Origin: an uncultured Flavobacterium sp.
Lineage (GTDB): Bacteria > Bacteroidota > Bacteroidia > Flavobacteriales > Flavobacteriaceae
Assembly: GCA_947631175.1 (NCBI GenBank)
Contig: CANRKI010000011.1
Span: 1-39,048 of the forward strand
Direction of reading: 5' to 3'
DNA length: 39,048 bases
Part shown: positions 1-39,048 of the stretch, one piece after another
Layout of the letters: every line of letters begins with the position of its first letter
How positions within the stretch are numbered: the first letter of the stretch is position 1
Notes under the pieces: model-generated
What the model saw: the letters and a program-made list of their open reading frames with translations, nothing else
The model's database searches: none
Told to the model about the DNA's origin: nothing
Translations under genes and position numbers: made by a program

Positions 1-23
1 TGTTAGATTTTGGAAGTTTTTAG

Positions 24-108
24 CATAAAAAAATATAGCGGATAGCCCGACCCGAGCTATCCGCTTTTTGTGTTTTTAAAAGGTTTTTTGTTGCGAGGGG
101 AACGCCCT
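24..108 (+). repeat. Intergenic repeat element, copy A (partial), with terminator hairpin
   Basis: This is the right-hand part of an element that recurs at 5943-6111. The core AGCGGATAGC (37-46) pairs perfectly with GCTATCCGCT (56-65) around a CCGACCCGA loop and is followed by a T-rich tract. A conserved GCGAGGGGAACGCCC block (93-107) closes the element. By eye it matches copy B over about 85 bp with few differences. The hairpin plus T tract would end transcription of a plus-strand gene lying before the window. The left arm is presumably outside the window. I see no promoter motif between it and the gene at 183. Confidence 0.75.
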
Positions 109-182
109 GATTTTGTATGGATTTACTTTTTATTGATGCGTATTAATTCTTACATTAGCGAGATATTAATGATAATTGATTT

Positions 183-2654
183 ATGGATAAAATTAAATCG
201 TATTTACCGCAGGTTTATGCAATATTGGCTTTTGTTTTGATCTCTGTGGTCTATTTTAGTCCTGTTTTACAGGGTAAAAAAATTCAGCAGTCTGATATTG
301 TTCAGTATGTTGGGATGGCTAAGGAGCAAAATGATTTTAGGGCGGCTGAATCGGCTGAACCTTATTGGACGAATAGTGCTTTTGGTGGTATGCCAACGTA
401 CCAGTTGGGGGCAAAGTACGAGCATAATTATATAAAAATGTTGGATGAGGCGCTTCGATTTTTGCCACGTCCGGCGGATTATTTGTTTTTATATTTTTTA
501 GGATTTTTTATTTTATTACGTTGTTTAAAAGTAGATGTTTTAAAGTCGTTTATTGGGGCTTTGGCATTTGGTTTTTCGACGTATTTGATTATTATTTTAG
601 GTGTTGGTCATAACGCTAAGGCTCATGCAATTGCTTATATGCCTATGGTTGTTGCTGGGGTTTTACTTGTTTTTAAGAAAAGATATGTTGCGGGTGGTTT
701 GTTAACTACGGTTGCGGCTGCTTTGGAGATTAATGCGAATCACTTTCAGATGACGTATTATCTGTTAATTTTATTGTTGGTTATCGGTATTTATTATTTG
801 GTTGCTCTTGTTAAGGCAAAGGATTTTAAGGCCATTTTAAATATTGTTTTGGTTTTCGCTGTTTCTGGAATTTTAGCTTTAGGTTCTAATGCTAGTAATT
901 TAATGGCAACATCAGAATACGCTAAATCATCGACTCGAAGTGATTCTGAATTATCTTTTGAACCAAATGGTAGTGCAAAGGTTTCGAGTAACGGTATGAG
1001 TTATGAATATATTACAGAATATAGCTACGGAATTTTAGAGAGTTTGAATTTAATTTCGCCAAAAATTTTTGGTGGATCTAATAATGAAGATGTAGGAATA
1101 GGTTCTGAATTATATAATTTATTGACTGATGTTGGGGCTTCGTCTCAAGAGGCAGCTGAGTTTGCCGCTCATGCGCCTACATATTGGGGAGACCAACCAA
1201 TTGTTGCTGCACCTGCTTATATTGGAGCTGCTGTTTTTTGTTTAGCTATTTTATGTCTGTTTATTGATAATAGACGTTTAAAATACATTTTTGCTACAGG
1301 TGCTTTGGTTTCTTTAATTTTATCTTGGGGTAAAAATTTTCCGTTGGTTACTAATTTCTTTATTGATTATGTTCCAATGTATAATAAGTTTAGAGCGGTT
1401 TCTTCTATTCAGGTAATTTTAGAACTTTGTTTACCGCTGTTAGCCATTTTAGGGTTGTATTCTTTTTTTAAAAATGATAATTCTGAGGTAAAACTTAAAG
1501 CATTAAAAAACACAGCTTATGTTGCTGGTTGTTTTTTAGTTGTTTTATTTCTTGGCTTTTTTATGTTTGATTTTAGAGGTGGAGCAGATGATTATTATGC
1601 ACAAGCTTATGGTGAGTTAGGCCCTGAATTTGTTAAAGCTTTGATTGAAGATCGTAAATCGATGTACTTGTCTGACTTTTTACGCAGTACATGTATTATC
1701 GCTCTTGTTTTGGCGGTATTGTTTTTCTTTATCAAAAAGTCAATTTCAGAAAAATATGCATTATTGATAATTGGTGCTGTAATGGTTTTTGATTTAGTGT
1801 TTGTTGCTCGTGGCTATGTTAATAATGATGATTTTGTTTCGGCTAAATTAGTTGATGCACCTTTTGAACCAACTCCTGCTGATTTGTATATTTTAAAAGA
1901 TACTACACATTATAGAGTTTTTGATTTACAAGGCGGAATGAATAGTGCTCGAACTTCGTATTTTCATAAATCTATTGGTGGTTATCACGCGGCGAAACCA
2001 TTAAAAATGCAACAACTTTTTGATTATCAAATAGCAAAACAAAATTTTGAGGTTATCAATATGCTTAATGTTAAGTACGTTTTACAACCAAGTGAAGAAG
2101 GTATTGTACCCTTACAAAATGATAAAGCCAATGGAAATGCTTGGTTTGTAAAAAATATTGAGAAGGTTAACTCGGCCGATGAAGAAATGAAGGCTTTAGA
2201 TAAGTTTGACTCTAAAACTGTAGCGATTATTAATCAAGATAAGTTTAAAGACATAGCAAAAACTTTAGCAACTAATTACACAGTTGATACAGATGCTTAT
2301 GTTAACTTACAAGTTTATAAGCCTAATTATTTAAAATATATTTCGAACAATTCAAAATCTGCTGTAGCCGTTTTTTCTGAGATATACTATCCTAAAGGTT
2401 GGAACGCTTATATTGATGGAGAATTAGCTTCGCATTTTGAGGTAAATTATACTTTACGCGCTTTGTTGGTTCCTGAAGGGAAACACACTATCGAGTTTAA
2501 ATTTGAACCCGAGGTTGTTCGTGTTGGAGGTTTAATTTCATTATTCTCGAATATTGGTATTTTTATTTTAGTTGTATTAGGAGGTTTTATTGGAATGAAA
2601 TCGTGTAAAAAAAATAAACACGAAAAGGAGCAAAGTACAGCTCATGTAGCGTAA
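183..2654 (+). CDS. YfhO family polytopic membrane protein
   Basis: An 823-residue integral membrane protein that looks like the bacterial YfhO family, large GT-C-like proteins linked to glycosylation of lipids or cell-wall polymers. It has an N-terminal membrane helix (about 12-30), a soluble loop with a GGMPTYQLG segment, many hydrophobic helices between about 95 and 560, an extracytoplasmic C-terminal region (about 570-780) and a last helix near 790-812 followed by a Lys-rich cytoplasmic tail. The family match rests on overall architecture and the early loop; the sugar donor and acceptor cannot be told. ATG at 183 is the first start after a stop. The next gene, a glycosyltransferase, begins 7 bp after the stop, so the two probably form an operon for surface glycan synthesis. 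Confidence 0.85.
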   Translation: MDKIKSYLPQVYAILAFVLISVVYFSPVLQGKKIQQSDIVQYVGMAKEQNDFRAAESAEPYWTNSAFGGMPTYQLGAKYEHNYIKMLDEALRFLPRPADYLFLYFLGFFILLRCLKVDVLKSFIGALAFGFSTYLIIILGVGHNAKAHAIAYMPMVVAGVLLVFKKRYVAGGLLTTVAAALEINANHFQMTYYLLILLLVIGIYYLVALVKAKDFKAILNIVLVFAVSGILALGSNASNLMATSEYAKSSTRSDSELSFEPNGSAKVSSNGMSYEYITEYSYGILESLNLISPKIFGGSNNEDVGIGSELYNLLTDVGASSQEAAEFAAHAPTYWGDQPIVAAPAYIGAAVFCLAILCLFIDNRRLKYIFATGALVSLILSWGKNFPLVTNFFIDYVPMYNKFRAVSSIQVILELCLPLLAILGLYSFFKNDNSEVKLKALKNTAYVAGCFLVVLFLGFFMFDFRGGADDYYAQAYGELGPEFVKALIEDRKSMYLSDFLRSTCIIALVLAVLFFFIKKSISEKYALLIIGAVMVFDLVFVARGYVNNDDFVSAKLVDAPFEPTPADLYILKDTTHYRVFDLQGGMNSARTSYFHKSIGGYHAAKPLKMQQLFDYQIAKQNFEVINMLNVKYVLQPSEEGIVPLQNDKANGNAWFVKNIEKVNSADEEMKALDKFDSKTVAIINQDKFKDIAKTLATNYTVDTDAYVNLQVYKPNYLKYISNNSKSAVAVFSEIYYPKGWNAYIDGELASHFEVNYTLRALLVPEGKHTIEFKFEPEVVRVGGLISLFSNIGIFILVVLGGFIGMKSCKKNKHEKEQSTAHVA

Positions 2655-2661
2655 TGAATCA

Positions 2662-3942
2662 ATGAAAAAAGTATTAATTATATCTTATTATTGGCCACCA
2701 GCAGGTGGTCCGGGTGTGCAACGCTGGTTAAAATTTGTAAAATATTTACCAGATTTTAATATACATCCTGTGGTTTATATTCCAGAGAATCCTACTTATC
2801 CGTTATTAGATAAAAATTTAGAACAAGAGGTAGATTTAAATAAGATAACAATTTTAAAAAATAAAATATTTGAACCTTATGCTTGGGCATCTTTTTTCTC
2901 GAAAAAGGATACAAAAAAAATTAGTTCAGGTATTATAACAAATAAACGAAAGCAAACATTTATTGAAAAGATGTTGCTTTGGGTACGCGGAAATTTATTT
3001 ATTCCGGATGCTCGTGTATATTGGGTAAAACCGTCGATTAAATATCTTTCAGAATACATTAAGGCAAATAATATCGAAACGGTTATTACAACAGGTCCAC
3101 CTCATAGCTTGCATTTAATTGGTTTAGGCTTAAAAAATGAATTTCCAAATATAAAGTGGCTAGCCGACTTTAGAGATCCTTGGACAACAATTGGATATTA
3201 TAAAGAATTAAAATTATCAAATCGTTCTCATAAAAAGCATTTACAGTTTGAACACAATGTTTTAAATACTGCCGATCAAATTTTAGTAACAAGTCCAACA
3301 ACTAAAAAAGAGTTTGAACAGTTAACCAAACAACCAATAACTGTTATAACAAATGGTTATGATGTTGAAAACGTTGGTAAAGTAGCCTTGGATGATAAAT
3401 TTAGTTTGGCGCATATAGGCTCTTTTCTTTCTAAACGTAATCCACGTGTTTTTTGGAAATCCTTATCCGAATTAATTAAAGAAAATTCACTTTTTAATGC
3501 GCATTTTGAGTTGAAATTAATTGGAGCTGTATCGCAAGAAATTTTAGATACTATTGCCGAATTTAAATTAACGACTCATACCAATTATTTAGGTTATATG
3601 TCGCATCACGAGGCTGTAATTGCACAACGCAGTTCACAGGTTTTATTGTTGATAGAGATAGATTCGGATGAGACTCGAAGTATAATTCCAGGTAAGTTAT
3701 TTGAATATATGGCGGCCGAGCGTCCCATTTTAGCTATTGGACCAGAACAAGCCGATATTGAAAAAATAATTAAAGAAACCAATACTGGTGTTTTCACTAC
3801 ATATGATGAAAAAGATAAAATTAAAGAAACAATCTTATCTTATTTTAATCAATACCTAGATAAAAATTTAAAGGTTTATCCAGTTGGATTAAATCAATAC
3901 AGTCGAAAAAATTTAACACAACAATTGCAACAATTGCTATAA
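2662..3942 (+). CDS. Glycosyltransferase, GT4-like (GT-B fold)
   Basis: A 426-residue cytoplasmic glycosyltransferase. The N-terminus YYWPPAGGPGVQRWLKF is the donor/acceptor-loop start typical of GT4 enzymes, and the C-terminal half carries a Glycos_transf_1-like stretch with GKLFEYMAAERPILAIG, where the Glu-containing motif binds the nucleotide-sugar. Membrane segments are absent. It follows the YfhO-like gene by 7 bp and ends at a strong terminator 4 bp downstream, so it is the last gene of a two-gene (or longer) unit. The sugar transferred cannot be inferred. A role in exopolysaccharide, O-antigen or lipid glycosylation is likely from context. Confidence 0.88.
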   Translation: MKKVLIISYYWPPAGGPGVQRWLKFVKYLPDFNIHPVVYIPENPTYPLLDKNLEQEVDLNKITILKNKIFEPYAWASFFSKKDTKKISSGIITNKRKQTFIEKMLLWVRGNLFIPDARVYWVKPSIKYLSEYIKANNIETVITTGPPHSLHLIGLGLKNEFPNIKWLADFRDPWTTIGYYKELKLSNRSHKKHLQFEHNVLNTADQILVTSPTTKKEFEQLTKQPITVITNGYDVENVGKVALDDKFSLAHIGSFLSKRNPRVFWKSLSELIKENSLFNAHFELKLIGAVSQEILDTIAEFKLTTHTNYLGYMSHHEAVIAQRSSQVLLLIEIDSDETRSIIPGKLFEYMAAERPILAIGPEQADIEKIIKETNTGVFTTYDEKDKIKETILSYFNQYLDKNLKVYPVGLNQYSRKNLTQQLQQLL

Positions 3943-3946
3943 AATT

Positions 3947-3988
3947 AAAATCCCGACATGAGATAAAACTCGTGATCGGGATTTTTTT
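3947..3988. terminator. Bidirectional intrinsic terminator
   Basis: AAAATCCCGACATGAG pairs with CTCGTGATCGGGATTTT (one bulged base), with an A run before and seven Ts after. It sits between the convergent glycosyltransferase (plus) and the His-rich exported protein (minus), so it can serve both. Confidence 0.9.
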
Positions 3989-4011
3989 AACCTAACTAAA
4001 TTTATTATTAA

Positions 4012-4521
4012 TTATCTTCTGTGATGACGTGGACCTTTATCATGGTGGTTACCTTTGTGGTGGTTGTCATGGCCATGATAATAGCGCCCTTCGTTATAAT
4101 GGTATGCATCATTCACATAGATACGAGAGCCTTTGTAATCAATGAAAGCAGATCCAATTTGTGCTACTTTGTTATTTCTGTGGTAAGTAATTATGATATT
4201 GTTAATACGTGCGATACGTCCTCTTCTGTCGTACGAAACGTTTACGCGATCCTGTCTTCCGCCACCGCCAGTAGCAATATTTACTGTATTTCCGTTTCGA
4301 GTTCTAATGTTAACTGAACTTCCGGTGTTGTTTCTGTATAGCGGCGCATAATCAAACGAACCATTTTTGTATATAATAAATTCTACACCTTGTTCAACTA
4401 AAACAATAGATTTGTTTTTATGATCAAAATTAGAATATATTTTATCTGTGTTAGTTGTTGTAGCAAAAGATGCAGCATTAACTCCTAATACCATCATCAT
4501 TAATAAAACTAATTTTTTCAT
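4012..4521 (-). CDS. Exported protein with His-rich C-terminus, unknown function
   Basis: I do not recognise a named family. The 169-residue product starts with a Sec signal peptide (MKKLVLLMMMVLGVNAASFA, cleavage near residue 20). The middle (about 60-130) is rich in Asn, Arg and Gly with short beta-strand-like repeats such as YDRRGRIARINN. The last 25 residues contain about ten His with Gly, Lys and Asp (HGHDNHHKGNHHDKG), which could bind transition metals or polyanions. It is transcribed alone, divergent from the M28 peptidase and convergent with the glycosyltransferase. Similar small exported proteins of this style are common in flavobacteria. A metal-related role is only inference from composition. 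Confidence 0.75.
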   Translation of the reverse strand: MKKLVLLMMMVLGVNAASFATTTNTDKIYSNFDHKNKSIVLVEQGVEFIIYKNGSFDYAPLYRNNTGSSVNIRTRNGNTVNIATGGGGRQDRVNVSYDRRGRIARINNIIITYHRNNKVAQIGSAFIDYKGSRIYVNDAYHYNEGRYYHGHDNHHKGNHHDKGPRHHRR

Positions 4522-4591
4522 ATTCTAAATATTTAAGATTTAAAAGATCTAACACTTTATTTTTACTTGTTAGATGTAAATAAATATCCAA

Positions 4592-4625
4592 TTTGTGTGC
4601 CAAAAAAAATTTAATACTAGATTTG
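4592..4625 (+). promoter_or_regulatory. Bacteroidetes-type promoter for the M28 peptidase
   Basis: TTTG at 4592-4595 and a perfect TAnnTTTG (TAGATTTG, 4618-4625) are separated by 22 bp, within the 17-23 bp range of the Bacteroidetes consensus. Transcription would start near 4631, about 24 nt before the ATG at 4655. Confidence 0.65.
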
Positions 4626-4654
4626 TTTATTAAACCTTCATAAATTACTTATTA

Positions 4655-5836
4655 ATGATTTATAAATTAATTACTTACAAAAAACTTTTTCTGCTACTTT
4701 TTTTTACTACGCTTTTACAAGCTCAAGTACCAAATTCGTTTTATTTAACCAAAGTAAATTTGGTATCTGCACAAAACATGAATCAAAACCTAAATACTTT
4801 TGAAAGTTTAGGTATAAAATCAGTTGGTACTACAGCCCAAGAAAACACCTATCAGTGGCTTAAAAATCAATACTTAAGTTATGGTTATACTGAAAGTGCT
4901 ATTAGAACCTTTACTTTTACTTACGCTTCGCAAACAAATAAAAATTTAGAAGTCACTAAAATAGGCAGTCGCTTTCCTGATACTTATGTTGTGGTTTGCG
5001 GACATTTTGATACTAAAAACGGTCCAGGAGTTAATGATAACGGAAGCGGAGTTGTATCAATTTTAGAAATTGCTCGCATTTTACAGCAAGTGAACACAGA
5101 TTACTCCGTTCGATTTATTAATTTTTCGGGAGAAGAAGATGGCCTATTAGGTAGTCAGAACTATGTGAATACAGTTGTAAATGCAACTTCGCCTAAAATG
5201 GATATTCGTGTGGTTTTAAACCTTGATGAAATTGGTGGTGTTGCCAATGCTGTTAATAATAAGGTAAATTGTGAGCGTGATTTATCGGCGCCTACAACTA
5301 ATAATGCGGCAAGTAATCAATTTACTCAAGATTTGATGCGTTATGTTTCGGCGTATTCAAATTTAACCCCAGTTTTGGCCCGTGCTTATGCATCGGATTA
5401 TATGCCTTTTCAGGCCAATAATGATGTGATTACTGGTTTGTTTGAGTTTAATGAATCTACGCATCCTCATTCGCCAACCGATGTTTTAGCAAATATGGAT
5501 CCTGCTTATCATTTTCAGGTAACCAAAGCTGCTACGGCTGCTGTTTTACATTTTGCGGTAGCAAATGAAAATTTAGGAGTTGAGTTGCCAACCGATAAAA
5601 ACTTAAAAGTTTACCCAAATCCTGCTAAGGGTAAGGTTTCGATTTTTGTAAACGACACTTCAGATTTGGTGGATGTGAATTTATTTGATTCGAACGGAAG
5701 ATTAATTATTGCGGATAAAATTACGGTACTAAATAATGAAGCTGATTTGTTGCTAGGTAATTTAAAAGCCGGTATTTATATGTTGACAATTATGTCGAAA
5801 ACTATTACTTATCAACAAAAGTTGTTTATAAACTAG
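4655..5836 (+). CDS. Secreted M28 family zinc aminopeptidase with T9SS sorting domain
   Basis: A 393-residue exported metallopeptidase. A signal peptide covers about residues 1-24 (ends LLQAQ). The M28 domain has the two-zinc ligand set in order: His117 (GHFDT), Asp128 (VNDNGSG), Glu161 next to catalytic Glu160 (SGEED), Asp191 (NLDEIGG) and His272 (THPHSP). After about residue 313 comes a type A C-terminal sorting domain (LKVYPNPAKGKVSI up to the end), the signal for the type IX secretion system, so the enzyme is probably surface-attached or released. M28 enzymes of this kind remove N-terminal residues from peptides. The gene stands alone behind its own promoter; downstream is repeat element B. 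Confidence 0.92.
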   Translation: MIYKLITYKKLFLLLFFTTLLQAQVPNSFYLTKVNLVSAQNMNQNLNTFESLGIKSVGTTAQENTYQWLKNQYLSYGYTESAIRTFTFTYASQTNKNLEVTKIGSRFPDTYVVVCGHFDTKNGPGVNDNGSGVVSILEIARILQQVNTDYSVRFINFSGEEDGLLGSQNYVNTVVNATSPKMDIRVVLNLDEIGGVANAVNNKVNCERDLSAPTTNNAASNQFTQDLMRYVSAYSNLTPVLARAYASDYMPFQANNDVITGLFEFNESTHPHSPTDVLANMDPAYHFQVTKAATAAVLHFAVANENLGVELPTDKNLKVYPNPAKGKVSIFVNDTSDLVDVNLFDSNGRLIIADKITVLNNEADLLLGNLKAGIYMLTIMSKTITYQQKLFIN

Positions 5837-5942
5837 TTTTAAGACTTAAGTTATTAACAATTTGTGTTGATAACTGTGTTTAAAACCTATTTTTTGTGGA
5901 TAAGATTGTGTAAAAGCTGTTGATAGTTGTTTTACTGAATTT

Positions 5943-6111
5943 CGCGTTAGGGATAGAAGCGATATCCTTTTTATGTTTTTTAGAGGATTTTTTTTTATCT
6001 TTTCGTGTATTTGAGTTGATTTATTTTCATAAAAAGATAAAGCGGATAGCCCGACCCGAGCTATCCGCTTTTTATGTTTTTTGAGATTTTTTAATGCGAG
6101 GGTAACGCCCT
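5943..6111 (+). repeat. Intergenic repeat element, copy B (complete)
   Basis: The left arm GCGTTAGGGATAGAAGCG plus ATATCCTTTTTATG (to 5975) pairs at a distance with CATAAAAAGATA (6028-6039). The right block AGCGGATAGC...GCTATCCGCT (6041-6069) is a perfect 10-bp hairpin with a T tract, and GCGAGGGTAACGCCC (6096-6110) closes the element. Copy A (24-108) repeats the right half nearly base for base, and the minus-strand element at 18701-18780 shares the ATCCTTTT / AAAAGATAAAGCG stem. It lies exactly between convergent genes, 2 bp before the stop of the HD gene, and can terminate transcription. From memory, similar elements recur in Flavobacterium genomes; this needs a copy count. Confidence 0.75.
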
Positions 6112-6113
6112 TA

Positions 6114-6758
6114 TTATTTTTCTCCGTCCCATTCGCTATAAAATTGCGATAGAAATTGGAGCATGAATTCGTGGCGTTCTTCGGCTATTTGCTTGGCTTG
6201 ATCTGTATTCATTCTGTTTTTTAACAGTAATAATTTTTCGTAAAAATGATTGATCGTGGTGCCATTGTGTTTTTTATATTCCTCCTTGGTCATGTTTAGT
6301 TTGGGTTCTAAACCTGGCAGGTGGATGGGATTGTTTTTATAGCCACCGTAGTTAAAAGTTCTGGCAATGCCGATGGCGCCAATGGCATCTAAACGGTCTG
6401 CATCTTGAACGATTTGTAGTTCGATTGAATTGAATTGTTGATTGAAATTGCCGCCTTTGAAGGAGATATTCGCAATTATTTTTACCACATGATCGATTGT
6501 TTCTGTAGCTATATTTTGTGTTTGTAAGAAATCACGTGCGATTTTTGGTCCAATGGTTTCGTCGCCATTGTTAAATTTACTGTCTGCAATGTCGTGCAAA
6601 AGTGCAGCTAGTTGAACAACAATAAGCTCGCATGGCGTGTTTTTAGCAATGTTTAGCGCATTGTTATATACACGTTGAATGTGATGAAAATCGTGTCCAG
6701 ACTCGGCATTTTCGAATGTTTTTTTTACGAAACTTATAGTGTTGTTTATTGTTGTCAT
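6114..6758 (-). CDS. HD domain phosphohydrolase (YedJ-like)
   Basis: A 214-residue cytoplasmic protein of the HD superfamily. The metal-binding pattern is visible: GHDFHHIQRV near residues 21-30, the HD pair at His55-Asp56 (LLHDIADSKF) and the distal Asp in QDADRLDAIGAIGIAR (about 118-133). The DADRLDAIGA motif is characteristic of the small HD group that includes E. coli YedJ, of uncertain substrate; nucleotides or other phosphoesters are plausible. The length fits the family. It stands alone between a terminator after the desaturase gene and the repeat element at its 3' end. ATG at 6758 is the natural start. Confidence 0.85.
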   Translation of the reverse strand: MTTINNTISFVKKTFENAESGHDFHHIQRVYNNALNIAKNTPCELIVVQLAALLHDIADSKFNNGDETIGPKIARDFLQTQNIATETIDHVVKIIANISFKGGNFNQQFNSIELQIVQDADRLDAIGAIGIARTFNYGGYKNNPIHLPGLEPKLNMTKEEYKKHNGTTINHFYEKLLLLKNRMNTDQAKQIAEERHEFMLQFLSQFYSEWDGEK

Positions 6759-6771
6759 TTTTTAAAATATT

Positions 6772-6795
6772 AAAGGCTGGTTAGTACCAGCCTTT
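6772..6795 (-). terminator. Terminator after the acyl-ACP desaturase
   Basis: AAAGGCTGGT pairs perfectly with ACCAGCCTTT around a TAGT loop. It lies 12 bp beyond the desaturase stop on the minus strand. The following T tract is interrupted (TTTAATATTTT), so termination may be incomplete. Confidence 0.75.
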
Positions 6796-6806
6796 AAGTT
6801 ACTATT

Positions 6807-7808
6807 TTATTTTACTAATGAAGGATTAACCCATTTAAAAATATGAGCCTCTTGAGGAACAACTAATCGTTCAGCAAGTTTTGTCATACGGTCTGGTAGT
6901 CTCATTAAATAATCTCTCGCTTTTTCTGCTTCGTCAGTAAGTCCGTTTACTTTATCAATTTGCCATCTGTCGATTAATTTTTTAAGGATATCCACATAAT
7001 CTAAAGAGGTGTAAACGCCTAGACGTTGTGCAGAGTCAGAAAAATTAACGAAAGCCGATCCTTTTTCTCCGCCAGATTCGCGGATTAAGTTAGCAGGCAT
7101 AACGATTTTTTTCTTCATCATGTAATGAAAAGCAAGCATCATTTCTGATGGGTCAACTTTAAAAATTTTGTTTACAAATTCCGAATACGCATGGTGGTGG
7201 CGCATTTCGTCTCCTGCAATCATTTTACAAAGTTTAGATAATTTTTTATCACCGTATTGTTTTGCAATTTGTGCCACTCTGTTGTGTGATACGTAAGTTG
7301 CTAATTCTTGAAAACTTGTAAACACAAAGTTTTTGTACGGATCGCGGTCTGCACCGTTATCAAAACCGTCATTAAGTAAGTGGTGCGTAGTAATTTCGAC
7401 TTCGCGCATGTTTACTTTTCCAGAAAGATATAGGTACTTATTAAGTAAGTCACCGTGTCTGTTCTCTTCACCTGTCCAGTTTCTGAACCATTTTGCCCAA
7501 CCGTTTTCGCGGCCGTTTTCTTCTCTTTGGTTAATTCCATCTAAATCTAGTAACCAAGATTCGTATGTAGGTAAAGCTTCTTCAGTAATTGTATCACCAA
7601 CAAGTACAACCCAGAAATCGTAAGGGAGTTCCTTTGCGATTTCTCTTAACTCAACCACTTCTTCAAGGAAGGTTTCAGATTGAGAATTTGGCAAAAGATC
7701 TGTAGGTTGCCAAATTTTTTCTACAGGAAGTAAAAACTGATCCATAAAAGCATCAACGTTTTTTTCAAGAAACTGCATTACTTCCAAACGTACATTTTGT
7801 ATCGACAT
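6807..7808 (-). CDS. Acyl-ACP desaturase (ferritin-like diiron enzyme)
   Basis: A soluble diiron fatty acid desaturase of the stearoyl-ACP desaturase family, which puts a cis double bond into acyl chains on ACP using O2 and ferredoxin. The two EXXH motifs are present: TGEENRHG (about residue 113-120) and AGDEMRHHH (about 199-207). The track start (7829) is a non-ATG extension that would overlap plsC; the ATG at 7808 (MSIQNVRLEVMQF) begins 4 bp after the plsC stop and gives 333 residues, normal for bacterial members. Directly downstream of plsC on the same strand, it likely shares its transcript, so this pair controls membrane lipid acyl composition. A terminator hairpin follows. Confidence 0.92.
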   Translation of the reverse strand: MSIQNVRLEVMQFLEKNVDAFMDQFLLPVEKIWQPTDLLPNSQSETFLEEVVELREIAKELPYDFWVVLVGDTITEEALPTYESWLLDLDGINQREENGRENGWAKWFRNWTGEENRHGDLLNKYLYLSGKVNMREVEITTHHLLNDGFDNGADRDPYKNFVFTSFQELATYVSHNRVAQIAKQYGDKKLSKLCKMIAGDEMRHHHAYSEFVNKIFKVDPSEMMLAFHYMMKKKIVMPANLIRESGGEKGSAFVNFSDSAQRLGVYTSLDYVDILKKLIDRWQIDKVNGLTDEAEKARDYLMRLPDRMTKLAERLVVPQEAHIFKWVNPSLVK

Positions 7809-7812
7809 ATCG

Positions 7813-8547
7813 TTAGTTTTTAATGTCACGAACTATAGTTTCTCTTGTTTTTTCAAAAATTTCATTAAATGGATAATCTTTTACAGCAAGAGGTTCGTGA
7901 ACTGTTAATTTAATTTTTGTACCTAATCCCATTGGAAATTTACCGTATTGTAACATTTTCCATGAGTTGTTAATAGTGATAGGTACTATATATGCATTGG
8001 GTGCGTATTTGCATAATATTTTTAGTCCACTTTCGGCAAATGTTTTTGGTTCTCCATTTCGGCTACGTGTGCCTTCCGGGAAAATAACTGCCGATCGTGT
8101 ATGTTTTTCTATATATTCGCCTAATCCTTTAATAACAGGTAGGGCTTGTTTAGGATCTTTTCTATCTATTAAAACGTTTCCTCCGTATTTTAAATTATAC
8201 GAAACAGAGGGAATTCCTTTGCCTAATTCGATTTTAGAGATAAATTTAGGATGGTATTTACGTAAAAACCAGATAATTGCCATTATATCAAATAAAGATT
8301 GGTGATTTGATACAAAAATTAATGGTACGTTGTTTGGTATTTTTTCGCGTCCTTCAATGGCATATGAGCTAAAGATAGAATACGCTGATTTTTGTAGAAA
8401 AAAGTTTAAGATATCCACACTCACTTTATGAGCTTGATACCCAAATACATTTAAGCAAATCCATTGGATAGGCTGGAAAATTACTAGTAAAAGTACTAAT
8501 AAAATGACATATAGTATTGAAAAGGGATAGGATATTATTTTTTTCAT
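7813..8547 (-). CDS. plsC: 1-acyl-sn-glycerol-3-phosphate acyltransferase
   Basis: A 244-residue membrane-associated acyltransferase. The catalytic NHX4D box is NHQSLFD (residues 81-87) and the glycerol-phosphate binding box is FPEGTRSR (156-163), both diagnostic of PlsC/LPLAT. One strong N-terminal membrane helix (about 8-27) anchors it. It converts lysophosphatidate to phosphatidate in phospholipid synthesis. It is upstream of the acyl-ACP desaturase with a 4-bp gap. On the minus strand a perfect -7 box TATCTTTG lies about 21 bp before the ATG at 8547, so the two-gene unit has its own promoter. Some paralogues in this family acylate ornithine or other lipids; PlsC is the simplest reading. 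Confidence 0.9.
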   Translation of the reverse strand: MKKIISYPFSILYVILLVLLLVIFQPIQWICLNVFGYQAHKVSVDILNFFLQKSAYSIFSSYAIEGREKIPNNVPLIFVSNHQSLFDIMAIIWFLRKYHPKFISKIELGKGIPSVSYNLKYGGNVLIDRKDPKQALPVIKGLGEYIEKHTRSAVIFPEGTRSRNGEPKTFAESGLKILCKYAPNAYIVPITINNSWKMLQYGKFPMGLGTKIKLTVHEPLAVKDYPFNEIFEKTRETIVRDIKN

Positions 8548-8567
8548 TGATTTACATAATATTTGCG

Positions 8568-8575
8568 CAAAGATA
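8568..8575 (-). promoter_or_regulatory. -7 element for plsC
   Basis: On the minus strand this reads TATCTTTG, a full match to TAnnTTTG, about 21 bp before the plsC ATG. I see no clear -33 TTTG at the expected distance. Confidence 0.45.
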
Positions 8576-8583
8576 ATCTTTTA

Positions 8584-8610
8584 AATAAAAAAACCACGTA
8601 AAACGTGGTT
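8584..8610 (-). terminator. Terminator after the bacilliredoxin gene
   Basis: AACCACGT-AAA-ACGTGGTT is a perfect 8-bp hairpin. On the minus strand it is followed by seven Ts, 27 bp beyond the stop of the bacilliredoxin gene. It separates that gene from plsC. Confidence 0.88.
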
Positions 8611-8636
8611 AATTACATTATGAATACTGATAAATG

Positions 8637-9047
8637 TTAGCAAAATTCATTAAAGGCATCAACTAGGTTCTCTGCGATAAGTTCTGCAGGGCGTCCTTCA
8701 ATATGATGTCTTTCTAGCATGTGTACTAGTTCACCGTCTTTAAATAAAGCAATTGCTGGAGATGAAGGAGGAAAAGGGAACATTTTTTCACGAGCAGCGT
8801 TTACTGCATCCTTATCAACACCTGCAAAAACTGTAACAGCTTGTGTAGGTTTTTTAGCGTTATTTAAACTCATGATAGCTCCTGGACGTGCGTTACGAGC
8901 GGCACAACCACAAACAGAATTTACTACTACTAAAGTAGTTCCTTGTTTTGCTATAGATTCTTCAACTTGTTCTGGAGTAAATAATTCTTGGAAACCAGCG
9001 TTAGTTAATTCTTCACGCATTGGTTTTACCATTTCTGCTGGATACAT
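8637..9047 (-). CDS. BrxA/BrxB family bacilliredoxin
   Basis: A 136-residue thioredoxin-fold protein of the YphP/YqiW (DUF1094) family. The signature VVNSVCGCAARNARPG carries the CGC redox motif (Cys46-Gly-Cys48). Bacilliredoxins remove bacillithiol from protein cysteines after oxidative stress, and bacillithiol occurs in several Bacteroidota. Length and N-terminus (MYPAEMVKPMREEL) match the family closely. The gene stands alone, with a terminator after it and a perfect TAnnTTTG box (TAAATTTG on the minus strand, 9074-9081) about 27 bp before the ATG. The choice between BrxA and BrxB cannot be made from the sequence alone. Confidence 0.93.
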   Translation of the reverse strand: MYPAEMVKPMREELTNAGFQELFTPEQVEESIAKQGTTLVVVNSVCGCAARNARPGAIMSLNNAKKPTQAVTVFAGVDKDAVNAAREKMFPFPPSSPAIALFKDGELVHMLERHHIEGRPAELIAENLVDAFNEFC

Positions 9048-9073
9048 ATCTTTTTTATTATTAATTTCTACAA

Positions 9074-9081
9074 CAAATTTA
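9074..9081 (-). promoter_or_regulatory. -7 element for the bacilliredoxin gene
   Basis: Minus-strand TAAATTTG, a perfect TAnnTTTG, 27 bp upstream of the ATG. A -33 element at canonical spacing is not clear. Confidence 0.45.
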
Positions 9082-9185
9082 CGAACATTTATTCAATAAT
9101 AGATTAATGTTTTAAAATACTTAACTATTTATAAAATAAGTGCTTTTACTTGGTTTACATATACGTGCCAATAACATGTGTTTTT

Positions 9186-9224
9186 TTATAAAAAAAAATA
9201 GCAAGAAAATTTTTCTTGCTATTT
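9186..9224 (-). terminator. Terminator after the siderophore receptor
   Basis: AAATAGCAAGAAAA pairs with TTTTTCTTGCTATTT (14 bp), and on the minus strand a run of nine Ts follows. It lies 21 bp beyond the receptor stop. Confidence 0.9.
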
Positions 9225-9244
9225 AAACCTATGACTAAGTTTTA

Positions 9245-11410
9245 TTAAAATCTATAATTTACTGATGCTGCCATGTTAAAAGGATCAATTTGGTTGATAT
9301 AACCACCTCTGTAATATGAGTTGTATCCGATAACATCTGTTATGTTGTTTAAGTATACACGAAAATCAAGTTTTTTATATGTGTATCCAAGTTGTGCATT
9401 TAGTGTTGTATAATCTGGCATTAGGAATGGATGAGCTCCATTCATTAAATTACCATGAGAGTCACGTGTTGTTGCTTGGTCGTTTACTGGTCGTGACCCT
9501 ACGTAGTAAATACCTGCTGATATTGAAAGACCATCGACAAATGAATTTGTATTTTGGAACTTATATTGTGCCCAAGCATTTGCTGTTGAGTAAGGCGAGT
9601 TCATTGGACGTGAACCTTGTACGAATGATGGAGAGTTATAATATCCAGCGTCAGTATAAGAATAGCCTAATAAAACTTGTAAGTTTGATAAAACTCGACC
9701 GGTAATCTCAGCTTCAAATCCTTCACGTCGTAAATTTCCAGCATAATCATAAAAGTTTGTTGCGGCGTTTGTGATAGGATCATAGTACTGATATGTTAAA
9801 TTATCTTCGTTCATATTGAAGTAATTTAAATTTGCTCTTAATCTATCTTCAAACCATGATGTTTTAATACCTGCTTCAAATTGATCGGTAATAGATGCGC
9901 CAGCTTGGCTGCCATCAATCATTGTTCGGGCTGCAGTACGTAAACTTGTAGTAGTAGCATAAGTTCCGTAAATGTTTATATTTTTGATAGGTGAGTACAT
10001 TAAACCTAACATTGGGTCAATAGTAGATTCATCGTATTGGTTAGAGTACGAAACACGTGATGCAGCAACAAGTTTAATTTTATCGGCATATGAAATTTGG
10101 TGTTGGGTTAAGAAACCATAAGAGGTCATATTTTCCATAACAGAATCACCCAATTGTAATTTTGCCCAATCTGCAGGAGTTAAGTCTATATAATTGTTTA
10201 TTGGTTGGTAAGCATTTATATCACTATTCACATTTGTAATTCCTTCTGCAGTTCTAGAGTCAGTTCTTGTTGTTGAAAGGTCGTAACCTACTTGCCATGA
10301 CCATTTAAATTTACCAAATGCATACTCTTTTCCCATTAAGTCAACTTGTAGGGTTGCGTTTCTATCGTCTTTAAAATTACGAGCTAAACCTCTACTTCTT
10401 AAATGTTCATTTCCAACACCTCTAATTGCTGTAAGGGTTGTACCTAAAACATCTCTCTCATAAAAATTTGACATCCAAGCAACTCGAACATTCATTTTGT
10501 CATTTAATTGACGAATTATTCTTGCTGAATAGGATAATGTTTTCATATCTTCATTATCGATATTAAATCCTAAAAAGCGCGAGTTAAAGTCAATTAAACC
10601 ATTTTGTGTGATACCTTTTGTGTTAAAAGTTCCTCTATCAGGAGTAGCCTCTCCTTTAAAGTAATCCATTTCTGCAATGAATTCTGTTTTATCATCTATT
10701 TTCCAAGCGATCGAAGGATTGATATAGAATTTTTCTTTATTGATAATATCTCGGTAACTATCTCCTTTCTCGTAAGCACCATTTATACGAAAGGCAAAGT
10801 TTCTGTTCTCACCAATCGCTCTTTGTATATCAAAAGTTGGTCTAATTTGGTTCCAAGATCCGTAGCGAACCCCTACATTTCCAGCATTGATATAGCGCGG
10901 TGTTTTAGTTACAATATTAATTATACCACCGGCCGATCCTAAGCCGTTTGCCATACCTTGTGTAATTGCTGATGCACCTCTTATTACTTGTAGCGATTCA
11001 ACACCTTGCATGTCTGTAATACCAGATGAAGTTCTGAAATCTGAGTCCATTCGGATTCCATTTTTTAAAACGGGAGTCCCTCTGTATCCTCTAATTGACA
11101 TAGATTCTCTGTTTCCGCCATAAGATCCAAATAGTGTCACTCCAGGCACATTTCGAGCAGCTTCGGTTATTGTTAGAGCGCCTTGATCTTGAATCAGTTT
11201 TTCTGAAATTACTGATATCGATTGCAATTGATCTTGTGGTGATCCAGGAAAACGGGTAATGGTTTCGAGCCCGCGTTGTTTTTTGTTTCTTTCCCCAAAA
11301 ATTTCAACTTCTTCTAATTTTGTCGAATTTTTGAGTGTATCATTTTGTACTTGAGCATTAGCGAGTAAGGTAGACGCTAAAACAATTAGTGGTATTGAAA
11401 AGACTTTCAT
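9245..11410 (-). CDS. TonB-dependent siderophore receptor
   Basis: A 721-residue outer-membrane receptor. It has a signal peptide (about 1-19, ending LLANAQ), a plug domain with SISVISEKLIQDQGA (about 63-77), ARNVPGVTLFG, SIRGYRGTPVLKNGIRMD and the VIRGASAITQGMANGLGSAGGIINIVTK segment, then a 22-strand barrel ending in the aromatic-terminated strand MAASVNYRF. The plug motifs resemble ferric-siderophore receptors of the FhuE/FhuA type. Neither an STN nor a CarboxypepD_reg domain precedes the plug. It imports an iron chelate powered by TonB-ExbBD. It is a single-gene unit with its own -7 box and a strong terminator; a 14-bp palindrome upstream could be an operator. The exact ligand cannot be told. 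Confidence 0.9.
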   Translation of the reverse strand: MKVFSIPLIVLASTLLANAQVQNDTLKNSTKLEEVEIFGERNKKQRGLETITRFPGSPQDQLQSISVISEKLIQDQGALTITEAARNVPGVTLFGSYGGNRESMSIRGYRGTPVLKNGIRMDSDFRTSSGITDMQGVESLQVIRGASAITQGMANGLGSAGGIINIVTKTPRYINAGNVGVRYGSWNQIRPTFDIQRAIGENRNFAFRINGAYEKGDSYRDIINKEKFYINPSIAWKIDDKTEFIAEMDYFKGEATPDRGTFNTKGITQNGLIDFNSRFLGFNIDNEDMKTLSYSARIIRQLNDKMNVRVAWMSNFYERDVLGTTLTAIRGVGNEHLRSRGLARNFKDDRNATLQVDLMGKEYAFGKFKWSWQVGYDLSTTRTDSRTAEGITNVNSDINAYQPINNYIDLTPADWAKLQLGDSVMENMTSYGFLTQHQISYADKIKLVAASRVSYSNQYDESTIDPMLGLMYSPIKNINIYGTYATTTSLRTAARTMIDGSQAGASITDQFEAGIKTSWFEDRLRANLNYFNMNEDNLTYQYYDPITNAATNFYDYAGNLRREGFEAEITGRVLSNLQVLLGYSYTDAGYYNSPSFVQGSRPMNSPYSTANAWAQYKFQNTNSFVDGLSISAGIYYVGSRPVNDQATTRDSHGNLMNGAHPFLMPDYTTLNAQLGYTYKKLDFRVYLNNITDVIGYNSYYRGGYINQIDPFNMAASVNYRF

Positions 11411-11448
11411 CTTATTATTATTATTTAGATTTAATTAAAATAATTTAG

Positions 11449-11478
11449 CAAATGTAAGTCAAAAAGAATTACAATTCT
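11449..11478 (-). promoter_or_regulatory. Siderophore receptor promoter with upstream palindrome
   Basis: On the minus strand TACATTTG (11449-11456) is a perfect -7 box. Just upstream, AGAATT-AC-AATTCT (11465-11478) is a perfect 6+6 inverted repeat lying where RNA polymerase would bind between -33 and -7. An iron-responsive operator is possible, but it is not a recognisable canonical Fur box. Confidence 0.45.
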
Positions 11479-11613
11479 GTTTTTATTTATACTAAATCTA
11501 AATAGATGTTTGTTTTTTCTTTTATTTTTGAATTTTATGGATTTTGTATTTTATTTTTTAAATAAAATGTTAATTTTTCGTATTAAATAATTTCAATCGT
11601 GTTTTATGATACA

Positions 11614-12186
11614 TTACTTTTTTATGAAAGTGTATGTTTTTTCGGGTGTTATGCAATAATCCAGTTTAATGTCGCCTTCATAAACATCTTCAATCTGGTT
11701 TTCTGCTTCAAAAAAACTCAAACCAATTTTAATTGTTTTTGAAGAACATTTACTCAAAAATTTATCATAAAAACCTTTTCCGTAACCTACACGATTTCCT
11801 TGCTTATCAAAGGCAAGTAAAGGAATAAAAACAACTTCAATATCTATCTCGCTTATCTTTATTCCGTTCACTGGTTCTGGTATTCCGTATGAGTTTAAAA
11901 CTAATTTAGTACTATCGTTTAATAAAAAGTGCGTCATCTCTCCGGATTCAAAGTCTGATTTTGAGATAATAATGTTTTTATCTTTCCCGCTTAAAATTTG
12001 GATTATGTACTCGGTGTTAATTTCTTTCAACTTTTCGATAGGTAAAAAAACATGGTAATTTGTGTATTCCCAAACCGGAAGTTTTAAAAGATTGTTTGCA
12101 ATTTCTATCGCTTTATCCTCTAACAAATCTGTAGTAATTGCAGCACGTAAATCTTTATATTTTTTTCGAATTTCTTTTTTAAACAT
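11614..12186 (-). CDS. 5-formyltetrahydrofolate cyclo-ligase
   Basis: A cytoplasmic enzyme (190 residues from ATG 12186) that uses ATP to turn 5-formyl-THF into 5,10-methenyl-THF, recycling a folate dead end. The signature VGYGKGFYDKFLS (about 130-142) is the conserved phosphate/folate-binding loop, and the N-terminal KKEIRKKYKDLR is typical. The track start at 12225 would overlap the preceding gene by 38 bp and adds residues with no family match; ATG 12186 (MFKKEIRKKY) starts 1 bp after that gene's stop. It therefore forms a tight pair with the AspA-like hydrolase upstream. Confidence 0.92.
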   Translation of the reverse strand: MFKKEIRKKYKDLRAAITTDLLEDKAIEIANNLLKLPVWEYTNYHVFLPIEKLKEINTEYIIQILSGKDKNIIISKSDFESGEMTHFLLNDSTKLVLNSYGIPEPVNGIKISEIDIEVVFIPLLAFDKQGNRVGYGKGFYDKFLSKCSSKTIKIGLSFFEAENQIEDVYEGDIKLDYCITPEKTYTFIKK

Positions 12187-12187
12187 T

Positions 12188-13156
12188 TTATTTGATTTTT
12201 GATACGTTAAAAACGGCGTCACCACTATATACAGTAGCGTTTTTATTTACGTTGATTAGGTAGCAATTGTTTTGTGCAACAATATCAAATTCCTTTTGTC
12301 CGTAGGGATCGTAGCACGTTGCCAGTTTTTGACCTTTAGTTACATAGTCACCTACATTAACATACGTTTTAAAAAGCCCAGAGTATTTGGTTCTAAGCCA
12401 AGATGTTTTTTCTATAACTTTATTGGTGTATGTTGGGTTTGGGGTTTGGTGCTTTTCTTGTAACATATTATAATGTTTTAAAATGCGTTTTACACCCTCA
12501 ATTCCAATATTTGTGATCTCGTCGTTAATGTCCCACGACATTCCTCCTTCAAATAATAATATTTTCACTCCGTTTTTATCACAAGTTTCTCTAAAAGTAC
12601 CATCAATATTTTTAGAGTATACGGTAAAAGGAGCGTTAAAAATTTGTGCCAATTCAAAAAGTTCAATTCGTTTTGGATCCACACGAATTTGTGCGGCATT
12701 AAAACGCTTGTCACCGCCGGTATGAAAATCAATAATTAAATCAATGTTTGGAATAATTTCTTTTGTGATTTTATTTGCCAGCATGCTCGCAAGCGAGCCC
12801 GCATTACTTCCTGGAAACGCACGATTTAAATCTCGTCCATCTGGCAAATCTCGAGCTTGGTTGTAAAAGCTTAATAAATTAAAAATGGGAATACAAATTA
12901 TTGTACCGCATTTGGGTTTATTTATGTTTTTGGAGATGATTTCGCGCACAATATCAATGCCGTTAATTTCGTCTCCGTGCATACCAGCACTAAACATTAT
13001 TGTTGGCCCCGGATTTTTAGATCGGTTTACATAAATAGGAATTTTTATAGGTGTCATGGTATGTAGTTGTCCTACTGTAAACTCAAGCATTTTCTCTTCG
13101 CCTGGATAAATAATATTCGAGAATAATTTAATACCGTTGTTGTCTGTATATTCCAT
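12188..13156 (-). CDS. Succinylglutamate desuccinylase/aspartoacylase family zinc hydrolase
   Basis: A 322-residue M14-like zinc amidohydrolase. It shows GMHGDEINGIDIV with zinc ligands His60 and Glu63, RDLNRAFPGS (substrate carboxylate binding) and DLIIDFHTGGD with the third zinc ligand His. The C-terminal ~70 residues (GLFKTYVNVGDYVTKGQKLATCYD) form a small biotinyl-lipoyl-like beta domain common in this subgroup. The track start (13192) is a TTG; the ATG at 13156 (MEYTDNNGIKLF) is preferred and leaves 80 bp to the divergent uvrC. Family members cleave N-acyl amino acids or related amides. In other Bacteroidota such genes often accompany a RimK ligase, which is absent here. The substrate is unknown. 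Confidence 0.85.
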   Translation of the reverse strand: MEYTDNNGIKLFSNIIYPGEEKMLEFTVGQLHTMTPIKIPIYVNRSKNPGPTIMFSAGMHGDEINGIDIVREIISKNINKPKCGTIICIPIFNLLSFYNQARDLPDGRDLNRAFPGSNAGSLASMLANKITKEIIPNIDLIIDFHTGGDKRFNAAQIRVDPKRIELFELAQIFNAPFTVYSKNIDGTFRETCDKNGVKILLFEGGMSWDINDEITNIGIEGVKRILKHYNMLQEKHQTPNPTYTNKVIEKTSWLRTKYSGLFKTYVNVGDYVTKGQKLATCYDPYGQKEFDIVAQNNCYLINVNKNATVYSGDAVFNVSKIK

Positions 13157-13213
13157 TTTGGAAAAATCTTGTGGAGTTAAAGATACAATCAATTTTTCAT
13201 CAATTGTATTTTG

Positions 13214-13221
13214 TAAATTTG
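13214..13221 (+). promoter_or_regulatory. -7 element for uvrC
   Basis: TAAATTTG, a perfect TAnnTTTG, ends 15 bp before the uvrC ATG. The leader would be about 10 nt. No TTTG lies at the canonical -33 distance. Confidence 0.45.
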
Positions 13222-13236
13222 AAAAAATAATAAATC

Positions 13237-15039
13237 ATGTCCAATTCGCTAATTCAACTTCAAATACAAACTTTACCCGATAATCCTGGCGTTTATCAAT
13301 ATTTTGATAAAGAAGGTAAACTATTATATGTAGGTAAAGCTAAAAACTTAAAAAAGCGAGTTTCTTCTTATTTTAATAAAGTTCATACCGTCGCTAAAAC
13401 AAACGTTTTAGTTAAAAAAATACATACGATTAAGCATATTGTTGTACCAACAGAAACGGATGCACTTTTGTTGGAGAATAATTTAATTAAAAACTTTCAG
13501 CCACGCTATAATGTATTATTAAAAGATGATAAAACATATCCGTGGATTTGTATAAAAAATGAAAGATTTCCGCGTGTGTTTTGGACTCGAAATATGATAA
13601 AAGATGGATCCGAGTATTTTGGACCTTATACCAGTCAAAAAACGGTACACGTTTTACTCGATTTAATTAAAGAGTTATACAGTTTACGAACCTGTAATTA
13701 TGATTTATCTGTAGCTAACATTAAATCCGAAAAATTTAAAGTTTGTTTGGAATATCATATAGGAAATTGCAAAGGACCTTGTGAAGATTTAATTGATGTA
13801 AAGGAATATAACAATAACATTCAGGCAATTCGAGATATTTTAAAAGGAAATTTTAAAGAGAGTTTAAAAGATTTTAAAAAACATATGACCGAATTGGCAA
13901 TGGATTTAAAGTTTGAAGAAGCCCAGAAAATAAAAGAAAAAATTGAGGTTTTAGAGAAATATCAAGCAAAATCAACAATTGTTAATCCTAAAATCACCAA
14001 TCTGGATGTTTTTTCTATTATTTCTGATGAAACTGCCGCATACGTAAATTACATTCAAATTTCGCACGGAGCAATTATTCGTTCGCATACATTAGAGCTT
14101 AAAAAGAAATTGGAAGAAACCGATCAAGAACTATTAGAATTAGCAATTATTGAAATTCGTGAACGTTTTCATTTAACATCTAAAGAAGTTTTGGTACCGT
14201 TCGAGGTTGATTTAGGAGAAAATATTAAAGTAACTGTACCTAAATTAGGTGATAAAAAAGAAATTTTAACTTTATCCGAACGAAACGCAAAATTTTATAG
14301 ACTAGATCAACTAAAACAATTAAAAATTGTAGATCCTGATCGTCATACCAATCGCATTATGGCTCAAATGAAAGCGGATTTACATTTGCCCGTTGAGCCC
14401 AGACATATTGAGTGTTTTGATAACTCTAACATACAAGGAACAAATCCAGTTGCTGCTTGTGTGGTTTTTAAAGATGGTAAACCATCTAAAAAAGATTATC
14501 GCCATTTTAATATTAAAACCGTCGAAGGGCCTAATGATTTTGCCTCTATGGAAGAGGTAGTGTATCGACGTTATAAACGAATGTTAGATGAACAACAACC
14601 ACTTCCGCAACTAATTGTGATTGATGGTGGTAAAGGTCAGCTTTCATCTGCATTAAAGTCTATAGACGATTTGGGATTGCGTGGTAAGATTACGATAATA
14701 GGTATTGCCAAACGTTTAGAAGAAATATTTTTTCCCGGAGATTCTTATCCTTTATATCTAGATAAAAAATCCGAATCGTTAAAAATAATTCAACACATTC
14801 GTAATGAGGCGCACCGTTTCGGAATTACGTTTCATAGAAATAAAAGATCACAAAATGCCATTCAATCAGAACTAGATGAAATTCCTGGAATAGGCGAAAA
14901 AACAACTATTACATTATTAGAACATTTTAAATCGGTAAAAAAAATAAAAAGTGCTACATTTGAGGAACTTACTCAAGTTGTAGGAAAAGCAAAAGCTAAA
15001 AATATTCATACTTTTTTTACCAATAAAGCATCACAATGA
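13237..15039 (+). CDS. uvrC: Excinuclease ABC subunit C
   Basis: A 600-residue nuclease subunit of UvrABC nucleotide excision repair, making the 3' and 5' cuts around a lesion. Domains in order: GIY-YIG nuclease (about 14-95; PGVYQYF and LLYVGKAKNLKKRV), a Cys-containing linker, UVR/UvrB-binding helix pair (about 205-240; MDLKFEEAQKIKEKIEVLE), the RNase H-like C nuclease (HIECFDNSNIQGTNPVAACVVF and GPNDFASMEEVVYRRYKR, with VIDGGKGQLS), and C-terminal helix-hairpin-helix motifs (IPGIGEKTTITLLEHF). Full length. The stop overlaps the ATG of the patatin gene (ATGA), so the two are translationally coupled. Confidence 0.97.
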   Translation: MSNSLIQLQIQTLPDNPGVYQYFDKEGKLLYVGKAKNLKKRVSSYFNKVHTVAKTNVLVKKIHTIKHIVVPTETDALLLENNLIKNFQPRYNVLLKDDKTYPWICIKNERFPRVFWTRNMIKDGSEYFGPYTSQKTVHVLLDLIKELYSLRTCNYDLSVANIKSEKFKVCLEYHIGNCKGPCEDLIDVKEYNNNIQAIRDILKGNFKESLKDFKKHMTELAMDLKFEEAQKIKEKIEVLEKYQAKSTIVNPKITNLDVFSIISDETAAYVNYIQISHGAIIRSHTLELKKKLEETDQELLELAIIEIRERFHLTSKEVLVPFEVDLGENIKVTVPKLGDKKEILTLSERNAKFYRLDQLKQLKIVDPDRHTNRIMAQMKADLHLPVEPRHIECFDNSNIQGTNPVAACVVFKDGKPSKKDYRHFNIKTVEGPNDFASMEEVVYRRYKRMLDEQQPLPQLIVIDGGKGQLSSALKSIDDLGLRGKITIIGIAKRLEEIFFPGDSYPLYLDKKSESLKIIQHIRNEAHRFGITFHRNKRSQNAIQSELDEIPGIGEKTTITLLEHFKSVKKIKSATFEELTQVVGKAKAKNIHTFFTNKASQ

Positions 15040-17276
15040 CAAAACCAACATTATTATTTTTTTTCCTTTTTATAACATTTGGCCTTTATGCGCAAGACAC
15101 CTTATCTGTGCAAACTAAGCCAAAAATTGGTCTTGTTTTAAGTGGCGGTGGGGCAAAAGGCTTAGCTCATATTGGAGTGTTAAAAGTTTTAGAAGAACAA
15201 GGAGTCGAAATTTCTTATATTACAGGTACAAGTATGGGAGCCATAATTGGAGGCTTGTATGCTTCGGGCTTTAATGCAGCTCAATTAGACTCTATTTTTA
15301 AAACTGTTGATGCAAATGCTTTGGTTCAAGATTACGTTCCGCGTATGTCTAAAAGTTTTTACGAGCGCCGTGATGACGAAATTTATGCCCTACAATTGCC
15401 TTTTGATAATTTTAAAATTGGCATGCCACAAGCCTTATCTAAAGGAATGTATAATTATAATCTTTTGACCCGATTAACATATCACGTTAAAGAGATAAAT
15501 GATTTCTCGAAACTTCCAATTCCCTTTGCTTGTATTGCTACAGATATAGAAACAGGTAAAGAGGTGGTTTTAAATAAAGGAAAATTAGCTCAATCTATTA
15601 TTGCAAGTGGTGCTTTTCCTTCTTTATTCAGCCCTGTCGAGATTGATGGTAAAATTTTGATTGATGGTGGAGTTGTAAATAATTATCCCGTAGAACTAGT
15701 TCGTAAAATGGGTGCCGATATCGTAATTGGTGTTGATGTACAAGATGAACTAAAAACCAGAAAAGATTTAGGAGGTGCCATGGGCGTACTGTTACAAACC
15801 ACAAACTTTCCTATGATTGAACAGATGCAGAAGAAAAGATTGTTGACAGATATTTATATTAAACCCGATATCAAAGGTTTTAATGTGGTTTCTTTTGATT
15901 TGGGCGATCAAATTATTCCTCGTGGCGAAGAGGCAGCGAACGAGGTGTTAAATAAAATTAGAATTATCTCGTCTGATTACGAAAATAAAAAAGTAATAGC
16001 AAACTATATAAGTCCTTCAGACTCCTTATTAATTGGAAATATTTTAGTTGACGAAAAGCAATTGAAATATTTTAACGAAGAATATGTGGTTGGAAAACTA
16101 AATATAAAACCTTTCAGAAAAGTTGCTTATCAACAATTAGAAGATGGAATTGCAAGTTTAAATGCAACTCAAAATTTTCAGACAATAAATTATGAGTTCA
16201 AAAAAAATCCGTATTTTCCTAATTACGTTGATATTGATTTTACATTGTCTGAAAATCCTGTAGAGCGTTATTTAAAATTTGGATTACATTATGATGGTGT
16301 TTTTAAAAGTTCAGCCTTAATAAATATCACTCAAAAAAAATTAATATTTACCAACGATGTGGTTTCTTTAGATGTTATTTTGGGTGATAACAACCGTTAC
16401 AACTTTAGATATTATTGGGATAACGGTGCAAGTTGGAGTGTTGGAGTAAACTCAAAATTAACTGCTTTTGGACGTAACATTCCATATCAAATTAACACCA
16501 TACCCGATTTTCAAAATGTTGATATCACCAAAATAGCCTACGATTATAAAGATCTTTCTAACCAACTATATGTACAAACATTTTTTAAATCTCGGTATTT
16601 AATTGGATTAGGACTCGAACATAAATATTTAAAACTAAAATCTAATAATATAAATAACCAAAGTATTATTTTAGAGAAAAATCATTATTTAAATGGCTTA
16701 TTCACTTTTAAATATGATACTTACGATAATAAATATTTTCCTAAAAAAGGAGTGATGTTTAATGGCGAATACAAACACTTTTTCTTGAGTTCTGAATCCA
16801 ATTCCAAATCTGACTTTGCTCCATTTTCCATCGTAAAAGGTGATTTAGGAATTGCACAAGGTTTAACAAAAAAATTGACACTAAAACTTGAATCCGAACT
16901 AGGTATTATGTTAGGACCTTATTCAACTCCATTTTTAGACTTTATTATAGGAGGATACGGGTTTGCGCAAAGCTCAAGCATGCGACACTTTTACGGATAC
17001 AATCACACCTCGCTTGTGGGTAATAATTATATAAAGGCATTAATAGATTTAGATTACGAGTTTCTGCCAAAACACCATATAAACGCATCGGCTAACTTTG
17101 CCAATATTGGACATGATATTCTTGAAAGTGGTAAATTATTTAGTACACCTAAATACGACGGCTATGCTGTTGGATATGGCTACCAAACTATATTAGGACC
17201 TATCGAAATTAAACACTCTTGGTCTCCAAATACAAGCGATCATTTTACATGGGTTAGCGTTGGATTCTGGTTTTAA
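15036..17276 (+). CDS. Patatin-like phospholipase with C-terminal POTRA/beta-barrel (PlpD-like)
   Basis: A 746-residue exported protein. After a signal peptide (1-20, ending GLYAQ) comes a patatin domain: oxyanion loop GGGAKG (37-42), nucleophile Ser66 in GTSMG (64-68) and catalytic Asp210 in DGG (210-212). A POTRA-like region (about 330-400) and a C-terminal ~340-residue Omp85/BamA-type barrel follow, ending VSVGFWF. This is the layout of type Vd autotransporters such as PlpD, where the barrel carries the lipase to the surface; in Bacteroidota the lipase may stay bound. The likely activity is phospholipase A. The ATG lies inside the uvrC stop (4-bp overlap), a curious pairing with a repair gene. 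A strong terminator follows. Confidence 0.9.
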   Translation: MTKPTLLFFFLFITFGLYAQDTLSVQTKPKIGLVLSGGGAKGLAHIGVLKVLEEQGVEISYITGTSMGAIIGGLYASGFNAAQLDSIFKTVDANALVQDYVPRMSKSFYERRDDEIYALQLPFDNFKIGMPQALSKGMYNYNLLTRLTYHVKEINDFSKLPIPFACIATDIETGKEVVLNKGKLAQSIIASGAFPSLFSPVEIDGKILIDGGVVNNYPVELVRKMGADIVIGVDVQDELKTRKDLGGAMGVLLQTTNFPMIEQMQKKRLLTDIYIKPDIKGFNVVSFDLGDQIIPRGEEAANEVLNKIRIISSDYENKKVIANYISPSDSLLIGNILVDEKQLKYFNEEYVVGKLNIKPFRKVAYQQLEDGIASLNATQNFQTINYEFKKNPYFPNYVDIDFTLSENPVERYLKFGLHYDGVFKSSALINITQKKLIFTNDVVSLDVILGDNNRYNFRYYWDNGASWSVGVNSKLTAFGRNIPYQINTIPDFQNVDITKIAYDYKDLSNQLYVQTFFKSRYLIGLGLEHKYLKLKSNNINNQSIILEKNHYLNGLFTFKYDTYDNKYFPKKGVMFNGEYKHFFLSSESNSKSDFAPFSIVKGDLGIAQGLTKKLTLKLESELGIMLGPYSTPFLDFIIGGYGFAQSSSMRHFYGYNHTSLVGNNYIKALIDLDYEFLPKHHINASANFANIGHDILESGKLFSTPKYDGYAVGYGYQTILGPIEIKHSWSPNTSDHFTWVSVGFWF

Positions 17277-17296
17277 CATATTGTATATTTTTTACT

Positions 17297-17345
17297 AAAA
17301 AGACTTAAATATTATGCGGATGCAAAAATATTTGAGTCTTTTTTT
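17297..17345 (+). terminator. Terminator after uvrC-patatin operon
   Basis: AAAAGACTTAAATATT pairs with AATATTTGAGTCTTTT (one G-T wobble), followed by a run of Ts, 20 bp after the patatin stop. The end of the T run also supplies the -33 TTTG of the next promoter. Confidence 0.92.
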
Positions 17346-17373
17346 GTGTTTTAAAAAAAAAATATCATATTTG
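17343..17373 (+). promoter_or_regulatory. Promoter for hmgA
   Basis: TTTG (17343-17346) is separated by exactly 19 bp from CATATTTG (17366-17373), a 7/8 match to TAnnTTTG. Transcription would start near 17379, giving a leader of about 125 nt for hmgA. The -33 box overlaps the T tract of the preceding terminator. Confidence 0.6.
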
Positions 17374-17378
17374 TGTAT

Positions 17379-17444
17379 ATGCAAGCACAATGGTTGGGTT
17401 TATTAGCACTATTAAAATTCCTTATCAAAAGGAATCCAGAATGA
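17379..17444 (+). CDS. Candidate 21-residue hydrophobic small ORF in the hmgA leader
   Basis: ATG at 17379 opens a 21-codon frame ending TGA at 17444: MQAQWLGLLALLKFLIKRNPE. The hydrophobic stretch WLGLLALLKFLI followed by KR resembles a single membrane helix with a positive tail. It lies between the predicted promoter and hmgA, with its ATG at or very near the predicted start of transcription, so it would be almost leaderless. It could be a small membrane peptide, a leader peptide or chance: short hydrophobic frames are common in AT-rich DNA. I see no ribosome site. Confidence 0.25.
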   Translation: MQAQWLGLLALLKFLIKRNPE

Positions 17445-17505
17445 ACATATCTATTTAAAATATGTCCGATTTGAATATAAGTAACCTAATAGCACTTTAT
17501 ACATT

Positions 17506-18663
17506 ATGCCTTTTTACCACAAATTGGGTGAAATACCCCACAAACGTCATATCATTTTCCGTAAACCTAACGGAGAATTGTATTATGAACAATTGTTTGG
17601 CACCATTGGATTCGACGGTATGTCAACCAATATGTACCATGTGCATAGACCTACTCAAGTAAAAGAAATTAGAAAACAATACTCCATTGCTCCTAAAATA
17701 GCAAAAGAAAACAGTATAAAATCATACAGACTACGAGGGTTTCAGGTTCCACAAGTACAAGACTATTTAGAGAGCCGTAAAGTTGTACTTACCAACTCAG
17801 ACTGCTCTATTATTTTAGCCGCACCAACTAACAAAACACAAGATTACTTTTTTAAAAATACTGACGCAGACGAAGTAATCTTCATCCATCGTGGTACAGG
17901 AACCCTACGCACTATGTTAGGAAACCTTGACTTTAAATACGGAGATTATCTTGTTATTCCTCGCGGAATGATATATAAAATCGATTTTGATACCGAGGAC
18001 AACCGCCTTTTCATTGTCGAGTCACGTCGTCCAATTTATACACCAAAACGTTACCGTAACTGGTTCGGACAACTTTTAGAGCACGCACCTTTTTGCGAAC
18101 GCGATATTAGACAGCCTAATAAACTAGAAACCTACGACGAAAAAGGAGAGTTTATTATCAATGTAAAAAAGAAAGACGATATCTTCGAAATGGTCTACGC
18201 AACACACCCGTTCGACGTAGTAGGTTACGACGGATACAACTATCCGTACGCCCTTTCCATTCACGATTTCGAACCCCTAACTGGGCGCATTCATCAACCG
18301 CCTCCAGTACATCAAACTTTCGAAACCGATGCTTTCGTAATCTGCTCATTTGTACCGCGACTTTACGACTATCATCCAGAGGCCATCCCTGCGCCATACA
18401 ACCACTCAAACATCGATAGCGATGAGGTGTTGTATTACGTAGACGGTGACTTCATGAGCCGTAACGACATCGCGCCAGGCCACATTTCTCTACACCCTGC
18501 TGGTATTCCGCACGGACCTCACCCAGGAGCAGTAGAACGTTCTATTGGTAAAAAAGACACCCAAGAACTTGCCGTGATGGTCGACACCTTTAAGCCACTT
18601 ATGCTTACTGAAGATGCCATGCTAATAGCAGATGAAGAATACTATAAATCTTGGTTAGAATAA
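17506..18663 (+). CDS. hmgA: Homogentisate 1,2-dioxygenase
   Basis: A 385-residue non-haem Fe(II) ring-cleaving enzyme that opens homogentisate to maleylacetoacetate in tyrosine/phenylalanine breakdown. It has the double cupin fold: an N-terminal cupin around FIHRGTGTLRTMLG (about 126-139) and a C-terminal cupin with PYNHSNIDSDE (likely ligands His300, Glu307) and HPAGIPHGPHPGAVE (His336). It is shorter than the human enzyme but normal for the bacterial subgroup. The 3' half (about 18040-18660) uses many C-ending codons and is locally richer in GC than the neighbours, which also creates a spurious antisense ORF. It is followed by hpd after a 166-bp gap holding a repeat element. Confidence 0.93.
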   Translation: MPFYHKLGEIPHKRHIIFRKPNGELYYEQLFGTIGFDGMSTNMYHVHRPTQVKEIRKQYSIAPKIAKENSIKSYRLRGFQVPQVQDYLESRKVVLTNSDCSIILAAPTNKTQDYFFKNTDADEVIFIHRGTGTLRTMLGNLDFKYGDYLVIPRGMIYKIDFDTEDNRLFIVESRRPIYTPKRYRNWFGQLLEHAPFCERDIRQPNKLETYDEKGEFIINVKKKDDIFEMVYATHPFDVVGYDGYNYPYALSIHDFEPLTGRIHQPPPVHQTFETDAFVICSFVPRLYDYHPEAIPAPYNHSNIDSDEVLYYVDGDFMSRNDIAPGHISLHPAGIPHGPHPGAVERSIGKKDTQELAVMVDTFKPLMLTEDAMLIADEEYYKSWLE

Positions 18664-18700
18664 AATAAGGAGCATAAAATTAGTGCACCAAAATAAACCA

Positions 18701-18780
18701 AGTTCCCGCTTTTCGCTTTATCTTTTGTTTCATTACATTACACAAAAGGATACCGCTACAATCGGGGCTAAAAGCCATCG
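18701..18780 (-). repeat. Intergenic repeat element, copy C
   Basis: Read on the minus strand: AGCCCCGATTGTAGCGGTATCCTTTTGT, a short loop, then ACAAAAGATAAAGCGAAAAGCGGGA. The arms form an imperfect hairpin (18713-18757). The ATCCTTTT / AAAAGATAAAGCG pair is shared with element B at 5943-6111. It fills most of the 166-bp gap between hmgA and hpd. A small GGCT-AAA-AGCC stem plus seven Ts (18766-18787) on the plus strand could weakly terminate hmgA transcripts. Confidence 0.65.
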
Positions 18781-18829
18781 TTTTTTTGCAAAAAATAAAA
18801 ATTAAACAAACTCACTACATTACAAAATC

Positions 18830-19993
18830 ATGGAAAACAATACATTAAAATCTGTTGAATACGGATTAGAAAAAATATTTGAAGGAGCACAAGACTTTTT
18901 ACCAATCTTAGGTACAGACTATGTTGAATTTTACGTAGGTAACGCAAAACAAGCCGCTCATTATTACAAAACAGCTTTTGGTTTCCAATCAGAAGCTTAC
19001 GCTGGGCTTGAAACAGGGATGAGAGACAGAGCTTCTTACGTTGTAAAACAAGATAAAATACGTATCGTATTAACAACGGCATTAAACTCACAATCACCAA
19101 TTGGTGAACACGTTAAAAAACATGGTGACGGTGTAAAAGTAGTTGCACTTTGGGTTGAAGACGCACGCTCTGCTTACGAAGAAACGACAAAACGTGGTGC
19201 GGTTTCTTTCTTAGAACCAACTGTATCCACTGACGAAAATGGGGAAGTAGTACAATCAGGTATTTACGCATACGGAGAAACAATATTTATGTTCACCGAA
19301 CGTAAAAACTACAACGGTATTTTCATGCCAGGGTATAAAAAATGGGAATCAGATTACAATCCATCATCAGTTGGTTTAAAATATGTAGACCATATGGTAG
19401 GTAACGTGGGGTGGAACCAAATGGATGTTTGGGTAAAATGGTTTGAAGAGGTTTTAGGTTTCGTAAACTTTTTATCTTTCGACGACAAACAAATAACTAC
19501 CGAGTATTCTGCATTAATGTCAAAAGTTATGGCAAATGGTAACGGTCGTATTAAATTCCCAATTAACGAACCAGCAGAAGGTAAAAAACGTTCTCAGATT
19601 GAGGAGTATTTAGATTTTTACGAAGGGGAAGGTGTGCAACATATTGCTGTGGCAACAGATGATATTATTAAAACTGTATCAGAAATGAAATCTCGTGGTG
19701 TCGAATTTTTATCTATTCCACCGCAAGCTTATTATGATGCAATTCCTGAGCGTTTAAAAGATCATATGAATAAATTTAAAGAAGATATCTCTGAACTTCA
19801 AAAATTAGGTATTATGATTGATGCTGATGAAGAAGGATATTTACTTCAAATTTTTACAAAACCAGTTGAAGATAGACCAACATTATTTTTCGAAGTAATT
19901 CAGCGTATGGGCGCTCGTGGTTTTGGAGCAGGTAACTTTAAAGCATTGTTTGAATCAATTGAAAGAGAACAAGAATTAAGAGGAACACTATAA
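18830..19993 (+). CDS. hpd: 4-hydroxyphenylpyruvate dioxygenase
   Basis: A 387-residue Fe(II) enzyme that converts 4-hydroxyphenylpyruvate to homogentisate, the substrate of the upstream hmgA product. It contains two vicinal-oxygen-chelate domains (about 25-160 and 180-350). The iron facial triad is visible as His188 (VDHMVGNV), His271 (VQHIAVATDD) and Glu355 (LFFEVIQRMG). The C-terminal helix GARGFGAGNFKALFESIE that gates the active site is intact. Start MENNTLKSVEYG fits the Bacteroidetes subfamily. The neighbours hmgA and kynA make this an aromatic amino acid catabolic region. I see no strong promoter directly upstream; readthrough from hmgA is possible. Confidence 0.95.
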   Translation: MENNTLKSVEYGLEKIFEGAQDFLPILGTDYVEFYVGNAKQAAHYYKTAFGFQSEAYAGLETGMRDRASYVVKQDKIRIVLTTALNSQSPIGEHVKKHGDGVKVVALWVEDARSAYEETTKRGAVSFLEPTVSTDENGEVVQSGIYAYGETIFMFTERKNYNGIFMPGYKKWESDYNPSSVGLKYVDHMVGNVGWNQMDVWVKWFEEVLGFVNFLSFDDKQITTEYSALMSKVMANGNGRIKFPINEPAEGKKRSQIEEYLDFYEGEGVQHIAVATDDIIKTVSEMKSRGVEFLSIPPQAYYDAIPERLKDHMNKFKEDISELQKLGIMIDADEEGYLLQIFTKPVEDRPTLFFEVIQRMGARGFGAGNFKALFESIEREQELRGTL

Positions 19994-20072
19994 TATGAAC
20001 TTAACAAGTTTTTATTAAAACCTTGAGTTTAAGGCAGGTTGTTATTAAATATTTGTTAAACTTAAATAATCA

Positions 20073-20105
20073 TTGAGAATCTTCCAAAAAAACATTCTAA
20101 ATTTG
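20073..20105 (+). promoter_or_regulatory. Promoter in the hpd-DUF3108 gap
   Basis: TTG (20073-20075) and a perfect TAnnTTTG (TAAATTTG, 20098-20105) are 22 bp apart. No ORF of useful size follows before the terminator at 20191. Confidence 0.5.
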
Positions 20106-20226
20106 TATCAGCAAAAATAAGGAGTTAGTAGGCCTTATGAATAGCGAGTAAATTTTCATAATTTATAGTTTTTTGGTTGGTTAATAGCATAAAATCCTGG
20201 TCATTTAGTTGACCGGGATTTTTGTT
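20106..20226 (+). ncRNA. Candidate small RNA or attenuated leader
   Basis: The stretch runs from a consensus promoter to an intrinsic terminator, about 115 nt, without a plausible ORF (the only ATG, at 20138, opens a 5-codon frame). ATAAGG (about 20117) can pair with CCTTAT (about 20133) to form a 5' hairpin. It could be a free small RNA, a leader with an attenuator for the DUF3108-kynA operon, or simply the 3' UTR and terminator of hpd. I recognise no known RNA family. Confidence 0.35.
20191..20226 (+). terminator. Intrinsic terminator upstream of DUF3108 gene
   Basis: AAAATCCTGGTCA pairs with TGACCGGGATTTT (one wobble) around a TTTAGT loop, followed by Ts. It lies about 58 bp before the next ATG and about 200 bp after hpd. 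Confidence 0.88.
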
Positions 20227-20249
20227 TTATAATTTTTTTGGTATATTTA
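20221..20249 (+). promoter_or_regulatory. Possible promoter for the DUF3108-kynA-M23-pgi operon
   Basis: TTTG (20221-20224) at the end of the terminator T tract, 17 bp, then TATATTTA (20242-20249; 7/8 to TAnnTTTG). Transcription would start near 20255, about 29 nt before the ATG. Weak but well placed. Confidence 0.35.
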
Positions 20250-20283
20250 TTGTTTATACACTACCAAAAATACTTGTCTATCA

Positions 20284-21054
20284 ATGAAATTACTTTATAC
20301 ATCAATATTCTTTATTTTATTTACATTTTTATCCTTTGCCCAAGGGAAAGTGTACGACACTGGTGAGTACTTTAAATTCAGAATTCATTACGGCATAGTA
20401 AATGCTGGATATGCCACTTTAGAACTTAAAGAGGCGGTTCGCGAAGGTAAAAAAGTACATCACGCAAAAGGATACGGCTGGACAACAGGTATCACGAAAG
20501 CCGTTTTTAAGGTCGAGGATGATTATCAATCATATTTTGACAAAAAAACAAACAAGCCTTACGAATTTATTCGTAATATTAACGAAGGCGGTTATAAAAA
20601 AAATCAACAAGGATTCTTCAATCAAAACAAGCAAACAGTATTTGTGAAAGACTACAAACACAAAACTGAAAAAAGTTTTTCTGTTACGGAAAAGGTACAA
20701 GATATTCTATCTTCTTTTTACTATCTAAGAAATTATTCGGGATTGGATAAGTTAAAAGAAGGAGAGGCTATTGTTATTGATATGTTTTTTGATAACGAAA
20801 TTTATAAATTTAAATTAAAATATTTAGGTAAAGAGAATTTAAATACTAAATTTGGGAAAGTTTCATCGCTTAAATTTAGACCCTACGTACAGTCGGGTCG
20901 CGTTTTTAAAGAGCAAGAAAGTTTAACTGTTTGGGTTTCAGATGATGAGAACAGAATTCCGTTGTTGGTGAAGGCTGATTTAGCAGTAGGTTCTTTAAAA
21001 GCATCAATAATTGAGGCAAAAGGAATTCAACAACCACTTACTATAATCAAATAA
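20284..21054 (+). CDS. DUF3108 domain exported protein
   Basis: A 256-residue protein with a signal peptide (1-19, FLSFAQ) and a DUF3108-type body: the N-terminal EYFKFRIHYGIVNAGYATLEL, the GWTTGITKAVFKVEDDYQSYFD strand region and the C-terminal LTVWVSDDENRIPLLVKADLAVGSLKA are typical. The fold is expected to be a beta-rich periplasmic or outer-membrane-facing barrel or sandwich; the function is unknown. It is the first gene of a tight plus-strand operon: kynA starts 4 bp after its stop, then the M23 lipoprotein and pgi. Confidence 0.85.
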   Translation: MKLLYTSIFFILFTFLSFAQGKVYDTGEYFKFRIHYGIVNAGYATLELKEAVREGKKVHHAKGYGWTTGITKAVFKVEDDYQSYFDKKTNKPYEFIRNINEGGYKKNQQGFFNQNKQTVFVKDYKHKTEKSFSVTEKVQDILSSFYYLRNYSGLDKLKEGEAIVIDMFFDNEIYKFKLKYLGKENLNTKFGKVSSLKFRPYVQSGRVFKEQESLTVWVSDDENRIPLLVKADLAVGSLKASIIEAKGIQQPLTIIK

Positions 21055-21058
21055 ACAA

Positions 21059-21985
21059 ATGGAAACTGCTCCTAACTACCTAGATCAAATTGAAAAACTT
21101 GAGGAAAAGTTTACTCAAATTAATCAAAAAACACAAACTCATCTTGAAGGATTACTTTGGGCAAAACCAATAACATATTGGGATTACATCCAAACTGACG
21201 CACTTTTAAGTTTACAAACACAACGAACCACCTTGCCAGACGAGATGGTTTTTATTATGTATCACCAAGTGAACGAATTGTTGTTTAAAATGATTCTTTG
21301 GGAAATACAACAAGTGGCATACTGCCAGGATTTAACAACTACTTTTTTTACTGAAAGATTAAATAGAATTAGTCGTTATTTTAACATGCTTACAACCTCT
21401 TTTGATATTATGAAAGAAGGAATGGAAGTAGAACAGTATCTAAAATTTAGAAATACACTTACTCCTGCCAGCGGATTTCAAAGTGCTCAATATCGATTGG
21501 TCGAATTTGCATCTACAGATTTAATTAATTTAATTGATCACCGTTACCGCGAAAATATTGATCGAAATACGCCATACGAACATGCTTTAGAACATTTATA
21601 TTGGCAAGCTGCAGGAAAGGATTACAAAACAGGTGAAAAATCGTACTTAATTAACGAGTTCGAGAAAAAATATAAAAAGCCGTTTTTAGATTTTATGGAA
21701 GAATATAATACCATAAACTTATGGCGTAAATACAAACAATTACCTTCTGAAGATCAACAGAACCCAGAACTTATCCAAGCGATGAGGCACTATGATAAAA
21801 CCGTAAACATAACTTGGGTGATGGGACATTATCATGCTGCGGTTAAATATATCGAAAGTGTACCAGGAACTCAAGAAGCAACTGGTGGAAGTGATTGGAA
21901 AAAATATATGCTACCTCAATACCAACGCCGAATTTTCTTTCCAGAATTATGGTCAGATGACGAACTTAAAAATTGGGGTAAATAA
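21059..21985 (+). CDS. kynA: Tryptophan 2,3-dioxygenase family protein
   Basis: A 308-residue haem dioxygenase that opens the indole ring of tryptophan to N-formylkynurenine, first step of the kynurenine pathway. Diagnostic stretches are MYHQVNELLFKMILWEI (about 63-79), the LTPASGFQSAQYRLVEF segment (about 137-153) with the substrate-contacting SGFQS, MGHYHAAVKYIESV with the haem-ligating His region, and GGSDWKKYMLPQYQRR near the C-terminus. Length is within the family range. It lies 4 bp after the DUF3108 gene and near hpd/hmgA. No kynurenine formamidase, kynureninase or kynurenine monooxygenase is in the window. Confidence 0.92.
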   Translation: METAPNYLDQIEKLEEKFTQINQKTQTHLEGLLWAKPITYWDYIQTDALLSLQTQRTTLPDEMVFIMYHQVNELLFKMILWEIQQVAYCQDLTTTFFTERLNRISRYFNMLTTSFDIMKEGMEVEQYLKFRNTLTPASGFQSAQYRLVEFASTDLINLIDHRYRENIDRNTPYEHALEHLYWQAAGKDYKTGEKSYLINEFEKKYKKPFLDFMEEYNTINLWRKYKQLPSEDQQNPELIQAMRHYDKTVNITWVMGHYHAAVKYIESVPGTQEATGGSDWKKYMLPQYQRRIFFPELWSDDELKNWGK

Positions 21986-22007
21986 TCAAAAAAATAATAA
22001 ATTAGTT

Positions 22008-23258
22008 TTGAAATATTTATCAGTTCTCTTAGTAACAATTTTATTTTTTAGCTGTACAGACAAAGAAAAACAGCAAGATGAAAATATTGAAGTAAAAAAA
22101 ATAGAAACTCCTGAAGAAGAGCTTAGAAAAGCTTATGGATTTATTTTAAACCAATATAACGTTAAATACGATACAATTGTTTCGGGAGATAGCTTTGGTA
22201 AAATTTTAGGAGATAATAATTTTAGTGCCGCACAAGTACATGATATTAACCAAAAAATAAAAAACGACTTTAATGTTCGTGATATTAGAATAGGTAAGCC
22301 TTATACATTACTTAAATCTAAAGAAACGGATAGTTTGTTGTATTTTATTTACGAAAAAAGTAGATTAAAATATACGGTTATCAGTTTAAAGGATTCAATT
22401 TCAGTTACTGATAAAGAAATTCCTACGGTTTTAAAAACTCGTACTGTTGCTGGTGAGCTAGACGGTTCGTTATCAGAATCCTTAAATAGATTAGGTGTGC
22501 AGCCTGGTATAGCTACAAATTTATCTCGAATTTATGCTTGGTCTATAGACTTCTTCAAATTAGATAAAGGAGATAAATTTGCTTTAAACGTTACTGAACG
22601 ATTTTTAGAAAACGGTGAATATATTGGTGTCGAATCGATAAACGGTTCTTTCATTGAGTATAGAGGTAAAAAAATGTATGCCTTTCCATTTAAAAAATCA
22701 GCAGATCAAAATAACTTTGAATATTACGATGAGGAAGGAAAACAAATGAAAAATATGTTTTTGAAAGCTCCTCTAAAATATTTCAGAATAACGTCTAAAT
22801 TTACAAGACAGCGTTTTCATCCTGTTCAACTAAAATGGAAAGCACATAATGGTACTGATTATGCCGCGCCACATGGAACAGAGATAATGACAACTGCCGC
22901 AGGTACCGTTGTGCAAACAGGTTATACTGCCGGTAATGGTAATTTTGTGAAAGTTAAACACAACGGAACCTACACGACTCAATACTTACATATGTCCAAA
23001 ATTTTAGTAAAAAAAGGACAAAGAGTCGCTCAAGGCCAGGTAATTGGTAGAGTAGGAAGTACAGGTTTAGCAACAGGACCGCACGTTTGCTACCGTTTCT
23101 GGAAAAATGGTGTTCAAGTAGATCCATTATCTCAAAAACTACCTAATGCTGAACCAATGGATAAAAAACAACTTCCATTGTATTTAAATAGCATAAAAAC
23201 AATAAAGCAAGAGCTTGATAGCGTTGCTGATTCAAAATTCTCAATTAAAGATAATTAA
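22008..23258 (+). CDS. M23 family metallopeptidase lipoprotein
   Basis: The track frame starts inside kynA (21834). A TTG at 22008 gives MKYLSVLLVTILFFSC, an ideal lipoprotein signal with lipobox Cys16, and 416 residues; ATG 21957 is the alternative (29-bp overlap with kynA). The N-terminal half (about 40-255) contains a LysM/opacity-associated-like region (FILNQYNVKYDTIVSGDSFGKIL). The LytM/M23 domain (about 275-370) has HNGTD (His280, Asp284) and YLHMSK. The final HxH motif is HVC (GPHVCYRF, His359/Cys361), so one zinc ligand is Cys. The expected role is cutting or remodelling peptidoglycan cross-links on the periplasmic side. It is followed 3 bp later by pgi. Confidence 0.85.
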   Translation: MKYLSVLLVTILFFSCTDKEKQQDENIEVKKIETPEEELRKAYGFILNQYNVKYDTIVSGDSFGKILGDNNFSAAQVHDINQKIKNDFNVRDIRIGKPYTLLKSKETDSLLYFIYEKSRLKYTVISLKDSISVTDKEIPTVLKTRTVAGELDGSLSESLNRLGVQPGIATNLSRIYAWSIDFFKLDKGDKFALNVTERFLENGEYIGVESINGSFIEYRGKKMYAFPFKKSADQNNFEYYDEEGKQMKNMFLKAPLKYFRITSKFTRQRFHPVQLKWKAHNGTDYAAPHGTEIMTTAAGTVVQTGYTAGNGNFVKVKHNGTYTTQYLHMSKILVKKGQRVAQGQVIGRVGSTGLATGPHVCYRFWKNGVQVDPLSQKLPNAEPMDKKQLPLYLNSIKTIKQELDSVADSKFSIKDN

Positions 23259-23261
23259 CCA

Positions 23262-24884
23262 ATGGCATTATATTCGATAGATCCTTTATCTACAAATTCA
23301 TGGAATGAAATTCAAAAGCATTTCGATGAAATACACGATGTAGATGTTAGAAATTTATTTCGAATAGATAAAGATCGATTTACAAAATTCTCTATTCAAT
23401 TAGACGATTTGTTTTTTGATTTCTCTAAAAACAGACTTACCGATAAAACACTTGATTTATTAGTACAACTCGCTAACGAAGTACAACTGCAAGATGCAAT
23501 TGAAAAATACTTTAGCGGTGATATTATTAATGAAACCGAAAATAGAGCCGTTTTACACACGGCTTTACGTGCTCCAAAAGGTGATGTAGTTAAGTTTGGT
23601 AACAAAAATATAGTTAACGAAGTACATAATGTCCGCGTGAAAATTAAAAAATTTTCGCGCGAAGTTATTTCTGGTGCTCGAACAGGTTTTACCAATAAAC
23701 CCATTACAGATGTGGTTAATATTGGTATAGGCGGATCCGATTTAGGACCACGTTTTGTAACCGAAGCACTTACACATTACAAAAATCATTTAAACACCCA
23801 CTTTGTGTCTAACATTGATGGTGATTATCTTCATCATTTATTACAAAAGTTAAATCCAGAAACAACATTGTTTATTGTTGTATCTAAAACTTTTACTACT
23901 GATGAAACTCTATCAAATGCAACCACAATTAAAGACTGGTTCTTAAAAAAAGGATGTATTTTAGATATCGAACGTCATTTTATTGCCGTAACCTCAAATG
24001 TAAAGCAAGCTGAATCCTTTGGAATTGCTGCCGAAAATATTTTCCCAATGTGGGATTGGGTCGGTGGACGTTATTCTTTATGGAGTGCAGTTGGTCTTTC
24101 AATAGCATTATCAATTGGTTATAAAAACTTTGAATCCTTATTAGAGGGAGCTTTTGAAATTGATACGCATTTTAAAACAGCCGATTTCAAAGAAAACATT
24201 CCAGTAGTTATGGCTTTGTTATCAATATGGTATAATAATTTTTATTTAGCCGAGACCGAAGCTGTAATTGGTTATTCTGAGTATTTGGAGCGTTTTCCAA
24301 GTTATTTACAGCAATTACTTATGGAAAGCAACGGTAAATCAATAGATCGTAGCGGTAAAAATGTTGATTATCAAACAGGGGCAATAATTTGGGGAAGTTG
24401 CGGATCAAATGCCCAACATGCCTTTTTCCAATTAATTCACCAAGGAACTAAATTGATACCAATTGATTTTATTGGATTTATAAACCCATTAGTACCACAA
24501 AATACACATCATAACAAATTAATGGCCAACTTGTTTTCACAAGTAGATGCTCTTTTGGCTGGAAGATCTAAAGAAGAAATTGGATTCATGGAGATTAATG
24601 ATGATCAACGTGCTTACAAATATTTTGCAGGAAACAAGCCTTCAACTACTATTTTGTTTGAATCATTATCTCCAAAATCAATCGGAAAATTAATTGCTTT
24701 ATATGAACACAAGACGTTTGTACAAGGTGTAATATGGAATATTTATAGTTATGACCAGTTTGGTGTAGAATTAGGAAAGCAAATTTGTTCTAAAATTTTT
24801 GAGAATAATTTAAAGGATTTAAACGAAAAAGAATTATTCTTTACTAATCAAATATTAAATTATTACAATAAAAACAAAAAATAA
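23262..24884 (+). CDS. pgi: Glucose-6-phosphate isomerase
   Basis: A 540-residue glycolytic enzyme interconverting glucose-6-phosphate and fructose-6-phosphate. Visible signatures are NIGIGGSDLGPRF (about 152-164), the second SIS-domain segments VSKTFTTDETLSNA, WVGGRYSLWSAVGLS and GSCGSNAQHAFFQLIHQGTKLIPIDFIGF with the catalytic Glu/His neighbourhood, and C-terminal YEHKTFVQGVIWNIYSYDQFGVELGK, the PGI family signature. Full length. It is the last gene of the DUF3108-kynA-M23 operon, 3 bp after the lipoprotein. No hairpin terminator is obvious after it. Confidence 0.97.
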   Translation: MALYSIDPLSTNSWNEIQKHFDEIHDVDVRNLFRIDKDRFTKFSIQLDDLFFDFSKNRLTDKTLDLLVQLANEVQLQDAIEKYFSGDIINETENRAVLHTALRAPKGDVVKFGNKNIVNEVHNVRVKIKKFSREVISGARTGFTNKPITDVVNIGIGGSDLGPRFVTEALTHYKNHLNTHFVSNIDGDYLHHLLQKLNPETTLFIVVSKTFTTDETLSNATTIKDWFLKKGCILDIERHFIAVTSNVKQAESFGIAAENIFPMWDWVGGRYSLWSAVGLSIALSIGYKNFESLLEGAFEIDTHFKTADFKENIPVVMALLSIWYNNFYLAETEAVIGYSEYLERFPSYLQQLLMESNGKSIDRSGKNVDYQTGAIIWGSCGSNAQHAFFQLIHQGTKLIPIDFIGFINPLVPQNTHHNKLMANLFSQVDALLAGRSKEEIGFMEINDDQRAYKYFAGNKPSTTILFESLSPKSIGKLIALYEHKTFVQGVIWNIYSYDQFGVELGKQICSKIFENNLKDLNEKELFFTNQILNYYNKNKK

Positions 24885-25093
24885 AGGTTGTTTTTGTTAA
24901 ATATAAGCTTTGTTTTTTGTTAATAGTGTATTAAGTATTTGTTGTTTTTAACGTTTTTATTTCGTTATTATATAATATACAATATTTTAATTTTGTTAAA
25001 TTATATAAATAAAATTAAAATTAACATTAAGTAAACTTTTAATTAAAATAAAATAACGAATTTTGCACCAAAATCTATAACAATACAACAAAA
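24885..25093. other. AT-rich intergenic stretch before the TonB receptor
   Basis: About 210 bp with very low GC and no ORF or strong hairpin. A partial -7 box, GAATTTTG (25058-25065), sits 28 bp before the receptor ATG. No clear -33 TTTG is present. Long A and T runs may act as an upstream activating (UP-like) region for this apparently highly expressed gene. Confidence 0.4.
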
Positions 25094-27865
25094 ATGAAAA
25101 ACTTCAGAAATTGGGTAAGTTTATGCCTTATGGTATTTACCTCTGTTGCTTTTGCTCAAACAAAAATTACTGGTAAAGTAGTTGACGGTGAGTACTCAGG
25201 TGGACTTCCTGGAGCAAGTATCGCTGTAAAAGGTACTTCAAACGGAGCTACTTCTGACATGGATGGTAGTTTTGAACTAACTACAAATCTTGAATCAGGT
25301 CAAGTGGTAATTTCTTTCATCGGTTACGAAACTAAAACAGTTTCTTTTAAAGCTCAAAACGGTATTGCTAACATTGGTAATGTAACTGTTTCTGCTTCAG
25401 ACAACATGTTAGAAGGAATTGTGATTCAAGGTGTAGCAGACGTTGCTAAAGATCGCAAAACTCCAGTAGCTGTTTCGACTATTAAAGCTGCTGAAATTGT
25501 TGAAAAATTAGGAAACCAAGAATTTCCTGAGATGTTAAACTCTACACCATCGGTTTACGCTACAAAATCTTCTGGTGGTTTTGGTGATTCTAGAATTAAC
25601 ATTCGTGGTTTCGACCAAAAAAACATTGCAGTAATGGTTAACGGTATGCCAGTTAACGACATGGAAAACTCTTCTGTTTATTGGTCTAACTGGGCTGGTT
25701 TATCTGACGTTACTTCTGCAATGCAGGTTCAACGTGGTTTAGGTTCTTCTAAACTTGCTATTTCTTCTGTTGGTGGCACTATCAACATTTTAACAAAATC
25801 ATCAGACATGAAAGCTGGTGGACGTATTTCTGCAGGTCTTGCAAACGATGATTACTTTAAGTCTACTGCTTCTTATAACACAGGTAAATTAGAAAACGGA
25901 TTATCAGCTTCTATCTTATTATCTCACACTATGGGTGATGGTTACGTAGATGGTACTTCTTTTGAAGGATCTAACTACTACGCTGCTGTTGGTTATGAAA
26001 CTAAAAACAAAAAACACGATTTCCAATTAACTTTTACTGGCGCGCCTCAATCTCACAACCAAAGAAATACTTATATTTCTATTGCTGAGGCTCAAGCAGC
26101 TTCTGATAATGGAGATCCAAACATTAAATACAATAAGGATTGGGGTTACTTAAACGGTAAAGAATTTAGCTGGAGACGTAACTATTACCACAAACCAATT
26201 GGTTCTTTCAACTGGAACTATAAAATTAACGAAACTACAAAATTAGCTTCTGTATTCTACGGTTCTTGGGGACGTGGAGGTGGAGGACGTGCTTATGGAC
26301 GTGCTACATATAGAGATGCTAATAACAGAAACGTTACTGTTTATCCTGATGACGCTATCTTTAGAGATGCTAATGGTGTTATGGACTTCAATAAAATTGT
26401 TGCTTGGAACCAAGGTAGTGCTTTTTCTCACAATGGTAACGCACTTACAAACAATACTCCAGGTGTAATGGGATATTCTAATGCAGGTATTGGTACAATT
26501 AACTCTGTTAACTCTCACGACTGGTACGGAGGTATTATCTCTTTAAACAAAAAATTATCTGAGAAATTTACTTTAGATTTTGGTATTGACGCTCGTACAT
26601 ATGTTGGGTACCACTTCGAAAACGTTGCTAATTTCTTAGGAAATAATTCTTACTACGATACTACTCGTCTTGTTGATGGTAGCTCAAGAAATCAATACTT
26701 CTACAATGCATACGGTTCAGACGTATCTTATAATCCTTTTGCTAGCTTAAACGGTAACGATGCGATTAACTATAACAACGATGGTAAAGTAAACTGGTAC
26801 GGTGGTTTTGCTCAGTTAGAATACTCTAACGATAACTTAACTGCTTTCGTACAAGGTGCACTTTCTAACCAAGGTTTCAAACGTATTGACTATATCGTTT
26901 ACGGTCAAGAAATGGAAACTTCTTGGAAAAACATGTTAGGTGGTAACGTTAAAGCTGGTGCTAACTACAACATTGACGAAAATCACAATGTATTCGTAAA
27001 CGGAGGTTGGTATTCTAAACAACCTTTCTTTAATGGTGTTTACTTAAATAACCGTAACGAATTAAACCCGAACTTAAAAAATGAAACTGTTATCGGTTTA
27101 GAAGCTGGATACGGATTCCGTTCAGAAAAATTCAATGCTAACGTTAACGTGTACAGAACTTCTTGGGCTGATAGAGTATTAACAAGATCATCTCAATTCA
27201 CAGTTGGTGGAGAAAACGTTCAAGGTACAGCTAACTTATTTGGTATCGAGCAAATTCACTACGGTGCTGAGGTTGACTTCTTATACCGTCCAACTTCTCG
27301 TTTCGATGTTAAAGGATCTTTCTCTATCGGTGATTACAGATACGGTAAAAACGTTATTGCAACTTACTTAGATCGTGAAACAAACTTACCAATCTTAGAC
27401 GATAACGGTGATATCAAATCAGAAACTTTATACTTAAAAGATGCTAAAGTAGGTGATGCTGCGCAATTAATGGCAAACGTATCTGCTGCATACAAAGTTT
27501 TAGATAGAACTAATCACACAATCAAAGTTGACGCTGGATACCGTTTTGTAGACCAATTATACTCTCAAATCGATGCTTCTAAAATGAATACAGTAGATAA
27601 TAAAGGCGCTTTAGAATTACCATCTTACAACTTATTCGATGCTGGTGCAACGTACACAATGAGAGTTGGTAAAGAAAAAGCAAACTCAGTTAACGTTCGT
27701 TTCAACTTAAACAACGTTTTCAATACAATTTACATTGCTGATGGTATGACTGCTCAACACGTTGACGCTAACACTACATCAACTTGGAAAGGTATTGATA
27801 CTCGTAACAACGTATGGTTTGGTGCAGGTAGAACTTGGAACTTTACATTATCATACAACTTCTAA
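25094..27865 (+). CDS. TonB-dependent receptor with CarboxypepD_reg-like domain
   Basis: A 923-residue outer-membrane transporter. It has a signal peptide (1-22, VAFAQ), a CarboxypepD_reg-like beta-sandwich (about 23-105; KITGKVVDGEYSGGLPGASIAVKGT), a plug (about 115-240; RINIRGFDQKNIAVMVNGMPVNDME and VQRGLGSSKLAISSVGGTINI) and a large barrel ending WNFTLSYNF. It lacks a SusD partner downstream, so it is not a classical Sus pair; the substrate is unknown. Codon choice differs from neighbours (many AAC, TCT, GCT, GGT, CGT), as in highly expressed flavobacterial genes, suggesting an abundant outer-membrane protein. It is followed by a bidirectional terminator. Confidence 0.9.
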   Translation: MKNFRNWVSLCLMVFTSVAFAQTKITGKVVDGEYSGGLPGASIAVKGTSNGATSDMDGSFELTTNLESGQVVISFIGYETKTVSFKAQNGIANIGNVTVSASDNMLEGIVIQGVADVAKDRKTPVAVSTIKAAEIVEKLGNQEFPEMLNSTPSVYATKSSGGFGDSRINIRGFDQKNIAVMVNGMPVNDMENSSVYWSNWAGLSDVTSAMQVQRGLGSSKLAISSVGGTINILTKSSDMKAGGRISAGLANDDYFKSTASYNTGKLENGLSASILLSHTMGDGYVDGTSFEGSNYYAAVGYETKNKKHDFQLTFTGAPQSHNQRNTYISIAEAQAASDNGDPNIKYNKDWGYLNGKEFSWRRNYYHKPIGSFNWNYKINETTKLASVFYGSWGRGGGGRAYGRATYRDANNRNVTVYPDDAIFRDANGVMDFNKIVAWNQGSAFSHNGNALTNNTPGVMGYSNAGIGTINSVNSHDWYGGIISLNKKLSEKFTLDFGIDARTYVGYHFENVANFLGNNSYYDTTRLVDGSSRNQYFYNAYGSDVSYNPFASLNGNDAINYNNDGKVNWYGGFAQLEYSNDNLTAFVQGALSNQGFKRIDYIVYGQEMETSWKNMLGGNVKAGANYNIDENHNVFVNGGWYSKQPFFNGVYLNNRNELNPNLKNETVIGLEAGYGFRSEKFNANVNVYRTSWADRVLTRSSQFTVGGENVQGTANLFGIEQIHYGAEVDFLYRPTSRFDVKGSFSIGDYRYGKNVIATYLDRETNLPILDDNGDIKSETLYLKDAKVGDAAQLMANVSAAYKVLDRTNHTIKVDAGYRFVDQLYSQIDASKMNTVDNKGALELPSYNLFDAGATYTMRVGKEKANSVNVRFNLNNVFNTIYIADGMTAQHVDANTTSTWKGIDTRNNVWFGAGRTWNFTLSYNF

Positions 27866-27887
27866 TCGTTTTTCGATTTAAATATAT

Positions 27888-27917
27888 AAAACCCCTGAAC
27901 AATTTGTTCGGGGGTTT
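27888..27917. terminator. Terminator after the TonB receptor
   Basis: AAACCCCTGAAC pairs with GTTCGGGGGTTT (one wobble) around an AATTT loop, 22 bp after the receptor stop. The trailing T tract is short. Confidence 0.8.
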
Positions 27918-27924
27918 CCCATTT

Positions 27925-28040
27925 TTAGCTTCGCTACAAAATGCGCCGTGCTGTACGCACTCGCTGTTGTTACGCTTCGCTCCACAACGAGCTCAAACAG
28001 TTGCTCCCATCACTAACCCGCTTCGCCAACTACTAAATAA
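27925..28040 (-). repeat. GC-rich intergenic element (possible copy D of the repeat family)
   Basis: This stretch is clearly richer in GC than its surroundings and full of short inverted repeats: TAGC-TTC-GCTA, GTGC-TGTAC-GCAC and TTGT...ACAA. The words GCTTCGCT and GCTTCGCC recur. On the minus strand it contains GCGGGTTAGTGATGGGAGC, which resembles GCGTTAGGGATAGAAGC at the left end of element B. It may be a distant or decayed member of the same family. No ORF in it looks real (the 72-aa track ORF at 27835 is a shadow). Confidence 0.4.
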
Positions 28041-28082
28041 AGCTCTGATTTAGCCTTTTAATGCCATAGAAGTTTAGTAAAT

Positions 28083-28120
28083 AAAAAAAATCCTCGAGCA
28101 AAACGTCGAGGACTTTTTAT
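28083..28120. terminator. Small bidirectional terminator
   Basis: TCCTCGA (28091-28097) pairs with TCGAGGA (28106-28112), with an A run before and ACTTTTTATTT after. It lies about 70 bp beyond the last readable codon of the phytochrome pseudogene (minus) and can serve either strand. Confidence 0.7.
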
Positions 28121-28181
28121 TTATTAAATAATTTATAATCATGTTTTAACCATCAAATTACTAGACTTAAAAATTTATAAT

Positions 28182-29767
28182 CTAACTGATCAATTTTTGG
28201 GTTAAAATTTTATGAACTTCTGAAAACTGTTCTTGATTAACTAAAAGGATAAGTTTTTTAAGCGTTGTACATTATCATGTATACTTTCATTTGTTGTTTT
28301 ATATGATAACACAGTTTTTTATTAGTAAATAGAGTCTATGTAAAAAAAATTTTTCATCTTCTGTCCATTTTTCCGATTCACCTATAATTTGTTTTTTCCA
28401 GGCCTCAAACGAAGCCCTTGGTGAGTATGCGAGCGCATTACATTCGATCGAGAATTCTATGAATTTTTTAGGTTCACCAGCCCATATTTCATCTTTTATA
28501 CTTTGCGGTCTAAAAAAGTAAATACTGTTTAAGCCATACTTGTCAAAATTAATTCGTGCAATTCCAGATATATTTTCTGTGTCAATAAAAAAGTTGTTTT
28601 TAATGTTTGAATATTCGTGTGTAGTAAAAATTGTATTGCTATCATATAGACTATCAATATCTTCTTTTATTTGGTAAAAATCATCATCTTTTGGCGTTTC
28701 ACCAATTCTAATGATATCGGCACCAAATGATATGATTAATCCACTAGCAGATAGTACTTTTAAAAAGTTATTTCCGTATTTACCTAAAGTGTATTGCGTG
28801 CTTTTACTACTTATTATACTCCCTTTTAATTCATTTTCAAAATCTTTTAGCTGTATCTCATTTGTTAATTTTGATATGGCTTTTTTGTTCTCAAAATGTT
28901 TTGATATTGGATCGATAATGTAATTACAAAGTTTACGTTGTTGGATTGTGATATATTTTTTTGCTTGATGCTGACAGCAAACCAATCCCCATAATTTATT
29001 ATCAATAATGATCGAGAAGCTAGCACTAGCTGTTAAGTTAGTATTTTTTAAATATTGTAGGTGATTGGGAGACATCGCTCTTATTTTTGATTTAGACAGA
29101 TTAATTTCAGAGGGTTTTAATCCTATAATCTGAATAGTTTCTTCAAAAATATCAGGAGTTTGTCTATCTAAATTTGTAGTAAATAATTTTCTCGCTTGTT
29201 TAGGAATGTCAAATTCTGGATGCCTATATCCTAATGCCGAGGGTAAATTTCCTTTAATACTTTCCGCAAGAACAATTCCAGTTTCATCTTGTAGGAATTG
29301 GTAAATCATTAGGCGGTCAGAATTTATAATTTGATATATTTTATCGGCTAGTGATTGCCATATGTTTTCAGAATTATCAATTTCGGATTTTATTTCTTCA
29401 AATGTAAATATATCTAAATCAACTTTTTCATTTTCTTCAAATTCTAAGAAAATTTTATCGCTATCTAAGTAAACAGATATCTGTAGTCAATATCGTTAAT
29501 ATTAATATGATAATAATCGATTTTATTATTTAAATGATTTTCCTCTAATGTTAAAATGTTACTATTTATTTTAGTGTCAATTAAATTTTCGGAATATATT
29601 AAATCTTTTTTTAATAAGTTTTTCGATATCTCGTCAAATAATTTACCAGAATTTTCGCTAACAGCAATACACTCTCCTTTGGTATTTAATACTAGTAGGT
29701 AACCAAAAGGTTTAATTTTCCACAAAGATGGATTAATTCATCTTCACAATTAAAAATTTGTATACAT
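28182..29767 (-). pseudogene. Degraded bacteriophytochrome (PAS-GAF-PHY, no kinase)
   Basis: Track ORFs 29465-29725 and 28299-29309 are pieces of one gene. Upstream of the first, another frame reads NCEDELIHLCGK, the biliverdin-Cys motif (C-x-x-E-x-I-H), which joins KIKPFGYLLVLN (PAS) if one A is added to GGAAAATT. A second shift at TACAGATAT links DIDY to QISVYLDSDKIFLEFEE. The next 50 codons are open and run into the GAF domain: PEFDIP, SPNHLQYL, LWGLVCCQHQ. PHY signatures follow: IWAGEP and PRASFEAWK. After KNCVII, two further shifts restore YKTTNESIHDNVQR and LKKLILLVNQEQFSEV, ending at 28182. There is no histidine kinase domain. A T-run shift separates ATG 29767 from the Cys motif. About five lesions in 1.6 kb, while neighbours are intact, point to a true pseudogene. 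Confidence 0.88.
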
Positions 29768-29840
29768 CTATTCCCTTTTTAACATTGTTATTGTTTTTAG
29801 TCCAAATTAAATATAGCGAATTTTTTAAAAATAAATGGTT

Positions 29841-31193
29841 CTAAAATCCTAAAATTAATTTAGCGATAGAAAAATAGATTAATAATCCAAAAATGTCGTT
29901 ACTAGTGGTGATAAACGGACCCGTTGCTATTGCTGGATCTATGTTGTAACGGTGTAGCATTATAGGTACAAATGTACCAACTAAACTGGCTAAAATCATC
30001 ACGCTGATTAATGCTATAACAATGGTGGTCGATACTTCGTACGAGGTACCCATATAAAAATGTGTGCCTAATAAAAGTAAGATTGCTAGTACAGAACTGT
30101 TTAATAAGGCAAGCAGCATCTCTTTACCTAAACGACGCCATAGTGAGCCAGATAGGCTGTTATTTGCTAAACCTTGTACAATAATTGCAGACGATTGTAC
30201 ACCAACGTTTCCAGCCATTGCCGCTACAAGTGGTGTGAAGAAAAATAAGGTTGCGTATTTTTCCATGGCACTGCTAAAGTTTTCGGAAATGTTTACGGCT
30301 ACAAAACTACCACCTAAGGCAAGTAATAACCACGGAAGTCGCGCTTTTGTAAGTTCCCATATACTATCATCAGCCTCAACGTCGTGCGAGATACCAGCTG
30401 CTAATTGGTAGTCACGATCGGCCTCTTCTTTAATTACGTCAACGATATCGTCAATGGTGATGCGACCAACTAATCGACCGGTTTCGTCGATTACAGGAAT
30501 GGCCTCGAGGTCGTATTTTTGCATGATACGTGCGACTTCAACATCCTCGGTATCAACTTTTACAGAGTCCACTTTTGGTATAAAAATGTCTTTAATCTGT
30601 GTGGTTGTGGATGATGTGATAAGGTCTTTTAAGGAAAGTCTTCCTTTTAAACGATCTTCGTCATCGACTACGTAAATAGAATGAACGCGTGAAACGTTTT
30701 CGGCTTGTTTTCTAATTTCTTGAATACAAGTTAATACATTCCAGTTTTCGTTAACTTTAATGTATTCCTTAGCCATTAACCCTCCGGCGGTATCTTCGTC
30801 GTAGCGTAATAACTCAACAATATCTTTTGCGTGTTCAAAATCTTCAAGCTCCGAAATTACCTCGTCTTTAATTTCTTGGGGTAATTCAGCAATGATGTCT
30901 ACCGCGTCATCGGTATCCATTTCGTCTAACTCTTCAGCAATTTCTTTAGCCGAAAGGTTGTTTAAGATTTTTTCTCGAACTTCATCATCAAGTTCTAATA
31001 GAATTTCCGAACTAATACCAGAATCAAGGATTTTAAACAGATAGCCTGCATCTTCTCCTTTTAACTCGTTCATTAATTCGGCAATATCAGCAAAGTGAAT
31101 ATCCTCGAGTTTACGAATAATTTCGGTCTCGTTTTTATTAGCAATTAAGCTTTCAATCTCTTGGATAAATTCGTTACTGATTTTAAATTCCAT
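29841..31193 (-). CDS. mgtE: Magnesium transporter MgtE
   Basis: A 450-residue Mg2+ channel, the same length as the Thermus protein of known structure. It has a cytoplasmic N domain of helical repeats (about 1-130; [20 protein letters not shown]), a CBS pair (about 135-255; [20 protein letters not shown] and [21 protein letters not shown]) that senses Mg2+, and five membrane helices (about 280-450). The pore region [13 protein letters not shown] and the selectivity segment [18 protein letters not shown] with its Asp are intact. The ATG overlaps the rsmA stop by 11 bp, so the two genes are coupled. No Mg2+ riboswitch is seen; the gene is downstream in an operon. Confidence 0.96.
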
Positions 31194-31965
31194 TGGCTTG
31201 TATTTTTAAAGTTAAGTCTATAAATTCTTGTACACTAACTTGTTCTGGTCGTAGGTTTAAAAATTCGTCGGCTCTTAATTCGTCGGATAAGTTTAAACCT
31301 TTTAAACTGTTACGTAATGTTTTACGACGTTGGTTGAATGCAGTTTTAACTACATTAAAAAATAATTTTTCGTCGCAAGGTAATTTGTAATTTTCTTTAC
31401 GTTTCATACGCATTACACCTGATTTTACTTTTGGTGGTGGCGTAAAAACGTTTTCGGATACGGTAAATAAATACTCGGTATCGTAAAAAGCTTGAGTAAG
31501 TACGGATAAAATACCGTAGGCTTTACTACCTTTAGGTTCACAAATACGTTCTGCTACTTCTTTTTGAAACATACCTGCAAATTCTGGGATTTGATCGCGC
31601 ATTTCGAGTGTTTTAAACACAATTTGTGATGAAATGTTGTACGGGAAATTTCCGATGATTGCGAAAGGTTCGTTACCAAAATTTTTGGTTAAATCGTATT
31701 TTAAAAAGTCTTCGGATAAAATTTTGTTTGAAAGCTTTAGATAATGATTTTTTAAATATTCAACCGATTCGGTATCAATTTCGATTACCCAAGTTTCAAT
31801 AGGTTTTTCTAACATGTATTTTGTTAAAACACCCATTCCTGGCCCAATTTCAATTACTTTGTTGTACCCTTCTAAAGTTAGGGCGTCGGCAATTTTTCGA
31901 GCTATATTTTCGTCATTTAGAAAGTGTTGTCCTAAATGTTTTTTTGCTTTTACTTTCTCCATCAT
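31183..31965 (-). CDS. rsmA: 16S rRNA (adenine(1518)-N(6)/adenine(1519)-N(6))-dimethyltransferase
   Basis: A 260-residue SAM-dependent enzyme (KsgA) that dimethylates two adjacent adenines near the 3' end of 16S rRNA late in 30S assembly. It shows the N-terminal [13 protein letters not shown], motif [17 protein letters not shown], motif [15 protein letters not shown] (the catalytic NLPY-type box, here NFPY), and the C-terminal [15 protein letters not shown]. Full length. It starts 14 bp after the DUF4286 gene stop and overlaps mgtE by 11 bp. An adjacent second Met (MMEK) makes the exact first residue uncertain. Confidence 0.97.
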
Positions 31966-31979
31966 TTTTTTGTATGGAA

Positions 31980-32291
31980 TTAATATTCTTCTAAAACTGC
32001 TAATTCTGTTGCAAAAATCAACATTTTATCTGCAAAAAGTTTATATCCTTCGCCTAATAAAATATCGTGTTCGTTTGCATAGAATTTTGCTAACGTATCT
32101 GTACTATCGGTCTCGAATTGGGTTGAGTAGGTAAGTCCGCCCATTTCCTCGTTTACTAAAACTTTTACCATACGCGCCGATTTGAAATATGGCGTTTGCA
32201 TCATTTGTTTAATAAAAGAGTTTTTCATCCAATTCATCCACTGTTCATGCACAGTTTCATCAATATTCATTGTTACGTTATAAATAATCAT
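31980..32291 (-). CDS. DUF4286 family protein
   Basis: A 103-residue cytoplasmic protein with no signal peptide. It matches the DUF4286 pattern: [22 protein letters not shown] at the N-terminus, a central [20 protein letters not shown] and a C-terminal helix. The alternating strand/helix pattern suggests a ferredoxin-like alpha/beta fold similar to dimeric alpha-beta barrel proteins. Function is unknown. It lies 5 bp after the TPR gene and just before rsmA; the same serS-TPR-DUF4286-rsmA order is, as I recall, conserved in flavobacteria, which hints at a housekeeping role. Confidence 0.88.
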
Positions 32292-32296
32292 ATATT

Positions 32297-34075
32297 CTAT
32301 ATGTTTTGATCACCGCGTAGTTTTCTGTACTTAGTTTGAGCTTCTAAAAAGTAGATACTATTTTGATGATTTATGATAATATTTTCAAAGTTTTGTTTTG
32401 CCTTTTCTAAGTCAATGTTTTCGCTATACCAATTTCCTAATAAAAAATAAGCATCGTCGCGATACAAACTCTCCGGAAATTTCTGCAAAAGTAACTCTAA
32501 ATTGGCAATAGCCTGTTTAGGTAAAGCTAAATCGTGATTTACTTGCGCAAGTCTATATAAGGTTACATCCTCAATCGCTTCGCCTGCATGCTCCTTTAAA
32601 ATGGCTGTATATGCGGTTTGCGCTTGGGTATTTTGTTTTTTAAATTTTAAAAAATCTGCCTTTGCAAATTTAGTTAAACTTACTTTAACTGTGTCTTGCT
32701 GTGTAACATCATTTATCAATAAAAAATAATCTAACGCATCGTTTGCTATTAAAAGCGAAGTTGATTGCTTTAGTACTTTAAATTGTTTTTGCGCCCAATC
32801 AAAGTCGGTTTTAAAATAACTTGTTAAGGCCATTTTAAATTGTGCTTCGTGTCCAATTTCATGATTTTTTAAGTCGTCCTGAATTTGAGCATAATACACT
32901 ATGGCTTGGTTAAATTTTTCGTTTGAAAGATATAAATCGGCCAATAATCCTTTTACTTCGCCCATTTCAAAGGCTGACAAAGGTAGTTTTAATAATTGAT
33001 CTATTTTAGCCTTTGCATTGTTAAAATTATTGAGTTCAAAACCATCAAAACGTGCGATTTGTATTACTAAGGGAATTGAACTTTTGGTTATACCGTAGTT
33101 TTGTATTTGATTTTCGAAAGTTGTTTTAATATCGTTGTATGCTGATTTTGGGCTGTTTTTTATTGTTATTTTGTTTTTAATCGTTTGAATGACAATTTGT
33201 GTTTGTACATCTATGGTGTTGTTTAAAACAAAGTCGGCCATTTCAGTTGCGACTTCTATTTTATTTTCGGCAACAGCAGCTTGAGTTAGGGATATTAATT
33301 TGTTGATATTGTTTCCTTCGCGTTTAAAAATAGCTCTTTCTTGTACAAAAGCTTTTTCATAATCTTGTTGTTGTACAAAATACCAGCTTAAAAAATGATT
33401 CCAAAAAATATCTTGTTCGTTTTGTACTCTGCTTAAAAGTGATTTACGTAATTGATTAGAAAAGTTTGCCTCGGCATCCTCATTCATATATCTCGCCAGC
33501 ATATTTTGCACGAGTGTTACTGAGTTTTGATTTTTATTTGCGTAATCTAACAACTTTTGTGTCATCTTTTCCAAATCGCCCTTTTGTCCGTATAAAAGAG
33601 AAAGTTGATAATCAAAGTTTAAATGTTCGTTTTCGGCAATTGCTAATTCGTATGCCTGTATGGCATAATCTACTAAAACTTTATTTTCGAATTCGCGGGC
33701 AATGCCATATACATAGTTTTGATTTTCTTTAATTAAAGAAATGGCTTTTTCGTAATTTTTAACTGCTTCTGCGTTGTTTTTTTGTAGTTGGTAATTGTAG
33801 CCTAAATCTACATAGCATTGATATTGGCTGTATTTTTCAATACGTTCTTTAATTAGTTTTTCGGCTTTTTGATAGCTTTTTAACTCTTGATAACAAGTAA
33901 TAAGTCTTGGATAGTTTACTTGTGCAAAAGGTTTTTCTTTATAAAATTCTTCATAAAAAGTGACTGCTTTACTAAATTCTCCTTTTTCAAAATACGAATT
34001 GGCAAGCTCTGATTTTTGAGCTAGTAATTGATTAGTGATAAGGAAGAAAAATAAAATGTGTAAAACCTTTTTCAT
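32297..34075 (-). CDS. Exported tetratricopeptide repeat protein
   Basis: A 592-residue protein with a signal peptide (MKKVLHILFFFLITNQLLAQ) and many TPR-like helical pairs: an N-terminal array (ANSYFEKGEFSKAVTFYEEF, LGYNYQLQKNNAEAVKNYEKAI), a degenerate middle, and a C-terminal array (ADLYLSNEKFNQAIVYYAQI, RLAQVNHDLALPKQAIANLELLLQKFP, LGNWYSENIDLEKAKQNFENII). It probably acts as a periplasmic scaffold. The track start (34105) is a TTG inside the serS terminator hairpin; ATG 34075 gives a proper signal peptide. It heads the TPR-DUF4286-rsmA-mgtE unit, separated from serS by a terminator. Confidence 0.88.
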   Translation of the reverse strand: MKKVLHILFFFLITNQLLAQKSELANSYFEKGEFSKAVTFYEEFYKEKPFAQVNYPRLITCYQELKSYQKAEKLIKERIEKYSQYQCYVDLGYNYQLQKNNAEAVKNYEKAISLIKENQNYVYGIAREFENKVLVDYAIQAYELAIAENEHLNFDYQLSLLYGQKGDLEKMTQKLLDYANKNQNSVTLVQNMLARYMNEDAEANFSNQLRKSLLSRVQNEQDIFWNHFLSWYFVQQQDYEKAFVQERAIFKREGNNINKLISLTQAAVAENKIEVATEMADFVLNNTIDVQTQIVIQTIKNKITIKNSPKSAYNDIKTTFENQIQNYGITKSSIPLVIQIARFDGFELNNFNNAKAKIDQLLKLPLSAFEMGEVKGLLADLYLSNEKFNQAIVYYAQIQDDLKNHEIGHEAQFKMALTSYFKTDFDWAQKQFKVLKQSTSLLIANDALDYFLLINDVTQQDTVKVSLTKFAKADFLKFKKQNTQAQTAYTAILKEHAGEAIEDVTLYRLAQVNHDLALPKQAIANLELLLQKFPESLYRDDAYFLLGNWYSENIDLEKAKQNFENIIINHQNSIYFLEAQTKYRKLRGDQNI

Positions 34076-34092
34076 GATCAAAGAATGTATAA

Positions 34093-34145
34093 AATAAAAA
34101 AACAATGTACTAATGTAGCAAAAAAACTACAGTAGTACATTGTTT
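34093..34145 (-). terminator. Terminator after serS
   Basis: AAACAATGTACTA pairs perfectly with TAGTACATTGTTT, and inside it TGTAG pairs with CTACA around an A7 loop. On the minus strand the stem runs into TTTTTTTATTTT. It is 29 bp past the serS stop and ends 18 bp before the TPR gene ATG. Confidence 0.92.
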
Positions 34146-34173
34146 ATATTAAGGTTTTCAGGTTATTATTGAA

Positions 34174-35445
34174 TTAGTCAATAATATCGAACCCTGTATA
34201 TTTACGTAACACTTCAGGAATAACGATACCTTCTGGTGTTTGGTAATTCTCTAGAATACCAGCTAAAACACGAGGTAAAGCTAATGACGATCCGTTAAGT
34301 GTATGTGCTAATTGCATTTTTCCGTCTTTTCCTTTAAAGCGTAATTTTAAACGATTTGCTTGGAAAGTTTCGAAGTTAGAAACAGATGAAATTTCTAACC
34401 AACGATCTTGCGCTGTAGAGAACACTTCAAAGTCATATGTTAAAGCAGAAGTGAATCCCATGTCGCCACCACATAAACGTAAAATACGGTAAGGTAATTT
34501 TAATTCATCTAAAATTCCTTTAACGTGATCTACCATTCCGTCTAAAGCTTCATATGATTTTTCAGGATGTTCGATACGAACAATCTCTACTTTGTCAAAT
34601 TGGTGTAAACGATTTAATCCACGAACGTGTGCTCCGTATGAACCAGCTTCACGACGGAAACAAGGTGTATATCCTGTTTTACAGATTGGAAAATCTGTTT
34701 CTTGTAAAATTACATCGCGATATAAATTAGTAACCGGAACCTCGGCAGTTGGGATTAAGTATAAATCATCAACACCTACGTGGTACATTTGACCTTCTTT
34801 ATCTGGTAATTGTCCTGTTCCGTAACCTGATTCTTCGTTAATTAAGTGTGGTACTTGTACCTCGTCGTATCCTGCTTCAGAGTTTTTATCTAAAAAGTAA
34901 GAAATTAAGGCACGTTGTAACTTAGCTCCTTTACCTTTGTAAACAGGGAAACCTGCTCCAGTAATTTTAACACCTAATTCAAAATCAATAATGTCGTATT
35001 TTTTAGCTAATTCCCAATGAGGTACTGCACCTTCGTGTAAAGTAGGAATTACCCCAGCTTCAAAAACATTTAAATTATCATCTGCTGATTTTCCTTCTGG
35101 AACAATATCAGCTGGTGTGTTTGGAATTTTATATAATTCTTGTGTTAAATCTTCGGTAACCGATTTTAAAACTTCAGCTAATTCATTTGATTTTTCTTTG
35201 AAGTCAACAGTTTTTTGTTTTAAAATATCTGCCTTAGCTTTTTCTCCAGCTTTCATTAAAGCTCCAATGTCTTTGGATAGTTTATTGGATTCAGCTAAAA
35301 TATTATCTAATTCCACTTGAGTGCTTCTGCGTGTTTCGTCTAAGTCAATTACTCTTTGGATTAAATCAGCTGCATCAAGATTTCTTTTCGTAAGGGCTTT
35401 CACCACTTTCTCTTGATTTTCTCTAATAAAGGCTATTTGTAACAT
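34174..35445 (-). CDS. serS: Serine--tRNA ligase
   Basis: A 423-residue class II aminoacyl-tRNA synthetase charging tRNA-Ser. The N-terminal ~110 residues form the long antiparallel coiled coil that grips the tRNA long variable arm (LDETRRSTQVELDNILAESN to ELAEVLKSVTEDLTQEL). The catalytic core shows motif 2 (CFRREAGSYGAHVRGLNRLHQFDKVE) and motif 3 (LNGSSLALPRVLAGILENYQ). Full length. It is transcribed alone: a perfect -7 box TAAATTTG lies 24 bp before the ATG on the minus strand and a strong terminator follows. Confidence 0.97.
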   Translation of the reverse strand: MLQIAFIRENQEKVVKALTKRNLDAADLIQRVIDLDETRRSTQVELDNILAESNKLSKDIGALMKAGEKAKADILKQKTVDFKEKSNELAEVLKSVTEDLTQELYKIPNTPADIVPEGKSADDNLNVFEAGVIPTLHEGAVPHWELAKKYDIIDFELGVKITGAGFPVYKGKGAKLQRALISYFLDKNSEAGYDEVQVPHLINEESGYGTGQLPDKEGQMYHVGVDDLYLIPTAEVPVTNLYRDVILQETDFPICKTGYTPCFRREAGSYGAHVRGLNRLHQFDKVEIVRIEHPEKSYEALDGMVDHVKGILDELKLPYRILRLCGGDMGFTSALTYDFEVFSTAQDRWLEISSVSNFETFQANRLKLRFKGKDGKMQLAHTLNGSSLALPRVLAGILENYQTPEGIVIPEVLRKYTGFDIID

Positions 35446-35468
35446 AAGTTTAATAATGTATTAAGTAG

Positions 35469-35476
35469 CAAATTTA
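35469..35476 (-). promoter_or_regulatory. -7 element for serS
   Basis: Minus-strand TAAATTTG, a perfect TAnnTTTG, 24 bp before the ATG. No canonical -33 TTTG is seen. Confidence 0.45.
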
Positions 35477-35571
35477 AACAATTGCAATGTAATTATCTCT
35501 ATTCTTTATGGCTTTTATTTTAAATATGTACGCGGAGTTAACACCAGTTAAAAAAATCTAATTTTATTTAT

Positions 35572-35579
35572 TACTTTTG
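35572..35579 (+). promoter_or_regulatory. -7 element for the M1 peptidase
   Basis: TACTTTTG, a perfect TAnnTTTG, ends 18 bp before the preferred ATG at 35598. It overlaps the TTG used as start by the ORF track, which argues against that upstream start. Confidence 0.5.
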
Positions 35580-35597
35580 ATAGATAGTTATTTACCA

Positions 35598-37502
35598 ATG
35601 AAAAAGTTATACCTTTTACCTATACTATTCGCTTCCTTTTTTGCTATAGCGCAAGAAAATGCGGTAGAAAACCTTTCGCAACATGAAGCCATGAGGGCTT
35701 TGCCAAAGTTTAATGCTAGAGTAAATCCAAATACCCAAAATTATGATATTAAGCACCAACGCTTAGAGTTAAACATAACGCCAAATCAACCCGCGATTTC
35801 TGGAAAAGTTACTACAACTTTAAAAGTTCTAGATCCCACAACAACACTAGTTTTTGACTTACATGCGAATTTAAACGTGAGTTTGGTACGTTTAGCAAAT
35901 CAAGATTTAACTTTTTCGCAAGCTAATAATGAACTTGTTATTTATTTGAATCAACAAGCAGAAACAAATTCCGAATTAGTTGTTGAGATTACGTATTCAG
36001 GAAATCCAAACCGTGCAGATGAGGCTTTTGCATACGGAAATAGTGGCGGAACGGATTATACTTGGACGCTTTCTCAGCCTTTTGGAGCTAAAGATTGGTG
36101 GCCTTGTAAAAATGATTTGGGAGATAAAATTGATACTATTGATATTTTAATTACACATCCATCAAACTATAAAGCTGTAGCTAACGGTGTTCAAATATCA
36201 CAAACTACCTTACCAAACAATTTAACAACAACACATTTTAGACATGCTTATCCGATTCCATCTTATTTAGTTGCGGTTGCAGTGGCTAATTACACACTTT
36301 ACTCTCAGGTAGCGGGTGTTGCTAATGATGTGCCTATTCTGAATTATTTTTATCCATCTAATCTATCAAACAAGCAGGCCGCTGTTGCTATAACACCTCA
36401 TATTTTTAATTTATTCGAAAATTTGTTTGGCCCTTATCCTTATCGTACAGAACATTATGGACATGCCGAATTTACTTTTGGAGGCGGAATGGAGCACTCT
36501 ACGATGTCGTTTATGGGAGCTTGGTCTCGAAGTTTAATTGCACACGAGCTTGGACATCAGTGGTTTGGTAATAAAGTTACTTGTGCCACTTGGAACGATA
36601 TATGGTTGAATGAAGGTTTCGCTGAATATACAACAGGTTTGGTTGAGGAACATTTGATAGGAGTAAACTCATTTAAAAACTGGAAACAATCTAAAATTAA
36701 TAACATCACTTCGTTACCGGGAGGGAATTTATATTTAACTGATACACAAGCGAGTTCTATAAACGGAATTTTTAATGGTAGAATTTCATATAACAAAGGC
36801 TCAATGGTTGTACATATGTTGCGCTACGTAATGGGTGATGTAAATTTTTATCAAGCCTTACAAAATTATTTAAATGATCCTTTGTTAGCATACAGCCATG
36901 CCACAACACAACAGTTAAAATCGCATTTGGAAGCCGTTCATGGTAGTAGCTTAACCGAGTTTTTTAATGACTGGATTTACAATCAAGGTTACCCAACGTA
37001 TACAGTTTCAGTTCAAAATATAGCGAACAATCAATTACAAATAAACGTAGCTCAGTCGCAGTCACACAATTCAGTTTCGTTTTTCGAGATGCCGTTAAAA
37101 TTTAGGGTGTTTTATGATGCAACTAATTTTGAAGATTTTTTAGTAAATAACACCAGCAATAATCAAACTTTTATTTTAGACTTGAGTGAACCAGCGACAC
37201 AAGTTATTTTTAATCCAGATGCTGATATTATTTCAAAAAACAACACTATAACGCTTTCGATTAATCAAATTGCGTTTGAAAATCAAGTGGTCATTCACCC
37301 CAATCCTGTAAAAAATATTTTATACATTGAGGTGCCAAATACTATAGAAATAAAAAAAGTTACGGTTTATAGTTTAGATGGAAAATTGAGTAAACAAACA
37401 TTGATGAATAGTATTGATGTTAGTGATTTGCCTAGCCAAACTTATTTAGTTAAGATAGAAACAACCCGTGGTGTGAGCCTTAAAAAATTCATAAAACATT
37501 AA
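35598..37502 (+). CDS. Secreted M1 family metallopeptidase with T9SS sorting domain
   Basis: A 634-residue exported gluzincin. It has a signal peptide (about 1-19, MKKLYLLPILFASFFAIAQ), an N-terminal beta domain, the exopeptidase motif GGMEH (297-300), zinc motif HELGH (His316, Glu317, His320) with third ligand Glu339 in NEGFAEY, and a Tyr in ISYNKGSMVVHM as likely transition-state residue. The large C-terminal helical domain of classical aminopeptidase N is missing. Instead a type A C-terminal sorting domain (VVIHPNPVKNILYIEV up to LKKFIKH) directs type IX secretion. It probably trims N-terminal residues from extracellular peptides, like the M28 enzyme at 4655. The track start at 35577 is a TTG inside the -7 box; ATG 35598 is preferred. 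Confidence 0.92.
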   Translation: MKKLYLLPILFASFFAIAQENAVENLSQHEAMRALPKFNARVNPNTQNYDIKHQRLELNITPNQPAISGKVTTTLKVLDPTTTLVFDLHANLNVSLVRLANQDLTFSQANNELVIYLNQQAETNSELVVEITYSGNPNRADEAFAYGNSGGTDYTWTLSQPFGAKDWWPCKNDLGDKIDTIDILITHPSNYKAVANGVQISQTTLPNNLTTTHFRHAYPIPSYLVAVAVANYTLYSQVAGVANDVPILNYFYPSNLSNKQAAVAITPHIFNLFENLFGPYPYRTEHYGHAEFTFGGGMEHSTMSFMGAWSRSLIAHELGHQWFGNKVTCATWNDIWLNEGFAEYTTGLVEEHLIGVNSFKNWKQSKINNITSLPGGNLYLTDTQASSINGIFNGRISYNKGSMVVHMLRYVMGDVNFYQALQNYLNDPLLAYSHATTQQLKSHLEAVHGSSLTEFFNDWIYNQGYPTYTVSVQNIANNQLQINVAQSQSHNSVSFFEMPLKFRVFYDATNFEDFLVNNTSNNQTFILDLSEPATQVIFNPDADIISKNNTITLSINQIAFENQVVIHPNPVKNILYIEVPNTIEIKKVTVYSLDGKLSKQTLMNSIDVSDLPSQTYLVKIETTRGVSLKKFIKH

Positions 37503-37528
37503 TAGTTATAAAATAACACTTTAAAAGT

Positions 37529-37549
37529 AAAAGTAAAAGTTTACTTTTG
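37529..37549 (+). promoter_or_regulatory. rseP promoter region with palindrome
   Basis: TACTTTTG (37542-37549) is a perfect -7 box, 29 bp before the ATG. It is the right arm of a perfect inverted repeat AAAAGTAAA-AG-TTTACTTTT (37529-37548), itself part of three tandem AAAAGT hexamers. A repressor-type operator over the -7 box is possible; no -33 TTTG is seen. Confidence 0.45.
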
Positions 37550-37578
37550 CCAACATACAAATTAATCCAAACAGAAAA

Positions 37579-38907
37579 ATGATTCAAGTAGGACAAATCC
37601 TTTTTATTTTATCCGTATTAGTTATACTACACGAATTTGGACATTACATCACAGCAAAAATGTTCAAAGTAAAAGTTGAAAAATTTTATTTATTTATGGA
37701 CGCTGGATTTTCTTTAGTTAAAAAGAAAATTGGTGATACAGAGTGGGGAATAGGGTGGTTGCCTCTTGGTGGTTACGTAAAATTAGCCGGAATGGTTGAT
37801 GAAAGTATGGACACAGAGCAACTAAAGCAAGAGCCACAACCTTGGGAGTTTAGATCCAAACCAGCTTGGCAACGTTTAATAATCATGCTTGGTGGTATTA
37901 TTGTTAATGTTTTATTAGCTTGGCTTATTTATACTGTAGTTTATACAACTTATGGTCAAAAATATATTTCTACAGAAGCAATTCAGAAAAATGGATTAGC
38001 TTTTGGTGAATCAGGATTAAACGCAGGTTTTAAAAACGGAGATAAAATTGTTGCTGTAGATGGTAAATTTCAGGAGCGTTTTAACCGTATGACTTTAGAT
38101 TTACTTTTAGGGGATCATGTTGTAGTTGAACGTAATGGTATGCAAGAATCTTTTGTTTTATCAGACGAGGCTAAAAAAGATATTTTAGGAGGAGAAGGTA
38201 AAGATTTTATTCAGCCACGACTTGCAATAGTACAAGTAGACTCTGTTATTCCGGGAATGTTAGCTCAAAAGGCGGGTGTTTTAAAAGGAGATAAAATTCT
38301 GGGTGTAAATGGTTCACCAATAACATTTCAGGACGAATTATCTACTGCTTTAGGAAAATATAAAAATCAAGACGTAACGTTAAATGTTTTACGTAATGGA
38401 ACACCAATAGATCTGTCTTCAAAAGTTACTGAAGATGGTAAAATAGGTGTGTTTAATAGAACAGATATTTCTAAAGACTTTCAAATTGTTAATAAACTTT
38501 CAATTGGTGAAGCTGTGTCTGCAGCAGTTGATGAGTCGTATCAATTAATTGTGTACAACGTAAAACAGTTTAAATTAATTTTACGTCCAAAAACAGAAGC
38601 TTACAAACATGTTAAATCTCCAATTGGTATTGCTAGAGCTTTACCTGATACCTGGAACTGGGAATTTATTTGGAATTTCACAGCATTATTTTCAATTGGT
38701 TTAGCGTTCATGAACATCCTTCCAATACCAGGTTTAGATGGTGGACATGCACTTTTTACCATCGCTGAGATGATTACAGGAAAAAAATTATCAGAAAAAA
38801 CAATGGGATATGTGCAAACCACAGGAATGATTATCTTGTTGACACTAATGGCATTAACTTTTGGGAAAGACATTTTTGAATTAATAGTCGATAAATTCGT
38901 GAAATAA
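37579..38907 (+). CDS. rseP: RIP metalloprotease RseP (site-2 protease)
   Basis: A 442-residue inner-membrane zinc protease of family M50B that cuts anti-sigma factors and leftover signal peptides inside the membrane. The first helix carries the catalytic HEFGH (His18, Glu19, His22), and the third zinc ligand is Asp387 in PIPGLDGGH. Two PDZ domains lie between (about 130-205 and 222-290; the second has AGVLKGDKILGVNGSPI). A membrane helix at about 105-125 and two at the C-terminus complete the usual four-helix layout. Full length. It is a single gene between the M1 peptidase and tRNA-Asn. Confidence 0.96.
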   Translation: MIQVGQILFILSVLVILHEFGHYITAKMFKVKVEKFYLFMDAGFSLVKKKIGDTEWGIGWLPLGGYVKLAGMVDESMDTEQLKQEPQPWEFRSKPAWQRLIIMLGGIIVNVLLAWLIYTVVYTTYGQKYISTEAIQKNGLAFGESGLNAGFKNGDKIVAVDGKFQERFNRMTLDLLLGDHVVVERNGMQESFVLSDEAKKDILGGEGKDFIQPRLAIVQVDSVIPGMLAQKAGVLKGDKILGVNGSPITFQDELSTALGKYKNQDVTLNVLRNGTPIDLSSKVTEDGKIGVFNRTDISKDFQIVNKLSIGEAVSAAVDESYQLIVYNVKQFKLILRPKTEAYKHVKSPIGIARALPDTWNWEFIWNFTALFSIGLAFMNILPIPGLDGGHALFTIAEMITGKKLSEKTMGYVQTTGMIILLTLMALTFGKDIFELIVDKFVK

Positions 38908-38922
38908 TTTTTTAAAAAAATG

Positions 38923-38953
38923 TTTGCAAGTATAAAAAATCGATTTATATTTG
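38923..38953 (+). promoter_or_regulatory. Promoter for tRNA-Asn
   Basis: TTTG (38923-38926), 19 bp, then TATATTTG (38946-38953): a perfect Bacteroidetes -33/-7 promoter with optimal spacing. Transcription would start about 20 nt before the tRNA. Confidence 0.8.
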
Positions 38954-38979
38954 CACCGCAATAAAGGTAACACACACCT

Positions 38980-39048
38980 TCCTCCTTAGCTCAGTTGGTT
39001 AGAGCATCTGACTGTTAATCAGAGGGTCCTTGGTTCGAGCCCAAGAGG
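38980..39048 (+). tRNA. tRNA-Asn (GTT), cut by the window end
   Basis: Acceptor 5' strand TCCTCCT, then TA, a D arm GCTCAGTTGGTTAGAGC, anticodon arm TCTGA-CTGTTAA-TCAGA with anticodon GTT, and T arm CTTGG-TTCGAGC-CCAAG. Only the first three bases (AGG) of the 3' acceptor strand are inside the window; the last ~4 bases and any following tRNA lie beyond it. Confidence 0.96.

Follow-up and report, generated by a model that had tools for sequence, protein, structure and literature searches.

Remains of a bacteriophytochrome–heme oxygenase operon, probably decayed recently along with a second operon, in an uncultured Flavobacterium

The window, a stretch of 39,048 nucleotides from an uncultured Flavobacterium sp. 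(contig CANRKI010000011.1), appears to hold the remains of a bacteriophytochrome–heme oxygenase operon that recently decayed along with a second such operon on another contig. We give this reading, which rests on sequence comparisons, a probability of about 0.9. The ancestral arrangement would have been the one still seen in a related genome of the genus (G196), with mgtE, an intact phytochrome (PAS-GAF-PHY-kinase) and a heme oxygenase gene. In the lineage of the window, the orthologous phytochrome is without its start frame, its reading frame is broken towards the 5′ end and its kinase half is gone, and the heme oxygenase gene has probably been cut to its first ~36 codons.

The phytochrome remnant and its intact counterpart

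Direct reading of the frames revealed that positions 29767-28299 of the minus strand encode PAS, GAF and PHY regions spread over three frames. The remnant is bounded by mgtE and by a convergent TonB-dependent-receptor-like gene (25094-27865). The features of the locus are as follows.

29841-31193, minus strand: mgtE, the intact upstream syntenic marker (91% identical to G196 mgtE, shared gene order)
29750-29767, minus strand: likely site of the original start; the frame opened by the ATG at 29767 stops at TAA 29752-29750 (compared with the G196 start, MTPTILNCEDE)
29713-29757, minus strand: N-terminal PAS piece, IFNCEDELIHLCGKL, with a biliverdin-binding-type Cys (73% identity to G196 over 15 residues)
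29468-29737, minus strand: second PAS piece, in a different frame (PAS_2, E = 0.0089; 42% identity to G196)
28302-29486, minus strand: open stretch of 395 codons (P0001) with the end of PAS, GAF and PHY (PHY, E = 7.6e-22; 55% identity to G196)
28299-28301, minus strand: TAA at the expected entry to the histidine-kinase half, which is absent (the G196 alignment stops at residue 489 of 728)
28212-28310, minus strand: probably what is left of a heme oxygenase gene, its first ~36 codons, with one frame change inside (frameshift-aware scores against the heme oxygenases of G196 and of contig C121)
27945-28017, no strand assigned: dispersed palindromic repeat adjoining the synteny breakpoint (~20 further copies in the genome, 73-83% identity, with a conserved core)

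The N-terminal piece retains the cysteine predicted to attach biliverdin, in an NCEDE motif that is present in both the window and G196. This frame (29778-29695) contains no in-frame ATG, GTG or TTG, and the ATG at 29767 belongs to another frame. Both observations back the claim, made in an earlier sequence-only reading, of a break at the T5 run near 29755. When the pieces were compared with Pfam, PHY scored above the cut-off, and GAF (E = 0.00038) and PAS_2 both fell just under it. From these matches, the ancestral gene of the window would have carried the PAS-GAF-PHY photosensory core.

Four hundred genomes drawn from the genus were searched for phytochrome relatives. Such relatives were present in 71 of them, and nearly all were ~28-34% identical to the window protein. 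The G196 phytochrome (L044 9136-11319) is 55% identical, is open across 728 residues with PAS-GAF-PHY-kinase order, and has PAS, GAF and PHY all above the Pfam cut-off. Over a 20-kb neighbourhood, G196 and the window share the order serS, TPR, DUF4286-like (103 residues), rsmA, mgtE, phytochrome. Furthermore, a maximum-likelihood tree groups the window copy and G196 as sisters (support 99/89), with the C121 copy outside. On the basis of the shared gene order, the identity and the tree grouping, we consider the window remnant to be orthologous to the intact G196 gene. A second draw from the genus, searched for further orthologues, yielded G196 alone. Nine further close species (mgtE 86-89% identical) had no match in the phytochrome search, and they carry other genes downstream of mgtE wherever that region could be read. 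In G196 itself, serS is split into two overlapping frames (L044 3415-4275 and 4166-4696) and a TAA interrupts the reading frame of a peptidase match; this single-contig assembly may have indel errors of its own.

In a frameshift-aware alignment the pieces line up, frame by frame, with the intact G196 protein. Frame changes of the one-base type were located at ~29709 and ~29482, and the match ends at residue 489, the kinase half of the window phytochrome being missing. The reading frame is broken relative to an intact orthologue at the same locus, as in a pseudogene. The proposal of a broken phytochrome with its pieces in different frames was confirmed by direct frame reading, by Pfam and by this alignment. 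A further break, proposed near 28303, coincides with the end of PHY; no kinase domain follows it, and the phytochrome probably does not continue from this point. Two of the pieces do appear as listed ORFs, as would be expected if the locus consisted of separate, intact small genes, but the intact relatives are single genes of ~730-790 residues and the pieces lie in consecutive frames, ordered as in one protein. We regard the probability of separate genes as negligible.

The tail of the locus and the end of synteny

The phytochrome had been proposed to extend into the tail beyond the TAA, through a break at the A6 run near 28260. A frame change is indeed present there, but it lies inside a probable heme oxygenase remnant, and this part is unlikely to belong to the phytochrome. 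The tail (28310-28212) scores 42 against each of the two close heme oxygenases (G196 and C121), both alignments stop at residue 36, and the scores were reached by only 2/300 (G196) and 1/300 (C121) dinucleotide shuffles. The tail also occupies the position that heme oxygenase has in the G196 operon. Against a profile of the family's more distant members the match was weak (17/485 for the first piece, the second piece being unsupported), and for this reason we call the assignment only probable. The tail is probably the start of a heme oxygenase gene, most of which was lost. Positions 28310-28185 were also tried as kinase, and this candidate was rejected, since the kinase-domain scores were equalled by 56/300 and 63/300 shuffles.

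Beyond the phytochrome, the G196 operon continues with heme oxygenase and then a serA-like gene. Synteny between G196 and the window breaks beyond the tail (window 28185-27866). To learn whether the remainder of the operon had simply been relocated, we searched the window's own genome for the serA-like gene, and no match was found at 1e-30. In a more distant species (L057), a serA-like gene lies directly after mgtE.

The repeat adjoining the breakpoint, judged from its sequence, looks like a REP-type element. It is ~70-100 bp long with a palindromic core, GGGCTGTACGCACTCGCT...GAGCTCAAACAA.TGCT.C.ATC.CTAACGC, and the arms of its inner stem covary (TTGT/ACAA, TTTT/AAAA and GTAGC/GCTAC). No RNA family was detected with Rfam at the phytochrome locus. 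Elsewhere in the window, two Flavo-1 RNA (RF01705) matches exceeded the gathering score, at 18698-18773 on the minus strand and 5939-6060 on the plus strand.

The second operon and the nature and age of the decay

The source genome is a draft of 2.86 Mb in 233 contigs (100% complete, 4.4% contamination). Its one other phytochrome lies on contig C121 and is followed by the genome's only recognised heme oxygenase; both genes are broken. In the coordinates of locus L005, the phytochrome carries a nonsense codon at 2614 and frame changes at ~3313 and ~3936, and an NC motif stands just before its stop codon. The ATP-binding G boxes of its kinase have been lost through substitution. The heme oxygenase gene (4740-5298) has its frame shifted by an exact 16-bp tandem duplication near 5056-5092, a lesion typical of slippage. 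A mutase encoded on C121 is 96% identical to that of G196, and from this we take the contig to come from the same kind of organism; another of its genes is 88% identical. No phytochrome follows that mutase in G196. The C121 operon is the older of the two. In the draft genome neither a phytochrome nor a heme oxygenase turned up whole; an assembly gap could hide another copy.

Artefacts of sequencing, assembly or base calling, in genes that are intact in the organism, could in principle produce breaks of this kind: several lesions are single-base frame changes, one of them in a T5 run, and the assembly is a draft. We consider this explanation very unlikely. By count of the ORF list, 27 ORFs of the window are single and unbroken, and most of the 19 that were scanned with Pfam matched over whole domains; the earlier argument from about 30 intact neighbours stands as to their intactness, with the number corrected to 27. 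Every lesion seen lies in a phytochrome or a heme oxygenase gene, on one or the other of two contigs. The lesions include a wholly missing kinase half in the window copy and, on C121, a substitution-type nonsense codon, the 16-bp duplication and motifs erased by substitution, which makes base-calling error improbable, as several of these could not arise in that way. General sequencing error, already doubted from the sequence alone, remains an unlikely cause, and decay appears far likelier than artefact.

The central 395 codons contain no stop, against ~34 expected in random codons of the same composition. In a Tajima relative-rate test of this frame, unique amino-acid changes numbered 42 in the window and 33 in G196 (p = 0.30), so that a substitution excess indicative of relaxed selection was not significant. 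Private losses at genus-conserved columns (five in the window, one in G196) are suggestive only. Since the central frame is stop-free and the rate test non-significant, the decay would be young relative to the divergence from G196, and a recent loss fits these sequences. The recent loss of red/far-red sensing that had been proposed gains support from the intact syntenic orthologue in the sister genome, and from the breakage of the second operon and of the sole heme oxygenase; its "recent" part is compatible with both results on the central frame.

The lack of stops could also be read as a sign that the central codons are still a gene, namely one for a truncated GAF-PHY protein that stayed under selection once PAS and kinase were gone. 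All three small lesions fall within the first fifth of the remnant (noticed afterwards and of little weight), and the central frame offers an internal ATG at 29309. However, a protein started at this ATG would lack some of GAF as well as the PAS with the Cys required for biliverdin binding, the genome has no whole heme oxygenase, and recent decay predicts the same absence of stops. A surviving truncated gene is therefore extremely unlikely in our view, and recent decay is the reading we retain.

A divergent phytochrome clade and the loss of its pathway

A long stem (2.85) separates the clade formed by the window, C121 and G196 copies from the ordinary phytochromes of the genus, with which identity is only ~28-34%. 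The ordinary phytochromes are likewise coupled with heme oxygenase, which was also counted in 71 of the 400 genomes, a set almost identical to that with a phytochrome. A search of the family for the origin of the divergent clade found nothing closer than ~31%. With bacteriophytochrome histidine kinases (PDB 9rcc and 3c2w), G196 shares the PAS-GAF-PHY-HK domain order, and the common features are the Cys in the N-terminal NCE motif, DIP, SPxH and PRxSF in the PHY tongue. Unlike these proteins, the window copy is without start frame and kinase. Across the clade, HIPG carries Cys instead of Pro and GLHYP carries Arg instead of His, and the kinase alignment shows no H-box histidine.

The position of the H-box histidine in G196 and C121 is, by alignment, an Asn (H518N), with HATPase_c present; the ATPase domain of G196 keeps its G boxes. 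A canonical kinase with the H-box histidine was found in none of the three copies, the kinase being absent in the window. A C-terminal histidine kinase with this residue is common, not universal, in phytochromes. We tentatively suggest, at somewhat less than even odds, that the lost system was a divergent phytochrome, paired with heme oxygenase, which had an ATPase domain without the phospho-acceptor histidine and signalled by another route.

Heme oxygenase is established as the enzyme that produces the biliverdin of bacterial phytochromes from heme (PMC4422448). With heme oxygenase lost, biliverdin would be absent, and without a complete sensor protein a red/far-red response through this system would be absent as well. 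Selection would have been lifted recently, and the two copies would have decayed together. In a genome that has neither a whole phytochrome nor a whole heme oxygenase the pathway cannot run, unless the assembly missed a copy; as judged from gene content, we infer that it was lost in this lineage.

The event is an ordinary, known kind of gene decay. It resembles other decayed bacterial operons and pseudogenes in its frameshifts, nonsense codon, deletion, tandem duplication and intact sister orthologue, and differs from them in that both paralogous operons have decayed along with the pigment enzyme. Among the papers covered by a literature search, none combined bacteriophytochrome, pseudogene and heme oxygenase. 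Two features appear mildly new: the pigment enzyme and both phytochrome copies were lost jointly, and there is a divergent clade seemingly without the phospho-acceptor histidine. General knowledge of phytochromes is unchanged. The locus would represent a natural case of light-sensing loss caught early, in which the intact sister at the same locus allows comparison, and it would be one identifiable event contributing to the patchy distribution of phytochromes in the genus.
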